Made by a program: the position numbers and the translations under genes. From Aquimarina acroporae (GTDB lineage: Bacteria > Bacteroidota > Bacteroidia > Flavobacteriales > Flavobacteriaceae), in NCBI RefSeq assembly GCF_023195925.1, contig NZ_JALPRE010000007.1, positions 372,001 to 436,000 on the forward strand: a DNA stretch of 64,000 nucleotides, read 5' to 3'. Of this stretch, positions 1-64,000 are shown in pieces (within the stretch, counting starts at the first letter, position 1; every line of letters starts with the position of its first letter). The notes beneath the pieces were generated by a model, which ran no database searches, had not been told where the DNA came from, and saw only the letters and a program-made list of their open reading frames with translations.

Positions 1-1
1 A

Positions 2-577
2 AAAAACAGCAAAAAAATATATCTTACTTTTGATGATGGGCCAATACCTGATGTAACAGAATTTGTCTTGAAAGAACTTTCCAAATACAACGCCAAAGCT
101 ACATTCTTTTGCATTGGAGATAATATCAAAAGGCACCCTGCAATCTTTAATAAAATTCTATCGTATGAACATGCAATAGGAAACCATACCATGAATCATC
201 TTAAAGCATGGAAAAATGATTCTAAAACCTATATTGATAATGTACTAGCCTGTAGTAATGAGATAAAACACTTTATAGACCCAAAGAAAAAAGAAAAACT
301 TTTTAGACCTCCTTATGGACAAATAAGCTACCCTAAATTTAAGACGTTACAAAGCCTGGGATATAAAATTATAATGTGGGATATTTTATCTAAGGATTGG
401 GATCAAAAAACAAGTCCAGAAGAATGTTTTCAAAATGTAATTCAAAATGCGAAGCAGGGAAGCATTATAGTTTTTCATGACAGTATTAAAGCAGCCATTA
501 ACCTTAAATACGCATTACCAAAGGTCTTAGAATATTATACAGAAAGAGGATATACTTTTGAGAAAATTAACTTCTAA
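2..577 (+). CDS. NodB-type polysaccharide deacetylase, 5' end outside window
   Basis: Metal-dependent carbohydrate esterase (CE4/NodB fold) that removes acetyl groups from N-acetylated sugars, probably in peptidoglycan or an exported polysaccharide. The frame is open from the window edge, and the first motif TFDDGP is read at about bases 29-46, so the gene begins upstream. The remaining motifs are in order: GNHTMNH with the two metal-binding histidines, FRPPYGQ, WDILSKDWD, and a terminal IIVFHDS. The catalytic set therefore looks complete. The stop overlaps by four bases the end of the convergent thioredoxin-fold gene. Family assignment is firm; the substrate is not known. Whether a signal or membrane segment precedes the domain cannot be seen. 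Confidence 0.9.
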   Translation, partial: KNSKKIYLTFDDGPIPDVTEFVLKELSKYNAKATFFCIGDNIKRHPAIFNKILSYEHAIGNHTMNHLKAWKNDSKTYIDNVLACSNEIKHFIDPKKKEKLFRPPYGQISYPKFKTLQSLGYKIIMWDILSKDWDQKTSPEECFQNVIQNAKQGSIIVFHDSIKAAINLKYALPKVLEYYTERGYTFEKINF

Positions 578-870
578 ACATATTCTTTCATAAGCCCTAT
601 AAGCGTATTCGCATCTTGCTCACCACTTTGTCGCCAAACCATCTCACCTCCTTTGTAGATCATCAAAGTAGGCAATCCTTTAATTCTCAAAGCAGTAGCC
701 AATTCTTCGTTTTTATCAACATCGATCTTAATCACTTTACCCTTATCTCCAAGAGCAGCGGCAACATCTTTAAGAACAGGATGCATTGCTACAGATGGTT
801 CATTCCATTCTGTATAGAAGTCCAATAACACTGGAACTTCAATACCAATTATATCTCCAAACTTTGACAT
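574..870 (-). CDS. Thioredoxin-fold protein lacking the CxxC active site
   Basis: A 98-residue single-domain thioredoxin-like protein with no signal peptide, so probably cytoplasmic. The fold markers are present: LLDFYTEW before the active-site helix, KIDVDKNEEL, and the cis-proline loop GLPTLMIYK. Where thioredoxins have WCGPC this protein has WNEPS, so both redox cysteines are absent and there is no cysteine elsewhere in the protein. Disulfide reductase activity is therefore unlikely. A binding or chaperone-like role is possible but is inference. It ends inside the last codons of the convergent deacetylase gene and starts about 80 bases from the end of the metallophosphoesterase gene, on the same strand. 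Confidence 0.85.
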   Translation of the reverse strand: MSKFGDIIGIEVPVLLDFYTEWNEPSVAMHPVLKDVAAALGDKGKVIKIDVDKNEELATALRIKGLPTLMIYKGGEMVWRQSGEQDANTLIGLMKEYV

Positions 871-950
871 GTTTAAAAACTTTTATTGTTCTGGTTGTCT
901 TTATAACGCAACAACGTTTAAACAATTGTAAATATACTACTTTCTTAGAA

Positions 951-2204
951 TTAAGCTGGTCGTTTTCCTTTTCTCAATTCAATAACGGTAATTTCTGGCC
1001 AAATCCCAACTCTTCCTGGAAAAGCATGAAAACCAAACCCTCTATTTACATTCAGGTAACGTCCCATTTCCTGATACATTCCTGCCCATTGCTTATAGAC
1101 ATACTGCACAGGACTCCATCGTATAAACCCCGGGATTTCTATTCCAAACTGAAACCCATGCGTGTGCCCACTAAGTGTTAAGTGAAAATGATCCTCATGT
1201 TTTTTTACCTCGTGTTCCCAATGCGACGGGTCATGACTTAGCAATATTTTAAAATCGTCTTTTGATACTTTTTCTGAAGCTTTAGACAGATCTCCTGCTT
1301 TTTTAAAATTATGCCCCCAGTTCTCGACTCCCACCACTGCAATTCGTTCCCCTTCTTTTTCTATAAAGGCACTATCGTTGAGTAATAAATTGAAATCAAT
1401 TTTATGGTGAATATCCTTTATAGCCTCAAAATTGGCTTCTTTTTCTTCTTCGGTATCCCAAGTTACATATTCACCATAATCATGATTCCCTAAGACCGAA
1501 TATTTACCATACTTTGGTGTTTTTATCTTTTTAAAGACATCTATCCAATCATCCATCTCCTTAGCCATAGTATTCACAATATCTCCCGTAAAAAGCAAAA
1601 GATCAGTTTTCTGATCATTTATTAAATCTACGGCATATTCGATCTTTTCACGATCATCAAAGCTTCCAGAATGAATATCTGAAATTTGGGTAACCCTAAG
1701 GCCATCAAAAGCTCCAGGAAGATCTTCAAAATGCAATACATGATGAAGAACCTTGAAATTGTATTTCCCTCTAAAAATACCATGCAACAAACCTACAAAA
1801 GGAATTGCAGCAACTCCCAAAGCGATTTGACTTACAAACTTTCTTCTTCCAGGCAAATATTGAGTAGCATTGCCTTCAAAAAAAGTATTAGTAAGATAAT
1901 TATACCCTGCAATACAAAGTCGAATGATATCTTCCCCAAACATAAAAACCACCAAAACCGTTTTTGTAGCCAAAGTGATCATCAAAAAAGCACTAGCACG
2001 TAAAGTATACTTAGTAGGTCCAACACTACGATCGTAATTTGCAAAGGTGTAGATAATATAACTTAAAATTAATACAGAGAGTACGATATACCCTATCTGT
2101 AAAATTTGATTTTTTGTAATGGTACGTATAGCCTGAAAGGCATAAACCTCTAATAAGAGGTATAAAAAAACAGGAATTAACCAGCGCATAATTTTCAATT
2201 TCAA
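951..2204 (-). CDS. Membrane-anchored calcineurin-like metallophosphoesterase (YkuE/YaeI type)
   Basis: 417 residues. The first about 140 residues hold several hydrophobic segments (for example around LIPVFLYLLLEVYAF, ILQIGYIVLSVLILSYIIY and FLMITLATKTVLVVFMFG), followed by a catalytic domain. The metal-binding motifs are in order: VTQISDIHSG, LLLFTGDIVN, VLGNHDYG, LLLSHDP and LSGHTHGFQFG. This is the arrangement of the YkuE/YaeI branch of binuclear metallophosphoesterases, whose characterised members act on phospholipid-like substrates. Activity on a membrane lipid fits the anchor but is inference. It lies upstream of the thioredoxin-fold gene on the same strand, about 80 bases apart, so the two may be cotranscribed. 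Confidence 0.88.
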   Translation of the reverse strand: MKLKIMRWLIPVFLYLLLEVYAFQAIRTITKNQILQIGYIVLSVLILSYIIYTFANYDRSVGPTKYTLRASAFLMITLATKTVLVVFMFGEDIIRLCIAGYNYLTNTFFEGNATQYLPGRRKFVSQIALGVAAIPFVGLLHGIFRGKYNFKVLHHVLHFEDLPGAFDGLRVTQISDIHSGSFDDREKIEYAVDLINDQKTDLLLFTGDIVNTMAKEMDDWIDVFKKIKTPKYGKYSVLGNHDYGEYVTWDTEEEKEANFEAIKDIHHKIDFNLLLNDSAFIEKEGERIAVVGVENWGHNFKKAGDLSKASEKVSKDDFKILLSHDPSHWEHEVKKHEDHFHLTLSGHTHGFQFGIEIPGFIRWSPVQYVYKQWAGMYQEMGRYLNVNRGFGFHAFPGRVGIWPEITVIELRKGKRPA

Positions 2205-2475
2205 TAACTAAGCAAAGCTATCTCTACTTTTTTATTTGCTATCATTTTTAAGTAAAAATTAACGCAATACAATTTTATTCTTATAAAACCGTTAATAGAT
2301 TTGGAAGATAAATTCATAAATCTTAATATTTTCTTTCGGAAGTAAAATTTTTATTTGTAACTTCGAAAAAATATTTCCTACTGGGGCTAATTAACTAAAA
2401 GTATATTCTATATAGAAAAAAATTACTATCGTATTTATAGCAGTTGATACATTGTTATCAATTTTATTTTGGGGC

Positions 2476-2504
2476 GAAATGCCGTCAGATTTTGACGGCA
2501 TTTC
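2476..2504 (+). terminator. Perfect 12-bp hairpin followed by T-rich DNA, with no gene before it
   Basis: In the 370-base gap before polA, a 12-base arm (2476-2487, GAAATGCCGTCA) pairs perfectly with 2493-2504 across a 5-base loop and is followed by TTATTTGTATTT. This is the form of a plus-strand intrinsic terminator. No plus-strand gene precedes it: the nearest upstream gene, at 951-2204, reads the other way. It could end a small non-coding RNA starting near a TAGATTTG element at about 2296, or be a polA leader element. The rest of the gap is AT-rich and shows no reading frame. Confidence 0.6.
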
Positions 2505-2574
2505 TTATTTGTATTTATTTCGATTTTGATTAATCTTCTTTTTATATTGCGTTTCTAAAATTTAACTCATAATC

Positions 2575-5397
2575 ATGTCACAAAAACGTCTTTTCCTTCT
2601 CGATGCTTATGCCCTTATCTTTAGAGGTTATTATGCACTCATAAAAAACCCTAGAATTAATTCAAAAGGGCAGGATACGTCAGCTATTATGGGTTTTGTA
2701 AACTCATTATTTGATGTTATAAAAAGAGAAAAGCCCGATCATTTGGCGGTGGCATTTGACAAAGAAGGAAGCAAAGACCGTTTAGAGATATTTCCAGAAT
2801 ACAAAGCCAATCGTGATGAAACACCCGAAGCAATTCGAATAGCGGTTCCTTATATTCAAAATATCCTGAAAGCAATGCACATCCCAATCATAGAACAAGC
2901 TGGAGTAGAAGCTGATGATTTGATTGGTACTATTGCAAAGCAAGCCGAAAAAGAAGGATTTCAAACCTACATGGTAACTCCCGATAAAGATTATGCACAA
3001 TTGGTTTCTGAAAACATATTTATGTATCGTCCTGCCAGAATGGGAAATGGGATTGAAATTTGGGGAATACCAGAAGTACAGAAAAAGTTCGAAGTAGAAC
3101 GGCCAGAGCAGGTAATAGACTATCTGGGAATGATGGGAGATGCTGTCGATAATATCCCTGGTCTGCCTGGTGTTGGTGATAAAACTGCCAAAAAATTTAT
3201 TGCCGCCTACGGATCTATGGAAGGACTCCTTGCAAATACCGATCAATTAAAAGGTAAAATGAAAGAAAAGGTAGAAGCCAATGCAGAGCTTGGGCTTCTT
3301 TCTAAAAAATTGGCGACCATTATTCTCGATTGTGATGTTCAATTTAGTGCTGATGATTATGAACTTTCCGAGCCCGATGCTCAAAAAGTACAGGAGATAT
3401 TTGAAGAATTAGAATTTAGAAGACTTAAAGATCAATTTATAAAAATATTTTCTGGAGAAGAAACTGCTTCTCAGCAAGCTACTAAACTCACTACGAAAAA
3501 AGCCAGCAAACAAGCTGGAGCAGGTCAATTTTCATTATTCGGAGATAGTGGAGAGTCGGGAGAAATAACTTCTTACTCAAATAGAAAAACAATTGCCAAT
3601 ACCGAACATTTCTATCAAAACATACAACCTGGTATGGCAATGAAGCTCTTTCTTCAGAACTTATTGAAACAAGAAAATGTTTGCTTCGATACTGAAACTA
3701 CGGGATTAGACTCTCTTACAGCAGAGCTTGTGGGTATTGCATTTTCCTGGGAAGCCACCAAAGGGTTTTACATCCCTTTTCCCGAAGATCGAAATGAGGC
3801 CCAAAGCCTTATAGAAGGGTTACGCCCATTTTTTGAAGCAGAACATATCACAAAGATTGGTCAAAATTTAAAATACGACATAAAAGTTCTCGCCAAGTAC
3901 AATATTGATGTAAAAGGTAAACTATTTGACACCATGCTTGCGCATTATCTCATCAATCCAGATATGCGTCATAATATGGATGTGCTTTCAGAAACATATC
4001 TTAATTATACACCTGTTTCTATAACAGAACTCATTGGTAAGAAAGGAAAAAATCAATTGTCATTTAGACAGGTTCCAGTAGACCAACAAACCGAATATGC
4101 CGTTGAAGATGCTGATATTACGTTGCAGCTTAAAGAACATTTTGAACCAGAACTAAGCGAGGCAAAAACAGTTTCTCTATTTGAAGATATTGAGATTCCT
4201 TTATTGAGAGTATTGGCAGATATGGAAATCGAAGGTATCAATCTGGATCAGGACTTCTTAAAATCACTTTCAGATGAATTAGATCAGGATATCAAAAACC
4301 TAGAAAACAAAATTTATACTGAAGCTGGAGAAGAGTTTAATATTGCCTCACCAAAGCAATTGGGAGTGATACTCTTTGAGAAAATGAAATTGGTAGACAA
4401 ACCTAAAAAGACAAAAACGGGTCAATACTCCACTGCTGAAGATGTACTTTCCTATTTAGCCAAGGATCACGAAATTATTCAGAATATTTTAGATTTCAGA
4501 GGGCTTTCTAAGCTTAAAAGCACTTATGTAGATGCTTTACCAAATCAGGTAAACATCACTACTGGCCGTGTTCATACCGATTACATGCAAACAGTTGCAG
4601 CGACCGGAAGACTGAGCTCGAACAACCCTAACTTGCAAAATATCCCGATTCGAACCGAAAGAGGAAGACAGGTGAGAAAAGCTTTTATCCCAAGAAACGA
4701 TGAGTACACATTACTTGCAGCAGATTACTCTCAAATAGAACTTAGAATTATAGCAGCACTAAGTAAAGAGGAAACCATGATCGAAGCTTTTAAAAACGGA
4801 GAAGACATTCATGCCTCTACCGCTGCTAGGGTTTTTAATGTTTCAATTGACGATGTAAGTAGAGAACAGCGAAGCAATGCAAAAACGGTAAACTTTGGTA
4901 TTATCTATGGCGTATCGGCTTTTGGACTTAGCAACCAAACCAGTTTGTCGCGAGGAGAAGCCAAAGAGCTCATAGACACCTATTATAAGACCTATCCTAA
5001 ACTAAGAAACTACATGAGTGATCAAGTAGATTTTGCCCGAGAAAATGGATATGTACAAACGGTTTTAGGTAGAAGAAGATACTTAAAAGATATTAATTCA
5101 GGAAACGCTGTGGTTCGAGGTGCTGCAGAACGAAATGCCGTGAATGCACCTATTCAAGGAAGTGCAGCAGATATTATTAAAATTGCCATGATCAATATTC
5201 ATAAAAAATTAAAAGAAGGCAATTACAAAACCAAGATGTTACTTCAAGTACATGATGAATTGGTTTTTGATGTCTTTAAACCTGAACTCGAAGACATCAA
5301 AAACCTAATTAAAACTGAAATGGAAAATGCTTACAAACTAGAGGTCCCCTTAGATGTTGAACTTGGACTAGGTGACAATTGGCTTGAAGCGCATTAA
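2575..5397 (+). CDS. polA: DNA polymerase I
   Basis: 940 residues, usual length for a complete enzyme used in replication (primer removal, gap filling) and repair. The N-terminal about 290 residues are the 5'-3' flap exonuclease domain (LFLLDAYALIFRGYYAL, AVAFDKEGSKDR, DNIPGLPGVGDKTA). The middle holds a 3'-5' proofreading exonuclease whose acidic residues are present (FDTETTGLD, KIGQNLKYDIK, YAVEDADITLQL), so proofreading is probably active. The C-terminal polymerase domain shows ATGRLSSNNPNLQNIPIR, LLAADYSQIELRI, the O-helix TVNFGIIYGVSAFGL, and LQVHDELVFDV. The gene stands alone on its strand; the next gene converges 29 bases downstream. Confidence 0.98.
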   Translation: MSQKRLFLLDAYALIFRGYYALIKNPRINSKGQDTSAIMGFVNSLFDVIKREKPDHLAVAFDKEGSKDRLEIFPEYKANRDETPEAIRIAVPYIQNILKAMHIPIIEQAGVEADDLIGTIAKQAEKEGFQTYMVTPDKDYAQLVSENIFMYRPARMGNGIEIWGIPEVQKKFEVERPEQVIDYLGMMGDAVDNIPGLPGVGDKTAKKFIAAYGSMEGLLANTDQLKGKMKEKVEANAELGLLSKKLATIILDCDVQFSADDYELSEPDAQKVQEIFEELEFRRLKDQFIKIFSGEETASQQATKLTTKKASKQAGAGQFSLFGDSGESGEITSYSNRKTIANTEHFYQNIQPGMAMKLFLQNLLKQENVCFDTETTGLDSLTAELVGIAFSWEATKGFYIPFPEDRNEAQSLIEGLRPFFEAEHITKIGQNLKYDIKVLAKYNIDVKGKLFDTMLAHYLINPDMRHNMDVLSETYLNYTPVSITELIGKKGKNQLSFRQVPVDQQTEYAVEDADITLQLKEHFEPELSEAKTVSLFEDIEIPLLRVLADMEIEGINLDQDFLKSLSDELDQDIKNLENKIYTEAGEEFNIASPKQLGVILFEKMKLVDKPKKTKTGQYSTAEDVLSYLAKDHEIIQNILDFRGLSKLKSTYVDALPNQVNITTGRVHTDYMQTVAATGRLSSNNPNLQNIPIRTERGRQVRKAFIPRNDEYTLLAADYSQIELRIIAALSKEETMIEAFKNGEDIHASTAARVFNVSIDDVSREQRSNAKTVNFGIIYGVSAFGLSNQTSLSRGEAKELIDTYYKTYPKLRNYMSDQVDFARENGYVQTVLGRRRYLKDINSGNAVVRGAAERNAVNAPIQGSAADIIKIAMINIHKKLKEGNYKTKMLLQVHDELVFDVFKPELEDIKNLIKTEMENAYKLEVPLDVELGLGDNWLEAH

Positions 5398-5426
5398 AGA
5401 ATGTCTAAATAAAAAACGCACCTCCT

Positions 5427-6221
5427 TTATTTACCATAGAAGACATTCTCATCTGGATAATCATTAAAATCCATGAGTCTTCCGTTGGTCTCTGGTCGAA
5501 TCACCATACGCGGCTCTATGTTAAGTGCAATTGTACTTTCAGCCAACTGAATATAAGGGTAACCATTTTCGCTTGGTAATGTTTCTACATATTTTAATGA
5601 ACACTGGGCTCCATCGGATATAGATGCGTCACCAGACACTCCAGTGATCATGTAGTTTATACTGTATGAAACTCCGTTAAATGTCTCGAAAGATTCTGCT
5701 GAAAAATCTTTACGTATAACCAATTTGGTTCTTTCTGTTCTATCGTGAGGACCATAACTATTAAGTTGTTCATTATAACCAACAAAACTCCATTCTCCTA
5801 AAAATGCCTTGGTATTCGTGACCAGAAATACTGTGATAGGTATTCCCGAAAATTCGTTACTTTCATAACTAACCGATTCTAGTGGGTCACTCGAAAAAGC
5901 GCCAGAAGAAGGAGACCAATTACTTATTACATTATCATCGGTGTAAATATCTACATAGTATAATACGCCACTTTCGATCCCTTCATTTAACTCAATCGTT
6001 CCTTCAGAATTAAGTTTTCCTTCGTAAACAGGATTTACTTCATTTACATAGTTATCTTTTGAACTGTAGATATCAATATTTATATCGCTCAAGGAATAAT
6101 TTGCAGTTACCGCTACTGGAATTTCAGGCACCTGAATCCATAATCGTGGAGATGGCGCAGAATCTGAATCACACCCACTTAATAAAACCACAAAAAACAA
6201 TAATCCAATTACTTTTTTCAT
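5427..6221 (-). CDS. Predicted lipoprotein of unknown function
   Basis: 264 residues with a lipoprotein signal (KKVIGLLFFVVLLSGC, cysteine at about residue 17) followed by an acidic DSDSAPSP stretch, as is common in Bacteroidota outer-leaflet lipoproteins. The first half looks beta-rich (YSLSDINIDIYSSKDNY), and around residue 140 FLGEWSFVGYNEQ resembles the start of a lipocalin-like domain. The remainder is again strand-rich. No catalytic motif was recognised. It ends 29 bases from the polA stop and is followed upstream on the same strand by another lipoprotein gene about 70 bases away. A surface or periplasmic location is supported by the signal; function is unknown. Confidence 0.75.
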   Translation of the reverse strand: MKKVIGLLFFVVLLSGCDSDSAPSPRLWIQVPEIPVAVTANYSLSDINIDIYSSKDNYVNEVNPVYEGKLNSEGTIELNEGIESGVLYYVDIYTDDNVISNWSPSSGAFSSDPLESVSYESNEFSGIPITVFLVTNTKAFLGEWSFVGYNEQLNSYGPHDRTERTKLVIRKDFSAESFETFNGVSYSINYMITGVSGDASISDGAQCSLKYVETLPSENGYPYIQLAESTIALNIEPRMVIRPETNGRLMDFNDYPDENVFYGK

Positions 6222-6293
6222 TTTTCCCTAATTTTAATTTTTCGCGAATTTAACAAAATTATAACAATTTCAAATTCACGTGATTTTCAAATT

Positions 6294-7151
6294 TTAATTC
6301 AGAACATCCTTTAATTCAACCGCTTCCCATAGAGGATTATAAGCAATTAAATTTTCGAAAACAGCAATATGGCTTGCCCCCATTATGACCATTATTCGCT
6401 CATCTTCTGGTGTTGTATATTTTTGCATAATGCTATAGCAATAAATATTACGTTTTACCCATTCTGAACCTAAAAAAGCACCTACGTGATTATTAATGTC
6501 TCCGGCTTGGGTAGCCTGATTTATATACCATCCCAAATCATCTTTTCTACGTTCTTCATCATTTAAAAAAAGTAAAATATCCTTGAGCGATGTCTTACTA
6601 TGTACCATTTCGTTATACTCCTTTTCATATGCTTTAATTTCATTTTCAAATTCGGTAATTAAAGATTCCTGATGAGCTGCTTTCATAACCCTCATTAAAC
6701 TATCATAAGGAAATGATGTTTCTCTATAGTCTATACCATAAACCCTATCGTGATTTAAGTTTTTGGCAACCTTAAATCCTAATTGAACAATCTCATTTCT
6801 GCTTTTCTTACCCCAATCTGAAGTTTTATATAAATGATAAACCGAATCTAATTTTGGCTGATAAGACACAGGTCTTTCTACAAATACTTTAGTTGGATTA
6901 AATTTTTTGATCTTCTCAACTATCTCATCAAGCTCTGCTTGGTACTTTTTAGACAATATATCGATCTCATTGGTCTGAGCAACATCTAGACCTCCTGTTT
7001 GATAATTATTCCAGTGCGATGTACCCACCAATAACACCTTTGCTCCAAGAGAGCTATTGTTACTTTTTGCATGTTGTTCTTTGGTTTCTTTTGAAATTTG
7101 AGCGTTACATGACATGATTATAAAGACCAGAAGTAATAATAGATTTTTCAT
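6294..7151 (-). CDS. DUF5694-like lipoprotein, possible TraB-related fold
   Basis: 285 residues. The N-terminus KNLLLLLVFIIMSCNAQ is a lipoprotein signal. The mature part begins with KVLLVGTSHWNN and continues with FNPTKVFVERPVS, VYGIDYRE and, near the end, IMVIMGASHIAVFENL. A conserved GTSHW opening, a VFVERP strand and a closing GASH are features I associate with the DUF5694 group, distantly similar to TraB/Tiki-type proteins in which such histidine and glutamate motifs bind metal. A metalloprotease role would be speculative. The gene has its own AT-rich upstream region shared with the divergent kinase gene at 7359. Confidence 0.7.
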   Translation of the reverse strand: MKNLLLLLVFIIMSCNAQISKETKEQHAKSNNSSLGAKVLLVGTSHWNNYQTGGLDVAQTNEIDILSKKYQAELDEIVEKIKKFNPTKVFVERPVSYQPKLDSVYHLYKTSDWGKKSRNEIVQLGFKVAKNLNHDRVYGIDYRETSFPYDSLMRVMKAAHQESLITEFENEIKAYEKEYNEMVHSKTSLKDILLFLNDEERRKDDLGWYINQATQAGDINNHVGAFLGSEWVKRNIYCYSIMQKYTTPEDERIMVIMGASHIAVFENLIAYNPLWEAVELKDVLN

Positions 7152-7358
7152 TGTAATTGTTTAAGTTTTCCTGAGTCCAAATATACCTCGTATCATAAGC
7201 TTAAATCAATATATTACAGCAACCTAAATAACAACTACACAAACCATCAATTATAACTAATGAATATTTTTGTTGTGTGAATTCTAAGGTTGGTCCTAGA
7301 AAAAACCTTGTTCATTTAAAAGCGTCTAAAGATTTTGTTAAAAAGATAACTTTGTAGT

Positions 7359-8372
7359 ATGCATATAAAGAAAGAATGGAAATATCATTTAATTCTTGCC
7401 GTTATCCTGGTAGGATTAGATTTTTTTGAAATATTGGGCAACAAAAGAGAGCTTGACCACCTAAAAAATCTGGATTCAATATACCTATGGCTTAAGTCTA
7501 CCTTTAATTTATCATGCATAACGATATACTTTATTAATTTTAAAGTTGTATGTCCCAGATTTCTTAAAAAAAACAATTTGTTATGGTTTTTTATTTCTTC
7601 ACTAGGCCTAATCTTCCTTTTTGCTGCTATTCGGTTTATCCTTGAAGAAATAATTGTCTTTGAAATTACTGGTGTGCACAACTATTATGATGAAACGAGA
7701 AGGTTTTGGTATTACATTATTGACAATTCTTACTTTGCCTTACCTCCTATTTTGTATAGCACCATGGTATATCTGGTTTTAAAACTTATAGAGGATAAAG
7801 ACCTAAATAAAGCAGAACTCGATTTATTAAAATCACAAATAAGTCCCCATTTTTTATTTAATACTTTGAATGCTTTTTATGTAGAACTTATCGATGATAA
7901 ACCAAAAACCGCCAAAGACCTACACAAGCTATCAGAATTGTTACGTTATGTGACCTATGATTCAAAACAGGATTTCGTTCCATTGCAAAATGAAATAGGT
8001 TTTTTAAACGATTATATTCATTTCTTTAACAAGCGATTCGAAGAAGAATTGGCATTGGATTTTTCGACAAAAGGGAACATTGAGCATCAACAAGTTCCTT
8101 CATTGATTCTAATACACTTTGTAGAAAATTTATTTAAACACGGGGTTGTAAATGACAAGAAAAACCCTGCCAAAATCAGCATTACTATAACCACAGACAA
8201 ATTGATATTAGAAACCAGCAATAGGATTTTATCGTCTGAAAAGTACATGGACTCGGGTATAGGAACTGAAAATGTAAAAAGAAGATTAACTGCTATTTTC
8301 AACACCAACTATAATTTGGAATATAAAACTGAAGGAAATAGCTTTTATACTTATCTAAAAATTCCAACATGA
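7359..8372 (+). CDS. LytS-like membrane sensor histidine kinase
   Basis: 337 residues. The N-terminal half has about four membrane segments (YHLILAVILVGLDFFEILG, LSCITIYFINF, LWFFISSLGLIFLFAAI, YFALPPILYSTMVYLVL). The His_kinase (PF06580-type) motif follows, LLKSQISPHFLFNTLNAF, with the phosphorylated histidine in PHFLFN, then an ATP-binding part (IHFVENLFKHGV, GIGTENVKRRL). There is no periplasmic sensor domain of any size, so the stimulus is probably sensed in or at the membrane. The stop overlaps the start of the LytTR regulator gene (ATGA), which makes the two a translationally coupled pair. A TAACTTTG element at 7347-7354, just before the ATG, fits a -7 box. The signal is unknown. Confidence 0.9.
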   Translation: MHIKKEWKYHLILAVILVGLDFFEILGNKRELDHLKNLDSIYLWLKSTFNLSCITIYFINFKVVCPRFLKKNNLLWFFISSLGLIFLFAAIRFILEEIIVFEITGVHNYYDETRRFWYYIIDNSYFALPPILYSTMVYLVLKLIEDKDLNKAELDLLKSQISPHFLFNTLNAFYVELIDDKPKTAKDLHKLSELLRYVTYDSKQDFVPLQNEIGFLNDYIHFFNKRFEEELALDFSTKGNIEHQQVPSLILIHFVENLFKHGVVNDKKNPAKISITITTDKLILETSNRILSSEKYMDSGIGTENVKRRLTAIFNTNYNLEYKTEGNSFYTYLKIPT

Positions 8373-9079
8373 ATAAATTAATTAGATGTGTTATTGTAGA
8401 CGATGAACCGCCCGCAATACGACTGTTAAAAAAATATATTGAAAAAGTATCATTTCTGGAATTGGTAGCAACTATTACTAATCCTCTTGAAGCTTTACAA
8501 ATTCTTGAGAAAGAAGATATTGACTTGGTTTTTTTAGATATTCAAATGCCAAATTTAACTGGAATTCAACTCTCTAAAATAATCAAAGATCATATTCAGG
8601 TTATCTTTACCACCGCATATCCCCAGTTTGCATTAGAAAGCTATGATCTTAATGCAACAGATTACTTGCTCAAGCCCTTTGAATTTGAAAGATTTTATAA
8701 AGCTGTAAAAAAAGTGGTAAATAATACCAATACCAAAGAAACAGCAAGTATTGCAAACGATTTTGTTTTTGTCAAAACTGATGGTAAAAACAATTTTGAA
8801 AGAGTCAAAATTGAAGAAATCTTATACATAGAGGGGTTGAAGAATTACGTTGCCTTACACTGTATAGGCTCACAAATAATTACCTATAATACCTTAAAAA
8901 GTATTAAAGAAAATTTACCCGATACTGATTTTGTTCAAATCCATAAATCATATGTCGTTTCGCTACATCATATAGAAAAGACCACATCTACAACCATACT
9001 AATCAATAACAAAGAATTACCCGTTGGAGATACCTACAGAACCAATTTATTCAAGGTTCTAAATAATTATAAACTATAA
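8369..9079 (+). CDS. LytTR-family response regulator
   Basis: 236 residues. The receiver domain (about residues 1-120) has the acidic pair IVDDEPPA, the phospho-acceptor Asp57 in LVFLDIQMP, the threonine in IFTTAYP and the lysine in LLKPF. The C-terminal LytTR DNA-binding domain runs from about residue 135 to the end (IEEILYIEGLKNYVALH, VQIHKSYVVSL, LPVGDTYR). It partners the kinase encoded immediately upstream, with a four-base overlap. Such regulators usually bind imperfect direct repeats; none was identified here. The secreted leucine-rich-repeat gene begins about 160 bases further on and has its own promoter-like sequence, so it may or may not be a target. Confidence 0.92.
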   Translation: MNKLIRCVIVDDEPPAIRLLKKYIEKVSFLELVATITNPLEALQILEKEDIDLVFLDIQMPNLTGIQLSKIIKDHIQVIFTTAYPQFALESYDLNATDYLLKPFEFERFYKAVKKVVNNTNTKETASIANDFVFVKTDGKNNFERVKIEEILYIEGLKNYVALHCIGSQIITYNTLKSIKENLPDTDFVQIHKSYVVSLHHIEKTTSTTILINNKELPVGDTYRTNLFKVLNNYKL

Positions 9080-9168
9080 TCATTATTAACCTAAAACTTG
9101 ATCTATGAAAAAAAATTAATCTTTTACTATTGAACCCGAATTACTAAAACCTAAGAATATCTTAATTT

Positions 9169-9199
9169 TTTGTTAATTATTCATTTTTAGTTATATTCG
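9169..9199 (+). promoter_or_regulatory. Bacteroidota-type promoter for the leucine-rich-repeat gene
   Basis: TTTG at 9169-9172 is followed after exactly 19 bases by TATATTCG at 9192-9199, one mismatch from the TAnnTTTG -7 consensus of Bacteroidota. The start codon of the next gene is at 9241, giving a leader of about 35 bases. Confidence 0.55.
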
Positions 9200-9240
9200 C
9201 ACACTGCCTAAATTTATTCATAACTTACATTACTTATAGA

Positions 9241-12200
9241 ATGAAAAAACTATTATTCCTTGTAATAGTATGGCCTGCTATTGCATTTTCTCAAAATTTT
9301 ATTGAAAACGGTAGTCTCGAGTTCTGGGACGATATGCTTCTCACACCACTAGACTGGTCTATAGAAGGCAACGTTTCAGAAGACAACACAGAATTCACAA
9401 ATGGTGGTTCTAGCGCTCTTTTAATTAACGGCACAACTGGCCCTAAATTAACAGCAACTAATTACAACCTAGAAGTAGGAAAAACCTATCAATTAAGTTT
9501 CGATTACAAAGTAAAAACAGCAAATCCTTCTTTTGGGCAACAAGTCATTGGGTATGCTTATGGAGGTGCAGATTTCACCCCAAACAGCAATCGAAGTAGA
9601 ATCCCACAAAACTTTAATTGGAACACAGTTACTACAGAACTTATACCCACTAATACTGAAAGCTGGTATCTCGAGATAAGCCTCTTTTCATTTATTGCTG
9701 ATGCATTTGAGGTATATATCGACAACGTTCAGGTAATTGAGACCGGTACCACTGCGCAAAAAGATGCATTAATAGCACTTTATAATGCTACCGATGGACC
9801 TAATTGGACAAATACCTGGGATTTGAATGCCGATATGAGTACATGGTATGGTGTAACTCTTGATGTTTCTGGAAATGTCGAATCTCTTTATTTATTTGAT
9901 AATGGATTAAATGGTAGTATTCCTACAAACATTGAAGATTTAACGGCATTAAAAAGCTTAAATCTAAATAACAATGCGCTATCTGGAGTTGTACCTATTG
10001 AATTATATGGCTTGACAGAATTAGAATATGTTGGTTTAGACAATAGTCAATTAGAAGGTGAAATCCCTGCAGACATCGGAAACCTTACAAAACTTAATGG
10101 TTTAGCCCTGTCCAATAATAAATTTACCGGTTTAATTCCTATAGAACTATATAGCTTAACTAACCTCCAAACATTATCGCTTAAAGGAAACCAGTTTGAT
10201 GGGGAAATTAGTTCAGATATAGGAAATCTTACAAAGCTTACAAGTCTGGATCTAGATGACAATGAGTTTACAGGAAACATCCCTTCAGAAATCGGAAATT
10301 TAACCTCTTTGACCTATTTAACATTTGCATCTAATCAATTATCTGGATCAATCCCTTTGGAACTATACAGTTTATCAGCCTTGGAAGTCCTTTGGTTAAA
10401 TGACAATCAACTATTTGGTGAAATTCCAGCAGAAATTGGAAATCTTAACAATGTATACTCCTTAAACCTAAGCGAAAATCGATTATTTGGTACATTACCA
10501 GTAGAAATAGGAAATCTGATTGACTTACAATTTCTTCTACTATCTAACAATCAAATAACTGGTGAAATCCCAACTAGTATAGGCAACTTAACTAATTTAC
10601 TTTATCTAAATCTCCGTAATAATGAATTCACAGGAGAGATCCCAGCAGAAATTGGGAATTTATCCAACCTCCTCAGTTTAACTCTTAGCTTTAATACTTT
10701 TACGGGAAGCATTCCTACCGAAATTGGAAATCTTACACAACTTTCCTATTTAGACATGTTACGTACGGGTGTTTCAGGAAATATCCCTTCGAGTATAGGG
10801 AATTTGATAAATTTAAATCAATTAAGGTTAGATGGAAATAAGCTAGAAGGACCAATACCTGATGAAATTACAAATCTTTCGAACCTTCAAAATCTATTGT
10901 TAGGGGACAATAAACTTTCAGGAACTATTCCTAACAATATAGGTGATATGGCAGCTCTTGTAGATATTTACTTAGATGGCAATGAACTTACTGGAAGTAT
11001 ACCTCTTAGTATTACAAACCTAACCAACCTAAATAGGCTTTCTGTAAGTAGCAATAATCTTGAAGGGCAAATTCCAGACTTAACTGGTCTTCCTTTGGAA
11101 GTACTTTATATAAGCTACAATTCATTTGTGTTTGAAGATCTTGAAGCGAACTTTAGTTATTACACTAGCAATCTTGAAACTTATAGTTATGATTACCAAA
11201 ATCCTTTTGATAATGAAATAACTCTTACACCCACAGAAAGATCAAGCGTCGAACTTTCGGTAGAAGGCACTCAAAGTGTTAACAACATCTATCAATGGAA
11301 AAAAGATGGTAACAATATCCCGAATGCTAATAGCCGCATTTTAACCATTTCAAATGTTTCTGCAGATGACATAGGAGAATACACCTGTTCGGTTACCAAT
11401 AGCATTGTTACCGATATGACTATATTCAGAAAGACAATAACTGTAAACGTTCAGTTTCTTGATGATGACAATGATGGAATAACCAATGACAAAGACCAAT
11501 GCCCTAATACTCCTGTAGGAGAAATCGCAGATCAAAATGGGTGTGCAACTTCAGAATTATCAGATATAGAATCTGGTGATATCACACTAGTAGCAATCAG
11601 CACCTCTTGTCCCGATGTAGATAATGGAGAAGTAAGTTTAGCGTTTAAGAAAAATCATTTGTATGAAATTCGTATATCGAGTGATACAGAAAACAGAACC
11701 TATAACAACTTCAATTTTAATGATGGTTTTATAATTCCAAATCTGGCTCCCGGAACCTATGAAGTATGTGTAACCGCTTCTGATATTCCTCGTTTTTCTC
11801 AATGCTATACTGCTATCATTGAAAGAACAGAAAGCTTAAAGGTATCTGAAATTAACACAGACAGCAAAGTAGCTACTTATAAACTATCTGGAAGTAAACA
11901 CTACACTGTTACTGTTAACTCAAAAAACTATGAGTTTAACTTTGAAGATACCTTGGAAAAAGAAGTGACTCTTGAGCTTGAAAAAGGAAGCAACCTTATC
12001 GAAATCAAAACTGATAAAGAGTGTCAGGGAACATTCAAAAAGAATGTGATAGGAAATGGAATAATCGTCTACCCATTACCAGCAGGTGATTACATTAATA
12101 TAGCTGGAGTTACCGAAGGTAAAATATCTGTCAACGTACGTAACATTAACGGAAGAACAGTATTTATGTCTTCTGTAAACAATATAAATAATGAGTATCA

Positions 12201-12291
12201 GATCCCTTTACACAATCTATCAACTGGGATGTATTTACTCTCCATAACTACACCATCACAAACTATAAATACTAAAATATTCAAGAAATGA
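9241..12291 (+). CDS. Secreted leucine-rich-repeat protein with T9SS type A sorting domain
   Basis: 1016 residues. Order of parts: signal peptide (KKLLFLVIVWPAIAFSQ); a carbohydrate-binding-like beta domain at about 20-165 (NGSLEFWDD, LSFDYKVKT, EVYIDNVQVIE); a plant-type leucine-rich-repeat array at about 175-630, with some 17-19 units of about 24 residues of the form IPxxIGNLTxLxxLxLxxNxLxG; an Ig-like domain at about 665-745 (YQWKKDGNNIP, DDIGEYTCSV); a calcium-binding thrombospondin-3-like segment (DDDNDGITNDKDQCP); a beta-rich linker; and from about 940 a T9SS sorting domain (VYPLPAGDYINI, STGMYLLSI, KIFKK). The product should be exported by the type IX system and act in adhesion or ligand binding. 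Its stop overlaps the start of the next lipoprotein gene. Confidence 0.93.
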   Translation: MKKLLFLVIVWPAIAFSQNFIENGSLEFWDDMLLTPLDWSIEGNVSEDNTEFTNGGSSALLINGTTGPKLTATNYNLEVGKTYQLSFDYKVKTANPSFGQQVIGYAYGGADFTPNSNRSRIPQNFNWNTVTTELIPTNTESWYLEISLFSFIADAFEVYIDNVQVIETGTTAQKDALIALYNATDGPNWTNTWDLNADMSTWYGVTLDVSGNVESLYLFDNGLNGSIPTNIEDLTALKSLNLNNNALSGVVPIELYGLTELEYVGLDNSQLEGEIPADIGNLTKLNGLALSNNKFTGLIPIELYSLTNLQTLSLKGNQFDGEISSDIGNLTKLTSLDLDDNEFTGNIPSEIGNLTSLTYLTFASNQLSGSIPLELYSLSALEVLWLNDNQLFGEIPAEIGNLNNVYSLNLSENRLFGTLPVEIGNLIDLQFLLLSNNQITGEIPTSIGNLTNLLYLNLRNNEFTGEIPAEIGNLSNLLSLTLSFNTFTGSIPTEIGNLTQLSYLDMLRTGVSGNIPSSIGNLINLNQLRLDGNKLEGPIPDEITNLSNLQNLLLGDNKLSGTIPNNIGDMAALVDIYLDGNELTGSIPLSITNLTNLNRLSVSSNNLEGQIPDLTGLPLEVLYISYNSFVFEDLEANFSYYTSNLETYSYDYQNPFDNEITLTPTERSSVELSVEGTQSVNNIYQWKKDGNNIPNANSRILTISNVSADDIGEYTCSVTNSIVTDMTIFRKTITVNVQFLDDDNDGITNDKDQCPNTPVGEIADQNGCATSELSDIESGDITLVAISTSCPDVDNGEVSLAFKKNHLYEIRISSDTENRTYNNFNFNDGFIIPNLAPGTYEVCVTASDIPRFSQCYTAIIERTESLKVSEINTDSKVATYKLSGSKHYTVTVNSKNYEFNFEDTLEKEVTLELEKGSNLIEIKTDKECQGTFKKNVIGNGIIVYPLPAGDYINIAGVTEGKISVNVRNINGRTVFMSSVNNINNEYQIPLHNLSTGMYLLSITTPSQTINTKIFKK

Positions 12292-12965
12292 AAATCTTAA
12301 AATATATATTTTTCATAGTCGTAATTACCCTTCAATCTTGTGGAGGGAGCGATGACAGCCCGGCTCCTCTTGAACTAGGTTCTTTTAGCCTTCTTTTCCC
12401 AATTAATAATGAAATATGTACAGAGGGAGCAGAAATTACTAATGACATGGTCTCCATCCCTTTCAATTGGGGGATAGCAGATAATGCAACTTCTTACGTG
12501 ATTGAAGTTACAAATACCAAAACTGGGGAGAAATATGAAGAAAATACGAGCACTAACTCGGGAGATGTCATAGTACCAAAAGGAATACAGTTCACCTGGA
12601 AAGTAACGGCTTATCTTAATGGTGAGAGCAAAGACAGTAATGATATCTGGAATTTTTATTCCGAAGGTATTACAACATCTAATCATATTCCTTTTCCAGC
12701 CAAAATCACCTTGCAAGACAATAAAAACAGTACTATAAACATCTTATGGGAAGGATTAGATCTCGACAATGATATTGATGGTTATGATATCTATATGCAA
12801 AATAGTTTGAATAGTGGAAATCCAGAACTAATACAAAGCACTAGCGAAACTAGTATTCTCAATTTTACCATCACTTATGATGTCGTATATGACCTGGAAA
12901 TCATTACAAAAGATAAAAATGGAAATACCTCTTCAAGCAAAAGAACTTTCAAGTTTACAAACTAA
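12288..12965 (+). CDS. Lipoprotein with fibronectin-like domains, partner of the LRR protein
   Basis: 225 residues with a lipoprotein signal (IFFIVVITLQSCGG, cysteine at about residue 18) and a short acidic SDDSPAP tether. Two strand-rich segments follow that resemble fibronectin type III or Ig-like folds: INNEICTEGA...FNWGIADNATSYVIEV, typical of a domain for reading out differences between terms, and ILWEGLDLDNDIDGYDIYM. The ATG overlaps the stop of the leucine-rich-repeat gene by four bases (ATGA), so the two are translated together. A surface complex of the T9SS protein with this lipoprotein is a reasonable inference. No enzymatic motif is visible. A 46-bp palindrome closes the operon. 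Confidence 0.8.
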   Translation: MKILKYIFFIVVITLQSCGGSDDSPAPLELGSFSLLFPINNEICTEGAEITNDMVSIPFNWGIADNATSYVIEVTNTKTGEKYEENTSTNSGDVIVPKGIQFTWKVTAYLNGESKDSNDIWNFYSEGITTSNHIPFPAKITLQDNKNSTINILWEGLDLDNDIDGYDIYMQNSLNSGNPELIQSTSETSILNFTITYDVVYDLEIITKDKNGNTSSSKRTFKFTN

Positions 12966-12977
12966 CAGTTTCTAAAG

Positions 12978-13023
12978 TAAAATAAAAGACCTTCTATGAT
13001 ATCATAGAAGGTCTTTTATTTTA
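12978..13023. terminator. Perfect 46-bp palindrome, bidirectional terminator
   Basis: Bases 12978-13000 are the exact reverse complement of 13001-13023, with no interruption. The core AGACCTTCTATGAT and its complement give a long stem, with runs of A before it and T after it on either strand. It lies between two convergent genes and can end transcripts from both. Confidence 0.9.
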
Positions 13024-13047
13024 TATCATTTTTAATAATATCTAAGC

Positions 13048-13512
13048 TTATTGTTTTTGATATACGAGCTCTACTTTTTTAGTTAACTCGCCTTCAAAAA
13101 AAGTCCACTCATCAGAGACTTTTAGTTGATCCCCATCGACTTCAAAAGTTTGCGTACTTCCATCCTCATATGTGAACACCAATGATGAGTCAGAAAGTTG
13201 GTACGATGCATTTTTGGTCTCACCTCCGCAGGTACTCTGCACCTCCGAACCAGTATCTAAATACCCAAATTCGCTGGTGAAATTATAGCCTCCAGTAATA
13301 CTTTCTAATACGATTCTAGAACTCCCATAACAATCGGTTTCTAATGTTTCGTTTCTATTAGCAATATTATCACCATTAAGATCCATAGGATTATCGGTAT
13401 TCACCTCGATAAGCTTGTAGGTAACCTCAGCAAAACCGCTAGAATCATCGTCACTTGAACATGATGTTAATACCACCCCTAAACACAATACGTAAAAAAA
13501 TAAGTTTTTCAT
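13048..13512 (-). CDS. Small lipocalin-like lipoprotein
   Basis: 154 residues. The signal FFYVLCLGVVLTSCSSDDDSSG is a typical Bacteroidota lipoprotein signal with a Ser/Asp-rich tether. The mature part is strand-rich and ends with SLVFTYEDGSTQTFEVDGD, LKVSDEWTFFEGELTKKVELVYQK, a pattern found in lipocalin-like lipoproteins. It holds one cysteine pair (ETDCYGSSR and STCGGE) that could form a disulfide. No function can be assigned. It stands alone between a palindromic terminator and an AT-rich 250-base gap in which nothing else is seen. Confidence 0.75.
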   Translation of the reverse strand: MKNLFFYVLCLGVVLTSCSSDDDSSGFAEVTYKLIEVNTDNPMDLNGDNIANRNETLETDCYGSSRIVLESITGGYNFTSEFGYLDTGSEVQSTCGGETKNASYQLSDSSLVFTYEDGSTQTFEVDGDQLKVSDEWTFFEGELTKKVELVYQKQ

Positions 13513-13765
13513 AGTTTATTGAATTGATTTGTTTGTTTACCCTCCAACAATACCAATTACCATACCAATACTTTCAAACAGATACAACTCAATTACTTAT
13601 TAATCAATTAATACCTGACTCACAGTTTTTTAGAATATTTATATTTCAAAACTTTAACTAAATAAGAAAAAATATCTTTTAAGAACACACTACAAAGCTT
13701 TACAAAAAAACACTCCTTATAGAACAATAACTAGTAGAGCTTTCTAAACCAATATGAAGAAAATC

Positions 13766-14962
13766 CTAAAGGTTATTTATGTCTTTATAAAAGTCATAGT
13801 AGTTAAGAAACGTAGGAATTACAGGGCCATTAAACGGATTTGGACCATTGAATAAAACACAAACTCCGATTCCGTTTTCAGGATCGAGCATGATTTGGGT
13901 TTTGTATTGATTTACGTTACCCCCATGATACACAACTCTTCTACCTCTGTAATCTAATACTCTCCAGCCCAGAGCGTAATAGGAATCTGACACTCCATCC
14001 CAGAGATTCACATAGGTGTCTTTGTCACTAGTACAAATTCGAGGATTAAAGATTTCACTAAGTCTTTCTTTAGAAATAATATCTGGGCGATGTCCTAACA
14101 GTACTTTTAGATACTCCCCCATGTCAGAAATTGAAGCATTAATACCTCCTGCTGCGGCTACATTGTAATAATTTTTATGCAAATCATCTTTTCTATATTT
14201 TTTAGAATAATGATTATACGAATGAGGCAAAGCGACGTTAGAATTACTCTTAATCTCAGTAAAAGAGCTCGACGCTGTGCTCATATTTGCTGGATAAAAT
14301 ATTCGTTCACGAAGCAAGGTCTCAAAACTTTTTTCTGTTTGATTTTCCATAACCTTTTCAATAACAGAAAACATTGCATTTTGATATTCGTATTCGACTC
14401 CTTCCTTCTTTACAACACCTTTTCTTTTGAAATTCTTGATAATTTGTTCCAAAGACATTCCACTTTGAATAAGTCTGGTATACGTATAAGGATATAAACC
14501 GGTAGTATGAGATAACACGTGACTCACTTTAAGACGATTGGCCTGTTCACGATCTCGTAAATCAAAGTCCTTAACAATTTCTTTAACCCCTAACTCCCAC
14601 TCTAGTTCATTGTGATCAACTAAATTACCTGCAAGAACTGCAGTAACTCCTTTAGACAAACTCGCAATTCTAAATACACTATTTACATCTACAGAGTCCT
14701 GGGTATGTATTTCTTTTACTCCAAATCCTTTTTTATAGATTACCGTAGAATCTTTAACAATGACCACTGCTGCTCCTGGACATTCTGATACATTAAAATT
14801 GGTAGCAAAAAACTTCTCATAATGATTCAGAAAAAATGCCAACGAATCCTTTTTTGTTTCCACAGGTTTTGAGTCTAACTTCGTCACCTTTTCTTCCGTA
14901 TTTTTCGAAGTATTACAGGATAACAAACAGGCCAACAACGCTACATAAAAATATCTAATCAT
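13766..14962 (-). CDS. Serine hydrolase, class C beta-lactamase/penicillin-binding fold
   Basis: 398 residues with a lipoprotein signal (FYVALLACLLSCNTS). The serine beta-lactamase-like motifs are intact: SxxK at residues 101-104 (ASLSKGV), the YxN-type motif in EYQNAMF, and the HxG motif in VVYHGGNVN near the C-terminus. Members act as D-alanyl carboxypeptidases, esterases or peptidases; true beta-lactamase activity is a minority property. The short YQN neighbourhood and HGG variant suggest the EstB/LACTB-like part of the family. It is probably periplasmic and membrane-tethered. Flanks are AT-rich and no partner gene is obvious. Confidence 0.87.
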   Translation of the reverse strand: MIRYFYVALLACLLSCNTSKNTEEKVTKLDSKPVETKKDSLAFFLNHYEKFFATNFNVSECPGAAVVIVKDSTVIYKKGFGVKEIHTQDSVDVNSVFRIASLSKGVTAVLAGNLVDHNELEWELGVKEIVKDFDLRDREQANRLKVSHVLSHTTGLYPYTYTRLIQSGMSLEQIIKNFKRKGVVKKEGVEYEYQNAMFSVIEKVMENQTEKSFETLLRERIFYPANMSTASSSFTEIKSNSNVALPHSYNHYSKKYRKDDLHKNYYNVAAAGGINASISDMGEYLKVLLGHRPDIISKERLSEIFNPRICTSDKDTYVNLWDGVSDSYYALGWRVLDYRGRRVVYHGGNVNQYKTQIMLDPENGIGVCVLFNGPNPFNGPVIPTFLNYYDFYKDINNL

Positions 14963-15003
14963 ATTGCAACAAATCTAGAGAGCCGCAATATATACTTAAA
15001 AAC

Positions 15004-17697
15004 TTATAGCACAAACCTGTATGTCGCTTTTATTAAAAAAGTATTATTAGGTTGTTGATCAAGAATTTGATTATTTAAACTCCTAAACAGATGATCTCCT
15101 GGATCACCAGAACCATTTACCCCTTGTGACCAAACCAAAAATATTTCTGAACCAGGAATATATTCCCATCGTAGTACCAAATTAGATCTAAACTGCACAA
15201 AAGCAAAATCTGGATTATCAAAAGTGTAATCTGTTATTCCGTCTCTATCTTCATCAACAGAGTATGCATCGTCTGCAAAAGAGATCTGGTTCTGGTCGAA
15301 CAGTGTTACTCTTTCATTTAAATCTTCTGCAACAGGATTATTAACGAAGTTAAATTCTTTATATCTACCCCTGGAGATAAAAGGCTCTCCATAATACTGT
15401 ATTGTCAGGTTAGGATTGATATTATAATTTACACGAATACTGGCGCTCAAAGTTTGCTGATCAATATTTGCAGTTATATATCTAGAGGTTCCATTAAAAT
15501 CAACATCGGTTACATACTGTGTCTTGTTAGGGTTTTGTCTGAATTGCGGATTCAAAGACACACTCAATGCATTAAAAGGTTGATAGTTCAATCGAACCAC
15601 ATATCTATTAAAGGAGAAGTTGTTTTGTTTCGCTCTAGATCCATTATACCCCAAGGTGAAACTGAATTTTTTCCTTCTATCTGATCCAAAAAACAGAAAA
15701 GCAAAATTCTCATCAGAGAAACGCCATCTTGGGCCTCCTTGCAAAATAGTATTAGAAAAAATTCTGGGTTTATGTCCAAAACCTACCTCGGTCCACCAAT
15801 TGTTGATGTAATTCATCTCTCCTCTAAGGAAATATTGAATTCGGTTATAATTTCCATCAAAATCAAAAGTTGCAAATTGTTCTGCAAAGATATTTGCTCT
15901 ACGGTATAACTTTGTAGGTTTCAGAAACAAGTAACGAACATTTGCAAATTGCCTTATTTCATCTGCTTGCCGCAAGAAACCTATATCATTAAGTTCTAGT
16001 TCTGGTGATCTCCAAAAGATTCCAGCATTATACCGCCAGCGTCCTCCTCCAGATTTTCCTCCAACAAGCTTACCTCCAGTACCCGTTAAAGATGTTCGAT
16101 TAGGATCGACCTCTACATGACCTGCGTCAGGTCTTTGAAAATTGTGCGTAAGCTCTCTTTGGGTATTTTCTATAGCTTCTTTTGACCCTTCTACATGACT
16201 TAGAACCATGTTCCCTTCGAGATAGTATTTCCTATCCTTCCAGTTATGTCTAAAATCTAGTCCCCCTGAGTAAGCAGATTTCCTTAGGCTGTTCAAATTA
16301 TTTTCACGGGTACCTATTAACTCTGACGTTTCATCGGTGTTAGGATTATCACTATCGATTTCGAATTGATCTCCCAAATCGCGATTGGTGGCGGTAAAAA
16401 TACCTCCAATATAGGTATTACGCTCATTAAAATCCTTTTGGATTCTTCCGACAAAATAATTGGTAAATGGTTCCACTACGGCCTCACGCTCGTTGCCGTT
16501 TTCATCCTGTATAGTAGCAATTTCTCTTTCTGTTATGCTTTCCAAAACCCCAATTGACCACCCATCTTTGGTTTTTCCACTAAATTTTGCAGCACCAAGA
16601 ATAGTGGTATTTGTTGGTGTATCTACAAATTCTCCATCTAAAGTATTGATAGAACCTTGAGGGTTTCTCCCAATTCTCCGAGAATAAAATACATTATCAA
16701 ACCCGTTTGCAAATCTGTAATCGAAAATATTTTTGTTTTCTACAAAAAATGGTCTCTGCTCTCTAAAAAATATTTGAAAACCATCTAAAGCTATTGCTGC
16801 CGGGTCTGCCTCTACTTGGCCAAAATCTGGATTCACAGTTAAATCTAAGGTAAGATCATTGGTTATACCAATTTTAGCATCTAACCCTCCATTAAGTTTG
16901 AATTCATCCCCATCTCGAAAAGGATTTCCTTCTTCGGCAGGAAACGTATCATATTGTGTAACAGCAAAAGGTTGTATTTCTAATTGTTTTTGAGGTTCAA
17001 TATCTATTAAACCATGAAGCTCTCCAAACTCACTTACCCATCCTGGTGCATCTTGCGGAATACGCTGCCAAACCGAACGTTCTTCGTTTCTAAAAAAACG
17101 TCGATTCACCTGAAGCCCCCATATTTGCTCCTTACTTTTCCCAAATTTCACTTGGCTTAATGGAATTTTCACTTCAGCCGTCCACCCCTCGTCATCAATA
17201 TTGGTAGCGGTATACCAGATAGGATTCCAACTACCATCCCAATTATCTCCATTCCGAGAGATAAATTCATCTCCCTTAACTCCTGCAGCAGTTATTGTAA
17301 ATGAAAACCCTGTTCTTTTATCATGATAGGTATCTAAGTTAATCTCAACCCAGTCACCAGCAAAACCATCTCGGCGAGACAATCTTTTTTCAATCTTTTC
17401 AGGTTCGGTATCATAACATCGGTAAGCTACATAGAGATATTTTTGATCATATACTATTTTAAATTTGGTTTGTTGTGAAGGTGGGGTATTCTCATCAGGT
17501 TCATTCTCGGTAAAATCACCGGTCCATTCAACGATATCCCAACTAGCTTCATCTATAATCCCATCAATCTTTGGGGGTTCCGCATTTTTAAGAGGTTTGG
17601 TCGTATAAATTCTCTTTTTCACTGTACTTGTAGAGTCTTGAGCCAAGAGAATTGTAGGAAACAAAAAAAACACCCAGAGATGGCATAAATACTTCAT
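15004..17697 (-). CDS. DUF5916 outer membrane protein with N-terminal CBM9-like domain
   Basis: 897 residues. A signal peptide (LCHLWVFFLFPTILLAQ) is followed by a family-9 carbohydrate-binding-like domain (about residues 35-240: PPKIDGIIDEASWD, FKIVYDQKYLYVAYRCYD, WTAEVKIPLSQ). The rest is DUF5916, with EADPAAIALDGFQIFFREQRPFFVEN and then many amphipathic strands ending in FLIKATYRFVL, whose final aromatic-hydrophobic residues fit insertion as an outer membrane beta-barrel. Family members are common in Bacteroidota next to carbohydrate or peptide utilisation genes, but the role is not established. Here it stands alone, divergent from the rplM operon. Confidence 0.85.
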   Translation of the reverse strand: MKYLCHLWVFFLFPTILLAQDSTSTVKKRIYTTKPLKNAEPPKIDGIIDEASWDIVEWTGDFTENEPDENTPPSQQTKFKIVYDQKYLYVAYRCYDTEPEKIEKRLSRRDGFAGDWVEINLDTYHDKRTGFSFTITAAGVKGDEFISRNGDNWDGSWNPIWYTATNIDDEGWTAEVKIPLSQVKFGKSKEQIWGLQVNRRFFRNEERSVWQRIPQDAPGWVSEFGELHGLIDIEPQKQLEIQPFAVTQYDTFPAEEGNPFRDGDEFKLNGGLDAKIGITNDLTLDLTVNPDFGQVEADPAAIALDGFQIFFREQRPFFVENKNIFDYRFANGFDNVFYSRRIGRNPQGSINTLDGEFVDTPTNTTILGAAKFSGKTKDGWSIGVLESITEREIATIQDENGNEREAVVEPFTNYFVGRIQKDFNERNTYIGGIFTATNRDLGDQFEIDSDNPNTDETSELIGTRENNLNSLRKSAYSGGLDFRHNWKDRKYYLEGNMVLSHVEGSKEAIENTQRELTHNFQRPDAGHVEVDPNRTSLTGTGGKLVGGKSGGGRWRYNAGIFWRSPELELNDIGFLRQADEIRQFANVRYLFLKPTKLYRRANIFAEQFATFDFDGNYNRIQYFLRGEMNYINNWWTEVGFGHKPRIFSNTILQGGPRWRFSDENFAFLFFGSDRRKKFSFTLGYNGSRAKQNNFSFNRYVVRLNYQPFNALSVSLNPQFRQNPNKTQYVTDVDFNGTSRYITANIDQQTLSASIRVNYNINPNLTIQYYGEPFISRGRYKEFNFVNNPVAEDLNERVTLFDQNQISFADDAYSVDEDRDGITDYTFDNPDFAFVQFRSNLVLRWEYIPGSEIFLVWSQGVNGSGDPGDHLFRSLNNQILDQQPNNTFLIKATYRFVL

Positions 17698-17893
17698 GAT
17701 GATTAGTCGTTTAATGATTGATTTCTCTAAGATGACAGAAATAATCCTACATTGTCACACTTTATTTCTTTTTTTAGTAAAAAATTAACACGAATTATAA
17801 CTTTAACTCTGTGAAATCAACAATTTAATATCACCAATCGCAATCTATCTGATAACCAACCAGTCATCTAAAAAAAATAATATCAACTTGCTG

Positions 17894-17924
17894 TTTGCTA
17901 TATAAATATATAATTGTACATTTG
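17894..17924 (+). promoter_or_regulatory. Promoter of rplM-rpsI
   Basis: TTTG at 17894-17897, a spacer of 19 bases, then TACATTTG at 17917-17924 match the Bacteroidota -33/-7 consensus exactly. The predicted leader is about 45 bases and opens with a small hairpin (CCTAT at 17930 with ATAGG at 17940), which might take part in L13 autoregulation; that part is weak. Confidence 0.75.
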
Positions 17925-17976
17925 CACCCCTATTTTATATAGGAAAAGGAATGTTTAATTAGTAAAATTTATTAGT

Positions 17977-18432
17977 GTGGACACATTAAGTTACAAAACA
18001 GTATCTGCCAACAAAGGAACCGTTACCAAAGAATGGTTACATGTAGATGCTGAAGGACAGACTTTGGGTCGTCTATCTTCTGTAGTAGCAGTGTTACTAA
18101 GAGGAAAGCACAAACCTAGCTTTACCCCACACGTTGATTGCGGTGACAATGTAGTTATTACAAATGCTGCTAAAATCAACTTAACAGGAAAAAAGTGGAC
18201 AGATAAATCTTATATCCGTCACACTGGATACCCTGGAGGGCAAAGAAGTCTTACTGCTCAGGAATTGTATGACAAAAACCCAGAGCGTTTAATCGAAAAA
18301 GCGGTAAAAGGAATGTTACCTAAAAACAAATTAGGTGCAGCTTTATTCCGTAATTTAAAGGTATATGCTGGAGCAGAACATAATCAAGATGCTCAGCAGC
18401 CTAAAACTGTTAACTTAAACGAATTTAAGTAA
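17977..18432 (+). CDS. rplM: 50S ribosomal protein L13
   Basis: 151 residues, the usual length for L13, an early-assembling protein of the large subunit. Recognisable stretches are [49 protein letters not shown] and [19 protein letters not shown]. The start is GTG: it gives the expected N-terminus [11 protein letters not shown], and no ATG occurs in frame between it and the promoter. The stop overlaps the rpsI ATG by one base, the usual L13-S9 arrangement. Confidence 0.97.
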
Positions 18433-18818
18433 TGGAAGTTATTCACAAAATTGGTCGTAGAAAAACGGCTGTAGCCAGAGTATATCTTAAAGATGGTTCT
18501 GGAAAAATTACGGTTAATAAAAAAGACCTTAATGACTACTTCACTACTGCTACTTTACAATATAAAGTAAATCAACCTTTAGCTTTAACAGAAAACGAAG
18601 GTAAATACGATGTAAATGTAAATGTATACGGAGGTGGAGTTACTGGTCAGGCAGAAGCTGTACGTTTAGCTATATCAAGAGCGGTATGTGAACTAGACGA
18701 AGAAAACAGATCTATCCTTAAACCAGAAGGTTTGTTAACCAGAGATCCAAGAATGGTAGAGCGTAAGAAATTCGGTCAGAAGAAAGCTCGTAAGAAATTC
18801 CAGTTCTCTAAACGTTAA
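18432..18818 (+). CDS. rpsI: 30S ribosomal protein S9
   Basis: 128 residues. Small-subunit protein whose C-terminal tail reaches the P-site tRNA. Typical sequence throughout: [58 protein letters not shown], and the basic tail RKKFQFSKR with the terminal KR that contacts the anticodon stem. It is translationally coupled to rplM by a one-base overlap. The structured rpsB leader follows. Confidence 0.98.
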
Positions 18819-18843
18819 TTTATTAAACATGTATTTGTTGTTA

Positions 18844-18924
18844 CCTCGTCGATTTCGAGGGTTAGTTTAGCATCTAAATGCACAAGGCCATATCAAAAAC
18901 CGATTGCCACTTGAGCATTGCTAA
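18844..18924 (+). ncRNA. Structured leader RNA upstream of rpsB
   Basis: In the 133 bases between rpsI and rpsB, a small hairpin (CCTCG 18844-18848 with CGAGG 18856-18860) is followed by a long stem. Its pairs are TTAGC 18867-18871 with GCTAA 18920-18924, AATGC 18877-18881 with GCATT 18915-18919, CAAG 18883-18886 with CTTG 18910-18913, and GC 18887-18888 with GC 18906-18907. Nested pairing of this extent in front of a ribosomal protein gene suggests a leader by which S2 limits its own synthesis. The structure is read from the sequence; the function is inference. Confidence 0.55.
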
Positions 18925-18951
18925 TTCAACAGAACGTAAACTATTACAAAA

Positions 18952-19758
18952 ATGGCAAACAATATCGAAGTAAAAGAATTACTTGATGCAGGTGTACACT
19001 TTGGTCACCTGACAAGAAGATGGGATCCAAACATGGCACCATATATCTATATGGAACGTAATGGGATTCACATTATCAATCTATATAAAACTGCTGCAAA
19101 AATCGACGAAGCTAGTGAAGCTTTAAAAAAGATTGCAGCGTCCGGCAGAAAAATCCTTTTTGTTGCGACCAAAAAACAAGCTAAAGAAATCGTAGCCGAA
19201 AAAGCTAGCAAAGCGAACCAACCATACATTACTGAAAGATGGCCTGGTGGTATGTTAACCAACTTTGTTACTATTCGTAAAGCTGTTAAAAAAATGGCTG
19301 CTATCGATAGAATGAAGAAAGATGGTACCTTCAACACATTATCTAAAAAAGAACGTTTACAGGTAGATCGTTTGAGAGCAAAATTAGAAAAGAACTTAGG
19401 TTCTATTTCTGATATGACTCGTTTACCAGGAGCGTTATTTGTAGTTGATATTACTCGTGAACACATCGCAGTAAAAGAAGCTCAGAAATTAAACATTCCT
19501 ATTTTCGCAATGGTTGACACAAACTCTGACCCTCGTCAGGTAGATTATGTTATCCCAGCGAATGATGATGCTTCTAAGTCTATTGACAAAGTGATGAATT
19601 TTGTAAGCGACGCAATTATTGAAGGTTTAAATGAAAGAAAAGCTTCTAAGGACGCTCCTAAAAAAGATGCTCCTGCAAAAGCTGAAGCAGCTAAGCCAAA
19701 GGCAGCTGCACCTGAAGTTGAAGTAGTAGCAGAAACTGCAAAGCAAGAAGAAGAATAA
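18952..19758 (+). CDS. rpsB: 30S ribosomal protein S2
   Basis: 268 residues. Typical S2 sequence: VKELLDAGVHFGHLTRRWDP, IYMERNGIHIINLYKT, ILFVATKKQAKEIV, ITERWPGGMLTNF, GALFVVDITREHIAVKEA and IFAMVDTNSDPRQVDYVIPANDDA. The C-terminus carries a Lys/Ala/Glu-rich extension (KDAPKKDAPAKAEAAKPKAAA) that is longer than in many bacteria and is common in Bacteroidota. The order rpsB-tsf is the usual one. A leader hairpin precedes the gene and a terminator-like hairpin separates it from tsf. Confidence 0.98.
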   Translation: MANNIEVKELLDAGVHFGHLTRRWDPNMAPYIYMERNGIHIINLYKTAAKIDEASEALKKIAASGRKILFVATKKQAKEIVAEKASKANQPYITERWPGGMLTNFVTIRKAVKKMAAIDRMKKDGTFNTLSKKERLQVDRLRAKLEKNLGSISDMTRLPGALFVVDITREHIAVKEAQKLNIPIFAMVDTNSDPRQVDYVIPANDDASKSIDKVMNFVSDAIIEGLNERKASKDAPKKDAPAKAEAAKPKAAAPEVEVVAETAKQEEE

Positions 19759-19833
19759 ACGAATATATCGTTTAACAGTCTTTAAAAGTTACAGGTTAAG
19801 CATGCTTTTAGCAAACTTAACTTTAACATAAAA

Positions 19834-19889
19834 TTGATGAGTCGTTTAGTTCTTTACTTTTGCAGTACAAACTAAACGACTTGTTTTTT
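19834..19889 (+). promoter_or_regulatory. Terminator hairpin of rpsB with a tsf promoter element inside its loop
   Basis: Arms 19840-19850 (AGTCGTTTAGT) and 19871-19881 pair perfectly (11 bp) across a 20-base loop and are followed by TGTTTTTTA, the form of an intrinsic terminator. Within the loop, TACTTTTG at 19855-19862 matches the TAnnTTTG -7 box, and TTG at 19834-19836 lies 18 bases upstream. The same DNA can thus end rpsB transcripts and start tsf transcripts. Confidence 0.65.
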
Positions 19890-19925
19890 ATACAAACAAC
19901 ACATTACACATTAAATTTTAAAGTT

Positions 19926-20747
19926 ATGGCAAAGATTACGGCCGCAGAAGTAAATAAATTAAGAAAAACAACAGGTGCTGGAATGATGGATTGTAAAAAA
20001 GCACTTGTAGAAGCTGAAGGTGATTTTGATAAAGCTATCGAAATCCTTAGAAAAAAAGGTCAGAAAGTTGCTGCAAACAGAGCCGACAGAGATTCTACCG
20101 AAGGTGCTGTAATTGCAAAAGTAAATGATGCAAAAAACAAAGGAGTTATCGTTTCACTTAACTGCGAAACTGATTTCGTAGGTAAAAACGAAACTTTTGT
20201 TTCTTTGGCTCATGAACTTGCAGAATTAGCATTATCTGCTTCTTCAAAAGAAGATTTACTTGCTAAAGATTTTAATGGTATCACTGTTCAAGAAAAACTT
20301 ACTGAGCAAACTGGTGTAATTGGAGAAAAAATCGAAATAGGAGATTTTAGAGTATTAGAAGCTCCTTTTGTAGGTTCTTATATCCACGCTGGAAACAAAA
20401 TAGGAGTATTAACAGGACTTTCTCAAAGTGCTGATGGCGCAGAGGTTGTTGCCAAAGATGTTGCTATGCAAGCTGCTGCGATGAATCCAGTTGCTTTAAA
20501 TGAAGATGGTGTTGATCAGTCTGTAATCGATAAAGAAATCGAGATTGCAAAAGATCAATTACGTCAAGAAGGCAAACCAGAAGAAATGCTTGACAATATC
20601 GCTAAAGGAAAAATCAAACGTTTCTTTAAAGACAACACTTTAGTTAACCAAGCATTTATCAAAGATAATAAGAAGAGTGTTTCTGATTACGTAAAGACTC
20701 TTGGAGATGTATCTGTAGTTGCTTTTGAAAGAGTAGCTTTAGGATAA
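19926..20747 (+). CDS. tsf: Translation elongation factor Ts
   Basis: 273 residues from the ATG at 19926. An upstream in-frame start at 19860 would add 22 residues without similarity to the family and would begin inside the hairpin, so it was not used. EF-Ts releases GDP from EF-Tu. Family sequence: AAEVNKLRKTTGAGMMDCKKALVEAEGDFDKA (UBA-like N-terminal module with the TGAGMMDCKKAL signature), VSLNCETDFVGKNE, GSYIHAGNKIGVL, AMQAAAMNP and IDKEIEIAKDQLRQEGKPE. The gene probably has its own promoter within the rpsB terminator and is closed by a strong terminator. Confidence 0.97.
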   Translation: MAKITAAEVNKLRKTTGAGMMDCKKALVEAEGDFDKAIEILRKKGQKVAANRADRDSTEGAVIAKVNDAKNKGVIVSLNCETDFVGKNETFVSLAHELAELALSASSKEDLLAKDFNGITVQEKLTEQTGVIGEKIEIGDFRVLEAPFVGSYIHAGNKIGVLTGLSQSADGAEVVAKDVAMQAAAMNPVALNEDGVDQSVIDKEIEIAKDQLRQEGKPEEMLDNIAKGKIKRFFKDNTLVNQAFIKDNKKSVSDYVKTLGDVSVVAFERVALG

Positions 20748-20780
20748 TTAAAAAAATGTCATTTTAATTGACAAAAACAA

Positions 20781-20814
20781 AAAACCGCTTCTTTTCAGAA
20801 GCGGTTTTTTTTCG
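20781..20814 (+). terminator. Intrinsic terminator of tsf
   Basis: AAAACCGCTTCT (20781-20792) pairs perfectly with 20797-20808 across a TTTC loop, and the stem runs directly into a T tract ending at 20812. It lies about 35 bases after the tsf stop. Confidence 0.92.
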
Positions 20815-21020
20815 TCTTCATTTTTCGAAATATATCATTAAGACCTCAAACTCTACAAAACCTTAAACTCTTAAAGGTTTTATCCCCCATAATAAGATCA
20901 GTTCCCCAATTGATCCTAAAAAGTCAGAGCATCTATGGTAATATTTCTCATCCCCTTCACTTTTTGTTTTCCTTGGAGCAAACGTATAACATAATTAAAA
21001 GCCAATCAATACCCAGTGCA

Positions 21021-21058
21021 GGGGAAAAACACCCTTTTTTTACGGAAAAGCCTAACTT
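21021..21058 (+). promoter_or_regulatory. GGGG-N6-(A)CCC box followed by TTACGGAAAAGCC motif, upstream of pyrH
   Basis: The 400-base gap between tsf and pyrH holds, after the terminator, GGGGAAAAACACCC at 21021-21034, then a T run, then TTACGGAAAAGCCTAACTTT from 21040. Similar pairs of elements occur at 30569-30628 and 60118-60159. Function unknown; a regulator-binding region is likely. The remaining bases of the gap show no reading frame. Confidence 0.45.
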
Positions 21059-21121
21059 TAACATTTAAAACAAAAGTTTACCTTTATACCGTAAAGTAAT
21101 TTTCTAAATTAAGAATATCAT

Positions 21122-21129
21122 TATATTTG
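21122..21129 (+). promoter_or_regulatory. Minus-7 element of the pyrH-frr promoter
   Basis: TATATTTG matches TAnnTTTG exactly and lies 21 bases before the pyrH ATG, which implies a very short leader. No good TTTG was found at the expected distance upstream, so only the -7 part is claimed. Confidence 0.5.
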
Positions 21130-21150
21130 CACCACAGTTCAAAAATCGCA

Positions 21151-21858
21151 ATGAAATACAACAGAATATTACTTAAGTTATCTGGCGAAGCCTTAATGGG
21201 TGAACGTCAGTATGGTATCGACCCAAAAAGATTGGCAGAATATGCTTATGAAATCAAACAAATCACTGATAAAGGTGTAGAAGTAGCCATCGTAATTGGT
21301 GGAGGTAATATTTTCAGAGGTGTTGCCGGAGCCAGTAAAGGGATGGATCGTGTGCAGGGGGATCATATGGGAATGTTAGCCACGGTTATTAATGGATTAG
21401 CATTACAAAGTGCTTTGGAAGATGCAGGAATCCCAACACGCTTGCAGTCTGCTGTAAAAATTAACGAAGTAGCAGAGCCTTTTATTCGAAGAAGAGCATT
21501 ACGCCATTTGGAAAAAGGAAGAGTTGTTATTTTTGGAGGAGGAACCGGGAATCCTTATTTTACAACCGACTCTGCAGCTGTACTTCGAGCTATTGAAATA
21601 CAAGCAGATGTTATCCTCAAAGGAACAAGAGTTGACGGTATTTATACTGCAGACCCAGAAAAAGATGCAGACGCAACAAAATTTGATTTTATATCATTCG
21701 ATGATGTACTTCAGAAAGGTCTTAAAGTAATGGATACTACAGCATTCACACTTAGTCAGGAAAATGAGTTACCTATAATAGTATTCGATATGAATAAAGC
21801 TGGAAATTTACTAAAAGTAGTTGCCGGTGAATCTGTAGGCACACAAGTTAACCTTTAA
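21151..21858 (+). CDS. pyrH: UMP kinase
   Basis: 235 residues from the ATG at 21151; a TTG eight codons upstream lies within the promoter element and was rejected. The enzyme phosphorylates UMP to UDP in pyrimidine synthesis and is a hexamer of the amino-acid-kinase fold. Family sequence: [88 protein letters not shown]. It is followed 46 bases later by frr, the conserved pairing in bacteria. Confidence 0.97.
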
Positions 21859-21904
21859 TTAAATTGGCTTATTTTTTGATCAGTCAAAAGAAAAGATTAA
21901 AACA

Positions 21905-22468
21905 ATGAACGAAGAAATAGATTTTATTCTGGATTCTACCAAAGAATCAATGCAAGCTGCAATCGTGCATTTAGAAAAAAAATTACTTAATATTAGAGCT
22001 GGAAAAGCTTCTCCAGCTATGCTAGGAAGTGTTTTGGTTGAATATTACGGTTCACCTACTCCATTAAATCAGGTAGGAAATGTTACCACTCCCGACGCCA
22101 GAACGATAAGCATACAGCCTTTTGAAAAATCTTTAATTCCAGAGATCGAAAAAGGAATAATGATGGCTAACCTCGGCTTTAACCCTATGAATAATGGAGA
22201 AAGTGTGATTATCAATGTTCCTCCTTTAACCGAAGAGCGACGTAAAGAACTTGTGAAGCAAGCCAAGGCAGAAGCCGAAGATTCTAAAGTAGGAGTTCGT
22301 AACGATCGAAAGACGGCTAATAATGACATCAAAAAGCTGGAAAAAGATGGACTATCTGAGGATATGGCCAAAAATGCAGAAGTAGACATACAAGAGCTTA
22401 CTAATTCATTTATCAAAAAGATTGATGAAATGCTAAATCTAAAGGAAAAAGAGATCATGACAGTTTAA
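21905..22468 (+). CDS. frr: Ribosome recycling factor
   Basis: 187 residues, the expected length. With EF-G it splits post-termination ribosomes. Typical sequence: MQAAIVHLEKKLLNIRAGKASPAML, VEYYGSPTPLNQVGNV, DARTISIQPFEKSLIPEIEKGI, VIINVPPLTEERRKELVKQAK and KVGVRNDRKTANNDIKKLEK. It lies immediately downstream of pyrH and is closed by an intrinsic terminator, so pyrH-frr form a two-gene operon. Confidence 0.98.
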   Translation: MNEEIDFILDSTKESMQAAIVHLEKKLLNIRAGKASPAMLGSVLVEYYGSPTPLNQVGNVTTPDARTISIQPFEKSLIPEIEKGIMMANLGFNPMNNGESVIINVPPLTEERRKELVKQAKAEAEDSKVGVRNDRKTANNDIKKLEKDGLSEDMAKNAEVDIQELTNSFIKKIDEMLNLKEKEIMTV

Positions 22469-22496
22469 ACCGCTTAGGTTTAGTTAATAATATCTC

Positions 22497-22526
22497 AAAG
22501 CGTTTTCTATATGGAAACGCTTTTTT
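22497..22526 (+). terminator. Intrinsic terminator of pyrH-frr
   Basis: AAAGCGTTTTC (22497-22507) pairs with 22513-22523 with one G-T pair and a five-base loop, and the stem is followed by a T tract ending at 22526. It lies 28 bases after the frr stop. Confidence 0.88.
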
Positions 22527-22559
22527 GTATCTTCGCCTTTTTTGAACCTCTTCCTAATA

Positions 22560-24998
22560 ATGCAGAACAAATTTTTTTGTTTATTATTTTTTATACCCTT
22601 TATTACCCTATCCCAAGTAAGTATTAGAGGAATTGTTATTGACAAGGCATCTAATCAGCCCCTACCATTTGCCACGATAAAAACCAACACTTCGTCTTTT
22701 GCACTTACCTCTGTAGATGGAGAATTTATTATTCGTTGCAAAACATCTCCAGTTAGTTTAACGATAAGTTATCAAGGCTATCAAACTAAAACTCTTACCG
22801 TAGAGTCTAAACAAGATAAAGTCAAAATAGAACTATCTCCAGAAGAGGGAAATCTGGGCGCCTTGAACTTAGATGCCAAAGAAAATGTAGCTTCCAAAAT
22901 TATTCAAGAAGCTATTCGCAAAAAAAGACAAAATGACCCCAAAAAGTCATTTAAAAGTTACTCTTATAAGAGTTATACCAAATTTAAAATTACCGAAGAT
23001 AACCAAGCTAGACTAAAAACCCTTGATACTACCAGCACCGATATTGAGCAAATTTTTAATAAAGCACACTCTTTCCTATCTGAAAAAGTAAGTTATTATC
23101 AATTCAAAAAGGGACTAGAAGAAAAGGAAACGGTCTTAGCCACAAGAATGACAGGGTTTGAAGATCCAGTATATAATGTTTTGGGCATAAAGGTACAATC
23201 GAACTCTTTGTACAATGAAGACTACACCATCTTCAACGATAAATTTGTTGGTCCCTTATCCAGTAGAGCTTTAAAGAACTATTATTACAAAGTTTTAAAT
23301 ACTACTCAAGATGAAAAACCTGCTTTTGTTATACTTTTTCAACCAAGAAAGTCAAAAAAATACGCAAGCTTAGAAGGAGTTTTATATATAGACATAAAAA
23401 CATTAGCGATTCAAAAAGCGATTATTGAGCTTAGAGGAGAGCTTAATGTAATGGCCAGACACGATTTTGAATATTTTCCTGAACATGAAAACTGGTTCCC
23501 AAAAAGTCAGGAAATAACAATAAGACCCGGTAACGGCAAGCAAAAAGTAAATCTGTTTGGTGGACAAATATCTGTAGGTCGGTTAGGTGTTGATCAAAAG
23601 AGTTTTACCGGAAACAACGATTTTCTTATTTCAAAAACTGACATCTTCGATATTACACTTAACGACACCAAAGAAATAAAGGCCACTCAACCTACTATAA
23701 AAATTGATCCCGACGCAAAATCAAGACCAGAATCGTACTGGAAGCAATATAGAACCAGTGCAATCACAGAAAAAGATTTAAACTCGTTTCCAATAGTCGA
23801 CAGCATAGTAAAAGCCCAGAATATTAAACGACGTATAAATGTTATTCAAAGCTTCAATGTAGGATATTACCCTGTGGGATTTTTCGATTTTGACCTTACC
23901 TATCCCGTAAAATACAACAATTTCGAAGGTATGCGACTGGGCCTGGGAGGACTTACCAATGCAAAGTTTTCTAAACGTTTCAGGCTTGAAGGATATTGGG
24001 TTTACGGATTTAGAGATGACAAAGCCAAATTTGGAGTTGGAGGAGGTGTATTGCTAAATAAAAACTCCAGTTCATGGCTCAATGTAAATTATACAGACGA
24101 CATTAAAGAAGTAGGAAGCTTTTTCTATCTAACAGACAGAAGAGTATATTCTCTATTCGAACCCAGATTGGTAAATATTGATTTCTATTATAAACACAGG
24201 ACCTGGGGCACCAGTTTACAACACCAAATTTCTCCCAAACTTCTCTCAGAAACGCAATTGACTGTTAGCAACATCAATCAAACCGGAGGCTATAGATATA
24301 TAAAGGGCAACGAATCTTTTTCATCCTATAAAACCGCAGAGTCTACAATAGCGTTGAGATGGAGCCCATTTAGCAAATTTCTAAAGACCCCAAACGGATT
24401 AAAAGAAATCCGAGATGGGTACCCCAAAATTACGGCTCAATATACGCAGGGTTTCAAAGGTATCTTCGATAGCAACTTCAACTATAGCAAAATTGGTATT
24501 AAAGCAGAGTATATGATTAACAGAATTAATCAATCAAGCACAAGTTTTTTGTTGGAGGCCGATTTAGCTTCTGGAGATGTACCTCTTACCCATTTATACC
24601 ATGCGTACCCTAATGCACCAACCAAAGAAACCGTATTTCAAAGATTTTCTGTAGCGGGACGAAGAACTTTCGAAACTATGTTTTTTGGAGAATTCTTTAG
24701 TGATCGATTAGCAACCCTACAAATAAAACACAGAATAGAACCCGTAAAAATTACAAGTTGGTTTAAACCCGAAGTAGTTTTTATTACAAGATATGCTATT
24801 GGTGGCGTTAGCAATATCGAGAATCACCAAGGTGTAAATTTCACTTCCCTAGAAGACTTATATCAAGAATCTGGATTAGAAATCAATAAATTATTTGCAG
24901 GCTTCGGATTAAGTTTTGCCTACCGCTATGGTGCTTATCATTTACCTAAGTTTGATGATAATTTATCCTTCAAATTTACATTCTATTTGAAACTCTAG
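22560..24998 (+). CDS. Outer membrane protein, carboxypeptidase-regulatory plus DUF5686 domain
   Basis: 812 residues from the ATG at 22560, which gives a good signal peptide (FFCLLFFIPFITLSQ); an in-frame TTG six codons earlier is less likely. A carboxypeptidase-D regulatory-like domain (about 20-100: SIRGIVIDKASNQPLPFATI, SYQGYQTKTLTVES) precedes a long region typical of DUF5686 (ASKIIQEAIRKKRQNDP, SYKSYTKFKI, VLGIKVQSNSLY) and then a strand-rich C-terminal half ending FKFTFYLKL, as expected for an outer membrane beta-barrel. It has no plug domain of TonB receptors. Role unknown. It has no close partner; the next gene starts about 90 bases later and has its own promoter element. Confidence 0.85.
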   Translation: MQNKFFCLLFFIPFITLSQVSIRGIVIDKASNQPLPFATIKTNTSSFALTSVDGEFIIRCKTSPVSLTISYQGYQTKTLTVESKQDKVKIELSPEEGNLGALNLDAKENVASKIIQEAIRKKRQNDPKKSFKSYSYKSYTKFKITEDNQARLKTLDTTSTDIEQIFNKAHSFLSEKVSYYQFKKGLEEKETVLATRMTGFEDPVYNVLGIKVQSNSLYNEDYTIFNDKFVGPLSSRALKNYYYKVLNTTQDEKPAFVILFQPRKSKKYASLEGVLYIDIKTLAIQKAIIELRGELNVMARHDFEYFPEHENWFPKSQEITIRPGNGKQKVNLFGGQISVGRLGVDQKSFTGNNDFLISKTDIFDITLNDTKEIKATQPTIKIDPDAKSRPESYWKQYRTSAITEKDLNSFPIVDSIVKAQNIKRRINVIQSFNVGYYPVGFFDFDLTYPVKYNNFEGMRLGLGGLTNAKFSKRFRLEGYWVYGFRDDKAKFGVGGGVLLNKNSSSWLNVNYTDDIKEVGSFFYLTDRRVYSLFEPRLVNIDFYYKHRTWGTSLQHQISPKLLSETQLTVSNINQTGGYRYIKGNESFSSYKTAESTIALRWSPFSKFLKTPNGLKEIRDGYPKITAQYTQGFKGIFDSNFNYSKIGIKAEYMINRINQSSTSFLLEADLASGDVPLTHLYHAYPNAPTKETVFQRFSVAGRRTFETMFFGEFFSDRLATLQIKHRIEPVKITSWFKPEVVFITRYAIGGVSNIENHQGVNFTSLEDLYQESGLEINKLFAGFGLSFAYRYGAYHLPKFDDNLSFKFTFYLKL

Positions 24999-25060
24999 TT
25001 TTTTTTATTGTAAACCCATTTTCTTTACATCAATTGATAAAGAATAAATCTTCAAATCCT

Positions 25061-25068
25061 TACATTTG
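25061..25068 (+). promoter_or_regulatory. Minus-7 element of the RND transporter gene
   Basis: TACATTTG matches the TAnnTTTG consensus exactly, 19 bases before the ATG at 25087. A -33 element at the usual spacing is not clear. Confidence 0.45.
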
Positions 25069-25086
25069 CATCTGGAAAATAAAGGA

Positions 25087-27489
25087 ATGGCAAAATTATT
25101 CAGTTTCGGGTTTTGGAATGCATTAGCGGGGATTATTCTTAGGAATAGAGCTGTAATATTTATAATCATTGTGGGAATTACAGTTTTTCTTGGTTTCCAA
25201 TGGCAGAACATGAGGTTTTCTTATACCGAAGCTAACCTTTTACCAGATGATCACGAAGTAAACATACAGTATCAAGAATTTCTAGATAAATTTGGTGAAG
25301 AAGGCAATTTGATTGTCATGGCTGTAAAGGACAGTACACTTTTTACACCTGAAAAATTAAAGGCCTGGAATGATTTTAATAATTCTTTCAAGCAGTATGA
25401 CGAAATAGAACTTGTAGTTTCGCTAAATGATCTCAAAAAATTAAAAAAACTAGACAACCCTCCTAGATTTGAATTGATCCCTTTTATTCAGGATTCTGTA
25501 TACACCCAAAAACAGGTATCCCAATATGAATATGAACTTTTCAACAAACTTCCGTTCTATGAGGGGTTAGTATATAGCAATAAATCTAAAACGATACAAA
25601 GTGCCTTGTATGTAAAAAAAGATATTGTTAATACTCCTATAAGAAAAAAGTTTATCACATCGGTGTTACAACCTAAGGTAGCCGAGTTCGAAGCAAAATA
25701 TAATATGGATGTTCGTGTATCTGGAATGCCGTACATCAGAACGTTGAACTCGCAAAATATAATGGATGAAATCCTGATTTTCATCGTAGCTGCGTTATCT
25801 GTTACTTCGCTTATATTTTTCTTTTTCTTTAGATCTTTCAGAGCTACTTTTATTTCAATGACTGCTGTTATTATTGGGGTAATGTGGGCTTTTGGACTTT
25901 TAGGGTTACTAGAATATGAAATAACCGTACTCACAGCCATCATTCCTCCTTTGGTTATTGTTATAGGTATACCCAATTGTATTTTCTTAATCAACAAGTA
26001 CCAGCAAGAGATAAAAAAGCATGGTAACAAAGCTAAGTCTCTTCAACGAGTAATTACCAAAGTAGGAAATGCAACATTAATGACCAATGTTACAACAGCT
26101 GCAGGTTTTGCAACATTTGCCTTAACCGAAAGTAAACTGCTAAAAGAATTTGGTATCGTAGCCTCACTGAATATCATCGCATTATTCATTCTATGCCTGC
26201 TAGTAATCACCATTATCTATAGCTACATGCCGCAGCCCAAAGAAAGGCATCTTAAACATTTGGGGAAACGATGGATGGAAAGCCTGGTAAACTGGATGGA
26301 AGATATGGTAAAAAACCGTAGGGTAACTATTTACTTTTCTTCAGTTATCATATTAATTGCTAGTATTATTGGTATTTATACAATTAAGGTATCTGGAAGC
26401 CTTTTGGAAGACATGCCCAAATCATCTGGTTTTTTTAAAGATATTGTATTTTTCGAACAGGAGTTTGATGGTATCATGCCTCTTGAAATTTTGATTGATA
26501 CCAAACGCAAACAAGGGGTGATGAAGCTTCCTACCTTAAAGCGCATGGAAAAACTTCAAGAACTATTAGAAGAGACTCCCGAGCTATCTAAGCCCATTTC
26601 AATTGTAAGTCTGGTTAAATATTCTAAACAGGCATTTTACAATGGAAATCCAAAATACTATCAAATACCAACCAGTCAGGAAAGAAATTTTATTCTACCA
26701 TATGCCAAAAGCTTTGAATCTGAAGCTAATGTAATGAATAGCTATATAGACTCTACTGGTCAATATGCTCGTATCACTACATTTATGAAAGATGTAGGAA
26801 CAGAAGAGATGGAAAGAATTGAAACGAACTTATATCCTAAATTAGAAAAGATTTTTCCAAAAGATCGATATAACATTTCATTTACCGGTAAGGCTCTTGT
26901 TTTCCAAAAAGGAACAAAATACTTGGTATGGAATCTTGTGTTCTCTTTGGGACTTGCCATTATTCTTATCGCCATTTTTATGGCCTGGATGTTTAGATCA
27001 TTTAAAATGATTATTATATCATTGATCCCTAATCTTCTACCCTTACTTATGACCGCTGGCCTCATGGGGTTTTTGGGCGTACCCATAAAACCTTCAACCA
27101 TTTTGGTATTTAGTATTGCTTTTGGAATTTCGGTAGATGATACTATCCACTTTCTGGCCAAGTATAGACAAGAACTAAAATCTAACCACTGGAGAATTAG
27201 AAAATCTGTTTTTGCTTCTTTACGAGAAACCGGAGTAAGTATGTTTTACACATCTACTGTGCTGTTTTTTGGTTTCTCGGTATTTATGATATCTAGTTTC
27301 GGAGGCACCAAAGCTTTGGGTGGGCTTGTATCTACAACTTTGCTTTTTGCCATGTTGGCAAACTTATTACTTCTACCTTCATTACTATTGTCTCTTGAAC
27401 GCAGTATAGCGAACAAAAAGACAATGAAGGAACCTACCTTAAAAATAATTCCTAACGAGGACGAAATAGAGGCCTCAGAAGAAGAATAA
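25087..27489 (+). CDS. RND-superfamily (MMPL type) membrane transporter
   Basis: 800 residues from the ATG at 25087, preceded by AAAGGA; an in-frame TTG seven codons upstream coincides with the promoter element. The protein has the duplicated RND plan: one membrane segment near the N-terminus (VIFIIIVGITVFLGF), a periplasmic loop (SYTEANLLPDDHEVN), a block of five segments (around 220-385, with FRATFISMTAVIIGVMWAF), then the repeat of this pattern (VTIYFSSVIILIASIIGIY, a loop to about 610, and LLPLLMTAGLMGFLGVP, FGISVDDTIHFLAKYR). The GISVDDTIHF stretch is typical of MMPL/hopanoid-lipid exporters. Probable role: proton-driven export of a lipid or hydrophobic compound; the substrate is unknown. 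Confidence 0.9.
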   Translation: MAKLFSFGFWNALAGIILRNRAVIFIIIVGITVFLGFQWQNMRFSYTEANLLPDDHEVNIQYQEFLDKFGEEGNLIVMAVKDSTLFTPEKLKAWNDFNNSFKQYDEIELVVSLNDLKKLKKLDNPPRFELIPFIQDSVYTQKQVSQYEYELFNKLPFYEGLVYSNKSKTIQSALYVKKDIVNTPIRKKFITSVLQPKVAEFEAKYNMDVRVSGMPYIRTLNSQNIMDEILIFIVAALSVTSLIFFFFFRSFRATFISMTAVIIGVMWAFGLLGLLEYEITVLTAIIPPLVIVIGIPNCIFLINKYQQEIKKHGNKAKSLQRVITKVGNATLMTNVTTAAGFATFALTESKLLKEFGIVASLNIIALFILCLLVITIIYSYMPQPKERHLKHLGKRWMESLVNWMEDMVKNRRVTIYFSSVIILIASIIGIYTIKVSGSLLEDMPKSSGFFKDIVFFEQEFDGIMPLEILIDTKRKQGVMKLPTLKRMEKLQELLEETPELSKPISIVSLVKYSKQAFYNGNPKYYQIPTSQERNFILPYAKSFESEANVMNSYIDSTGQYARITTFMKDVGTEEMERIETNLYPKLEKIFPKDRYNISFTGKALVFQKGTKYLVWNLVFSLGLAIILIAIFMAWMFRSFKMIIISLIPNLLPLLMTAGLMGFLGVPIKPSTILVFSIAFGISVDDTIHFLAKYRQELKSNHWRIRKSVFASLRETGVSMFYTSTVLFFGFSVFMISSFGGTKALGGLVSTTLLFAMLANLLLLPSLLLSLERSIANKKTMKEPTLKIIPNEDEIEASEEE

Positions 27490-27511
27490 GCTATTTTCAT
27501 TCTAAACAAAA

Positions 27512-27539
27512 AAGCCCCGTTAGTGAACTAACGGGACTT
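27512..27539 (-). terminator. Hairpin whose T tract is on the minus strand
   Basis: CCCGTTAG (27516-27523) pairs with CTAACGGG (27528-27535). On the plus strand the stem is followed by ACTTCTGT, a poor T tract. On the minus strand it runs into GCTTTTTTG, a good one. It may serve the transporter gene weakly, but as built it fits a minus-strand transcript arriving from the 27540-28000 gap. Confidence 0.6.
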
Positions 27540-27648
27540 CTGTAAGATAGATTACCCCAAAACCTATCGAACTAAACTTAACGTAAACACAATCGTCATA
27601 ATTGCATATGCAAGATACTGCCCCTTTTTGTATTTTGAAATAGTATCA

Positions 27649-27672
27649 AGGGGGGAAAAATCCCCTTTTTTG
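27649..27672 (+). promoter_or_regulatory. GGGG-N6-CCCC box in the gap before asnS
   Basis: The 618-base gap between the transporter and asnS contains GGGGAAAAATCCCC at 27653-27666 with extra G before it and a six-base T tract after it. It matches the other boxes of the window but has no ACGG motif next to it. Apart from this box, the hairpin at 27512 and a TATCTTTG -7 element at 27993-28000 in front of asnS, the gap is AT-rich without a reading frame. Confidence 0.45.
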
Positions 27673-27992
27673 CAAATTAAACTAAATTTTAACATTATTT
27701 AAACTTGTAAAATCCATTAACAATCCCAAAACCTTTAATTCAAAGCAGGTTACAAAAGCATTAATCGTTTTACAAAATGATAATTATTAAAGAAAAAATC
27801 TTCAAAAGCAACCTTCTTAACTTCAAAAACCAGAATTTTACAGTTTTTTACAAGCACATGCTCCTTTAAAAAACGTCAGATTTTGAAAACTTCACTTGTT
27901 AAGTTTTCAAATATCAAAAAGAATACCAAAATATTTCTTACCGAAACTGCTTTTTGAATTCAATGTATTATGCTCCAATCGGATTAAAAAAT

Positions 27993-28000
27993 TATCTTTG
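27993..28000 (+). promoter_or_regulatory. Minus-7 element of the asnS promoter
   Basis: TATCTTTG matches TAnnTTTG exactly, 108 bases before the asnS ATG. No convincing -33 TTTG is seen. A leader of about 100 bases would follow. Confidence 0.45.
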
Positions 28001-28107
28001 CTACCTTAAATTTTGTAGGTAGGTCTAATTTTTAGTATCTGTGGTTGCAAATAATATGCAACCATTCTTACAAAAAGAGAACAAAATAAAATTATAAATA
28101 AACACAA

Positions 28108-29550
28108 ATGAAACATACTAAGGTAATCGAAGTACTACAAAGTGATAAGCTTTTGCAGCCAGTTGCCGTAAAAGGCTGGGTGCGTTCTTTTCGTAATGAT
28201 CGTTTTATAGCCGTAAATGATGGATCTACAATAAAGAATATTCAGTGTGTTTTAGAAGATAATACCATCGATCCTGAAACTCAAAACAGGATTAATATAG
28301 GAGCTGCAGTGGCTATTACAGGTGTTCTTGCCGAAAGTCAAGGTAAGGGACAACGTGTAGAAATTAAGGTTTCTGAAATTACAATTGAAGGTGATGCAGA
28401 CCCTGAAGAATTAAAGCTTACCATCCTCTCTCCTAAAAGACATACTCTTGAGAAATTGCGTGAACAAGCTCATTTAAGAGTGCGTACCAATACGTTTGGA
28501 GCTATCATGAGAATGCGATCAAAACTTTCTTTTGCCATACATGAGTATTTTCAGAAAAACGACTTTTACTATGTACACACTCCCGTAATTACAGGAAGTG
28601 ATGCCGAAGGTGCCGGAGAAGCTTTTAAGGTGACTAATTTAGATTTAAACAATATCCCTAAAAACGAAGAAGGAGAAGTAGATTACAAACAAGATTTTTT
28701 CGGAAGAGAAACCAACTTAACGGTTTCTGGTCAACTGGAAGCAGAAACATATGCCATGGGATTGGGTCAGGTATATACTTTCGGCCCCACTTTTAGAGCT
28801 GAGAATTCAAATACCTCTCGTCACCTTGCAGAATTTTGGATGGTTGAACCAGAGATTGCTTTTTGTGATTTAGATGGAAACATGGATCTGGCAGAGGATT
28901 TTATTAAGTACGTTATACAGTTTGTTCTAGATAACTGCCAAGATGATTTAGAGTTTCTTGAAAATCGTCTTGTACAGGAAGACAAACAAAAACCACAGGC
29001 AGAACGTGCAGAAATGTTACTTAGAGACAAACTGAAGTTTGTGCTAGAAAACAATTTCAAACGCGTAAGCTACACCGAGGCAATCGAAATCTTAATGAAC
29101 TCTAAACCTAATAAAAAGAAAAAGTTCAAATTTCCGATAGAAGGTTGGGGAGCAGATTTACAAAGTGAGCATGAAAGGTTTCTTGTTGAAAAACACTTTA
29201 AATGCCCTGTAATCTTATTTGATTACCCAGCCAATATTAAGGCTTTTTATATGAGATTGAATGAAGATGGCAAAACAGTTAGAGCCATGGACATTCTTTT
29301 TCCTGGTATTGGAGAAATCGTGGGAGGATCGCAACGTGAAGAACGACTAGATGTATTGAAAGAAAAAATGGCTGCCTTAGATATCCCAGAAGAAGATCTT
29401 TGGTGGTACTTAGACACTCGCCGATTTGGAACATGTACACATAGTGGTTTCGGATTAGGGTTTGAGCGTTTAGTACTATTTGTTACTGGAATGGGTAACA
29501 TTCGGGACGTTATTCCTTACCCAAGAACTCCGCTTAGCGCAGAGTTCTAA
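28108..29550 (+). CDS. asnS: Asparagine-tRNA ligase
   Basis: 480 residues, class II aminoacyl-tRNA synthetase that charges tRNA-Asn. N-terminal OB-fold anticodon-binding domain (VAVKGWVRSFRNDRFIAVND) to about residue 105, then the catalytic domain with motif 1 around YYVHTPVITGSDAEGAGEAF, motif 2 FGPTFRAENSNTSRHLAEFW, and motif 3 CTHSGFGLGFERLVLFVTGM near the end. The sequence MVEPEIAF and the block DILFPGIGEIVGGSQREERL fit AsnRS rather than AspRS. A direct asparaginylation route is therefore encoded. The gene is monocistronic and converges with the metalloprotease gene. Confidence 0.97.
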   Translation: MKHTKVIEVLQSDKLLQPVAVKGWVRSFRNDRFIAVNDGSTIKNIQCVLEDNTIDPETQNRINIGAAVAITGVLAESQGKGQRVEIKVSEITIEGDADPEELKLTILSPKRHTLEKLREQAHLRVRTNTFGAIMRMRSKLSFAIHEYFQKNDFYYVHTPVITGSDAEGAGEAFKVTNLDLNNIPKNEEGEVDYKQDFFGRETNLTVSGQLEAETYAMGLGQVYTFGPTFRAENSNTSRHLAEFWMVEPEIAFCDLDGNMDLAEDFIKYVIQFVLDNCQDDLEFLENRLVQEDKQKPQAERAEMLLRDKLKFVLENNFKRVSYTEAIEILMNSKPNKKKKFKFPIEGWGADLQSEHERFLVEKHFKCPVILFDYPANIKAFYMRLNEDGKTVRAMDILFPGIGEIVGGSQREERLDVLKEKMAALDIPEEDLWWYLDTRRFGTCTHSGFGLGFERLVLFVTGMGNIRDVIPYPRTPLSAEF

Positions 29551-29570
29551 ATCAAAATTAAATATTGAGC

Positions 29571-29612
29571 AATTTCTACCATTAGTTAGCTGCAATACTA
29601 ATGGTAGAAATT
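29571..29612. terminator. 15-bp inverted repeat between asnS and the convergent metalloprotease gene
   Basis: AATTTCTACCATTAG (29571-29585) pairs perfectly with 29598-29612 across a 12-base loop. The right arm and loop are inside the last codons of the minus-strand gene, whose stop lies at the left arm. It may end transcripts from both sides; on the plus strand TTCTATCTATTTTCTTTTT follows. Confidence 0.65.
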
Positions 29613-30334
29613 CTATCTATTTTCTTTTTCATTTTTTCTTCTTGCTCAATATTGAAATTCTTTCTTGAATGTTTATCCCGTATACTCATAATATTTCCAG
29701 CTTCTTCGATATGGAAAAGACCCAAAGCGTGACCTATTTCGTGGGGACTAGTCGAAGAATATAAAAACTCATCTGTTAAAAGCACCCTTTGGTTTCTTCC
29801 CATACCGGCTATTCCAATTATGTTAGATCGTTTTATGATATATATATTTAGGCAATTTTTATCATAGCTTTCTTTAGTTTGCATAAGAAATGTACTAGGC
29901 TCCGACCCTTGGTTATCTCTTAGATCATATAGCTCTTCATTTACCAAATTCACAGTTTTTCCCAGTTCCAAACCTATATCAATTCTATGAAAATAGTAAC
30001 CGTTTAAAAAACGTATGAATTCTTGTTCGTTAATTTTTCCAGACATTTCATTAGATCCTCCATCATTCTCAACGTAAAAAATATTTACTTTCACCTTTCT
30101 TCCAGGGTTTTCTACAAATATTTCTTCCGTAGGCTCGTTTTCTGCCTCCTCGGCAGAACAAGAAAAAAGAAAGAAAATAGCAGTAAAGATGAAAGCTAAT
30201 TTAAATTTATTAGAAGTTTTTTTAATCAATTCGGCACCATTCGCATTGGCACACACGGCAGTTCTTGTAGTTGTTATCATTTCATTTTGATTTGGGACAC
30301 TCCTAGGGGTAGTAGAAGTATAGTTGTTAAACAT
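29582..30334 (-). CDS. Zinc metalloprotease lipoprotein (HExxHxxGxxH)
   Basis: 250 residues as drawn. The zinc motif HEIGHALGLFHIEE at about residues 196-209 contains HExxHxxGxxH, and the Met-turn is provided by GNIMSI shortly after, so this is a metzincin-type protease related to pappalysin/archaemetzincin-like secreted enzymes of Bacteroidota. A lipoprotein signal KLAFIFTAIFFLFSC lies unusually far in, at residues 45-60. Likely alternative starts are ATG at 30280 or TTG at 30229; the last gives the ideal signal MIKKTSNKFKLAFIFTAI. The mature protein should be anchored outside the cytoplasm. A GGGG/ACGG regulatory region lies about 280 bases upstream. Confidence 0.82.
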   Translation of the reverse strand: MFNNYTSTTPRSVPNQNEMITTTRTAVCANANGAELIKKTSNKFKLAFIFTAIFFLFSCSAEEAENEPTEEIFVENPGRKVKVNIFYVENDGGSNEMSGKINEQEFIRFLNGYYFHRIDIGLELGKTVNLVNEELYDLRDNQGSEPSTFLMQTKESYDKNCLNIYIIKRSNIIGIAGMGRNQRVLLTDEFLYSSTSPHEIGHALGLFHIEEAGNIMSIRDKHSRKNFNIEQEEKMKKKIDRISTISIAAN

Positions 30335-30568
30335 TCTTCGGGGGCACGAAGATTATTAACACTTTAACGAAGATATAACTGTTTACTTTTGAGTCACTTG
30401 ACGTGTTGTAAATCGATTTGAAATAAAATTAGAAAATACTGAGCTAGGTTGGATACGGTTAAACCGTAATATAAATACGTAAATATTTTCAAAACTCTCA
30501 TTTCGTCGATAAACAGTGGTATTTCAAGGAAATGTTAAAGTTTTGTTTGACAGAAAAATACTACCTTT

Positions 30569-30628
30569 ATTACGGAAATCCTTACTTTTTTATAAGAATA
30601 TGGTAAGAAAAAAGGGGGATTTTCCCCT
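30569..30628 (-). promoter_or_regulatory. GGGG-N6-CCCC box with ATTACGGAAATCCTTACT motif
   Basis: In the 520-base gap between 30334 and 30855, the plus strand reads ATTACGGAAATCCTTACT at 30569-30586 and GGGGGATTTTCCCC at 30614-30627. Read toward the metalloprotease gene on the minus strand, the box is followed by a six-base T tract and then the ACGG motif, the same order as upstream of 21151 and 60299. The 18-base motif recurs with 16 identities at 53160-53177. No reading frame is seen in the rest of the gap. Confidence 0.5.
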
Positions 30629-30854
30629 AAGATTATCAATTTAGCCTTTCATCAAATTTGTTAAAAATCAACTAATTACATAATAAAAACGTCAATTCAT
30701 TACTATGTCCTCTAGAAAATGATCAAAAAAAACATAAAAGAACAATTGAATTTTGATCAAGTATTTGTGCAATTTAAACTTACATTTCAACCATCAGAAA
30801 ACCGATTTTACATACATAATTTGCCCCTACCTAGAATAACACATTAAAAGCAAA

Positions 30855-31436
30855 CTAATTAAGATGCTTTTTCATTAAAATTTCAGAAATCAAGTTCTTG
30901 ATAATTACCTTATCTGGATCAGTTTTTTGCGGCCTATTTTTTACTCTTTCTATTTTTTCATAGTGAGGGATGTAGCCGGTTTTGGATAAGGATTGTAATA
31001 CTTCCTCAAAAAAACCATTTAAAATCGGAATTACATGGATACTGGACACATGTTTCCTTTTTAGATGAATAAATTTTTTGGAGTAGGCCAGGAAAATTTG
31101 AGGATATTGGGCAAAGGTCATTAGTGCCTCACAAAAACTTAAATACACCTCATCTCGAGTAAGGTGGTACTTAAATTTAAGTTTTGATTGATCTATGTTT
31201 TTTATTGTATACAGCAATACGCTTTCTTTAATAAAAGTACTATAGTCATTTTTAGCATAATAATACACCTCCATTCCTATATTGGTATTTATCACCAATA
31301 CTTCAGTTCCGATATTTTCTTTTAAAAACGACTCGAATATAGCAACTGTAGAAAAAGACATTAGTAATCTACGCTTAATATGAGTTGATCTTATATTAAC
31401 CGATTTAATACTATATTTTCCAACAGCGCTGTTCAT
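30855..31436 (-). CDS. Hypothetical cytoplasmic protein
   Basis: 193 residues, not recognised. No signal peptide or membrane segment. The start at 31436 follows the ankyrin gene stop by four bases, which suggests cotranscription; an internal ATG (MSFSTVAIFESF) about 25 residues in is an alternative start. The middle holds mixed helix and strand (LVINTNIGMEVYYYAKNDYST, LTRDEVYLSFCEALMTFAQYP), and the C-terminus is basic (RVKNRPQKTDPDKVIIKNL, MKKHLN). The coding nature is supported by the tight linkage and by normal codon use. Function cannot be given. Confidence 0.6.
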   Translation of the reverse strand: MNSAVGKYSIKSVNIRSTHIKRRLLMSFSTVAIFESFLKENIGTEVLVINTNIGMEVYYYAKNDYSTFIKESVLLYTIKNIDQSKLKFKYHLTRDEVYLSFCEALMTFAQYPQIFLAYSKKFIHLKRKHVSSIHVIPILNGFFEEVLQSLSKTGYIPHYEKIERVKNRPQKTDPDKVIIKNLISEILMKKHLN

Positions 31437-31440
31437 GAGC

Positions 31441-31899
31441 TTACTTAATTAATTCAGAAATTTCTAAGCCTTGATTTTTAGCATGCATTTCGGCCGTAAA
31501 CCCTTTATTGTCTTTTGCATTCATATCGGCTCCGTGTTCTATCAGCAACCTTATAATTTCTTTTTGACCAAAGGTAGCTGCATATATAAGTGCGGTCGCT
31601 TCATTATAGCTTTTCTCATTTACATTTGCCCCAGACTCAATAAGTAATTTAGCAATATCATGGTACCCTTTGAAACAAACCCCCATTAATGCTGTATTTC
31701 CAGAACCATCTTTTGCATTCACATCTGGACTATATGAAAGAATAGCTTTTGTAATCTCTTCAAAACCATAATAGGAGGCCAAAAGCAATGGTGTAGAACC
31801 TCTACCGTCTTTTGAATTAACCGTCTCTGGGTTCTGACTTAAAATTGATTTTACCAGATCTAAATTTTCCGATCGTATTGCATTAAAAATGTCCTCCAT
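31441..31899 (-). CDS. Ankyrin-repeat protein
   Basis: 152 residues from the ATG at 31899; a longer frame adds 13 hydrophobic residues (LFTSYAIYITII) and is less likely. Four ankyrin repeats of about 33 residues fill the protein: SENLDLVKSILSQNPETV, GSTPLLLASYYGFEEITKAI, GNTALMGVCFKGYHDIAKLL and ATALIYAATFGQKEIIRLL, with NAKD linkers. It has no signal and is probably cytoplasmic. Single-domain ankyrin proteins of this size in bacteria are often protein-binding partners, and some lie beside catalase genes, but no catalase is here. It is followed four bases later by the hypothetical gene at 30855. Confidence 0.88.
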   Translation of the reverse strand: MEDIFNAIRSENLDLVKSILSQNPETVNSKDGRGSTPLLLASYYGFEEITKAILSYSPDVNAKDGSGNTALMGVCFKGYHDIAKLLIESGANVNEKSYNEATALIYAATFGQKEIIRLLIEHGADMNAKDNKGFTAEMHAKNQGLEISELIK

Positions 31900-32075
31900 T
31901 ATTATTGTGATATATATTGCGTATGATGTGAATAACAATTTTAAAGATACACGATATTTAACACAAAATCAACAACTTAAATTGATTGTATAAATCTAAA
32001 AATAATCAAAGCTTATTTAACAAATAATTAGGATCAGAAAAATCTATTCAAGTGTTTGAATCCCAATCCCTAAGC

Positions 32076-32840
32076 CTATTGTTCAATCCATTTCCTGAAA
32101 TCTGAAGTAATCGCAGAACTGGTCATTACTTTTTCTGAACTGCCTTTCATTTGAATAAGTAATCTGTTTTTGAAATGATTTTCTATGGTTTCTATATATT
32201 CGACATGTATAATCTGACTCCTATTAATTTTAAAGAATTTTTTAGGATTAAGTTGCTCATTCAATATGCTTATCTTTTCTGAGATAGGGTGTTTCTTCCC
32301 ATTATAATCTATAGCTACACAAAAATCTCCAGACGCTTCAATTATACTAATATCCGATGCATTTAATAACTGAATTCCTTTAGTCCTTTTAATCACAAAT
32401 CTTTTCTTGTAATTCATCTGATTTTCCTGAAGGGCTAACTTGAGAAAATCTAACATACTAGAATCTAATTGATTCTTTTTCTCTTTTTTAAATAGGGACT
32501 CGTATTTATCTAAAGCTTTTTTAAAATCGTCTCTCGAATAGGGTTTTAAAATATAAGCTATACCATTAGTCTTAAATGCCTGAAACAAATACTCATCATA
32601 TGCAGAACAAAAAATAATAGGACAATCGACAGATACTTCATTAAATAAATCAAAAGAAAGCCCATCAAGTAATTGTATATCTGATAACACCAGATCATAA
32701 GTCTCAGTTTTCAAAAAATCTCGCCCGTCACTAACCGAACGAGACCAATCGTTTTCGACATCCTCTCCAAAGTATTCATTGAGATGTTGCAATAGTTTTT
32801 GATATGCTGGAATTTCGTCTTCCAAAACTAAAATACGCAT
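32076..32840 (-). CDS. LytTR-family response regulator
   Basis: 254 residues. Receiver domain with LVLEDEIPAY, phospho-acceptor Asp54 in LVLSDIQL, and the later IFCSAYDEY and ILKPYSR. A Lys/Glu-rich linker (YESLFKKEKKNQ) leads to a LytTR DNA-binding domain from about residue 145 (ISIIEASGDFCVAI, FFKINRSQIIHVEYI). It ends a four-gene minus-strand operon whose other members are an outer membrane receptor, a serine hydrolase and the cognate LytS-like kinase; the gap to the kinase gene is four bases. Confidence 0.92.
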   Translation of the reverse strand: MRILVLEDEIPAYQKLLQHLNEYFGEDVENDWSRSVSDGRDFLKTETYDLVLSDIQLLDGLSFDLFNEVSVDCPIIFCSAYDEYLFQAFKTNGIAYILKPYSRDDFKKALDKYESLFKKEKKNQLDSSMLDFLKLALQENQMNYKKRFVIKRTKGIQLLNASDISIIEASGDFCVAIDYNGKKHPISEKISILNEQLNPKKFFKINRSQIIHVEYIETIENHFKNRLLIQMKGSSEKVMTSSAITSDFRKWIEQ

Positions 32841-32844
32841 AGGC

Positions 32845-33858
32845 TTATGATTCTGTACTTAATTTGATAATGGGTATCGATATTTTAAATTTTAAGTCGG
32901 TATTAATGATTTGTACTTCCTGATCTGAAAGCAATTTATATCTGGCTTTCAAATTTTCTAACCCTGTCCCAAAAGATTCTTGAGCTTGCTGTGTTTTCGA
33001 CTTATCGTTTACAACAGTTAATTGATCATCTGTAACTTCAATACATACTCTTATCGCCCCTTGTACTCCAACCTTATTGTGTTTTACAACATTTTCAAGT
33101 AGGGTTTGTATAGCTCCAGTAGGGATGAATTTATCTTCAAAAGAAGTGTCTTTTCTTATCTCAAAATTATAATCACTCCCGAATCGTGTTTCTATTAAAA
33201 AAATATAATTTTCTGCTAGTTCCATTTCCTCGACTAATTCCATAACCTCAGCGTCTTTGGTACGAATTAGATATCTATAAATAAGTGAAAGTCTATTGAT
33301 ATATTCCTTCGCTTTGTTGGTATTACTATCGATTAAGGCGTCTAAAGTATTCAAGTTATTAAATAGAAAATGAGGATCAATTTGCGAACGTAACAGTTTA
33401 AGTTCATTCTCTTTTTGTTGTTTTTGCACGTTAAACAACTGTGCTTGACCTTCATAAAACTTCTTTGCTAATAAAATAGCAAAAGGAAAGCCCGCATCGT
33501 CAGACAACCTAAACACGCTCCTTATTAAAAAATCATACCACTTCGGAAACTTACTCCAATCTGCTCCACCGGTCCAAAAACCGGCTGTATAATCTATCAT
33601 ACCAGGAATGATTAAGGTAAGAAGGCCAAAAAAAACAAAGTGACCATATTTTTTTTCTTTTACAATATAACTAGGGATCAACCAATGAATAAATAGCAAA
33701 ATGATTACAAAAGACAATAATGCGGCAACAGGAAGATCTACCAAATACTCTATGAGCATATTCCCTTCTTGATAATAATCTATACAGTTAAAAAAAATAT
33801 TAACCGCATAAATTATGGCGAGTATGGTATAGTCAGACGTATTGAGTTTGGTATTCAT
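32845..33858 (-). CDS. LytS-like membrane sensor histidine kinase
   Basis: 337 residues. The N-terminal half has about four to five membrane segments (YTILAIIYAVNIFFNCIDYY, LPVAALLSFVIILLFIHWLI, YGHFVFFGLLTLIIPGMIDY), followed by the PF06580-type motif LLRSQIDPHFLFNNLNTL with its phosphorylated histidine and an ATPase part (IQTLLENVVKHNKV, FGTGLENLKARYKLL). It pairs with the LytTR regulator four bases downstream and is six bases from the serine hydrolase gene. It shares overall design with the kinase at 7359 but is clearly a different lineage. Confidence 0.9.
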   Translation of the reverse strand: MNTKLNTSDYTILAIIYAVNIFFNCIDYYQEGNMLIEYLVDLPVAALLSFVIILLFIHWLIPSYIVKEKKYGHFVFFGLLTLIIPGMIDYTAGFWTGGADWSKFPKWYDFLIRSVFRLSDDAGFPFAILLAKKFYEGQAQLFNVQKQQKENELKLLRSQIDPHFLFNNLNTLDALIDSNTNKAKEYINRLSLIYRYLIRTKDAEVMELVEEMELAENYIFLIETRFGSDYNFEIRKDTSFEDKFIPTGAIQTLLENVVKHNKVGVQGAIRVCIEVTDDQLTVVNDKSKTQQAQESFGTGLENLKARYKLLSDQEVQIINTDLKFKISIPIIKLSTES

Positions 33859-33864
33859 CTTGGT

Positions 33865-35055
33865 TTATTTCTTTTTAATATTCTTAACCTTTCTTATAAC
33901 AAACCTTAGGAAAACTATAATTACAAGAATACTAAAAACTACAATAACTCCTAAAATAATATAAAGTTTTGTCCTTCCTGGATCTGCAAGCATATAAAAA
34001 AATAATTCTTGTCCGAGTTGCTCCCCATATTCAGAATTGGTAAAAAGTATAAACCCCCAATCTTTTTCAACATCCATGGTATACCAAGATGTGAACCCTT
34101 CATTGTTTCCACTATGCAAATATAGATCGGTAAAAGGTACATGGATAGTTAAGAAACCAAGAGTATAAGACACATCAATACCATCGTAAGGTACTGGTGA
34201 CTGAGGTTGCAACAGTTCTTTATAACTTTCCGATGAAAGAATTTCTTTATTCATCATAGTTATCATCCACTTCGAAAAATCTAGAGGTTCAGAATGAATT
34301 GATGAAGGTGCATAAAACTTACCATCTTCCTTGATATTCCAATAATCATTTCTCCAATCAATCCAATCCCCATTTTTATCGTAGGGTTCAGCTTTATGAT
34401 AGCGTGTATATTTATTTTGTATAAAAACGGTATGCTCCATACCTGAAGGAATAGCAATTCTTTTTTGAAATTCTGCCTCTAATCCTTCATCATTTGTATC
34501 TAATAAATGTATGAGTACTTTGGTCAGATATTGGTACCCTTCTCCAGAATAAAAATAATCGGTCCCAGGATCAAATTTGATATTTAGTTGTTTATCATCA
34601 TTATCTTCTCTCCAGTTTGGAAACCCAGAACGATGGCACAGCACCATTCTTGCTGTTATTTTTTTGTAGCGTTCGTCATGAGCTATGTCCGGATATTCCA
34701 TATATTGATATAATGGCTTATCAAGATCCAGCACACCCTCTTCTACAAAAGTCATTACAAAAAAACCAAACACCGATTTTGATATTGAAGCTCCTTCAAA
34801 AATCGTATGCTCTGTAACCGGCAACTGTTTTTCTATATTGGCTAAACCCTTTGTTTGATGATACACTACCTTTCCATCATTAATCACAGCGATTGCAAGA
34901 CCGGGAATATCATACTCGCTCATTTTTGAATTGAGGAAAGTTTCAAAAGTTTCTTCGGGAATATCAAACCCTAAATAGCTATTAAAAGAAGTATCCTTTT
35001 TAGAACAACCTAGTGTTACTACAGCTATTATGATATATAATACGTATCGATTCAT
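33865..35055 (-). CDS. Serine hydrolase (beta-lactamase fold) with C-terminal membrane segment
   Basis: 396 residues. N-terminal lipoprotein signal (YIIIAVVTLGCSKK). SxxK at residues 90-93 (GASISKS). The second motif is YSGEGY, where most relatives have YxN, and the third is the HSG of LYLHSGNNEGF. The C-terminus adds a membrane helix (LYIILGVIVVFSILVIIVFLRFV) with a basic tail, so the catalytic domain may be held at the membrane at both ends. Being between an outer membrane receptor and a two-component pair, nine and six bases away, it may process or sense a cell-wall-related ligand; that is inference. Confidence 0.87.
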   Translation of the reverse strand: MNRYVLYIIIAVVTLGCSKKDTSFNSYLGFDIPEETFETFLNSKMSEYDIPGLAIAVINDGKVVYHQTKGLANIEKQLPVTEHTIFEGASISKSVFGFFVMTFVEEGVLDLDKPLYQYMEYPDIAHDERYKKITARMVLCHRSGFPNWREDNDDKQLNIKFDPGTDYFYSGEGYQYLTKVLIHLLDTNDEGLEAEFQKRIAIPSGMEHTVFIQNKYTRYHKAEPYDKNGDWIDWRNDYWNIKEDGKFYAPSSIHSEPLDFSKWMITMMNKEILSSESYKELLQPQSPVPYDGIDVSYTLGFLTIHVPFTDLYLHSGNNEGFTSWYTMDVEKDWGFILFTNSEYGEQLGQELFFYMLADPGRTKLYIILGVIVVFSILVIIVFLRFVIRKVKNIKKK

Positions 35056-35064
35056 GATTCTATT

Positions 35065-37428
35065 TTAATTTTCGTCATCAATTCTATCTTGTTCCTCTTC
35101 AGAAACATTTTTCCTTTTCTTTGTCTTACTAAGTTTAGAACCAAAACTATAATTCAACTGCACATAAATATTTTGTCTTGCCCAGTCATTTATAATATTG
35201 GCATTTACATTATCATAGGTTATTTCACCAAAGAATTTTCTATTCAAAATCTCTTCGAACTCTACACTTACCTTTAGTTGATCGTTCAAAAACTTTTTGC
35301 TCAATGCGACATCGATACCGGCAATCCACTTATATTCTATTTGACCTTCAAGTCCTCCGGTAGTGTAATATCCGGAAATTTCTGAATTTATTCCCCAAGG
35401 AAGTTGATATTCTGCACTGGTATACCAAGTCATACTCCAATTGGAAAGGTCTAATGCAGGGGTTAACCTTTCCGATTGGTACTCATTATAATTCACGATT
35501 ACACCAGTAAACCCGTCTAAACCTTTTACAAAGTTTAATGGCCCAAACAAACTAGCACTAAAGTTATTATTCTTTGCCAGATTTATTACCGACCTTGACG
35601 TTTCTGCAGAAGTGTCATTTTGAGTAATAATCTCGAATAATGCATCGGTAGTTTCCTTGTATCCTACACTGAAAAAAGGTTGGTCTTCATAAGTAAGATT
35701 AAATTGAAAACTATTGGTAAAAGCTGGTTTTAGATTAGGATTACCTTCTTCAAAAGTAAAAGGATCATAATAATAAACAAATGAGTTTAACGAGCTATAT
35801 GAAGGCCGTTGTATGCGATAACTATATGCTACATTTGCACTAAGCTCATCGGTTAGTTTTCTGGTTACTGCAGCACTAGGAAAAAACTTAGAGATGTTTC
35901 GGGTTCTGGTTTCATTTTGAGTTAATGATGTACCCTCGGTACTACTTTCTTCCCAACGCAATCCTCCAGAAAAACTCCATTTATCTAACTTTGCACTAAA
36001 CTTTGAATATACTGCCAGGATAGATTCATCAATCAAAAATCTGTTCGTTTGGTTTTCATTATTCACAAAAACACCATCTTCATTTTGAGTTAGCGATTGT
36101 AAATCACTATCAGAATCTACATATGAATATTTAGCCCCTGCTCCCCAGCTAAAATTATCACTGCTTGTGCGTTTATAATCTGCTTGATATGTGAAAATCT
36201 CATATTTCGCTTCCTGAAAGTATCTCTGGTTATCATAATCTATAGTACTTTCATTAGTTTGGAACAAATTGTTTTCATTAGAGTAATCATAGTCTATATA
36301 GTTGAAATCCAGAGTCACTTTGTTTTTTTGATCATCAAACTCATAGTATGGGTTTAATGTAAATGTTACCCTATCTCTATCAAAACTATTATCTGTAAGT
36401 AATGTTGCTTCACTCCCAGAACCTATAACCTGTGTGCTATTTTTGGTAACACGAGTAGACATTGATTGAATTCTATTCGCACTGGCTCCTAGAGTATGTT
36501 GATCATTCAAATAATAATCTATACGTCCACTTGCTCTAAGTGTCTCAGGATCAAATGGCGAAATAGAAGTTTGATTATAAGTTTCATCTAATACTTCTCT
36601 GCTAATAATTAAATCTTCTCTCCATGACGATCTTGTGTATCCTGCACTTGCCTGCCAATTTAGTTTGTTTTTATAACTTGCTATAGATGCACTTGTACCG
36701 TACATATAATCATCGACATAACCCACCGTGGTTTTTATATTACCATGAGTTCCTAATTTTACATTTTTCTTTAAGATGATATTGATAATAGGTCCCGATC
36801 CTTCCGCGTCATACTCAGCTCCGGGTTGTTGTATAAGCTCAACCCTAGCAATATTATCTGCTGGCATTTCACGTAACAACGCGTCTACATCTATATAATC
36901 TGTAGTTTTTCCATTAATTAAAATACGAATATTACCCTGTCCTCCATAATTTAGATTCCCATTAGAAACAATTACTCCGGGTATCTTCTTAACCACATCT
37001 TGAAGATTGGTATTGATCATCTCAGACTTTTCTATATCTACTACAAGTTTTTCTGCAGTTTGTCGAATTATTGGTTTCTTATAGGTAACTACAACTTCAT
37101 CTAACTGTTCTGAAGCAAGGGAGAAATTGAACGATAAGCTTTGCCCTTTCTCATATGAGAACACTTCGGTTTTTTTGGTATCATATCCTAGCATCGAAAC
37201 CTCAAGTCTATACTTTCCTGTTTCTATTCTTTCAAAAAGATAAACACCTTCTTCATTGGTAGCAACTGCAGAAACAGCTGTACCCGTATCACCTTGGTAT
37301 AAAATAACATTAGCAAATACCAAAGGCGCATTATCACTATCACTTACCTTACCCGTGATAGCATCTTGAGCACTTGTTTTAAAAATACTTAGGCAAAAAA
37401 TAATAAGAATTAATTTTAAAGAGTCCAT
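35065..37428 (-). CDS. TonB-receptor-like outer membrane beta-barrel protein
   Basis: 787 residues. Signal peptide (LKLILIIFCLSIFKTSAQ), carboxypeptidase regulatory-like domain at about 20-105 (DAITGKVSDSDNAPLVFANV, LEVSMLGYDTKKT), a plug domain at about 120-230 (NLQDVVKKIPGVIVSNG, RILINGKTTDY, VELIQQPGAEYDAEGSGPII), and an outer membrane barrel of the PF14905 type to the end. No classical TonB box or SusD partner gene is seen, so it belongs to the SusC-independent outer-membrane family. It is the first gene of the operon that continues with the serine hydrolase and the two-component pair. A promoter is visible upstream. Confidence 0.9.
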   Translation of the reverse strand: MDSLKLILIIFCLSIFKTSAQDAITGKVSDSDNAPLVFANVILYQGDTGTAVSAVATNEEGVYLFERIETGKYRLEVSMLGYDTKKTEVFSYEKGQSLSFNFSLASEQLDEVVVTYKKPIIRQTAEKLVVDIEKSEMINTNLQDVVKKIPGVIVSNGNLNYGGQGNIRILINGKTTDYIDVDALLREMPADNIARVELIQQPGAEYDAEGSGPIINIILKKNVKLGTHGNIKTTVGYVDDYMYGTSASIASYKNKLNWQASAGYTRSSWREDLIISREVLDETYNQTSISPFDPETLRASGRIDYYLNDQHTLGASANRIQSMSTRVTKNSTQVIGSGSEATLLTDNSFDRDRVTFTLNPYYEFDDQKNKVTLDFNYIDYDYSNENNLFQTNESTIDYDNQRYFQEAKYEIFTYQADYKRTSSDNFSWGAGAKYSYVDSDSDLQSLTQNEDGVFVNNENQTNRFLIDESILAVYSKFSAKLDKWSFSGGLRWEESSTEGTSLTQNETRTRNISKFFPSAAVTRKLTDELSANVAYSYRIQRPSYSSLNSFVYYYDPFTFEEGNPNLKPAFTNSFQFNLTYEDQPFFSVGYKETTDALFEIITQNDTSAETSRSVINLAKNNNFSASLFGPLNFVKGLDGFTGVIVNYNEYQSERLTPALDLSNWSMTWYTSAEYQLPWGINSEISGYYTTGGLEGQIEYKWIAGIDVALSKKFLNDQLKVSVEFEEILNRKFFGEITYDNVNANIINDWARQNIYVQLNYSFGSKLSKTKKRKNVSEEEQDRIDDEN

Positions 37429-37456
37429 ACTTAGTTTGTTTCATTAATTATGGAAT

Positions 37457-37487
37457 CAAAACTAGGTGGACACCCCTATTATTTAAA
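37457..37487 (-). promoter_or_regulatory. Promoter of the receptor-hydrolase-two-component operon
   Basis: On the minus strand, TTTA (37487-37484), a 19-base spacer and TAGTTTTG (37464-37457) match the Bacteroidota promoter plan; the -7 box is exact and the -33 box has one change. The start codon at 37428 follows 28 bases later. Confidence 0.6.
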
Positions 37488-37562
37488 GGAGATTCTGCCG
37501 AAGTGGGATAAAATTAGGTTGAAAAGGGTGTTAATTTCCTTGGAATTATATTCAAAAAAACA

Positions 37563-38324
37563 TTAAGAGGACAATTTATCTTTCATTTTCATTAACTCTT
37601 GCTCTATCAGTAGTAGTTTATCCTCTACATGATCTCCAAACTCTGGAATTCGTTTACAAAATACATACCGTACTCTCCACATTTCTTTAATATCAGACAA
37701 TGAAAATTCTTCATCTTCTATGTTCTTATGATCTGCTCTAAGCACAGCATTACCTTTGGTAATATAAAGGCGTCTAAAAATTAGCTGATCGCCAGCTAAT
37801 ACAAAAACCAAAGTACCGTTATTCAATTTCTTCATTACATTAGTCGGCACTTTTTCCCCTATTACTATATCCTTAGGATAAAAACCTCTATCGTGAGAAG
37901 TCATCTCGAGATTATTTACAGCAAACCCTCTAAATTCTTTAGTAGGATTTACCGGAAGTTGTACTACAGGAAGATCATTAACAAAACTTTCTTTATCATA
38001 TAATGAAATATAATCGTTGACAGTACTTTCTGTTATACAAGGTATGGTAGCAAACTGTTCTCTTTTTATATCTTCTGCATAGGTAGTAAGATCTCCTTTG
38101 AACTTTAAAAGCTGATTAACGGTTAATTCATTGGTAAGTAAATCGTCAATCTGTATGCTAAAATAGTTAGCAATTTTTATTATTGTTTCTATTTTAGGCT
38201 CACTTCTACCCTCTTCATATGCCCCCAACGTACCTCTTTTCAGGTCAAAAAGCTCTGCAAATGCCTGTTGGCTCAGTCCTTTTACTCCGCGAATTTTTTT
38301 TATGTTTTTTCCAAAAAATGACAT
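37563..38324 (-). CDS. XRE-family transcriptional regulator
   Basis: 253 residues from the ATG at 38324; an in-frame ATG seven codons upstream also exists. N-terminal helix-turn-helix of the Cro/CI type at about 5-65 (IKKIRGVKGLSQQAFAELF, LKRGTLGAYEEGRSEPKIET). The C-terminal half looks like the S24/LexA-like domain of CI repressors (GFAVNNLEMTSHDRGFYPKDIVIGEKV, NGTLVFVLAGDQLIFRRLY), but I do not see a clear catalytic serine-lysine pair, so self-cleavage is doubtful. Repeated TGCTAATTTTA and a TATTAGCTAATA palindrome in its upstream region suggest autoregulation. No phage genes surround it. Confidence 0.85.
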   Translation of the reverse strand: MSFFGKNIKKIRGVKGLSQQAFAELFDLKRGTLGAYEEGRSEPKIETIIKIANYFSIQIDDLLTNELTVNQLLKFKGDLTTYAEDIKREQFATIPCITESTVNDYISLYDKESFVNDLPVVQLPVNPTKEFRGFAVNNLEMTSHDRGFYPKDIVIGEKVPTNVMKKLNNGTLVFVLAGDQLIFRRLYITKGNAVLRADHKNIEDEEFSLSDIKEMWRVRYVFCKRIPEFGDHVEDKLLLIEQELMKMKDKLSS

Positions 38325-38327
38325 TTT

Positions 38328-38482
38328 TGCTAATTTTATTTGCAATTATAAAAATTTATTGTACATTTACACTAACAATATTAGCTAATACTTTTGAATT
38401 ATGCTAATTTTAGTAGAAATACTTTTTCGCGTTTTCTTCTTTTACAAAGAAACATGGGAATCTCTACTAAAATTTTTAGCAA
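38328..38482. promoter_or_regulatory. Repeated operator-like motifs between the XRE and DUF2170 genes
   Basis: TGCTAATTTTA occurs at 38328-38338 and 38402-38412, a 12-base palindrome TATTAGCTAATA at 38379-38390, and TTAGCA at 38476-38481. In addition, 38402-38421 forms an imperfect inverted repeat with 38460-38481, ten bases perfect (TTTTAGTAGA). The first repeat touches the start of the XRE gene. Binding by that regulator is the simplest reading. The rest of the 327-base gap shows nothing further. Confidence 0.55.
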
Positions 38483-38651
38483 ACAACTAATTTATTAATC
38501 TTAATCAACATACCCATGATCGCATTTATAATATATCTGGCAAATTTAGCCGGAGATATTGCACAAAAGTTATGTGACTTTTTGTAATATTGATTCACAG
38601 TCAAACAATACGAAATCAATTACTAATTATCAATCAAAAATAAACCATCGC

Positions 38652-39047
38652 ATGGAAGATCATTTTCAAAACGTGAAGGACTACCTGCTAAAATTGAATT
38701 ATGTAATTACCCACGAAAACAAGGGGGAGGGAATTATCATGATTAGCAAGGAAAATGAAGGAATCAAGAATATGATTATTGGGGTGGCTCCACCCATTTT
38801 AATAATGGAGCAACATATATTCAACATAAGAAACAAAAGTGAATTGGTATACAAAAGTTTACTTCAAAAAAACCGGGACATTGTACACGGGGCATTTGTA
38901 CTCGATGAAACCGGAGACAAGGTAATTTTTAGAGATACTCTACAGGTAGAAAACCTAGATTTAAATGAGCTTGAAGGTTCCCTGAATTCCTTAGGCCTAT
39001 TGTTGAGCGAATATTCAGAACAAATTATAAACTTTTCAAAATATTAA
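38652..39047 (+). CDS. DUF2170 (YjfI-like) protein
   Basis: 131 residues from the ATG at 38652; the longer frame back to 38559 adds 31 unrelated residues. The sequence fits DUF2170, the family of E. coli YjfI, which is encoded beside the PspA relative YjfJ: LLKLNYVITHENKGEGIIMISKE, IIGVAPPILIMEQHIFNI, FVLDETGDKVIFRDTLQVENL. It is cytoplasmic and has no membrane segment. It is encoded four bases upstream of pspA and so opens the membrane-stress cluster. The biochemical role is not known; assignment is from sequence feel plus context. Confidence 0.75.
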   Translation: MEDHFQNVKDYLLKLNYVITHENKGEGIIMISKENEGIKNMIIGVAPPILIMEQHIFNIRNKSELVYKSLLQKNRDIVHGAFVLDETGDKVIFRDTLQVENLDLNELEGSLNSLGLLLSEYSEQIINFSKY

Positions 39048-39051
39048 GACG

Positions 39052-39765
39052 ATGAACTTTTTTAAGAGATTATTCAAAATAGGTGAGGCAGAAGCAAATT
39101 CTGCTATTGATAAAATGGAGGATCCTATTAAAATGACAGAACAAGGAATACGAGACATGAAAACCGATCTTGAGAAAAGTCTTGAGGCTCTTGCTCAGGT
39201 TAAAGCTTTGGCTATACGAGCAAAAAATGAAACCGAAGAGTTTGCAGCAAAAGCTGAAGATTATCAACAAAAAGCTATGCTTATTCTTAAGAAAGCACAG
39301 AGTGGAGATATGGATACTGCCGAAGCCGATAGATTAGCCAAAGAAGCATTAATCAAAAAGGAAGAGTCTATTCAGCAGGTAAGCAGAACAAAAACAGAGT
39401 CTGAAAAGTTCAATAAATCTGTAGCTCAATTAGAAAAAAATGTCAAAGAAATTAAGCAAAGTATTAGCAAATGGGAAAATGAATTAAAGACCCTTAAAGC
39501 TCGTGTAAAAGTTTCTAAGGCGACAAAAAATTTAAACAAACAAATGGCCGAAATCGATAGCTCGAGTACGGTTTCAATGCTAGAACGCATGAAAGATAAG
39601 GTAAATCAGGAAGAAGCCCTAGCCGAAGCTTATGGAGATATTGCAAATACCTCAAAGTCTATTGATGATGAAATTGACAAGGCCGTAGATATTACTGAAA
39701 CCAATGCCGAAGATGACCTGGCAAAGTTAAAAGAGCAATTGGGCATGAAGGGTGACGATGCTTAA
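39052..39765 (+). CDS. pspA: PspA/IM30-family membrane-binding protein
   Basis: 237 residues, almost wholly coiled coil, as in PspA/Vipp1 proteins, bacterial members of the ESCRT-III superfamily that bind and remodel stressed membranes. The N-terminus MNFFKRLFKIGEAEANSAID with the amphipathic helix and the following MEDPIKMTEQGIRDMKTDLEKS is characteristic. Later ALAEAYGDIANTSKSIDDEID, then a C-terminal ELEKLKEQLG-like end. DUF2170 precedes by four bases. The next gene starts about 255 bases later with a TTG; that gap shows no feature. Confidence 0.93.
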   Translation: MNFFKRLFKIGEAEANSAIDKMEDPIKMTEQGIRDMKTDLEKSLEALAQVKALAIRAKNETEEFAAKAEDYQQKAMLILKKAQSGDMDTAEADRLAKEALIKKEESIQQVSRTKTESEKFNKSVAQLEKNVKEIKQSISKWENELKTLKARVKVSKATKNLNKQMAEIDSSSTVSMLERMKDKVNQEEALAEAYGDIANTSKSIDDEIDKAVDITETNAEDDLAKLKEQLGMKGDDA

Positions 39766-40019
39766 TTATCTACCTCCTGGTCACAACAGACATCATAACC
39801 ATTGCTATTAAAAATACACAGGGTTCCACCTCCTTTTTTGAAGGATACACCAGAATAAAATATGTATTGTAGAAAAAAAGATGGTGTCTAAGGGTAATGA
39901 TTATATTACTTAAGACATCAATGGTTATGTAAGCGTCAATTGAAGGGTAAGAATATTCCAAAATAATACTATGAAAAGGAACGATTACGAATAGATCATA
40001 AACTTTAAACACTAACCAT

Positions 40020-40739
40020 TTGAAAGAATTATTTGACATAGCAATTTCGATAGTTAACCTACCATTAACTATCTTATTCGGACTATTGATCCTATATTGG
40101 TTACTAACCACATTGACAGGATTAGATTTAGATTTTTTCGATGCCGATATAGACGTTGATATTGATGCCGATGTAGATGCAGATCTAGATGCCGATTTTG
40201 ATGCTAGAGCAAACTTAGATATTCCCGAAATATCAAATACCGAAGTTAAAAAAGAAGATGTTATACGAAGAAGAGGAAAGTTAAACTTCTTTCAGATTTT
40301 TTTAATCTATTTCAATTTTGTCGGACTTCCTTTCATGTTTACATTTTCCTTTTTTGTATTGTTCTGGTGGGCCATAACCATGGCGGGAACATCGATAACT
40401 CATAGCTATGACAATGACTTTGGATTTGTATTCTTTTTTGGAGGTATAGCACCCGCTTTATTTCTAACCAAAATATTTACAACTCCGTTTAAAAAGTTCT
40501 TTACCAATTTTAACAACAAAGGAGAAAGTGCTCTTGAACTATTAGGAAGACAAGGAGTATTACAAAGCACAATTTCTGGTGATAAAATAACCACTTTAGA
40601 GATTAAAATACAATCTGACCCTATTAAGGTGATGGTCACATCAAAAGATGGAATTGAGATCCCGGCGAATACGAAAGTAGAAATCGTAAACCAGGTAAAA
40701 AACAAACAACTTTATATCATACAACAATTAAACTATTAA
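40020..40739 (+). CDS. NfeD/YqiJ-like membrane protein with Asp-x-Asp repeat
   Basis: 239 residues. The start is TTG at 40020; in-frame stops upstream leave no ATG. First membrane segment LPLTILFGLLILYWLLTT, then a repeat DADIDVDIDADVDADLDADF (about residues 41-62), further segments around 95-150 (FFQIFLIYFNFVGLPFMFTF, FVLFWWAITMAGT, FVFFFGGIAPALFLTKIF), and a C-terminal OB-fold-like part (GESALELLGRQGVLQSTI, PIKVMVTSKDGIEIPAN). Its position seven bases before the flotillin gene matches E. coli yqiJ-yqiK and NfeD-stomatin pairs. It probably sets flotillin assembly in the membrane. The alternate-aspartate run could bind calcium or other cations; that is inference. Confidence 0.82.
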   Translation: MKELFDIAISIVNLPLTILFGLLILYWLLTTLTGLDLDFFDADIDVDIDADVDADLDADFDARANLDIPEISNTEVKKEDVIRRRGKLNFFQIFLIYFNFVGLPFMFTFSFFVLFWWAITMAGTSITHSYDNDFGFVFFFGGIAPALFLTKIFTTPFKKFFTNFNNKGESALELLGRQGVLQSTISGDKITTLEIKIQSDPIKVMVTSKDGIEIPANTKVEIVNQVKNKQLYIIQQLNY

Positions 40740-40746
40740 AGCAATT

Positions 40747-42813
40747 ATGAGCAATTTAGCAAACATAGCCATCATTGTGGTGGTGGGATTGGTACTCCTT
40801 ATCGTACTGTACTTTATCATTATCGCTATTTTCTATCGCAAAATCCCACAGGGAGAAGCGTTAGTACGTACCGGTTTTGGAGGAACCGCTGTGGCCTTTG
40901 ACAAAGGACTCTATGTGATTCCTGTACTGCATAAAGTAGAAATTATGGATATTTCGATCAAGAAAATTGAAATAGAACGTACCGGAGTAAACGGATTAAT
41001 TTGTAAAGATAACATCCGTGCAGATATTAAAGTAGCTTTCTTTGTTAGAGTAAATAAATCTGTAGAAGATATTATCAATGTGGCACAAACTATTGGTTGT
41101 AATCGAGCTTCAGAAATAGACACTTTGCGTAGTTTATTTGATGCTAAATTCTCTGAAGCTTTAAAAACGGTAGGTAAAAAATTCGAATTCGTAGAGCTAT
41201 ATGAAGCAAGAAGAGAGTTTCGCGATGAGATTGTAAATATTATTGGTACCGATCTAAACGGATATATTCTTGACGACTGTGCTATTGATGATCTTGAACA
41301 AACCTCGTTAAGCGTTATGAAGGCTGATAATATTCTTGATGCAGAAGGTATTAAAAAAATCACTGAGTTAACAGCAGCTCAAAACATAAAATCTAACCTC
41401 ATCAAGCGTGATGAAGAAAAGGTAATTCGCAAACAAGATGTAGAAGCTCGCGAAGCTATTCTCGAGCTAGATAAGCAACTTGCAGAGAAAGAGGAGCAAC
41501 AAAAGCGCGAAATTGCCAACATTAAGGCTCGTGAAGAAGCAGAAACCCTAAAAGTTTCTGAGGAAGAACGTCTAAAATCTGAAACAGCTAGAATTTCTAC
41601 CGAAGAAAAAGTACAAGTAGCCGAAGAAAATATGCAGCGCCAGATTATAGTAGCAGCCAAAAACAAACAACGTACTGAAGCTGTAGAAACAGAAAGAGTA
41701 GAAAAAGACAGAATGCTTGAAGCCACAGAGCGTGAGAGAATTGTTACGCTTGCCCAAATTGAAAAAGAAAAAGTAGTAGAAGTTGAGAAAAAGAATATTC
41801 AAGATGTGATTCGTGATCGAGTAATGCTAGAAAAAGGTGTGGTAGAAGAGCAGGAGAATATGAAAGATATCGAAGCATTCAAAACTGCAGATCGTGATAA
41901 GCAAGTAAAAATAACGATTGCAGAGGCTACAGCTCAAGAAGATCTTATTAAGACCATTAAAGCTGCTGAGGCACAAAAAGAAGCGGCTAAGCAAAAAGCT
42001 GAAGAGATTAATATCGAAGCACAGGCGAAGAAAGAAGCTAGTGAAAAAGAAGCTGAAGCTCGTAAAACACTTGCTGAGGCTCAAGCCAAAGAGGAAGCTA
42101 CTCTAGGTATGTCTGAAGCACAAGTAATGCACGCTAAAGCAGATGCAAGAGAGCGTGAAGGACTGGTCGAAGCAAACGTTATTGAGAAAACCGCAAAAGC
42201 CGAAGCTGCTGGTATTCAAGCCAAAGCCGAAGCTATACGTGAAGAAGGATTGGCAGAAGCCGAAGTAATAAAAGAGAAAGCTCTTGCTGATGCTGCAGGT
42301 ATAGAAGAAAAAGCCGAAGCAATGAAGAAACTTGATGGTGTTGGTAAAGAACACGAAGAATTTAAGCTACGTTTGGAGAAAGAGTTACAAGTTGACCTTG
42401 CAGAGATCAATATCCAGAAAGAAATTGCCGATGCTCAGGCTTCGGTAATTGGAGAAGCGCTTAAAGCAGCAAACATCGATATCGTTGGTGGTGAAACCAT
42501 GTTCTTCGAGCAAATTATGGGACAAATCACCAGAGCCAAAGGAATTGATAGATTGGTGCAGCACTCAGATAATATTCAAGAAGTAAAAGATGCCATTTTA
42601 GGAAGTGAAGATGTAAAAGGAAACCTTTTAGAAAAAATAAAAGACTTTGCAACCAAATACGGAATCTCTTCTGAAGATATTAAGAACTTAACGATTGCCA
42701 ATCTATTAATGGAACTAAAACAGAAAACTACAGATCCTGAAGAAAATAATTTGTTTACCAACTTATTTAATCTGGCTAAAGGATTAGGACTTTCTGACCA
42801 AAAGTTGAAGTAA
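40747..42813 (+). CDS. Flotillin-like protein (YqiK type)
   Basis: 688 residues. One N-terminal membrane segment (NIAIIVVVGLVLLIVLYFIIIAIF), a band-7/SPFH domain at about 35-215 (IPQGEALVRTGFGGTAVAFD, VKVAFFVRV-like stretch, FREDIV-type helix), then about 350 residues of Glu/Lys/Ala-rich coiled coil (AEAAGIQAKAEAIREEGLAEA and relatives) with the characteristic flotillin EA repeats, and a C-terminal end (VVGGETMFFEQIMGQ, LLEKIKDFATKYGIS) found in YqiK proteins. Flotillins form membrane microdomain scaffolds. It lies between the NfeD-like protein and the DUF3686 ATPase cluster. Confidence 0.93.
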   Translation: MSNLANIAIIVVVGLVLLIVLYFIIIAIFYRKIPQGEALVRTGFGGTAVAFDKGLYVIPVLHKVEIMDISIKKIEIERTGVNGLICKDNIRADIKVAFFVRVNKSVEDIINVAQTIGCNRASEIDTLRSLFDAKFSEALKTVGKKFEFVELYEARREFRDEIVNIIGTDLNGYILDDCAIDDLEQTSLSVMKADNILDAEGIKKITELTAAQNIKSNLIKRDEEKVIRKQDVEAREAILELDKQLAEKEEQQKREIANIKAREEAETLKVSEEERLKSETARISTEEKVQVAEENMQRQIIVAAKNKQRTEAVETERVEKDRMLEATERERIVTLAQIEKEKVVEVEKKNIQDVIRDRVMLEKGVVEEQENMKDIEAFKTADRDKQVKITIAEATAQEDLIKTIKAAEAQKEAAKQKAEEINIEAQAKKEASEKEAEARKTLAEAQAKEEATLGMSEAQVMHAKADAREREGLVEANVIEKTAKAEAAGIQAKAEAIREEGLAEAEVIKEKALADAAGIEEKAEAMKKLDGVGKEHEEFKLRLEKELQVDLAEINIQKEIADAQASVIGEALKAANIDIVGGETMFFEQIMGQITRAKGIDRLVQHSDNIQEVKDAILGSEDVKGNLLEKIKDFATKYGISSEDIKNLTIANLLMELKQKTTDPEENNLFTNLFNLAKGLGLSDQKLK

Positions 42814-42895
42814 TTCTTAAGAGTAAAGGAATATAATCTCCTCTACTATATACAACCATGAATACGATCACAACTACATTTTTAAACCCATAAAA

Positions 42896-42927
42896 GTCTT
42901 CCCATTCTGGGAAGACCAGGATGGGAA
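42896..42927 (+). promoter_or_regulatory. Two overlapping, mutually exclusive hairpins after the flotillin gene
   Basis: GTCTTCCCA (42896-42904) pairs perfectly with TGGGAAGAC (42908-42916). Alternatively TTCCCATTCTGG (42899-42910) pairs with 42916-42927, twelve pairs with one G-T, across a GAAGA loop; TTGTTTAACTTTT follows. The two folds cannot coexist, as in attenuators. Regulation is inference. Confidence 0.5.
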
Positions 42928-42979
42928 TTGTTTAACTTTTAAAAGGTTTATTATGGGATTTTGAGGATCAAGTGCGGCG

Positions 42980-43261
42980 ATGCTTGCATCGTTGAAAAAC
43001 AACAACAGACGATCAAAAAGAGAAGCTTTCGAAGGATGGACAACATCGAATAAAGAAAGTCAAGGTATCGAAATAGAACCTATCGCCGAAGAGGTATTGG
43101 TAGAGATAAGAAATAAACTTAAAGCGCAACGAAAAAAAGAGAAAATCAGAAACATTATAATCTTAATACTTAGTGTAATTGCCACATTTCTCTTTTTTCT
43201 ATTCTTGTTTTATTATTTCTATAACTCGACGGGAATATCAGATGAGTTTTTATATAGATGA
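42980..43261 (+). CDS. Small single-pass membrane protein
   Basis: 93 residues, not recognised. A basic N-terminus (LASLKNNNRRSKREAFEGWT), a charged middle (IAEEVLVEIRNKLKAQRKKEKIR) and one hydrophobic segment near the end (NIIILILSVIATFLFFLFLFYYFY) followed by NSTGISDEFLYR. The orientation predicted from the basic flank is N-terminus in the cytoplasm. It lies between flotillin and the DUF3592-like gene on the same strand, about 70 bases before the latter, so it probably belongs to the cluster. Confidence 0.65.
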   Translation: MLASLKNNNRRSKREAFEGWTTSNKESQGIEIEPIAEEVLVEIRNKLKAQRKKEKIRNIIILILSVIATFLFFLFLFYYFYNSTGISDEFLYR

Positions 43262-43332
43262 TATACAAATTCACTTCAATGACATTAAAAATTCTTGAAG
43301 TATGACCAATAAAAATTAAAATCACAAAACGA

Positions 43333-43695
43333 ATGAATAAAAATTTTATAAAAATATTAGTTGTGTTATTGGTTGCGGTTACTATTCTCGGTGCTAACAC
43401 TTACCTTCAGAAAGAAAAACTGAATGAAAACGGTGTTATAACTACAGCAGTAATTGAGGAAATTATATGGAACAAGTATTCAAACGACGCTGGAAACTCA
43501 GTAGACAATATTCATGTAAAATATAAATACGAGGTTGAAGGTCGGGAATTTATAAGAACTCAAGAAGTTTTGCGACAAGAACATGATTTGTATTTCGATA
43601 CTACAAAAAATGTAGGAGACTCTATATATATCAAATATTTAGAGAACAATCCTAAACATTCCAGAATCGAAAAAATGGTGCAATCTGCAAAATAA
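43333..43695 (+). CDS. DUF3592-like membrane-anchored protein
   Basis: 120 residues. An N-terminal membrane helix (KILVVLLVAVTILGANTYL) and then a strand-rich domain with GVITTAVIEEIIWNKY, VKYKYEVEGREFIRTQEV and VGDSIYIKYLENNPKHSRIE. The last stretch, with IxYLxxNPxxSRI, is the hallmark of DUF3592-like proteins. The role of the family is unknown. It is encoded 46 bases before the large ATPase gene. Confidence 0.72.
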   Translation: MNKNFIKILVVLLVAVTILGANTYLQKEKLNENGVITTAVIEEIIWNKYSNDAGNSVDNIHVKYKYEVEGREFIRTQEVLRQEHDLYFDTTKNVGDSIYIKYLENNPKHSRIEKMVQSAK

Positions 43696-43741
43696 GTTTG
43701 TCTGAAATTATAGAAAATCAAATCGAAATTCGATTTAACAC

Positions 43742-46700
43742 ATGCAAGAAGAAAACAACAATCAACATATTCAACTAGACGGAGGCACTTATGAGATCAT
43801 CCAAAATCGTTTACAAAAACACAAAGGTGATCTCCAAAGCCGTCTAACCCAACTTAACGATGCCCGAAAAGAAGTTTTTGGTAGCGTAGAGACCAAACTT
43901 ATTGCCAACAATCGAATAAATACTGAAAACAACTGTATCGCCAGAGATATTGTTACCATAGGTGAATATTGTTTGTTTGGGTATAATGTTCATTTTGGAT
44001 TGCGTACCGAAATTACATTGGCAGATGTGTTTAGTATTTACACTTATACTAATGAGCATTTTTCGGCAAAGCCTCTAGATCTAATTAATGACCCAATATT
44101 TATAAATGATTTCACCAATCTTTATAAATATTATCGTAATACAATCTTTTCAAAATTCGCTATTGTTGGGAACTATCTACATATGGTTTTTCAGTTGAGC
44201 GAAAGTGTATCTGATATCAAAACCTTCAAATGGCTTATTAATGAAGGAACATTGACCTATGTTGACAACCGCAGTGAACATGAGTTTAAGTTCCCAAAAC
44301 AACATGAATTTAATTGGACCGAGGTAACGCGAGATATGCACCGCTATGGGGCACATCCTCATATTTCAATTCTCGACAAGGTATTTGTAGAAACTATTGG
44401 TGGTGACCTAACCATCAAAATTGAAGACAATACCGACGAAGGTAAAGGTATTTTAGACGAACCTGTAGAACACATAGATCAAACCTTAGACGATGGGCAA
44501 TACCGTTTTGCCGATTTAGGGAACCTTATCACCTTAGAAATAAAACCTTTTCAAGAAAAACCTCGTTATTTTGTGTACAATCACAAAATGCAAGAGGTAA
44601 AAAAGATCGAATGCATTAAAGATGCATGTGTATTGTTACCCGATGATCAAGGAATTATTTACCCTAACGGATATTACCTGCAATCTGGAGAGTATAAGCT
44701 ATTTACCAATGAGGTGAATGATGTAAAGTTTCAGGAAAAAATAATATCTCCCAATGGCGAAGATTTTTTATATGTCTTCTATGCAAGTGAAAAAGGGTTA
44801 TACACCTTAATGTCATACAATGTTATAGAACAAGAGGTAAAAACACCTATTGTTTGTAACGGATTTACAATTCTTCAAAACGGAGAACTTTGTTATTTTA
44901 AAACCGAAGACGAGCAAACCAAACACCATGTCATTCAGATTTGGCAAACTCCTTTTATGAAGGGCGATACAATCCCTTCGCAACACACCGATACTTTGCT
45001 CTATAAAATCGGAAATAAAGATATCGTAAAAGCTATGGCCGAATGCCATGCTTTGATCACTTTATTGAACAAAGAAGATAGCTACGACGGCCTATATGAT
45101 GATATTTCTAAATTTTCTAATGATGTTATTGATAGTTATTATTGGATTCGCGAAGAAGATACCTTTAGACTAGACGTTCCTCTCGAAGAAATTAATGGCG
45201 CAGCCAATGCTGCCATAGATGAGTTTGAAAAAGTAGTACAACTTCGTAGAACCGCATCAAACCTCACCAAAGAAACGCAGGATAAGGCAGAACTCCTTTT
45301 CGGAAAAATAAAAAGTAGCTCCTTTAGATCTATCGACGATTTTGTGCAAGTACTATCACAACTTCGAACATTACGAGGTGAGGTAATTAGCCTAAACGAT
45401 ATTCGATATGTAGACAAGAACTTTATCACGTCTTTAGAAACAGAAATCGCCGAGCAAACTGAAAAAATTTCCCAGCGTTGTGTGCAATTTCTTCTAGATG
45501 ACAAAGCACTACTCCCCTATCATACTCGAGTAGAAGAAAAACAAACCGATCTTGAAAAGATCAAAAAGGTAATCGATGCAAAAAAACTAGAAGAGGAAGT
45601 AAATCAAATCGCAACCGATCTGGAAATGCTTATCGATATCGTATCGAATTTACAAATTGAAGATACCTCGCATTCAACCAAAATCATTGACAATATTTCC
45701 TTGATTTTTGCTACTATCAATCAACTTAAAGCAGGAATCAAGAACAAAATAAAATCCCTAGGTAGCAAGGAGGCCACAGCAGAATTTGCGGCACAACTTA
45801 AGCTGGTCGATCAAAGTATCATCAATTACCTTGATATTGCTAATACTCCTGAAAAAACAGATGAGCTTCTCAACAAAGTATCTGTACAACTAGAAGACCT
45901 AGAAGGAAGGTTTGCCGATTTTGAAGAATTCATAGCGCAGATCATCGAAAAACGGGAAGAAGTATACAACGCTTTCGAAGCTAGGAAAAATGGTCTTATC
46001 GAGGCTCGTAACAAAAAAGCTGTAGCTCTTGAAAATGCTGCTAATCGTATTTTAAAAGGGGTAACTAAAAAGGCTTTGAGTTTTGACGAGGTGGTCGATA
46101 TTAATGGATATTTTGCTTCAGATTTGATGATCAATAAACTTAGGGATATTGTAGATCAACTCAAAGAACTAGATGATGCAGGAAAAGCTGAAGCCATAGA
46201 AACTGCTTTAAAAGTTGCAAAAGAAGACGCTACACGAAAATTAAAGGATAAGCAGGATCTTTATGAAGATGGTGAGAATATCATCAAACTAGGGAAACAT
46301 AAATTTGGAGTCAATAAGCAGCCTTTAGACCTTACTATTGTCTATAAAGATGGTACATTGGCATATCACCTTACCGGAACCGATTTTTACCAGGATATCG
46401 AAAATGATATACTCCTAAAATCTAAAAAATACTGGGACCAGGAGTTAATTTCTGAAAACTCAGAAGTTTATCGTTCGTCTTATCTTGCCTATAAAATTTT
46501 CAATACAGAACATAAAGAAAAATTAACTGGCCTTACCGAAGAACAACTCTTACAGATTATAAAAGCTGAAAGCAGTAAAAACTACGCTGAAGGATATGTA
46601 AAAGGAGTTCATGATGTTGACGCCTCTAAAATTCTTAAGGTTCTTACAGATCTGGATCACGGTTTAGGATTATTACGATACACTCCAAATACTAGAGCTT

Positions 46701-48628
46701 TTGCACAATATTTCTGGTTTAGTTTGAGCGAGGAAAAGCAGACTTATTGGAACACATCAATTAAGGCATCAGGAGAAGTGCTAGAAGTTTTTCCAAATAG
46801 TAACGAACATCATAAGATCATAAGTAGTCTACAACAGGAAATTTCTGGGTTTATAGAAGAAAAGCAATTACCAACTACTACATCTAAGAATATTGCAGAG
46901 TATCTATTTGCCGAACTGCAAAGTGATTCTAACTTTTGCATCAGTCAGACAGCTAATGAAATATTCGATGCTTTTATAGCTGCGTTAAAAAAGAAAAAGG
47001 CCTTTACCAAACTCAAGAAATCTCTTGAATTGGATATGAAACCGCGTTCCAATGGTAGTGTAAATTGGCAATACAAAATCAATTTGGCCTTGCAATGGGT
47101 CACTTCATATATAAAAACACATGCTGCTGAGCATACTGATTATGCTCATGAAGTGGTTTGTATTTTATTGTTCAAAGATGAAGCTACATCTGAGGTTATT
47201 CATGTTAACCCATCGCAAACGATAAAAGATCTAAAAGGAAGTCATGCTTCAATCATCGAAGGTAATTTTGAATTTAATTATCACCGCTTCATAAATACAT
47301 TAACTCAATTTGCCGAAATCGAAGTACCTGCTTTTGAAGCCTACCGTGAAGCCAAACATGAAGTTACCGAGCAGCTTAAAGAAGATTTAAAGCTAAGCGA
47401 ATTTGAGCCTAAAGTGCTTTCTTCTTTTGTACGAAACAAATTAATCGATCAGGTATACCTACCATTGTTTGGAGACAACTTATCGAAGCAATTAGGTAGT
47501 GTTGGAGAAAACAAACGCACCGACCGTATGGGTATGCTGTTATTAATTTCTCCTCCGGGATATGGTAAAACGACCTTAATGGAATATATGGCCAATAGAT
47601 TGGGATTGGTCTTTATGAAAATTAATGGCCCTGCCATTGGCCATGAGGTAACATCTGTAGATCCTATGGCCGCGAATAATGCGGCAGCCAGAGAAGAGTT
47701 GAAAAAATTAAACCTGGCTTTTGAAATGGGAAACAATGTGATGCTGTACCTTGACGACATACAACATTGTAACCCTGAGTTTTTACAGAAATTTATATCG
47801 TTGGCCGACGGTACCCGAAAAATAGAAGGAGTACATAATGGAAATCCAAAAACATACGATTTAAGGAGCAAACGTTTTTGTGTGATTATGGCCGGAAACC
47901 CATATACCGAAAGTGGAGAAAAGTTCCAGATTCCAGATATGCTTGCCAATCGTGCAGATATATATAATCTTGGCGATATTATTGGGGATACTGCAGACTT
48001 ATTTAAATTAAGCCTTATCGAAAATGCTATGACTTCGAATCCCGTCTTACACCAATTGAGTAGTAAACATTTTGAAGATATTTATAAGCTAATTGAGATA
48101 GTTGAAACCGGTTCTGAAGAAGGAATAGAGTTACAAGGAAATCATACCAAGCAAGAGGTACAAGATTATTTGGCTGTACTAGAAAAGGTTGTGGTTATTC
48201 GTAATACTGTTTTAAAAGTAAACGAGACCTATATTCGATCGGCGGCTATGGAAGATGCTTATCGCACAGAACCTTCATTCAAATTGCAAGGATCTTATCG
48301 TGATATGAGTAAGCTGGTTGCCAAAGTGGTACCTATTATGAATGATACAGAATTGCAAACCTTGCTTCTATCCCATTATGAAAACGAGTCGCAAACCTTG
48401 ACCAGTGCTGCAGAAGCCAATTTATTGAAGTATAAAGAAATGACAACTACCATTTCTAAAGATGAGATTACTCGTTGGGAAACCATAAAAGAAACTTTTG
48501 TAAAAAACAACAAACTCAAAGGTTTTGGTGATAAAAACGAAATGGCTCAAGTACTGGCTCAAATGATGCAGTTTAGTGATCATTTAGCAGGCATACAAGA
48601 GGTATTGAAAAAAGGGTTGGAGAAATAG
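43742..48628 (+). CDS. DUF3686-AAA ATPase, 1628 residues
   Basis: The largest protein of the cluster. The N-terminal about 450 residues fit DUF3686 (LAPDKVFGS-like opening with RIQTENNCIARDI, FLFGYNVHFGLRTE, LVYVDNR); such proteins are annotated as DNA-repair ATPases on thin grounds. Long coiled-coil stretches follow (about 480-820, with LRRTASNLTKETQDKAE and LEDLEGRFADFEEF). A AAA module lies at about 1245-1500: Walker A PPGYGKTT near 1272, Walker B VMLYLDDIQH near 1335, and sensor-type MAGNPYTESGEKFQIPDMLANRAD. Context with PspA and flotillin suggests membrane or envelope work rather than DNA repair; that is inference. It ends six bases before the next gene. Confidence 0.85.
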   Translation: MQEENNNQHIQLDGGTYEIIQNRLQKHKGDLQSRLTQLNDARKEVFGSVETKLIANNRINTENNCIARDIVTIGEYCLFGYNVHFGLRTEITLADVFSIYTYTNEHFSAKPLDLINDPIFINDFTNLYKYYRNTIFSKFAIVGNYLHMVFQLSESVSDIKTFKWLINEGTLTYVDNRSEHEFKFPKQHEFNWTEVTRDMHRYGAHPHISILDKVFVETIGGDLTIKIEDNTDEGKGILDEPVEHIDQTLDDGQYRFADLGNLITLEIKPFQEKPRYFVYNHKMQEVKKIECIKDACVLLPDDQGIIYPNGYYLQSGEYKLFTNEVNDVKFQEKIISPNGEDFLYVFYASEKGLYTLMSYNVIEQEVKTPIVCNGFTILQNGELCYFKTEDEQTKHHVIQIWQTPFMKGDTIPSQHTDTLLYKIGNKDIVKAMAECHALITLLNKEDSYDGLYDDISKFSNDVIDSYYWIREEDTFRLDVPLEEINGAANAAIDEFEKVVQLRRTASNLTKETQDKAELLFGKIKSSSFRSIDDFVQVLSQLRTLRGEVISLNDIRYVDKNFITSLETEIAEQTEKISQRCVQFLLDDKALLPYHTRVEEKQTDLEKIKKVIDAKKLEEEVNQIATDLEMLIDIVSNLQIEDTSHSTKIIDNISLIFATINQLKAGIKNKIKSLGSKEATAEFAAQLKLVDQSIINYLDIANTPEKTDELLNKVSVQLEDLEGRFADFEEFIAQIIEKREEVYNAFEARKNGLIEARNKKAVALENAANRILKGVTKKALSFDEVVDINGYFASDLMINKLRDIVDQLKELDDAGKAEAIETALKVAKEDATRKLKDKQDLYEDGENIIKLGKHKFGVNKQPLDLTIVYKDGTLAYHLTGTDFYQDIENDILLKSKKYWDQELISENSEVYRSSYLAYKIFNTEHKEKLTGLTEEQLLQIIKAESSKNYAEGYVKGVHDVDASKILKVLTDLDHGLGLLRYTPNTRAFAQYFWFSLSEEKQTYWNTSIKASGEVLEVFPNSNEHHKIISSLQQEISGFIEEKQLPTTTSKNIAEYLFAELQSDSNFCISQTANEIFDAFIAALKKKKAFTKLKKSLELDMKPRSNGSVNWQYKINLALQWVTSYIKTHAAEHTDYAHEVVCILLFKDEATSEVIHVNPSQTIKDLKGSHASIIEGNFEFNYHRFINTLTQFAEIEVPAFEAYREAKHEVTEQLKEDLKLSEFEPKVLSSFVRNKLIDQVYLPLFGDNLSKQLGSVGENKRTDRMGMLLLISPPGYGKTTLMEYMANRLGLVFMKINGPAIGHEVTSVDPMAANNAAAREELKKLNLAFEMGNNVMLYLDDIQHCNPEFLQKFISLADGTRKIEGVHNGNPKTYDLRSKRFCVIMAGNPYTESGEKFQIPDMLANRADIYNLGDIIGDTADLFKLSLIENAMTSNPVLHQLSSKHFEDIYKLIEIVETGSEEGIELQGNHTKQEVQDYLAVLEKVVVIRNTVLKVNETYIRSAAMEDAYRTEPSFKLQGSYRDMSKLVAKVVPIMNDTELQTLLLSHYENESQTLTSAAEANLLKYKEMTTTISKDEITRWETIKETFVKNNKLKGFGDKNEMAQVLAQMMQFSDHLAGIQEVLKKGLEK

Positions 48629-48633
48629 AACTG

Positions 48634-49257
48634 ATGCTCCCAGAATATAATAACATCATCCTTAATAGAGATATTGTATATGACTTCAATCCCTTTGGAG
48701 GTATAACCGAAGAAGATATTCTGGACTGTATAGTCCCAAAATATCCTCTGGAAGAATGGATTAAGCTATTAAATAATGATCAGCCAATCATACTTCAATT
48801 TGTCGGAAAAAAAGGAAGAGGAAAAACTACACATCTTAGAGCGCTTCATCAATATTTTCAAGAACAAGACATTTACTTTCTTGACCGTATAGATAGAAAA
48901 ATAGCTAAAAAAAACTCTGAAATCGTTTTTATAGATAGTATAGAAAGAATTCCAGCAATAAAGAGATACGTGCTGTGGTTCAGAAAAAAAACCTCTTATG
49001 TCATTACAACTCATCAAACAAAAACAATAGAATTTCAGAGATCTAAAAGGAATTATTGTTCATTTTCTTTTGAAGGGATACAAATATCTTCTTTAAAGGA
49101 TATAATCTCTAGTAGGGTTCATCTTGTTTCTAATTTTCCAAAAGAAAAAATCGAAGTAAATATGGCTTCATTAGAAAAATTGGTCTTACACTTTGACGAT
49201 GATTTTCGGGCAATCTTAAACTATTTATATGATAGTTTCAAAAAAACATCAAAATGA
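48634..49257 (+). CDS. Small P-loop ATPase of the membrane-stress cluster
   Basis: 207 residues. Walker A FVGKKGRGKTTHLRAL at about residues 55-70, Walker B EIVFIDSIERIP at about 97-108, and a sensor-like VITTHQTKT after it. The C-terminal half is helix-rich. It resembles STAND-type or AAA helper NTPases but no precise family was recognised. No signal or membrane helix. It starts six bases after the giant ATPase and overlaps the next gene by four bases (ATGA), so it is translationally coupled to the arrestin-like protein. Confidence 0.78.
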   Translation: MLPEYNNIILNRDIVYDFNPFGGITEEDILDCIVPKYPLEEWIKLLNNDQPIILQFVGKKGRGKTTHLRALHQYFQEQDIYFLDRIDRKIAKKNSEIVFIDSIERIPAIKRYVLWFRKKTSYVITTHQTKTIEFQRSKRNYCSFSFEGIQISSLKDIISSRVHLVSNFPKEKIEVNMASLEKLVLHFDDDFRAILNYLYDSFKKTSK

Positions 49258-50285
49258 ATGCTCTAAACGACTTTCTAGATATCAATTATTCACTGGAAAC
49301 TGCAAATGGATTTGTTCTTCCCGGTGATTTATTACAAGGAAAAATAATTTTTCAACCTAAAGATACTATTGGTTTTTCTGAAATTAATTGTCACTTAAAT
49401 TATGTAGTAACCGGTAAAATTCATTCCAAAAACAAAATTGTAGCTACTCAAATAGTATCTACAGATAGAGTTTGGTCAAAGGGTAATATATATGAATTTG
49501 ATGTTCAATTTAAAATCCCGAAAGAACCAAAATCCTATTCTGGAACTAATTTAGAAATTGTATGGTTTCTAACCATAGAATGTATTCCTACAGATGAAAC
49601 AATTTCTAGAATACGATTAGACTATTTGAAAGATATTAAGCTTAAAATGCTATTCAATACCTACAACGGAAAGATTACATCTAAGCATAAAATACAGGTA
49701 TATTCAGAAAATTATATCTATGACTTGCATCAGGAAACTAAAACGGTTAGAAATTATTCTACAGGTCCTATAATAATAGGATTGGCAATTTTGGCTATTG
49801 TAATAGCATGCTATTTCATGGGCTGGCACGGGGTTTTTTCTTATATTTTTGGTATTGCCGCTTGTTTCTTTATAGGATATGGTATATATGCCTATTCAAG
49901 TATTGGACAATTGGGAAATGTATTAATAGGGCTGACACCTTATGATGAAAGCCTTTTTAACCTAGATATTAATTTTGAAAAAAACACAAAAAGCATAGAA
50001 TACATTCAAGTCTTTTACACTATCGTCGAAGAAGTAGAGGATCGTAGAGGTACCGATACATATACCTTAACCAAAACCATCTATACTTCTGAAAAGGAAA
50101 AACTAAAAAAACCTATTTCAAAACACTTGGAAATCACTTTACAATTTCCCAAATCTTATTTCCCAGGTAGTTTTGAGTTTGCAACCGAAAAAATAAATTG
50201 GCAATTACATTTGGCCATAGAATTCAATAACAACACTCATTTCGAAGTTAAAGAAAGTATTACCGTTAAGCATATAGTATCGTAA
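49254..50285 (+). CDS. Membrane protein with arrestin-like N-terminal domain
   Basis: 343 residues. The N-terminal about 150 residues are strand-rich and resemble the arrestin/Spo0M-type fold (LETANGFVLPGDLLQGKIIF, DVQFKIPKEPKSYSGTNLEI, VWFLTIECIP). Two adjacent membrane segments lie at about 175-225 (IIIGLAILAIVIACYFMGW, FSYIFGIAACFFIGYGIYAY), and a second strand-rich domain fills the C-terminus (LFNLDINFEKNTKSIEYIQV, LEITLQFPKSYFPGSFEF). The two halves may be a split arrestin sandwich around a hairpin in the membrane. It ends the cluster. Function unknown. Confidence 0.72.
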   Translation: MNALNDFLDINYSLETANGFVLPGDLLQGKIIFQPKDTIGFSEINCHLNYVVTGKIHSKNKIVATQIVSTDRVWSKGNIYEFDVQFKIPKEPKSYSGTNLEIVWFLTIECIPTDETISRIRLDYLKDIKLKMLFNTYNGKITSKHKIQVYSENYIYDLHQETKTVRNYSTGPIIIGLAILAIVIACYFMGWHGVFSYIFGIAACFFIGYGIYAYSSIGQLGNVLIGLTPYDESLFNLDINFEKNTKSIEYIQVFYTIVEEVEDRRGTDTYTLTKTIYTSEKEKLKKPISKHLEITLQFPKSYFPGSFEFATEKINWQLHLAIEFNNNTHFEVKESITVKHIVS

Positions 50286-50310
50286 AAGTACAACCTGATT
50301 ATCTTGCCCC

Positions 50311-50367
50311 GTTGATTTTACATTTAAATTTCGTATATTTACATAAGCATTTATATAAATACTTATG
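50311..50367 (+). promoter_or_regulatory. Promoter and MarR operator overlapping the start codon
   Basis: GTTG at 50311-50314, a 19-base spacer and TATATTTA at 50334-50341 form a promoter. Directly after it, CATAAGCATTTAT (50342-50354) and its near-complement at 50355-50367 form a 26-base palindrome with one mismatch. The palindrome ends with the ATG of the MarR gene. Repressor bound here would block transcription start. Confidence 0.8.
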
Positions 50368-50841
50368 CAAGACAAATTACAAGAATATGGAGAGTTGGGC
50401 TTAGGGTCTCGATTAAAGCGATTAAGCGAATACTTAATGAGAGAAACTCAATTAATTTACAACGCCTGTAATATTGATTTTGACCCATACCTCTTCCCTG
50501 TTTTTAAGTTTATAATTGAGCATGAGGTAGCTACAACCACAAAAATTCAGGAAGCATTACAATTTACTCAGCCTGCTATTACACAGTCTCTAAAAAAATT
50601 AACCGATAAAAAACTGGTAACCTATAAGACTGATAAAACTGATAAAAGAAAAAAGCTCTTTACCCTGACCAAAAAAGGGAAAGATTTACATAAGAACATA
50701 CTACCTATTTGGATCGTGATCGATGAGCAGGTAAAATGGTTAACCGAAGGGAGTTCTACCGGTTTAACCAGACATCTCACTCATTTAGAAAATCAATTTA
50801 AAGAAAAATCATTGAGCAACCGTATACTAGAAAAACTATGA
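50365..50841 (+). CDS. MarR-family transcriptional regulator
   Basis: 158 residues. Winged helix-turn-helix typical of MarR: FKFIIEHEVATTTKIQEALQFTQPAITQSLKKLTDKKLVTYKTDKTDKRKKLFTLTKKGKDL. The wing tip sequence TDKTDKRKK is characteristic. Dimerisation helices lie at both ends. It is translationally coupled to a GNAT acetyltransferase gene (ATGA overlap) and has a palindromic operator at its own start codon, so it is probably an autorepressor relieved by a small ligand. Regulators fused or coupled to GNAT enzymes occur widely in Bacteroidota. Confidence 0.93.
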   Translation: MQDKLQEYGELGLGSRLKRLSEYLMRETQLIYNACNIDFDPYLFPVFKFIIEHEVATTTKIQEALQFTQPAITQSLKKLTDKKLVTYKTDKTDKRKKLFTLTKKGKDLHKNILPIWIVIDEQVKWLTEGSSTGLTRHLTHLENQFKEKSLSNRILEKL

Positions 50842-51314
50842 TGAATACCACAAACACAACAACCATAATTCCGTTTGACCCGCAATATGCCAAAGACTTT
50901 GCTCGTCTTAATGTAGAATGGTTAGAAAAATACTTTGTTGTAGAACCTTTGGACCAACAATTACTAGAACAGTGTGAAGAAACCATAATAGCTAAAGGAG
51001 GTTATATTTTCTTTGCCAAAGTGGGCGATACTATTGCAGGTACATTTTCTTTAATTAAACTTAACGAAAAGAAGTATGAACTCGGCAAAATGGCCGTATC
51101 ACCAAAGTTTCAAGGACAAAAAATAGGTCAGCAACTATTAGAACATTGTATAGCATTTGCAAAAAACGAAGGTTGGACAGAAGTAATTTTATATTCTAAC
51201 ACTATTCTGGAAAGTGCCATTTACATTTATAAAAAATTCGGGTTCGTAGAAATACCTATTGAAGCAGATCCTATCTATAAACGAAGTAATATAAAAATGA
51301 AACTGGAGCTATAA
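50838..51314 (+). CDS. GNAT-family N-acetyltransferase
   Basis: 158 residues. Acetyl-CoA-binding fold with the motif A region ELGKMAVSPKFQGQKIGQQLLEHCIAFAK, in which QGQKIGQQLL corresponds to the Q/RxxGxG/A loop, and the C-terminal VILYSNTILESAIYIYKKFGFVEI. Acceptor substrate unknown. The gene begins within the last codon of the MarR gene and shares its promoter and operator, so it is probably controlled by that regulator. A terminator hairpin shared with the convergent lipoprotein gene follows. Confidence 0.92.
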   Translation: MMNTTNTTTIIPFDPQYAKDFARLNVEWLEKYFVVEPLDQQLLEQCEETIIAKGGYIFFAKVGDTIAGTFSLIKLNEKKYELGKMAVSPKFQGQKIGQQLLEHCIAFAKNEGWTEVILYSNTILESAIYIYKKFGFVEIPIEADPIYKRSNIKMKLEL

Positions 51315-51317
51315 AAA

Positions 51318-51350
51318 AAGTCCGTTCTGAATAAAACACAGAACGGACTT
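51318..51350. terminator. Terminator between convergent GNAT and CBM21 lipoprotein genes
   Basis: AAGTCCGTTCTG (51318-51329) pairs perfectly with 51339-51350 over a nine-base loop. The minus strand runs into a seven-base T tract, so it is strongest for the lipoprotein gene at 51377; on the plus strand ATCTAGTTAA follows. Confidence 0.85.
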
Positions 51351-51376
51351 ATCTAGTTAATACCCCTTTTAACTAA

Positions 51377-52222
51377 TTAATAAAATTGTTGAGAAACGGT
51401 ATGGTTCTTTCCATAGTTATTATCCCAATACTCTTGACCGTTTACTCTATACACCACAGCATACTCAACGGTACTCACAGATTTATCGAACCGAACAGAA
51501 CCCGACCAGCGCTCTATATCAAATTGATTTGGACTTGACACAAAAACAAAAGGTCCACTATTCCAAAATGAACGATAACTAAGCGGAAAATAGCTTTGCG
51601 TCTGCCATCCATCTGTAGTATATACCACTCCTACTTCTTTGGTAGGGCCTAAATTTCTAACATCTACCACTACATTCATTTGGTTTTGATCGTAGAAAGA
51701 AGCGTAGAAAATGCTATCAAAATCGGTATCTACACTCACATTACTTGTTGGATCTGCAAAGAAGAATCCATCATTGGTAGTCATTGTATAGTTTGCTCCT
51801 TCGTTATTATCCCAATAGGTCTGTCCGTTCACTTCATATTTTACTACAAATTCATCGGCATACACAGGAGCAAGGCCAAAGCCTCCAACATTATATTGCC
51901 CGGTCCAGATTTCATTTTGATCATCGATATCAAAACTATACGCTAACGGGATTTCTTCCCAACTGCCATCTACTTTTTCATGAAAGATACTTACACTTTT
52001 ATCAAAATCAAGATCGGCAACTTGCACGGTAAACTTTCCTAAATAACCAGTATAGCCTCTATAGGTTCCTGATGAAGTCCAGGATTTTACCAAATGTACG
52101 GGAGAGGAATTTTTAACGATCACCTCTTCCTTTTCAAAGGTATTCTGGTTTTCAATAAAGTCATCTTCGGTAGCACACGAAAAGATAACCAGACTTAGTA
52201 ATAAATAAACAAATTTTCTCAT
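51377..52222 (-). CDS. Lipoprotein with two CBM21-like domains
   Basis: 281 residues. Lipoprotein signal KFVYLLLSLVIFSCATEDDF, then two copies of a domain of about 105 residues. Each copy has a KxxVxVxxLDFDKSV strand, an Asp-rich exposed turn, and ends with the CBM21 hallmark VNGQxYWDNNxGxNY: VNGQTYWDNNEGANY in the first and VNGQEYWDNNYGKNH in the second. CBM21 binds starch or glycogen and is best known from eukaryotic amylases and glycogen-targeting phosphatase subunits. The protein has no catalytic domain, so it is probably a surface polysaccharide-binding lipoprotein. A paralogue is encoded 24 bases upstream. Confidence 0.85.
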   Translation of the reverse strand: MRKFVYLLLSLVIFSCATEDDFIENQNTFEKEEVIVKNSSPVHLVKSWTSSGTYRGYTGYLGKFTVQVADLDFDKSVSIFHEKVDGSWEEIPLAYSFDIDDQNEIWTGQYNVGGFGLAPVYADEFVVKYEVNGQTYWDNNEGANYTMTTNDGFFFADPTSNVSVDTDFDSIFYASFYDQNQMNVVVDVRNLGPTKEVGVVYTTDGWQTQSYFPLSYRSFWNSGPFVFVSSPNQFDIERWSGSVRFDKSVSTVEYAVVYRVNGQEYWDNNYGKNHTVSQQFY

Positions 52223-52246
52223 GGGTTGGTTTTAAAAAGTTAATAT

Positions 52247-53062
52247 TTAATATGTTGAATTGTTTATGATATAGTTCTTTCCATAGTTATTGTCCCAATA
52301 CTCCTGACCATTGACTTTATATACTACAGCATACTCTACACTACTAATATCAGGGTCAAATCGAACCGAGGTTTCCCATTTATCGATATCAAATTGATTT
52401 GGACTTTGTATATAATGCGCATATCCCACTCTAAAATATCGCTGGTAACTCAATGATGCTCTATTGGTAGTTGCCCAACCGTCTGTAGAGTAAACGATTT
52501 CAACAGCACCCACAGCACCATAATTCCTTCTGGCGTCTACATTAATATTGAAATAAGTACCGGCAAAACGAGTGTAGTACTTATCTACCGAAATTTCGAT
52601 TTCTGGTGCTAAGTATGCCCCTATATTGACAAGCATGCTGTAATTGTCCCCATTGTTATTATCCCAATACGTCTGCCCATCTACCGTATATTTTATTACA
52701 AACTCATCGCTATAAATTTCGGTATCGGGTTCTACCTCTCCTACCCAGATTTCTTCATCATTATCAATGCTCTGTTCATATCGCAAAGGAATATCTACCC
52801 AATTACCGGCGTAAGTAGCATGGTGTATAGCCACCTCTTTTTGAAAAGCAAGGTTTTTTACTTTTACTTCAAATCGTCTTACATATTTACGCCTTACCGG
52901 ACTGCTACCATTCGAGGTCCAAGCCCTAAGCAATGTTACATTTTCTGAACTGTTTTTTGCTGCTAACTCAATAGATGTGTTGGTAGCATCTGTTATTTCG
53001 GTATCCTGTTTACAAGAATACAACCCTAACACTACGACTAGTACTAAATAAATTTTTTTCAT
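52247..53062 (-). CDS. Lipoprotein with two CBM21-like domains, paralogue of the neighbour
   Basis: 271 residues from the ATG at 53062, which gives the lipoprotein signal KKIYLVLVVVLGLYSCKQD; a longer frame adds 43 residues without similarity. Two CBM21-like domains: VKVKNLAFQKEVAIHHA to VDGQTYWDNNNGDNY, and WATTNRASLSYQR to VNGQEYWDNNYGKNY. The last 60 residues are nearly identical in plan to those of the gene at 51377 (QSPNQFDIDKW, VRFDPDISSVEYAVVYKVNG), so the two arose by duplication. It is likely the first gene of a two-gene minus-strand operon. Confidence 0.85.
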   Translation of the reverse strand: MKKIYLVLVVVLGLYSCKQDTEITDATNTSIELAAKNSSENVTLLRAWTSNGSSPVRRKYVRRFEVKVKNLAFQKEVAIHHATYAGNWVDIPLRYEQSIDNDEEIWVGEVEPDTEIYSDEFVIKYTVDGQTYWDNNNGDNYSMLVNIGAYLAPEIEISVDKYYTRFAGTYFNINVDARRNYGAVGAVEIVYSTDGWATTNRASLSYQRYFRVGYAHYIQSPNQFDIDKWETSVRFDPDISSVEYAVVYKVNGQEYWDNNYGKNYIINNSTY

Positions 53063-53159
53063 AATTAAGTTGATTAGATAATTGTGGTTTTTGTTGTTAA
53101 CCTTTCGAAAAAGTTTAGCGGTCAATTCAATGTTATCTTCAAGGTATAGCACTGGGGAG

Positions 53160-53177
53160 AGTAAGGAAATCCGTAAT
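53160..53177 (-). promoter_or_regulatory. ATTACGGAWWTCCTTACT motif upstream of the CBM21 operon
   Basis: On the minus strand this reads ATTACGGATTTCCTTACT, 16 of 18 identical to the plus-strand motif at 30569-30586. It lies about 100 bases before the lipoprotein start at 53062. No GGGG-N6-CCCC box is next to it. Confidence 0.45.
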
Positions 53178-53369
53178 AGTTTTTTTAACAATTATTTTAC
53201 CAATAACGTTTTCGAAATCACGCGATTTTAACTTAAAATTAAATCTGCAAAATTGCGATTATCGAATTCTTAGAATGCTGCACTTCATTTTTGCCGACAC
53301 ATAATTTTATACGAAAATTATAGGGATTTTTCATCGAAAATTTTAGCATCAAATTTGGTAGGTAACCTC

Positions 53370-53425
53370 TTACGAAAACCTTTGCTTAGAAGTTTTATGA
53401 AAAGTTGTATAAGCGTTTTTCGTAA
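53370..53425. other. Long hairpin in the gap before the AraC gene
   Basis: The 540-base gap 53063-53602 holds, besides the motif at 53160, a nested hairpin: TTACGAAAA (53370-53378) pairs with TTTTCGTAA (53417-53425), and inside it GCTTA (53384-53388) with TAAGC (53410-53414). A basic 73-residue open frame at 53455-53676 overlaps the AraC gene start and does not look like a protein. The rest is AT-rich. Confidence 0.5.
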
Positions 53426-53602
53426 TCGAAATCTAATATTTAGTATGTCAAATTTTGCAAAAAAATATTCTAAAACGTGTATTAATAGTTTGTTGCGTTA
53501 AAAAAAACACTAAAACAAAACTAAAAAAGCTTTCTAATTTTAATGTCTTGTTAAAAGTTTATTGTAGAGGTAACAAATCTTTTCAGGTTTACATACTTAA
53601 GT

Positions 53603-54418
53603 ATGCAACTAAAAAAAATAGAAAGTTCTTTTATACAAAAAAGAACCGCCGAAGGTTTAGAAATATTATCTATTAAGGGACAATCACATTCATTTCCTTT
53701 ACATTTTCGCAATACATTTTGCATCTCATTAATAGTATCTGGAACAAGATTAATAAAAATGAAAAATCGGGAAATTCTAATCCCTTCAAATCACATCTCA
53801 ATAATTAATCCTTACGAAGTACATTCCAGTTTTTTTTATCCCTCTGCTATAGATTTTCACACCTTATATGTAGATACAAAAAGAATAGCGCACCACTCTA
53901 AATTACAACCATTTTTTCATAATGATCCTATCTACGATTCTCATTTAAACAATGTTTTTTTAGCGATTATTAAAACTGCACAGAGCAAAAACAATATTGC
54001 ATTCCATAAAATAACAAACCATTTTTTAGATATTTTAGTTAGCCTTAAAAAATATCATTCTACAGATAGCAGTAACATATTTACCTCCCCATGGAAAAAT
54101 GTTCAACACTACATCAACCAAAATCTAAAAAACCATATTAATATCACTGACCTTGCAGCTATTGCAGGTATTAACAAATACAACTTCGCTAAGCAGTTCA
54201 AAGGTAAGTCTGGAATGTCACCAATGCACTACATTATTATGAGAAAAATTTTTGAAGCTAAGAGAAAGATTTCTGCTTCGACACATCTTTCTGAATTGGC
54301 TTATGATTATAATTTTACAGATATCGCTCATTTCTCCAAACATTTCAAAAGGTTTATAGGTATATCTCCCAGAAAATACCAAAGAGGAATTTTGCAAACA
54401 CCAAGATTATACAAGTAA
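53603..54418 (+). CDS. AraC-family regulator at the head of the RiPP locus
   Basis: 271 residues. N-terminal cupin-like sensing domain at about 30-110 (HFRNTFCISLIVSGTRLIKM, LIPSNHISIINPYEVHSSFF), then a C-terminal AraC double helix-turn-helix from about 170 (VQHYINQNLKNHINITDLAAIAGINKYNFAKQFKGKSGMSPMHYI, LSELAYDYNFTDIAHFSKHFKRFIGISPRKYQRG). The sequence FTDIAHFSKHFKRFIGISPRKYQ is the classical second helix-turn-helix signature. It is encoded 57 bases before the first precursor gene on the same strand and may activate the locus in response to a ligand. Confidence 0.92.
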   Translation: MQLKKIESSFIQKRTAEGLEILSIKGQSHSFPLHFRNTFCISLIVSGTRLIKMKNREILIPSNHISIINPYEVHSSFFYPSAIDFHTLYVDTKRIAHHSKLQPFFHNDPIYDSHLNNVFLAIIKTAQSKNNIAFHKITNHFLDILVSLKKYHSTDSSNIFTSPWKNVQHYINQNLKNHINITDLAAIAGINKYNFAKQFKGKSGMSPMHYIIMRKIFEAKRKISASTHLSELAYDYNFTDIAHFSKHFKRFIGISPRKYQRGILQTPRLYK

Positions 54419-54475
54419 CTATCATTTTTTATGATTTTCTTTAAAGGAAATAAGTCTAATTTAAATCTTTTTAAA

Positions 54476-54634
54476 ATGAAAAAAGAGCAAAAATCTATCG
54501 ATGCTTTACTAAAAAACCTCGAAAACCAGAAAGAAGCCGTAAAAATTAGTGAAGACGGAAAAACCACACAATACTGGTGCGGTACTGGTGCAAACGCTGC
54601 CGATGAACTTGCTGGACATCCTCCAAAATCTTAA
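54476..54634 (+). CDS. RiPP precursor peptide 1 (Ala variant)
   Basis: 52 residues: leader MKKEQKSIDALLKNLENQK, a middle part EAVKISEDGKTTQYWCGTG, and a C-terminal part ANAADELAGHPPKS. The leader and the KTTQYWCGTG block are shared by all five copies. Here residues 39, 41 and 42 are alanine where the others have serine, and the tail is longer, with PPKS at the end. The start is the ATG of the shared MKKEQKSID; an earlier in-frame start at 54431 would add 15 residues not found in the other copies. No double-glycine cleavage site is present. It is the first of five adjacent copies, 28 bases before the next. Confidence 0.85.
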   Translation: MKKEQKSIDALLKNLENQKEAVKISEDGKTTQYWCGTGANAADELAGHPPKS

Positions 54635-54662
54635 AAAAATTATCCTCTAAAATTATGTATAC

Positions 54663-54812
54663 ATGAAAAAAGAGCAAAAATCGATCGATGTTTTACTAAA
54701 AAACTTAGAAAACCAAAGAGAAGCTATAAAAATCAGTGAAGACGGAAAAACCACTCAATACTGGTGCGGCACGGGTTCACAATCTTCAGATGAATTAGGA
54801 AGTCACCCATAA
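54663..54812 (+). CDS. RiPP precursor peptide 2
   Basis: 49 residues, too short for ordinary gene calling but in frame with its copies. Leader MKKEQKSIDVLLKNLENQR, block KTTQYWCGTG at 29-38, and tail SQSSDELGSHP. Compared with copy 1 it has serines at 39, 41 and 42 and lacks the PPKS end. It shares V at residue 10 and the ending of copy 4 and is separated from copy 3 by a spacer closely related to that between copies 4 and 5. Confidence 0.9.
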   Translation: MKKEQKSIDVLLKNLENQREAIKISEDGKTTQYWCGTGSQSSDELGSHP

Positions 54813-54875
54813 ATACTCTCTTACTTATCATTTATTTCACTAAAAACAAATTGTTTAATCTAAATACTCTGTAAC

Positions 54876-55037
54876 ATGAAAAAAGAACAAAAATCGATCG
54901 ATGCTTTACTAAAAAACCTCGAAACTCAAAAAGACGCGGTAAAAATTAGTGAAGACGGAAAAACCACTCAATACTGGTGTGGTACAGGAAGTAATTCTAG
55001 TGATGAAATTGGAGGTCACCCACCTCAAGGATCATAG
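54876..55037 (+). CDS. RiPP precursor peptide 3
   Basis: 53 residues, the longest copy. Leader MKKEQKSIDALLKNLETQK, block KTTQYWCGTG, and tail SNSSDEIGGHPPQGS. The leader with ETQKDAVKISEDG is identical to that of copy 5. It is the only copy with a double glycine near the end (EIGGHPP), which is too far downstream for leader removal. Another reading frame over this stretch (54949 to 55227) is an artefact that runs into copy 4. Confidence 0.9.
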   Translation: MKKEQKSIDALLKNLETQKDAVKISEDGKTTQYWCGTGSNSSDEIGGHPPQGS

Positions 55038-55077
55038 TGAATTAAATAATAACATATTAACTCTAAAATTCATATCC

Positions 55078-55227
55078 ATGAAAAAAGAACAAAAATCTAT
55101 CGATGTTCTACTAAAAAACCTCGACAACCAAAAAGGAGCCGTAAAAGTAGATGAAAATGGAAAAACTACCCAATACTGGTGTGGCACAGGAAGTAACTCT
55201 AGTGATGAACTTGGTAGTTACCCGTGA
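55078..55227 (+). CDS. RiPP precursor peptide 4
   Basis: 49 residues. Leader MKKEQKSIDVLLKNLDNQK, then GAVKVDENG, the most divergent middle of the five, followed by KTTQYWCGTG and tail SNSSDELGSYP. The change from SEDG to DENG and K-G at 20-21 marks it as older or faster evolving than copies 3 and 5. The 3' spacer is nearly identical to that after copy 2. Confidence 0.9.
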   Translation: MKKEQKSIDVLLKNLDNQKGAVKVDENGKTTQYWCGTGSNSSDELGSYP

Positions 55228-55291
55228 TTAATCTCCCTACCTAAGATTTACTTTACCAAAAACAAATTGTTTAATCTTAATACTCTGTAAT

Positions 55292-55441
55292 ATGAAAAAA
55301 GAACAAAAATCTATCGATGCTTTACTAAAAAACCTCGAAACCCAAAAAGACGCGGTAAAAATTAGTGAAGACGGAAAAACCACTCAATACTGGTGTGGTA
55401 CAGGAAGTAACTCTAGTGACGACATTGGTAGTTACCCGTGA
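55292..55441 (+). CDS. RiPP precursor peptide 5
   Basis: 49 residues. Leader identical to copy 3, block KTTQYWCGTG, and tail SNSSDDIGSYP, in which residue 44 is Asp instead of Glu. It is preceded by a spacer of about 37 bases nearly identical to that before copy 3 (AACAAATTGTTTAATCT shared), which shows a block duplication of two genes. An attenuator-like hairpin follows, then the ligase gene. Confidence 0.9.
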   Translation: MKKEQKSIDALLKNLETQKDAVKISEDGKTTQYWCGTGSNSSDDIGSYP

Positions 55442-55464
55442 TTTATTTCTTTAAACCTAATATG

Positions 55465-55499
55465 AAAGAGCTACTATGGCCTAACTATAGTGGCTCTTT
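55465..55499 (+). terminator. Attenuator-like hairpin between precursors and modification genes
   Basis: AAAGAGCTACTAT (55465-55477) pairs with 55487-55499 over a nine-base loop, 13 pairs with one G-T, and ends in TTTT before CTAATTC. The T tract is short, so partial termination is likely. This would give more precursor than enzyme transcripts. Confidence 0.75.
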
Positions 55500-55519
55500 T
55501 CTAATTCAAACCTTACCAA

Positions 55520-56548
55520 ATGCATTTACTTTTTTCTGAAGAGGTTGATTTTTCTACCAATAGAGTAATAGACTGGTTATACTATAATGACGAGAAGTAT
55601 GAAAAACACATAGACCATAACAAAGCACAAAAAGATCATTTCAATTTTGAAGATAAAACTATCGCTGTTTCTTTTGGAGGAAACATTACAGATCCAATAT
55701 TTAAAGTAAACGATATCAAGGATCCTGTAGATATAAATTCTACATGGTTTAGAAGACCCACCATAAACTCTAAAACGTTATCGCCAGAAAAGCAAAATTT
55801 CGGGGTTTACCCCAAAGAATATCTTGAATACTCTAACCAAAAGAGAATGAGGACCTTTTGGGACTTTTTATGCTATAACTTACAAAAAACAAAAAAACTT
55901 GGGTCCTACGAGATCGTAGACCTTAACAAACCCATAATTCTAAAAAAAGCACAAGAACATAATTTAACCATCCCTAAAACTTTAATAACAAACTCCATTG
56001 ACGAATTGCGAAACTTTTTTAACCTATGCAATCAAAAAATCATAACTAAATCGCTAGGTTCGGTAATTCCCGAATATAAACATCAGGTTAATCACCCAAA
56101 GGATCATTACTTATCGTTTTATCAATTAACCAAATTAATCGACAATATAGATACTGCGCCAAAAAAATTCGCACCATCCTTATTTCAAGAATGTATTGAT
56201 AAAGAATACGAAATAAGAAGTATTTATTTAAATGGCGAATTATATTCTGCCTGTATATTTAGTCAACTCAATGAACAAACTAAAGTTGACATGAGAAATC
56301 GCCCAGCTAATCATCCTACACGTTATATTCCGTATCAATTAAATCAAGCTATTGAAAGCAGTATAACTTCCTTAATGCAAGAACTTACTTTAGATTATGG
56401 GGCTATAGATATTATTAAAGGCATAGACGGCCAATATTATTTTCTTGAAATTAACCCCGTTGGACAATACGGAGATGTATCGTTGCAATGTAACTACTAC
56501 CTTAATAAAAAAATCGCCGAATATTTAATTAATAATTCTAATGATTGA
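55520..56548 (+). CDS. gwsG: ATP-grasp peptide ligase of grasp-with-spasm type
   Basis: 342 residues. Such ligases join Asp/Glu side chains of a precursor to Ser/Thr or Lys through ester or amide bonds. The N-terminal part fits the pre-ATP-grasp domain of MvdC/MvdD relatives (HLLFSEEVDFSTNRVIDWLY, STWFRRP). The ATP-grasp part runs from about 140 (IILKKAQEHNLTIPKTLITN, FQECIDKEYEIRSIYLNG) to the end with LDYGAIDIIKGIDGQYYFLEINPVGQYG, in which EINP provides the metal-binding acid and Asn and PVGQ is typical of the family. It follows the precursors by 78 bases and overlaps the next gene by eight bases. Confidence 0.93.
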   Translation: MHLLFSEEVDFSTNRVIDWLYYNDEKYEKHIDHNKAQKDHFNFEDKTIAVSFGGNITDPIFKVNDIKDPVDINSTWFRRPTINSKTLSPEKQNFGVYPKEYLEYSNQKRMRTFWDFLCYNLQKTKKLGSYEIVDLNKPIILKKAQEHNLTIPKTLITNSIDELRNFFNLCNQKIITKSLGSVIPEYKHQVNHPKDHYLSFYQLTKLIDNIDTAPKKFAPSLFQECIDKEYEIRSIYLNGELYSACIFSQLNEQTKVDMRNRPANHPTRYIPYQLNQAIESSITSLMQELTLDYGAIDIIKGIDGQYYFLEINPVGQYGDVSLQCNYYLNKKIAEYLINNSND

Positions 56549-56747
56549 TCAATCAAATAAATACAAAGATTTAATTCAAATACCAGAAGATGAATCTATT
56601 CCTTTTGACATGCATTACATCTGTGTTTCAGAAAAGAAAACGAGTAATCTCGAAGAGAAATTTGTGTATATGAAAAAATACAGGGCTCTTGGAAGTATAA
56701 CAGATTTTTACAAAAAAAATTCTAATATCATAGATATAGACTCATGA
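56541..56747 (+). CDS. 68-residue unknown protein between gwsG and gwsS
   Basis: Not recognised. It starts with MIDQSNKYKDLIQIPEDESIPFDMHYICVSEKK and is acidic in the first half and basic in the second (FVYMKKYRALGSITDFYKKN). It has no membrane segment or signal. Its start overlaps the gwsG stop by eight bases and its stop overlaps the gwsS start by four (ATGA), so it is translated in step with both maturases. It could be an adaptor that binds the leader or joins the enzymes, or a sixth substrate; there is no direct evidence. Confidence 0.75.
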   Translation: MIDQSNKYKDLIQIPEDESIPFDMHYICVSEKKTSNLEEKFVYMKKYRALGSITDFYKKNSNIIDIDS

Positions 56748-57763
56748 GTACCGCATTAAAAGAAACCTATTTTTTATTATTTCCTACATGTATCCCAGTT
56801 CGAGGACACGCCAATAGTTTAATCATGGATTTGGACAATGGAGCATTTATTGAAATTCCTAATTTACTACAAGAGATATTATCAAGTGATTTAAAAAATA
56901 ACACAATACAGCAAATAAAATCTATATTCAAAAACAAATATGACGAAGGTATTGATAACTATTTTCAATACTTAGCAAATAATGAATATGGATTTTTCAC
57001 ACAAAATCCTGCTCCTTTTCAAAAACCCGAACAAATTTTTTATTCTCCTTTCAAAGTAATTTCGTCGATTTTGGAATATGATCAATCAAGCGCATATGAT
57101 ATCGCAGACGTTCTATCGCAACTTGAAACCCTTTCTTGTCAAATTATACAAATAAGATTATATGATTTCATAGCAATATCTCAATTATCAAAATTACTTG
57201 ACAATATTAAAGAGAGTGATATAAGGATTATAGAAATTATGATTCCGATGAATGAGCAATTAGTTCTTGAAGAGCTAAAGCTATTTATGATAAATTACCC
57301 AAGAGTAAGACTAATTATCTACAACAGTCAATCAAAAAAACGAGTAGTAATTTCTGAAAACCCAAAACGAGAAATAGTTTATAGTGAGCATAATCTAAAT
57401 AAGGGTTCTAAGGAAATTTACTCCATTAAATCTTTTACTATAAACCATCAAATGTATTATGAAGCACTACAGTATAATACGGGATTACATAGAAAAGTAT
57501 GTATAGATACCGAAGGAAATATTAAAAACTATCTATCACATAAAAAATCTTACGGAAATACAATTCAAGACAGGATTGAAGATGTAATTAACCAAAATGA
57601 TTTTCAAAAAAAATATCATATTCATAATGATATGATTGAAAAATGTAAAGATTGTCAATTTAGATATATGTGTTTGAGCAATTCAGATGTCAAATTCTCC
57701 AATAATAGCCATCATAAGATACAATCTTGCAATTTTGACCCTTATACCAATAGTTGGAACTAA
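56744..57763 (+). CDS. gwsS: SPASM-domain peptide maturase without radical SAM motif
   Basis: 339 residues. The C-terminal SPASM motif is clear: EKCKDCQFRYMCLSN, with CxxCxxxxxC, and a further cysteine in KIQSCNFDPYTNSW, which bind an iron-sulfur cluster in relatives. The first two thirds have the length and the strand-helix rhythm of a radical SAM barrel, but no CxxxCxxC is present; the only cysteine near the start is in FPTCIPVRG. This is the state of the grasp-with-spasm partner family. Its role may be precursor recognition and delivery to the ligase. ATGA overlap upstream; the exporter gene follows after eight bases. Confidence 0.9.
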   Translation: MSTALKETYFLLFPTCIPVRGHANSLIMDLDNGAFIEIPNLLQEILSSDLKNNTIQQIKSIFKNKYDEGIDNYFQYLANNEYGFFTQNPAPFQKPEQIFYSPFKVISSILEYDQSSAYDIADVLSQLETLSCQIIQIRLYDFIAISQLSKLLDNIKESDIRIIEIMIPMNEQLVLEELKLFMINYPRVRLIIYNSQSKKRVVISENPKREIVYSEHNLNKGSKEIYSIKSFTINHQMYYEALQYNTGLHRKVCIDTEGNIKNYLSHKKSYGNTIQDRIEDVINQNDFQKKYHIHNDMIEKCKDCQFRYMCLSNSDVKFSNNSHHKIQSCNFDPYTNSWN

Positions 57764-57771
57764 ATTCATGT

Positions 57772-59964
57772 ATGCGAAAAAAATTCAAACACTACAAGCA
57801 GCCAAATACAATGGACTGTGGCGCTACTTGCCTAAGAATGATAGCAAAACATTATGGTGTTCATATATCTCTTGAACAGTTAAACAAGCTTGTAGAAACA
57901 ACTAGAGAAGGTATAAATTTCGAAATGCTAAGTCATGCCGCAGATACTATAGGCTTTAGAACAATTGGGCTTCAAATTGACGCTATTACATTATTTAATG
58001 ATGCTCCTCTACCATGTGTAGTTACTTGGAATCATAACCATTTTGTAATTGTATATAAGATTAAAAAAGATAAGATTTATATCGCCGATCCTGCTTTGGA
58101 TTTACTCACATATACTAAGAAAGAATTTATACAAAACTGGATCGGAAATACAGCCACTGAAAATACAAAAGATGGCTTAGTAATGCTCTTTGAGCCTACT
58201 CCAAAACTACATAATTCTAACTATGACCAACCCGTAAAGCAAGATTTTAAACATATATTTAAATATCTTACGATACACAAAAAATTCTTACTGCAATTGG
58301 TAATCGGTGTAATAGCAGGCAGTGTGTTAAATTTACTTTTTCCTTTTCTAACACAAAGTATTGTAGATGTTGGAATAAGAAACAATGATCTCAATTATAT
58401 TTATCTAATTCTACTCGCTCAAATATTTCTATTTCTTGGTAAAGTAAGTATAGATATTTTAAGAGGTTGGATTTTACTCCATCTAAGTACCAGAATAAAT
58501 ATTTCCCTGGTTTCGGATTTTTTTATAAAATTAATGAATCTACCTATTTCATATTTTGATACTAAGGTTACGGGAGATATATTAGAACGTGTTGGTGATC
58601 ATAAAAGGATAGAAAATTTACTCACTAATTCACCCTTGTCCATATTTCTTGCATTTGTAAACATTATCGTTTTTGGGATTGTTTTAGCCCTTTATAGCTT
58701 TAATATATTTTTTATATATGCCTTTGGAAGTTTATTTTATTTTTTGTGGATATCAATTTTTATTAGAAAAAGAAGGATAATTGACATGCATCAGTTTCAA
58801 CTAATTGGAGAAGAAAAAACCAAAATTATTGAACTTATAAATGGGATGCAGGAAATTAAACTATTGAATGCTGAAAAAGAAAAAAGATGGGGCTGGGAAT
58901 TTATAAAAGCCAGGTTGTTTAGACTAGAAATAAAAAAACTTTCTCTTGAACAACTTTTAAATATAGGCTCCCTAGTTATTAACGAGTTAAAGAACATTAT
59001 TATCATCTATGTAGCATCCAGATTGGTTATTCAAGGAGATATTACCTTGGGGATGATGCTATCAATCATGTATATTATTGGTCAGCTTAACGGGCCTCTC
59101 AAAGAGATTCTTAAAATTAGTTATTCTATACAAGATGCCAAAATAAGTATTGAAAGACTAAATGAGGTTCACAAGTTAAATAGCGAGTATAGTTCAGATG
59201 ATGATACCCGGGAATTGTTTAATATCAATGAAAACATCAACATTCACAATTTATCCTTTAATTATCCAGGAAGAAAAAACAATGTTCTCAGTAATATAAA
59301 CCTAACAATTCCTGCAAACAAAACTACAGCTATTGTTGGAGCAAGTGGCAGTGGTAAAACCACATTAATAAAATTACTACTAAAATTTTACTCACCTAAG
59401 GAAGGTTATATTAGTTTAAACAAATTAAATCTAAAGAATATATCACAAAAAAAATGGCGAAGTAATCTAAGTGTTGTTATGCAAGAGGGTTACATATTTA
59501 ATGACACCATTGCTCGAAACATTACTTTGGGTCAAGGAAAAATTGACAAAAAGAGACTTTTACAAGCTGTAGAAATTGCAAACATAAAAGAGTTTATTGA
59601 AAGGCTTCCTCAAACATACAACACAAAAATTGGCAATGATGGTATAGGAATTAGTGGTGGCGAAAAGCAAAGAATACTCATTGCAAGATCTGTTTACAAA
59701 AATCCCTCTTTAATGTTTTTCGACGAGGCGACGAGTGCTCTGGATGCCAATAATGAAAAGAAAATAACCGAAAACCTTAATCATTTTTTTAAAAACAAAA
59801 CGGTAGTTATTATTGCTCATAGATTAAGTACAGTAAAGAATGCTGATCAAATCATAGTATTAGAGGAAGGACAAATTGTTGAGACAGGAAATCATCATGA
59901 ATTGAGTAAGAAAAAAGGAAAGTATTACAATCTAGTAAAAAACCAGCTAGAACTTGGTTCATAG
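57772..59964 (+). CDS. C39 peptidase-containing ABC exporter
   Basis: 730 residues from the ATG at 57772; a TTG at 57754 lies before the gwsS stop and was not chosen. N-terminal C39 peptidase at about 1-140: QPNTMDCGATCLRMIAKHYG with the catalytic Cys16 and the oxyanion Gln10, and CVVTWNHNHFVIVY, IYIADPA with the His and Asp. About six membrane segments follow (about 170-430). The ATPase has Walker A VGASGSGKTTLIKLL at about 522, signature SGGEKQRILIARS, Walker B LMFFDEATSALD and the H-loop IIAHRLSTV. It exports and, if it follows the family, removes leaders; but the precursors lack the usual double glycine. Confidence 0.95.
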   Translation: MRKKFKHYKQPNTMDCGATCLRMIAKHYGVHISLEQLNKLVETTREGINFEMLSHAADTIGFRTIGLQIDAITLFNDAPLPCVVTWNHNHFVIVYKIKKDKIYIADPALDLLTYTKKEFIQNWIGNTATENTKDGLVMLFEPTPKLHNSNYDQPVKQDFKHIFKYLTIHKKFLLQLVIGVIAGSVLNLLFPFLTQSIVDVGIRNNDLNYIYLILLAQIFLFLGKVSIDILRGWILLHLSTRINISLVSDFFIKLMNLPISYFDTKVTGDILERVGDHKRIENLLTNSPLSIFLAFVNIIVFGIVLALYSFNIFFIYAFGSLFYFLWISIFIRKRRIIDMHQFQLIGEEKTKIIELINGMQEIKLLNAEKEKRWGWEFIKARLFRLEIKKLSLEQLLNIGSLVINELKNIIIIYVASRLVIQGDITLGMMLSIMYIIGQLNGPLKEILKISYSIQDAKISIERLNEVHKLNSEYSSDDDTRELFNINENINIHNLSFNYPGRKNNVLSNINLTIPANKTTAIVGASGSGKTTLIKLLLKFYSPKEGYISLNKLNLKNISQKKWRSNLSVVMQEGYIFNDTIARNITLGQGKIDKKRLLQAVEIANIKEFIERLPQTYNTKIGNDGIGISGGEKQRILIARSVYKNPSLMFFDEATSALDANNEKKITENLNHFFKNKTVVIIAHRLSTVKNADQIIVLEEGQIVETGNHHELSKKKGKYYNLVKNQLELGS

Positions 59965-60117
59965 ATTAGAAAAAGCAAATAAACTTCTTCAGATCATTTA
60001 TCATAACTGATTCTATTTCATTTCATTAGAAAATCACCTGTTTTTAAAAAGAAATAGAAACAACTTTTAGAAGGACTTATCGACAATATTCAAAAGAGTC
60101 AAATCACTTTTTTGATT

Positions 60118-60159
60118 AGGGGTATTTACCCCTTTATAAAGAGAGTGAATTCCCGTAAA
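60118..60159 (+). promoter_or_regulatory. AGGGGTA-TT-TACCCCT palindrome with ACGG motif, upstream of 60299
   Basis: AGGGGTATTTACCCCT at 60118-60133 is a perfect 16-base palindrome made of two TACCCCT heptamers, similar to sites of NarL-type regulators. Eight bases on, 60142-60159 reads AGAGTGAATTCCCGTAAA, whose complement resembles ATTACGGAWWTCCTTACT. It lies about 165 bases before the gene at 60299, head of the operon that encodes a NarL-type response regulator. The rest of the 334-base gap holds a hairpin at 60185. Confidence 0.6.
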
Positions 60160-60184
60160 TTTCGCCTCGAAACTCTCAAAACCT

Positions 60185-60225
60185 TTTTGTTATCAAAAGA
60201 TTGCATCTTTTGCATTTTAACAAAA
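60185..60225 (+). promoter_or_regulatory. Nested hairpin in the leader of the 60299 operon
   Basis: TTTTGTTA (60185-60192) pairs perfectly with TAACAAAA (60218-60225), and within it CAAAAGA (60194-60200) with TCTTTTG (60206-60212) around a five-base loop. A 75-base distance to the start codon fits a leader RNA element. Confidence 0.5.
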
Positions 60226-60298
60226 CCTTGAAATACTTTTTGAATCCTTTGGAATAATAGTATTTTTAGGAATCACAAACATTTTAATAAACCAAAAA

Positions 60299-61006
60299 AT
60301 GAAAAACCGAGTTAACAACCTTATAGGTTATCCTATTGTAGCTATTCTAGCTGCACTGATAACTTATTTTTACACCAAAAACGATCCTGTTACCCAACCC
60401 GATCCGGATCCTACAACACCAGAAGAAATCATTTCTTTTAAAGATGCAGTGCAATTGTACCGCAGTTATTCAAAAAATCGCGCTTGTATTATAAAAGCTT
60501 TTGAGGGAAGGGATAGCTTGATCACTAAGCTATGTCCAACAGATAGAAAAGCAAATCCAGAATTCATGCCATCCAGATCTTTTCTTTTAAAGGATACTTT
60601 TTTGGAAGAATACATTGCATATGTAAAGTCAATAACACCGGATTCGGTAAAAATCACGGGATATCGATTGTATTTAGGAAATTACCCAGATGCTGATAAA
60701 TTTGTTGATGGTAAACCAATTCCAGACCCTAGGAGAAATACCTTCTTTATTGCACCCACCACTCGTTCTGAAAGAGATGGTATTCACAAAGGATATACAT
60801 TTCTAGATCGAAATAACGACGGAAAGCCAGAGCTAATATTCCTTGAAGACATCATCGATGAATTACGCCCAGATGGTCTTGGAAATCTTAATCAAGTACA
60901 ACAATCAAAAATTAATACTGCAAGTTTCTTTTCATTCTCCTCCGCTTTACAAGGTGGTGAAAACAGTACACTTGCTAACGAAATTGGAGGATCTCCACCA
61001 TATTAA
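60299..61006 (+). CDS. Membrane-anchored protein of unknown function
   Basis: 235 residues, not recognised. One hydrophobic segment near the start (IGYPIVAILAALITYFYTK), a proline/aspartate linker (DPVTQPDPDPTTPEE), and then a globular part (ISFKDAVQLYRSYSKNRACI, LEEYIAYVKSITPDSVKITGYRLYLGNYPD, TRSERDGIHKGYTFLDRNNDGKPEL). The C-terminus is ALQGGENSTLANEIGGSPPY, where GG is followed by a stretch resembling the tail of precursor 3 (EIGGHPP). The likeness may be chance. It is followed 22 bases later by a polytopic membrane protein and the two-component genes, and I infer a common operon. Confidence 0.65.
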   Translation: MKNRVNNLIGYPIVAILAALITYFYTKNDPVTQPDPDPTTPEEIISFKDAVQLYRSYSKNRACIIKAFEGRDSLITKLCPTDRKANPEFMPSRSFLLKDTFLEEYIAYVKSITPDSVKITGYRLYLGNYPDADKFVDGKPIPDPRRNTFFIAPTTRSERDGIHKGYTFLDRNNDGKPELIFLEDIIDELRPDGLGNLNQVQQSKINTASFFSFSSALQGGENSTLANEIGGSPPY

Positions 61007-61028
61007 TCATATTAATATATCTTAGATA

Positions 61029-61685
61029 GTGAAAAGAGAATTGTTAATAGGAATAGGAAACTTTGGAATTTTCATAGAGTTAGTCGCAGCAGTTATTGCT
61101 TCTATTTATTTTTATAAATACAAAAAAACTTTTTTAAAATTCTTTTGCTTTCTGCTTTGGTATACAGTAATTAACGATATCTCTGGTGTTTTAATAAGAG
61201 AATATGTTTCAAGACACAATGCAATAATTTATAATATATATTACTGTATTATTTTTACGTATTTATTTTTATTATATAGGCATTATATTAAGAACATTAA
61301 ACACAAGAAACTTCTTCTTTTATTTATGTTCTTTTATTATATAATTTTGATTATAAATGGTTTCTTTGAAAACTATATGATAGAATTTCAAAGTCTACCC
61401 TATATAGCTGCTGCAACATTTATTGTAATTAGCATAAGTATTTATTTTGTAGAGATTTTGAATACTGAAAAAGTTTTATACGTTAAAAAAAATCTTTTAT
61501 TCTGGATTAGTGTAGGTCTTTTATTATACTATATTGGTAATATCCCTTTTAGAATTCTAAGAAATTATTATGAATATCTTACAGATGCTACAATTCTGGT
61601 TCTTTTAAACATTATTCTAGCGGTAATTATGAACATCTGTTTTATTATAGGCTTTATATGGAGCGACAGGAAACAGCTATATTAA
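61029..61685 (+). CDS. Polytopic membrane protein, possible signal sensor
   Basis: 218 residues with a GTG start. About seven hydrophobic segments fill it (FGIFIELVAAVIASIYFY, FLKFFCFLLWYTVIN, IIYNIYYCIIFTYLFLLY, LLLLFMFFYYIILIING, YIAAATFIVISISIYFVEIL, LLFWISVGLLLYYIGNI, ATILVLLNIILAVIMNICFIIGFIW), with short loops. Its end overlaps the start of the kinase gene by 28 bases. Stand-alone membrane parts of this kind may act as sensor for a kinase that has only one membrane helix; here that is inference. Confidence 0.75.
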   Translation: MKRELLIGIGNFGIFIELVAAVIASIYFYKYKKTFLKFFCFLLWYTVINDISGVLIREYVSRHNAIIYNIYYCIIFTYLFLLYRHYIKNIKHKKLLLLFMFFYYIILIINGFFENYMIEFQSLPYIAAATFIVISISIYFVEILNTEKVLYVKKNLLFWISVGLLLYYIGNIPFRILRNYYEYLTDATILVLLNIILAVIMNICFIIGFIWSDRKQLY

Positions 61686-62452
61686 TAGCAAGTATTGTAT
61701 TAATAGTAATTATCATAATAATGATTTTTCTTTTCACCATTTTCCAGAAAAGGAAAAACAGCTTGTTATTGCATCAAAAAGAAGCCGAGAAAAAGTTTGA
61801 AAAGGCTATTGCCGAAACACAAATTGAGATACGGGAAGAAACCCTACGCAATATAAGTTGGGAGTTACATGATAATATTGGCCAGCTACTCACGCTGGCC
61901 AAAATTCAAGTGAATGTAGCACAAGATGACCCCGAGAAGCTGCAAGAAGTAACAGATACTATTACCAAAAGTCTTACCGAGCTTAGATCACTATCAAAAC
62001 TCATTAACCCCGATGCGATAAAAAGTCTAAGTCTTACCGAGGCAATTACTCTGGAAATAGAACGATTTAATCGTCTTCAATTCATTAAAGCTACCTTAAC
62101 CAACAACCAGGAGGTACGAGATATGGATGATAAAGTGGAAATCATTATATTTAGAATATTACAGGAGTTTTTCACCAACACCATAAAACATTCTAAAGCC
62201 TCAAACCTTGAAGTTAATGTACACTACGACGAAAACAAATTAGTCATTAATGCAAAAGACGATGGTGTAGGCTTTAATATGAATATCAACAATTCTAAAC
62301 AAGGTATTGGGCTTGGAAACATACAAAGTAGAGGCAAGTTGATCGATGCCGAGGTCACTTTAAACTCTGAGGAAGGAAAAGGAACAGCTATTATGCTTAC
62401 CTATTACTATGACAAGAAAAATTTAACTGCATTAGATGATATCATCGATTAA
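61658..62452 (+). CDS. NarL-type sensor histidine kinase
   Basis: 264 residues. One membrane helix (ILIASIVLIVIIIIMIFLFTIF), a coiled region, then the HisKA_3 phosphoacceptor ELHDNIGQLLTLAKIQVN with the phosphorylated His71, and the ATPase domain (ILQEFFTNTIKHSKASNLEV, DDGVGFNM, GIGLGNIQSRGKLIDA). Signal input must come from a partner because no sensor domain is present; the overlapping membrane protein is the likely one. The response regulator follows 121 bases later. Confidence 0.92.
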   Translation: MERQETAILIASIVLIVIIIIMIFLFTIFQKRKNSLLLHQKEAEKKFEKAIAETQIEIREETLRNISWELHDNIGQLLTLAKIQVNVAQDDPEKLQEVTDTITKSLTELRSLSKLINPDAIKSLSLTEAITLEIERFNRLQFIKATLTNNQEVRDMDDKVEIIIFRILQEFFTNTIKHSKASNLEVNVHYDENKLVINAKDDGVGFNMNINNSKQGIGLGNIQSRGKLIDAEVTLNSEEGKGTAIMLTYYYDKKNLTALDDIID

Positions 62453-62573
62453 GGATGCAGGTGTAAAAATCACACAAATAATAGCAAAGGGACGCATAAA
62501 AATGAGTATATATGCAAATCCTAATACACATCCCAACTAAAACAGTGTATCCCTTTTTAAAAAATACATACAG

Positions 62574-63212
62574 ATGAAATATTCAGTAGTCATTGTAGAA
62601 GATCATATCTTATTATCACAAGCATTATCTGGTCTTGTAAATGGATTTGATAAATTTAAGATATTATATATCTGTAAAAATGGAAAAGAACTACTAACCC
62701 GTTTTAAGGATCCAAAAAATATTCCCGATGTAGTGCTTATGGATATCAATATGCCTATCATGAATGGCATAGAAACTACCGCTGCACTCAAAGAACAATA
62801 CCCACATGTAAAGGTGCTCGCACTTTCTGTTGAGGAAGACGAAAATACCATCCTCAAAATGTTGAGAGCCGGTGCCAAAGGATATCTGCTTAAAGATACC
62901 GAAAAAAGCATTTTAGAAAATGCTCTTGTACAAGTTCAGGAAACTGGTTTCTACCACACCAAAGATGTAACCAATCTTTTGCTGGGTTCGCTCAATCCTA
63001 AACAGGAGAAAAGTGTTATGTTAAAAGATAGAGAGCTAGAATTCATTAAGCATGCCTGCACAGAAAAAACGTATAAGGAGATTGCCAATGACATGTGTCT
63101 AAGTCCAAAAACAATAGAAGGATACAGAGATTCTATTTTCGAAAAATTGAGTCTTAAAAACAGAACAGGATTGGTAATTTATGCTATCAAAAACAAAATA
63201 TTTGTGCCTTAG
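62574..63212 (+). CDS. NarL/FixJ-type (LuxR) response regulator
   Basis: 212 residues. Receiver with IVEDHILL, phospho-acceptor Asp57 in VVLMDINMPIMNG, the Ser in LALSVEED and the Lys in YLLKDTE. The C-terminal LuxR helix-turn-helix reads LKDRELEFIKHACTEKTYKEIANDMCLSPKTIEGYRDSIFEKLSLKNRTGLVIYAIKN. It is the cognate partner of the kinase upstream. The AGGGGTA-TT-TACCCCT palindrome in front of the operon is a plausible binding site, since this fold is known to bind heptamer pairs of such form. Confidence 0.93.
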   Translation: MKYSVVIVEDHILLSQALSGLVNGFDKFKILYICKNGKELLTRFKDPKNIPDVVLMDINMPIMNGIETTAALKEQYPHVKVLALSVEEDENTILKMLRAGAKGYLLKDTEKSILENALVQVQETGFYHTKDVTNLLLGSLNPKQEKSVMLKDRELEFIKHACTEKTYKEIANDMCLSPKTIEGYRDSIFEKLSLKNRTGLVIYAIKNKIFVP

Positions 63213-63424
63213 TTCAACAATTTAACGATTCAAAAAAAAATCAATTTCTACACATTAAAACTGTTTTTGGCCCGTTTATTGATCAAAGCCATGAAAGAAA
63301 ATTATAGCTAAACTAGTTTTTAGGTGTAATTTTACAGCATTTTTCAATAAACTAACCATCTTATACTTCCATAAAAACAGTGTTTTTGTTTATTTTTGTG
63401 AGTAGAAGAACATTGATTTTTTTT

Positions 63425-64000
63425 ATGCTAAAACAACAATTAAACTTTAAGCTTTCACAAAAACTTTCTCCCCAACAGATTCAATTAATGAAGTTGATTC
63501 AATTACCTACGCAGGCTTTTGAACAACGACTAAAACAGGAAATGGAGGAAAATCCTGCTTTGGATAGTGGCAAAGAAAAAGCTGATGACTTTGATGATGC
63601 GTTTGGCAATGAAAACACAGCAGATGACGACTACGGGACTGAAAAAATTGAAACCGAAATCAATGTAGATGAATACCTAAGTGATGATGAAATTCCTAGC
63701 TACAGACTAAGCTCAAATAACTATAGCTCAGACGATGAGGAAAAAAGCGTACCCTACGCTTCTGGAACTTCATTTCACCAACATTTGGTAAATCAGCTAA
63801 ACACCTACAGACTTAACGAAGAAGAGCGACAAATCGCTGAATTTCTGGTAGGAAGCGTTGATGAAAGCGGATACATAAGAAGATCTTTGTCTGACATACT
63901 CGACGACCTGGCTTTTACACAAAATGTATATACTACCGAAGAAAAAATAGAAAGTGTACTTAAAATTGTACACCAACTAGACCCTGCGGGGGTAGGTGCT
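63425..64000 (+). CDS. rpoN: RNA polymerase sigma-54 factor, 3' end outside window
   Basis: About 192 residues are visible. The N-terminus MLKQQLNFKLSQKLSPQQIQ and the following LIQLPTQAFEQRLKQEMEENPALDSG form region I, which binds the activator and holds the promoter complex closed. An acidic region II follows (EKADDFDDAFGNENTADDDYG, DEYLSDDEIP), then the start of the core-binding region III (HQHLVNQLNTYRLNEEERQ, GSVDESGYIRRSLSDIL). The gene continues past the window edge. Confidence 0.93.
   Translation, partial: MLKQQLNFKLSQKLSPQQIQLMKLIQLPTQAFEQRLKQEMEENPALDSGKEKADDFDDAFGNENTADDDYGTEKIETEINVDEYLSDDEIPSYRLSSNNYSSDDEEKSVPYASGTSFHQHLVNQLNTYRLNEEERQIAEFLVGSVDESGYIRRSLSDILDDLAFTQNVYTTEEKIESVLKIVHQLDPAGVGA

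Follow-up and report, generated by a model that had tools for sequence, protein, structure and literature searches.

In the interpretation toward which we lean slightly, the five tandem peptide genes of this Aquimarina acroporae locus encode divergent grasp-with-spasm graspetide precursors whose tails would imitate the C-terminal tail of a neighboring protein, here called TAILP. TAILP belongs to a polymorphic module that continues with a hydrophobic protein (MEMB), a histidine kinase (HK) and a response regulator (RR). The variable tail that the precursors have in common with TAILP is the informative part of these peptides, and it was absent from an earlier sequence-only reading of the same DNA. 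Coordinates below refer to the whole 64,000-nt stretch that was analyzed (the window).

53404..60088, + strand: gws cassette, 6.7 kb, bounds taken from three relatives in which the site is empty (right bound accurate to about 125 nt)
53603..54418, + strand: AraC-type regulator, first cassette gene (PF12833, PF02311)
54476..54634, + strand: precursor 1, 52 aa, tail DELAGHPPKS (54602-54631)
54663..54812, + strand: precursor 2, 49 aa, tail DELGSHP-stop (54789-54809)
54876..55037, + strand: precursor 3, 53 aa, tail DEIGGHPPQGS (55002-55034)
55078..55227, + strand: precursor 4, 49 aa, tail DELGSYP-stop (55204-55224)
55292..55441, + strand: precursor 5, 49 aa, tail DDIGSYP-stop (55418-55438)
55520..56548, + strand: GwsG, ATP-grasp peptide ligase (TIGR04192, 235.4 bits, cut-off 230)
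56541..56747, + strand: 68-aa protein between GwsG and GwsS, in the LPL-family position (homologs likewise placed in L033-L036)
56744..57763, + strand: GwsS, SPASM protein without CxxxCxxC (TIGR04193, 187.8 bits, cut-off 175)
57754..59964, + strand: peptidase-C39 ABC exporter (PF03412, E 2.8e-33; PF00664, PF00005)
60119..60132, strand unassigned: dyad GGGGTATTTACCCC, 180 nt before TAILP
60299..61006, + strand: TAILP, with a hydrophobic N-terminal segment; its C-terminus carries the tail ANEIGGSPPY (final codon ending at 61003), whose pattern is common to the precursors
61029..61685, + strand: MEMB, hydrophobic 218-aa protein, polymorphic and co-varying with the tail; proposed receptor
61658..62452, + strand: histidine kinase (PF07730, PF02518)
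62574..63212, + strand: LuxR-type response regulator (PF00072, PF00196)

A grasp-with-spasm locus with its own precursor family

The locus had been taken for a grasp-with-spasm system, and the scores of GwsG and GwsS listed above, both over their family cut-offs, bear this out. The five precursor open reading frames (ORFs) lie head to tail from 54476 to 55441, as the sequence-only reading described, and form a direct repeat with a period of about 200 nt. The block KTTQYWCGTG is identical in all five and contains their only cysteine. The leader is nearly invariant, as was also claimed, with MKKEQKSID, the block and some other positions identical in every copy. Precursor 1 has a further in-frame ATG upstream at 54431 (67 aa); we took the start at 54476 because it aligns with those of the other copies. 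The proposal of an undescribed precursor subfamily stands as far as our searches reached: the four precursors scanned, precursor 4 being outside the scan, matched no NCBIfam or Pfam family above cut-off (best E 0.1), and they gave no match to TIGR04139, TIGR04149 or PF14406 at E up to 1 with HMMER filters on.

Ten homologous peptides with the core GK[ST]xQYWCG occur in four other Aquimarina genomes, bringing the family to 15 precursors in the window, A. algiphila (L033), A. longa (L036) and two uncultured Aquimarina (637-3Z, L034; G348, L035). Lys, Ser/Thr and Asp are conserved in all 15. The family is present in 5 of 66 Aquimarina genomes, our own included, and in our own genome only among 397 drawn from Flavobacteriaceae. 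A contig scan with the five window peptides alone as query returned no match. The A. longa cassette consists of a precursor, a protein of the 68-aa type, GwsG and GwsS, with no exporter, AraC-type regulator or TAILP nearby; it is possibly decaying or relying on parts encoded elsewhere.

The precursors evolve unevenly along their length. Summed over the ten pairs of window copies, codon differences in the block are 36 synonymous and none non-synonymous (pS 0.568, pN 0.000), compared with pS 0.309 and pN 0.081 in the leader and pS 0.591 and pN 0.272 in the tail. The six G348 copies follow the same trend (pS/pN of 0.311/0.000 in the block, 0.191/0.064 in the leader and 0.548/0.198 in the tail). 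This pattern shows that the block is strongly selected at the protein level and that the tails are freer to vary. Recent duplication as the sole cause of the invariant block is ruled out by the contrast between a pS of 0.568 and a pN of zero.

The cassette as an insert beside a resident module

Comparison with relatives shows the cassette to be a discrete insert, next to a resident TAILP module. In blastn alignments with L091, L092 and L093, homology on the left stops at 53403 in all three and resumes on the right at 60214, 60089 and 60093, respectively; 59, 67 and 182 nt occupy the place of the cassette in these relatives. The G348 cassette likewise interrupts a region collinear with six relatives (L183-L188, and in part L189). 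It is flanked by a 193-bp direct repeat, 94% identical (L035:8014-8206 and L035:15088-15280), which duplicates the end of a host gene and offers a hint of how the cassette moves. No flanking direct repeat of this kind was found at the window site.

Homologs of the AraC-type regulator adjoin the cassette in L033 and L034; none was found beside it in L035 or L036. The dyad GGGTNTTTACCC was considered as a link between the window RR and the cassette. Its single match in the window lies before TAILP, and 55 of 100 shuffles contain one or more, so that regulation of the cassette by this RR is unproven. Dyads like GGGGTATTTACCCC lie 178-278 nt upstream of 17 of 30 genes for TAILP-L (the long form of TAILP, as in the window), a count without a chance control. 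Upstream of the cassette the window also carries two lipoprotein-like genes with CBM21 domains (51377-53059, - strand), and genes of this type occur upstream of TAILP in several cassette-less genomes as well. PADLOC identified no defense system among five proteins tested.

Modification and export proteins

Relatives of GwsG in the Protein Data Bank (PDB) include AMdnB (7m4s, E 1.4e-25) and CdnC (7mgv, E 4.1e-18). The 68-aa protein matches the LPL family in its position before GwsS and has homologs in four relatives, with no literal LPL. Small ORFs occupy this position in 13 of 14 other gws loci, with none listed in L039. By eye, 8 of 17 such small proteins (window 56541-56747 and L033-L050) have FYK near the C-terminus and the others have a similar pattern, which may help to define a family of proteins at the LPL position.

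GwsS is divergent, scoring 188 bits against 306-380 for the ten best members of its family and 122-140 for three others. The radical-SAM motif CxxxCxxC is absent from the first 150 residues of all 19 aligned homologs, as it is from window GwsS, making radical chemistry by this protein doubtful. Window GwsS keeps the SPASM cysteines; four further cysteines, held by 10-11 of the 19 homologs, are missing from the five Aquimarina proteins of its clade. Thioether formation by radical SAM chemistry has been suggested for such loci (PMC8939145, available text); for the window locus this is a weak candidate, given a GwsS without CxxxCxxC. A further modification of the block's Cys, Trp or Tyr, a possibility raised in the sequence-only reading, may occur, but the same lack of CxxxCxxC applies to it. 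The GwsS structure model (pLDDT 55.4, better in the middle part) gave weak TIM-barrel-like matches only, with nothing in the PDB below E 0.001, and the GwsS sequence returned nothing from the PDB except a chance match at E 0.25. A second gws locus in the same genome (L037; contig C3:1-12000) encodes GwsG, GwsS and a C39 exporter. Five cysteines present in the 18 other homologs, SPASM cysteines among them, are missing from this GwsS; no upstream precursor-like ORF is listed there.

How the leader might be removed bears on the earlier claim that the precursors lack a GG, GA or GS site. Taken literally this does not hold, as CGTG is followed by Ala in copy 1 and by Ser in copies 2-5 and a GG lies near the end of copy 3. 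In substance it nearly does, in that no candidate site tried stands in the register of C39 peptidases. That register is described as Val-4, Leu-7 and Leu-12 in the available text of PMC6363468, and this hydrophobic -4/-7/-12 pattern was absent from all five candidate sites that we tried among three members of the family. In seven comparison precursors, hand-picked from other grasp-with-spasm loci, GG with hydrophobic residues at -4 and -12 occurs in all seven and a hydrophobic residue at -7 in five. The GG motif is reported for most, not all, precursors of the related "branch 5" (PMC8939145, available text). Atypical cleavage, as the earlier reading proposed, is thus plausible from the sequences, with no candidate site tried fitting the C39 register.

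Precursor tails resemble the C-terminus of TAILP

Downstream of the exporter, after a gap of 334 nt, the order of the module is TAILP, MEMB, histidine kinase and LuxR-type regulator. TAILP ends in TLANEIGGSPPY, and the precursors end in DEIGGHPPQGS, DELAGHPPKS, DELGSHP, DELGSYP and DDIGSYP. TAILP has no Pfam or NCBIfam match above cut-off and its sequence no match in the PDB; the structure model (pLDDT 39.6) was unusable. TAILP was considered as a possible member of the "cluster 23" family of Makarova et al.; that family is described as having a conserved His and Arg (PMC8939145, available text), and TAILP has no invariant His. Homologs of TAILP are widespread, occurring in 180 of 299 genomes and 149 of 236 genera in a sample of Flavobacteriaceae. 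Of the 29 best loci after our own, 28 come from other genera and one is from Aquimarina; MEMB adjoins TAILP at all 29, and the tails, judged by eye, are relatives such as SLxLNEGGSxPPP. A segment resembling that of a lipoprotein or a membrane anchor opens many of these proteins (17 of 29 fit a crude lipobox expression), and a poorly conserved linker separates the TAILP domain from the tail. A phmmer search found no TAILP beside 15 other gws loci (L037-L051), some of which end at contig ends.

The resemblance of the tails was measured with a hidden Markov model (HMM) trained on 27 TAILP-L tails from loci without a cassette, including unlinked TAILPs of G348 (two) and G313 (one), genomes with a cassette elsewhere. 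It was applied to the C-termini of 2,695 ORFs of at least 28 aa (ATG starts only, nested frames included), 1,844 of them scored as non-TAILP ORFs. The six best of these are precursors, and 10 of the 15 precursors fall among the best 15. Shuffled versions of the final 12 residues reached the observed score in 0-2 of 200 trials for each of the eight precursors from the window, L033 and L034; two of the window tails and that of L034 have scores of only 4-6 bits. None of the small ORFs upstream of GwsG in 14 other gws loci (L037-L050) came within the best 15 non-TAILP ORFs.

One position differs consistently. All 15 precursors carry Asp where TAILP has Asn, the latter found by regular expression in 28 of 30 tails of TAILP-L and 28 of 30 of its short paralog, TAILP-S. 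This difference bears on the idea that the TAILP tail is itself a substrate of GwsG, making TAILP a large co-substrate of the cassette. The matching tails and adjacent genes would fit such a role. We nevertheless consider it highly improbable, because TAILP has Asn in place of the cross-linkable Asp, and because, of the 47 Aquimarina genomes out of 66 that have a TAILP homolog, only 5 also have precursors, with homologs spread across the family at the frequency given above.

The likeness between precursors and TAILP lies at the protein level. In eight pairs of matching stretches, 20 of 54 codons are identical, with 20.3 expected from codon use, and recent copying of tail DNA between TAILP and the precursors is therefore ruled out. 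Eight of the 15 precursors share at least six characters, the stop included, with the TAILP tail of another species, for example EIGGHPPQ, ELGSYP-stop, DIGSYP-stop and LGSHP-stop in the window, LGGSPPY in A. algiphila, and RGGTGHPP and GGSGFPPN in G348. When artificial tails are drawn from the columns of the precursors themselves, 0.21 (L) and 0.17 (S) of draws reach the observed mean shared length. Since such tails do about as well, exact sharing across species adds nothing beyond the motif, and we dropped it as a separate line of evidence.

Two tail dialects

Of the 66 Aquimarina genomes, 57 have a match to TAILP-S, which is about 130 aa long and typically ends in N-x-G-x-x-G-x-PP-x-x-Y; the weakest matches are to TAILP-L genes. 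The cassette of G348 adjoins a TAILP-S module, not a TAILP-L module. Among the tails of its six precursors are DRGGTGHPPN, DKGGSGFPPN and DHGNSGHPPND, the others being similar. A second HMM was trained on 30 short-TAILP tails, none from G348 and one of them a wrongly picked ORF (L173). With it the six G348 precursors take ranks 1-6 of 1,923 non-TAILP ORFs scored, and shuffles reach their scores in 0-1 of 200. All six score higher with the S than with the L model; the reverse is true of all eight from the window, A. algiphila and 637-3Z. By these scores, the dialect of the precursor tails matches that of the neighboring module, in two different modules. The dialects overlap: few shuffles reach the S-model scores of precursor 1 and of the two A. 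algiphila precursors (0, 1 and 2 of 200). The A. longa precursor fits neither (ranks 229 and 63) and was left out of the percentile, shuffle and artificial-tail analyses; L173 was left out of the percentile, Mantel and artificial-tail analyses.

Within a dialect, the precursors show no special relation to the TAILP of their own strain. The window strain and G348 each encode several tail types, and the five of the window do not include the type of their own TAILP (GGSPPY). For the 14 precursors with a local TAILP, that protein is a median match, with a mean percentile of 0.51, which does not support a pheromone tuned to self. Systematic self-avoidance is not supported either: if percentiles were uniform, a mean at or below the observed one would have a probability of 0.56 by score and 0.80 by longest shared stretch. 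With the own TAILP at the median, what stands is several types per strain and no proven preference for foreign ones.

TAILP-S proteins (L145-L149, L153-L182) have no visible signal or anchor, unlike TAILP-L; both forms have the tail and a MEMB neighbor. Because no export signal was seen by eye, the TAILP-S tail may be cytosolic, and it would then fit a periplasmic ligand poorly. The same observation suits an alternative that we regard as rather unlikely, in which the common tail serves as a tag for processing, sorting or degradation, read by one shared enzyme or protease that trims or holds the precursors, and has no role as a receptor ligand. A tail that looks cytosolic may act inside the cell, it is C-terminal in precursors and TAILP alike, and the related tail SLxLNEGGSxPPP recurs in TAILPs of other genera. 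A housekeeping tag, however, should be uniform, and this tail varies even among close relatives, in step with MEMB alleles, as described next.

TAILP tails co-vary with MEMB

Among the 15 closest of 30 TAILP-L genes, on which the L-module Mantel and tree analyses were run, five tail types occur (GGY, GGH, GGS, GSH and GSY). Tail distance correlates with MEMB distance (Mantel r 0.70, p 0.0002; partial 0.73, p 0.0002) and not with that of HK (r 0.02, p 0.37) or the TAILP body (r 0.10, p 0.14). The TAILP-S module (n = 29) gives the same picture, with r 0.38 (p 0.0002; partial 0.39, p 0.0002) for MEMB against -0.01 (p 0.50) for HK and -0.04 (p 0.63) for the body.

Trees of the L-module proteins agree. 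That of MEMB is largely sorted by tail type: the four GGY proteins group together (support 89), as do the two GSH (99) and four of five GSY (98), the fifth, L090 (GSYP), standing next to GSH plus GSY (82). The two GGS proteins are set apart from the rest (84), and the two GGH group with 48% support only. Trees of HK and the TAILP body are not sorted in this way; in the latter, L091 with L093 and L033 with L034 are paired at 100% despite differing tails. L091 and L093, with tails GGYPPN and GSYP, differ at 26 of 264 HK and 31 of 233 TAILP positions, and their MEMBs differ in 114 alignment columns, nine of which are gaps. Thirteen MEMB columns discriminate the tail types perfectly, and the best mutual information is reached in 1.3% of shuffles (69% for HK, which shows nothing). 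As such columns are expected from diverged allele groups, we do not count them as separate evidence. A TAILP column that scored 1.00 in this analysis is an artifact of trimming tails of unequal length.

Judged from these alignments, the co-variation is the pattern that a ligand-receptor pair exchanged between strains would leave. It could also reflect recombination linkage without binding, since the TAILP tail and MEMB adjoin (22 nt apart in the window). In that case tail and MEMB types would travel together through adjacency and recombination only, and the precursors would have inherited their copy of the tail and function as conventional graspetides, such as protease inhibitors or antibacterials. 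Protease inhibition is the activity of characterized graspetides (PMC8939145, available text). We think this explanation decidedly unlikely. Against it stand the co-variation in two modules, the match between precursor dialect and neighboring module, and codons that are not shared beyond chance. The diversity of the TAILP-S module is moreover concentrated in MEMB, with a mean distance of 0.52 compared with 0.20 for HK and 0.21 for the body (L module: 0.44 compared with 0.21 and 0.41).

A proposed mechanism

ATP-grasp peptide ligases activate side-chain carboxylates. We propose that GwsG would join Asp43 to either Lys29 or Ser/Thr30, all of them invariant positions (numbered as in the window peptides), closing a ring around QYWCG. 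Capping would render Asp43 neutral, as an Asn-like ester or amide that may resemble the Asn of TAILP. The C39 exporter would then release the ringed peptide to where the TAILP tail may be. MEMB would serve as a tail receptor common to TAILP and the peptide, and a soluble peptide that replaces or competes with the tethered TAILP tail would alter HK/RR signaling.

Because their tails resemble that of TAILP, which changes with MEMB in relatives, the peptides may speak to a recognition system or jam it. Interference with related strains, or eavesdropping on them, seems at least as likely as a self-signal, since the window strain encodes several tail types, none of them its own. In a broader scenario, which we put forward tentatively and with some doubt, a widespread Flavobacteriaceae kind-recognition system would combine the TAILP tail as ligand, MEMB as type-specific receptor and HK/RR as output. 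An inserted graspetide cassette would forge several soluble, cross-linked tail types, including those of other species, and so trigger or jam neighbors, with the ligase restoring the missing Asn by capping Asp.

Relation to known systems

Microviridin and chryseoviridin systems have ligases (MdnB/C, CdnC) related by sequence to GwsG. Their core sequence differs from the window precursors, and to our knowledge they have no SPASM partner. In staphylococcal agr, a polymorphic short ligand and an adjacent polymorphic membrane receptor change together, and the pneumococcal ComC/ComD "pherotype" system, as far as the available descriptions go, is alike in this. Co-variation of ligand and receptor type of the kind known from agr and Com was found here for the proposed pair in both modules. 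Unlike in those systems, the C-terminus of a 130-250-aa protein would here be the ligand and a separate membrane protein beside HK the receptor, and soluble, probably cross-linked look-alikes would come from an inserted RiPP cassette.

The locus most resembles the grasp-with-spasm "branch 5" loci (Makarova et al. 2022, PMC8939145). As described in the available text, these comprise an ATP-grasp ligase, a small protein directly before GwsS, a SPASM protein and a C39 ABC exporter, with tandem upstream precursors that contain a Cys. Relative to that description, the window precursors differ in lacking a canonical cleavage site and in having a TAILP-like tail, GwsS is divergent, and the locus adjoins a two-component module. 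Also among the closest systems is group 14 in the graspetide study of Carter et al. 2026 (PMC13097080), the available text of which mentions no tail mimicry. The available portions of both papers describe such loci by their genes, give no function or target for the products and mention no tail common with a signaling protein. Searches of the open literature found nothing relevant on a link between grasp-with-spasm precursors and the tail of a signaling protein.

If the proposed reading is true, the grasp-with-spasm product of the window would have a target, testable through the exchange of about ten residues, and would be a case of a RiPP that evolved as a molecular mimic of a neighboring signaling protein. 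It would also add to a large marine family a typed recognition system in which ligand and receptor alleles change together, of which open-literature searches showed none. Even without the function, the co-variation of tail and MEMB over two modules is a strong lead on the TAILP family, present in 149 of the 236 genera sampled.
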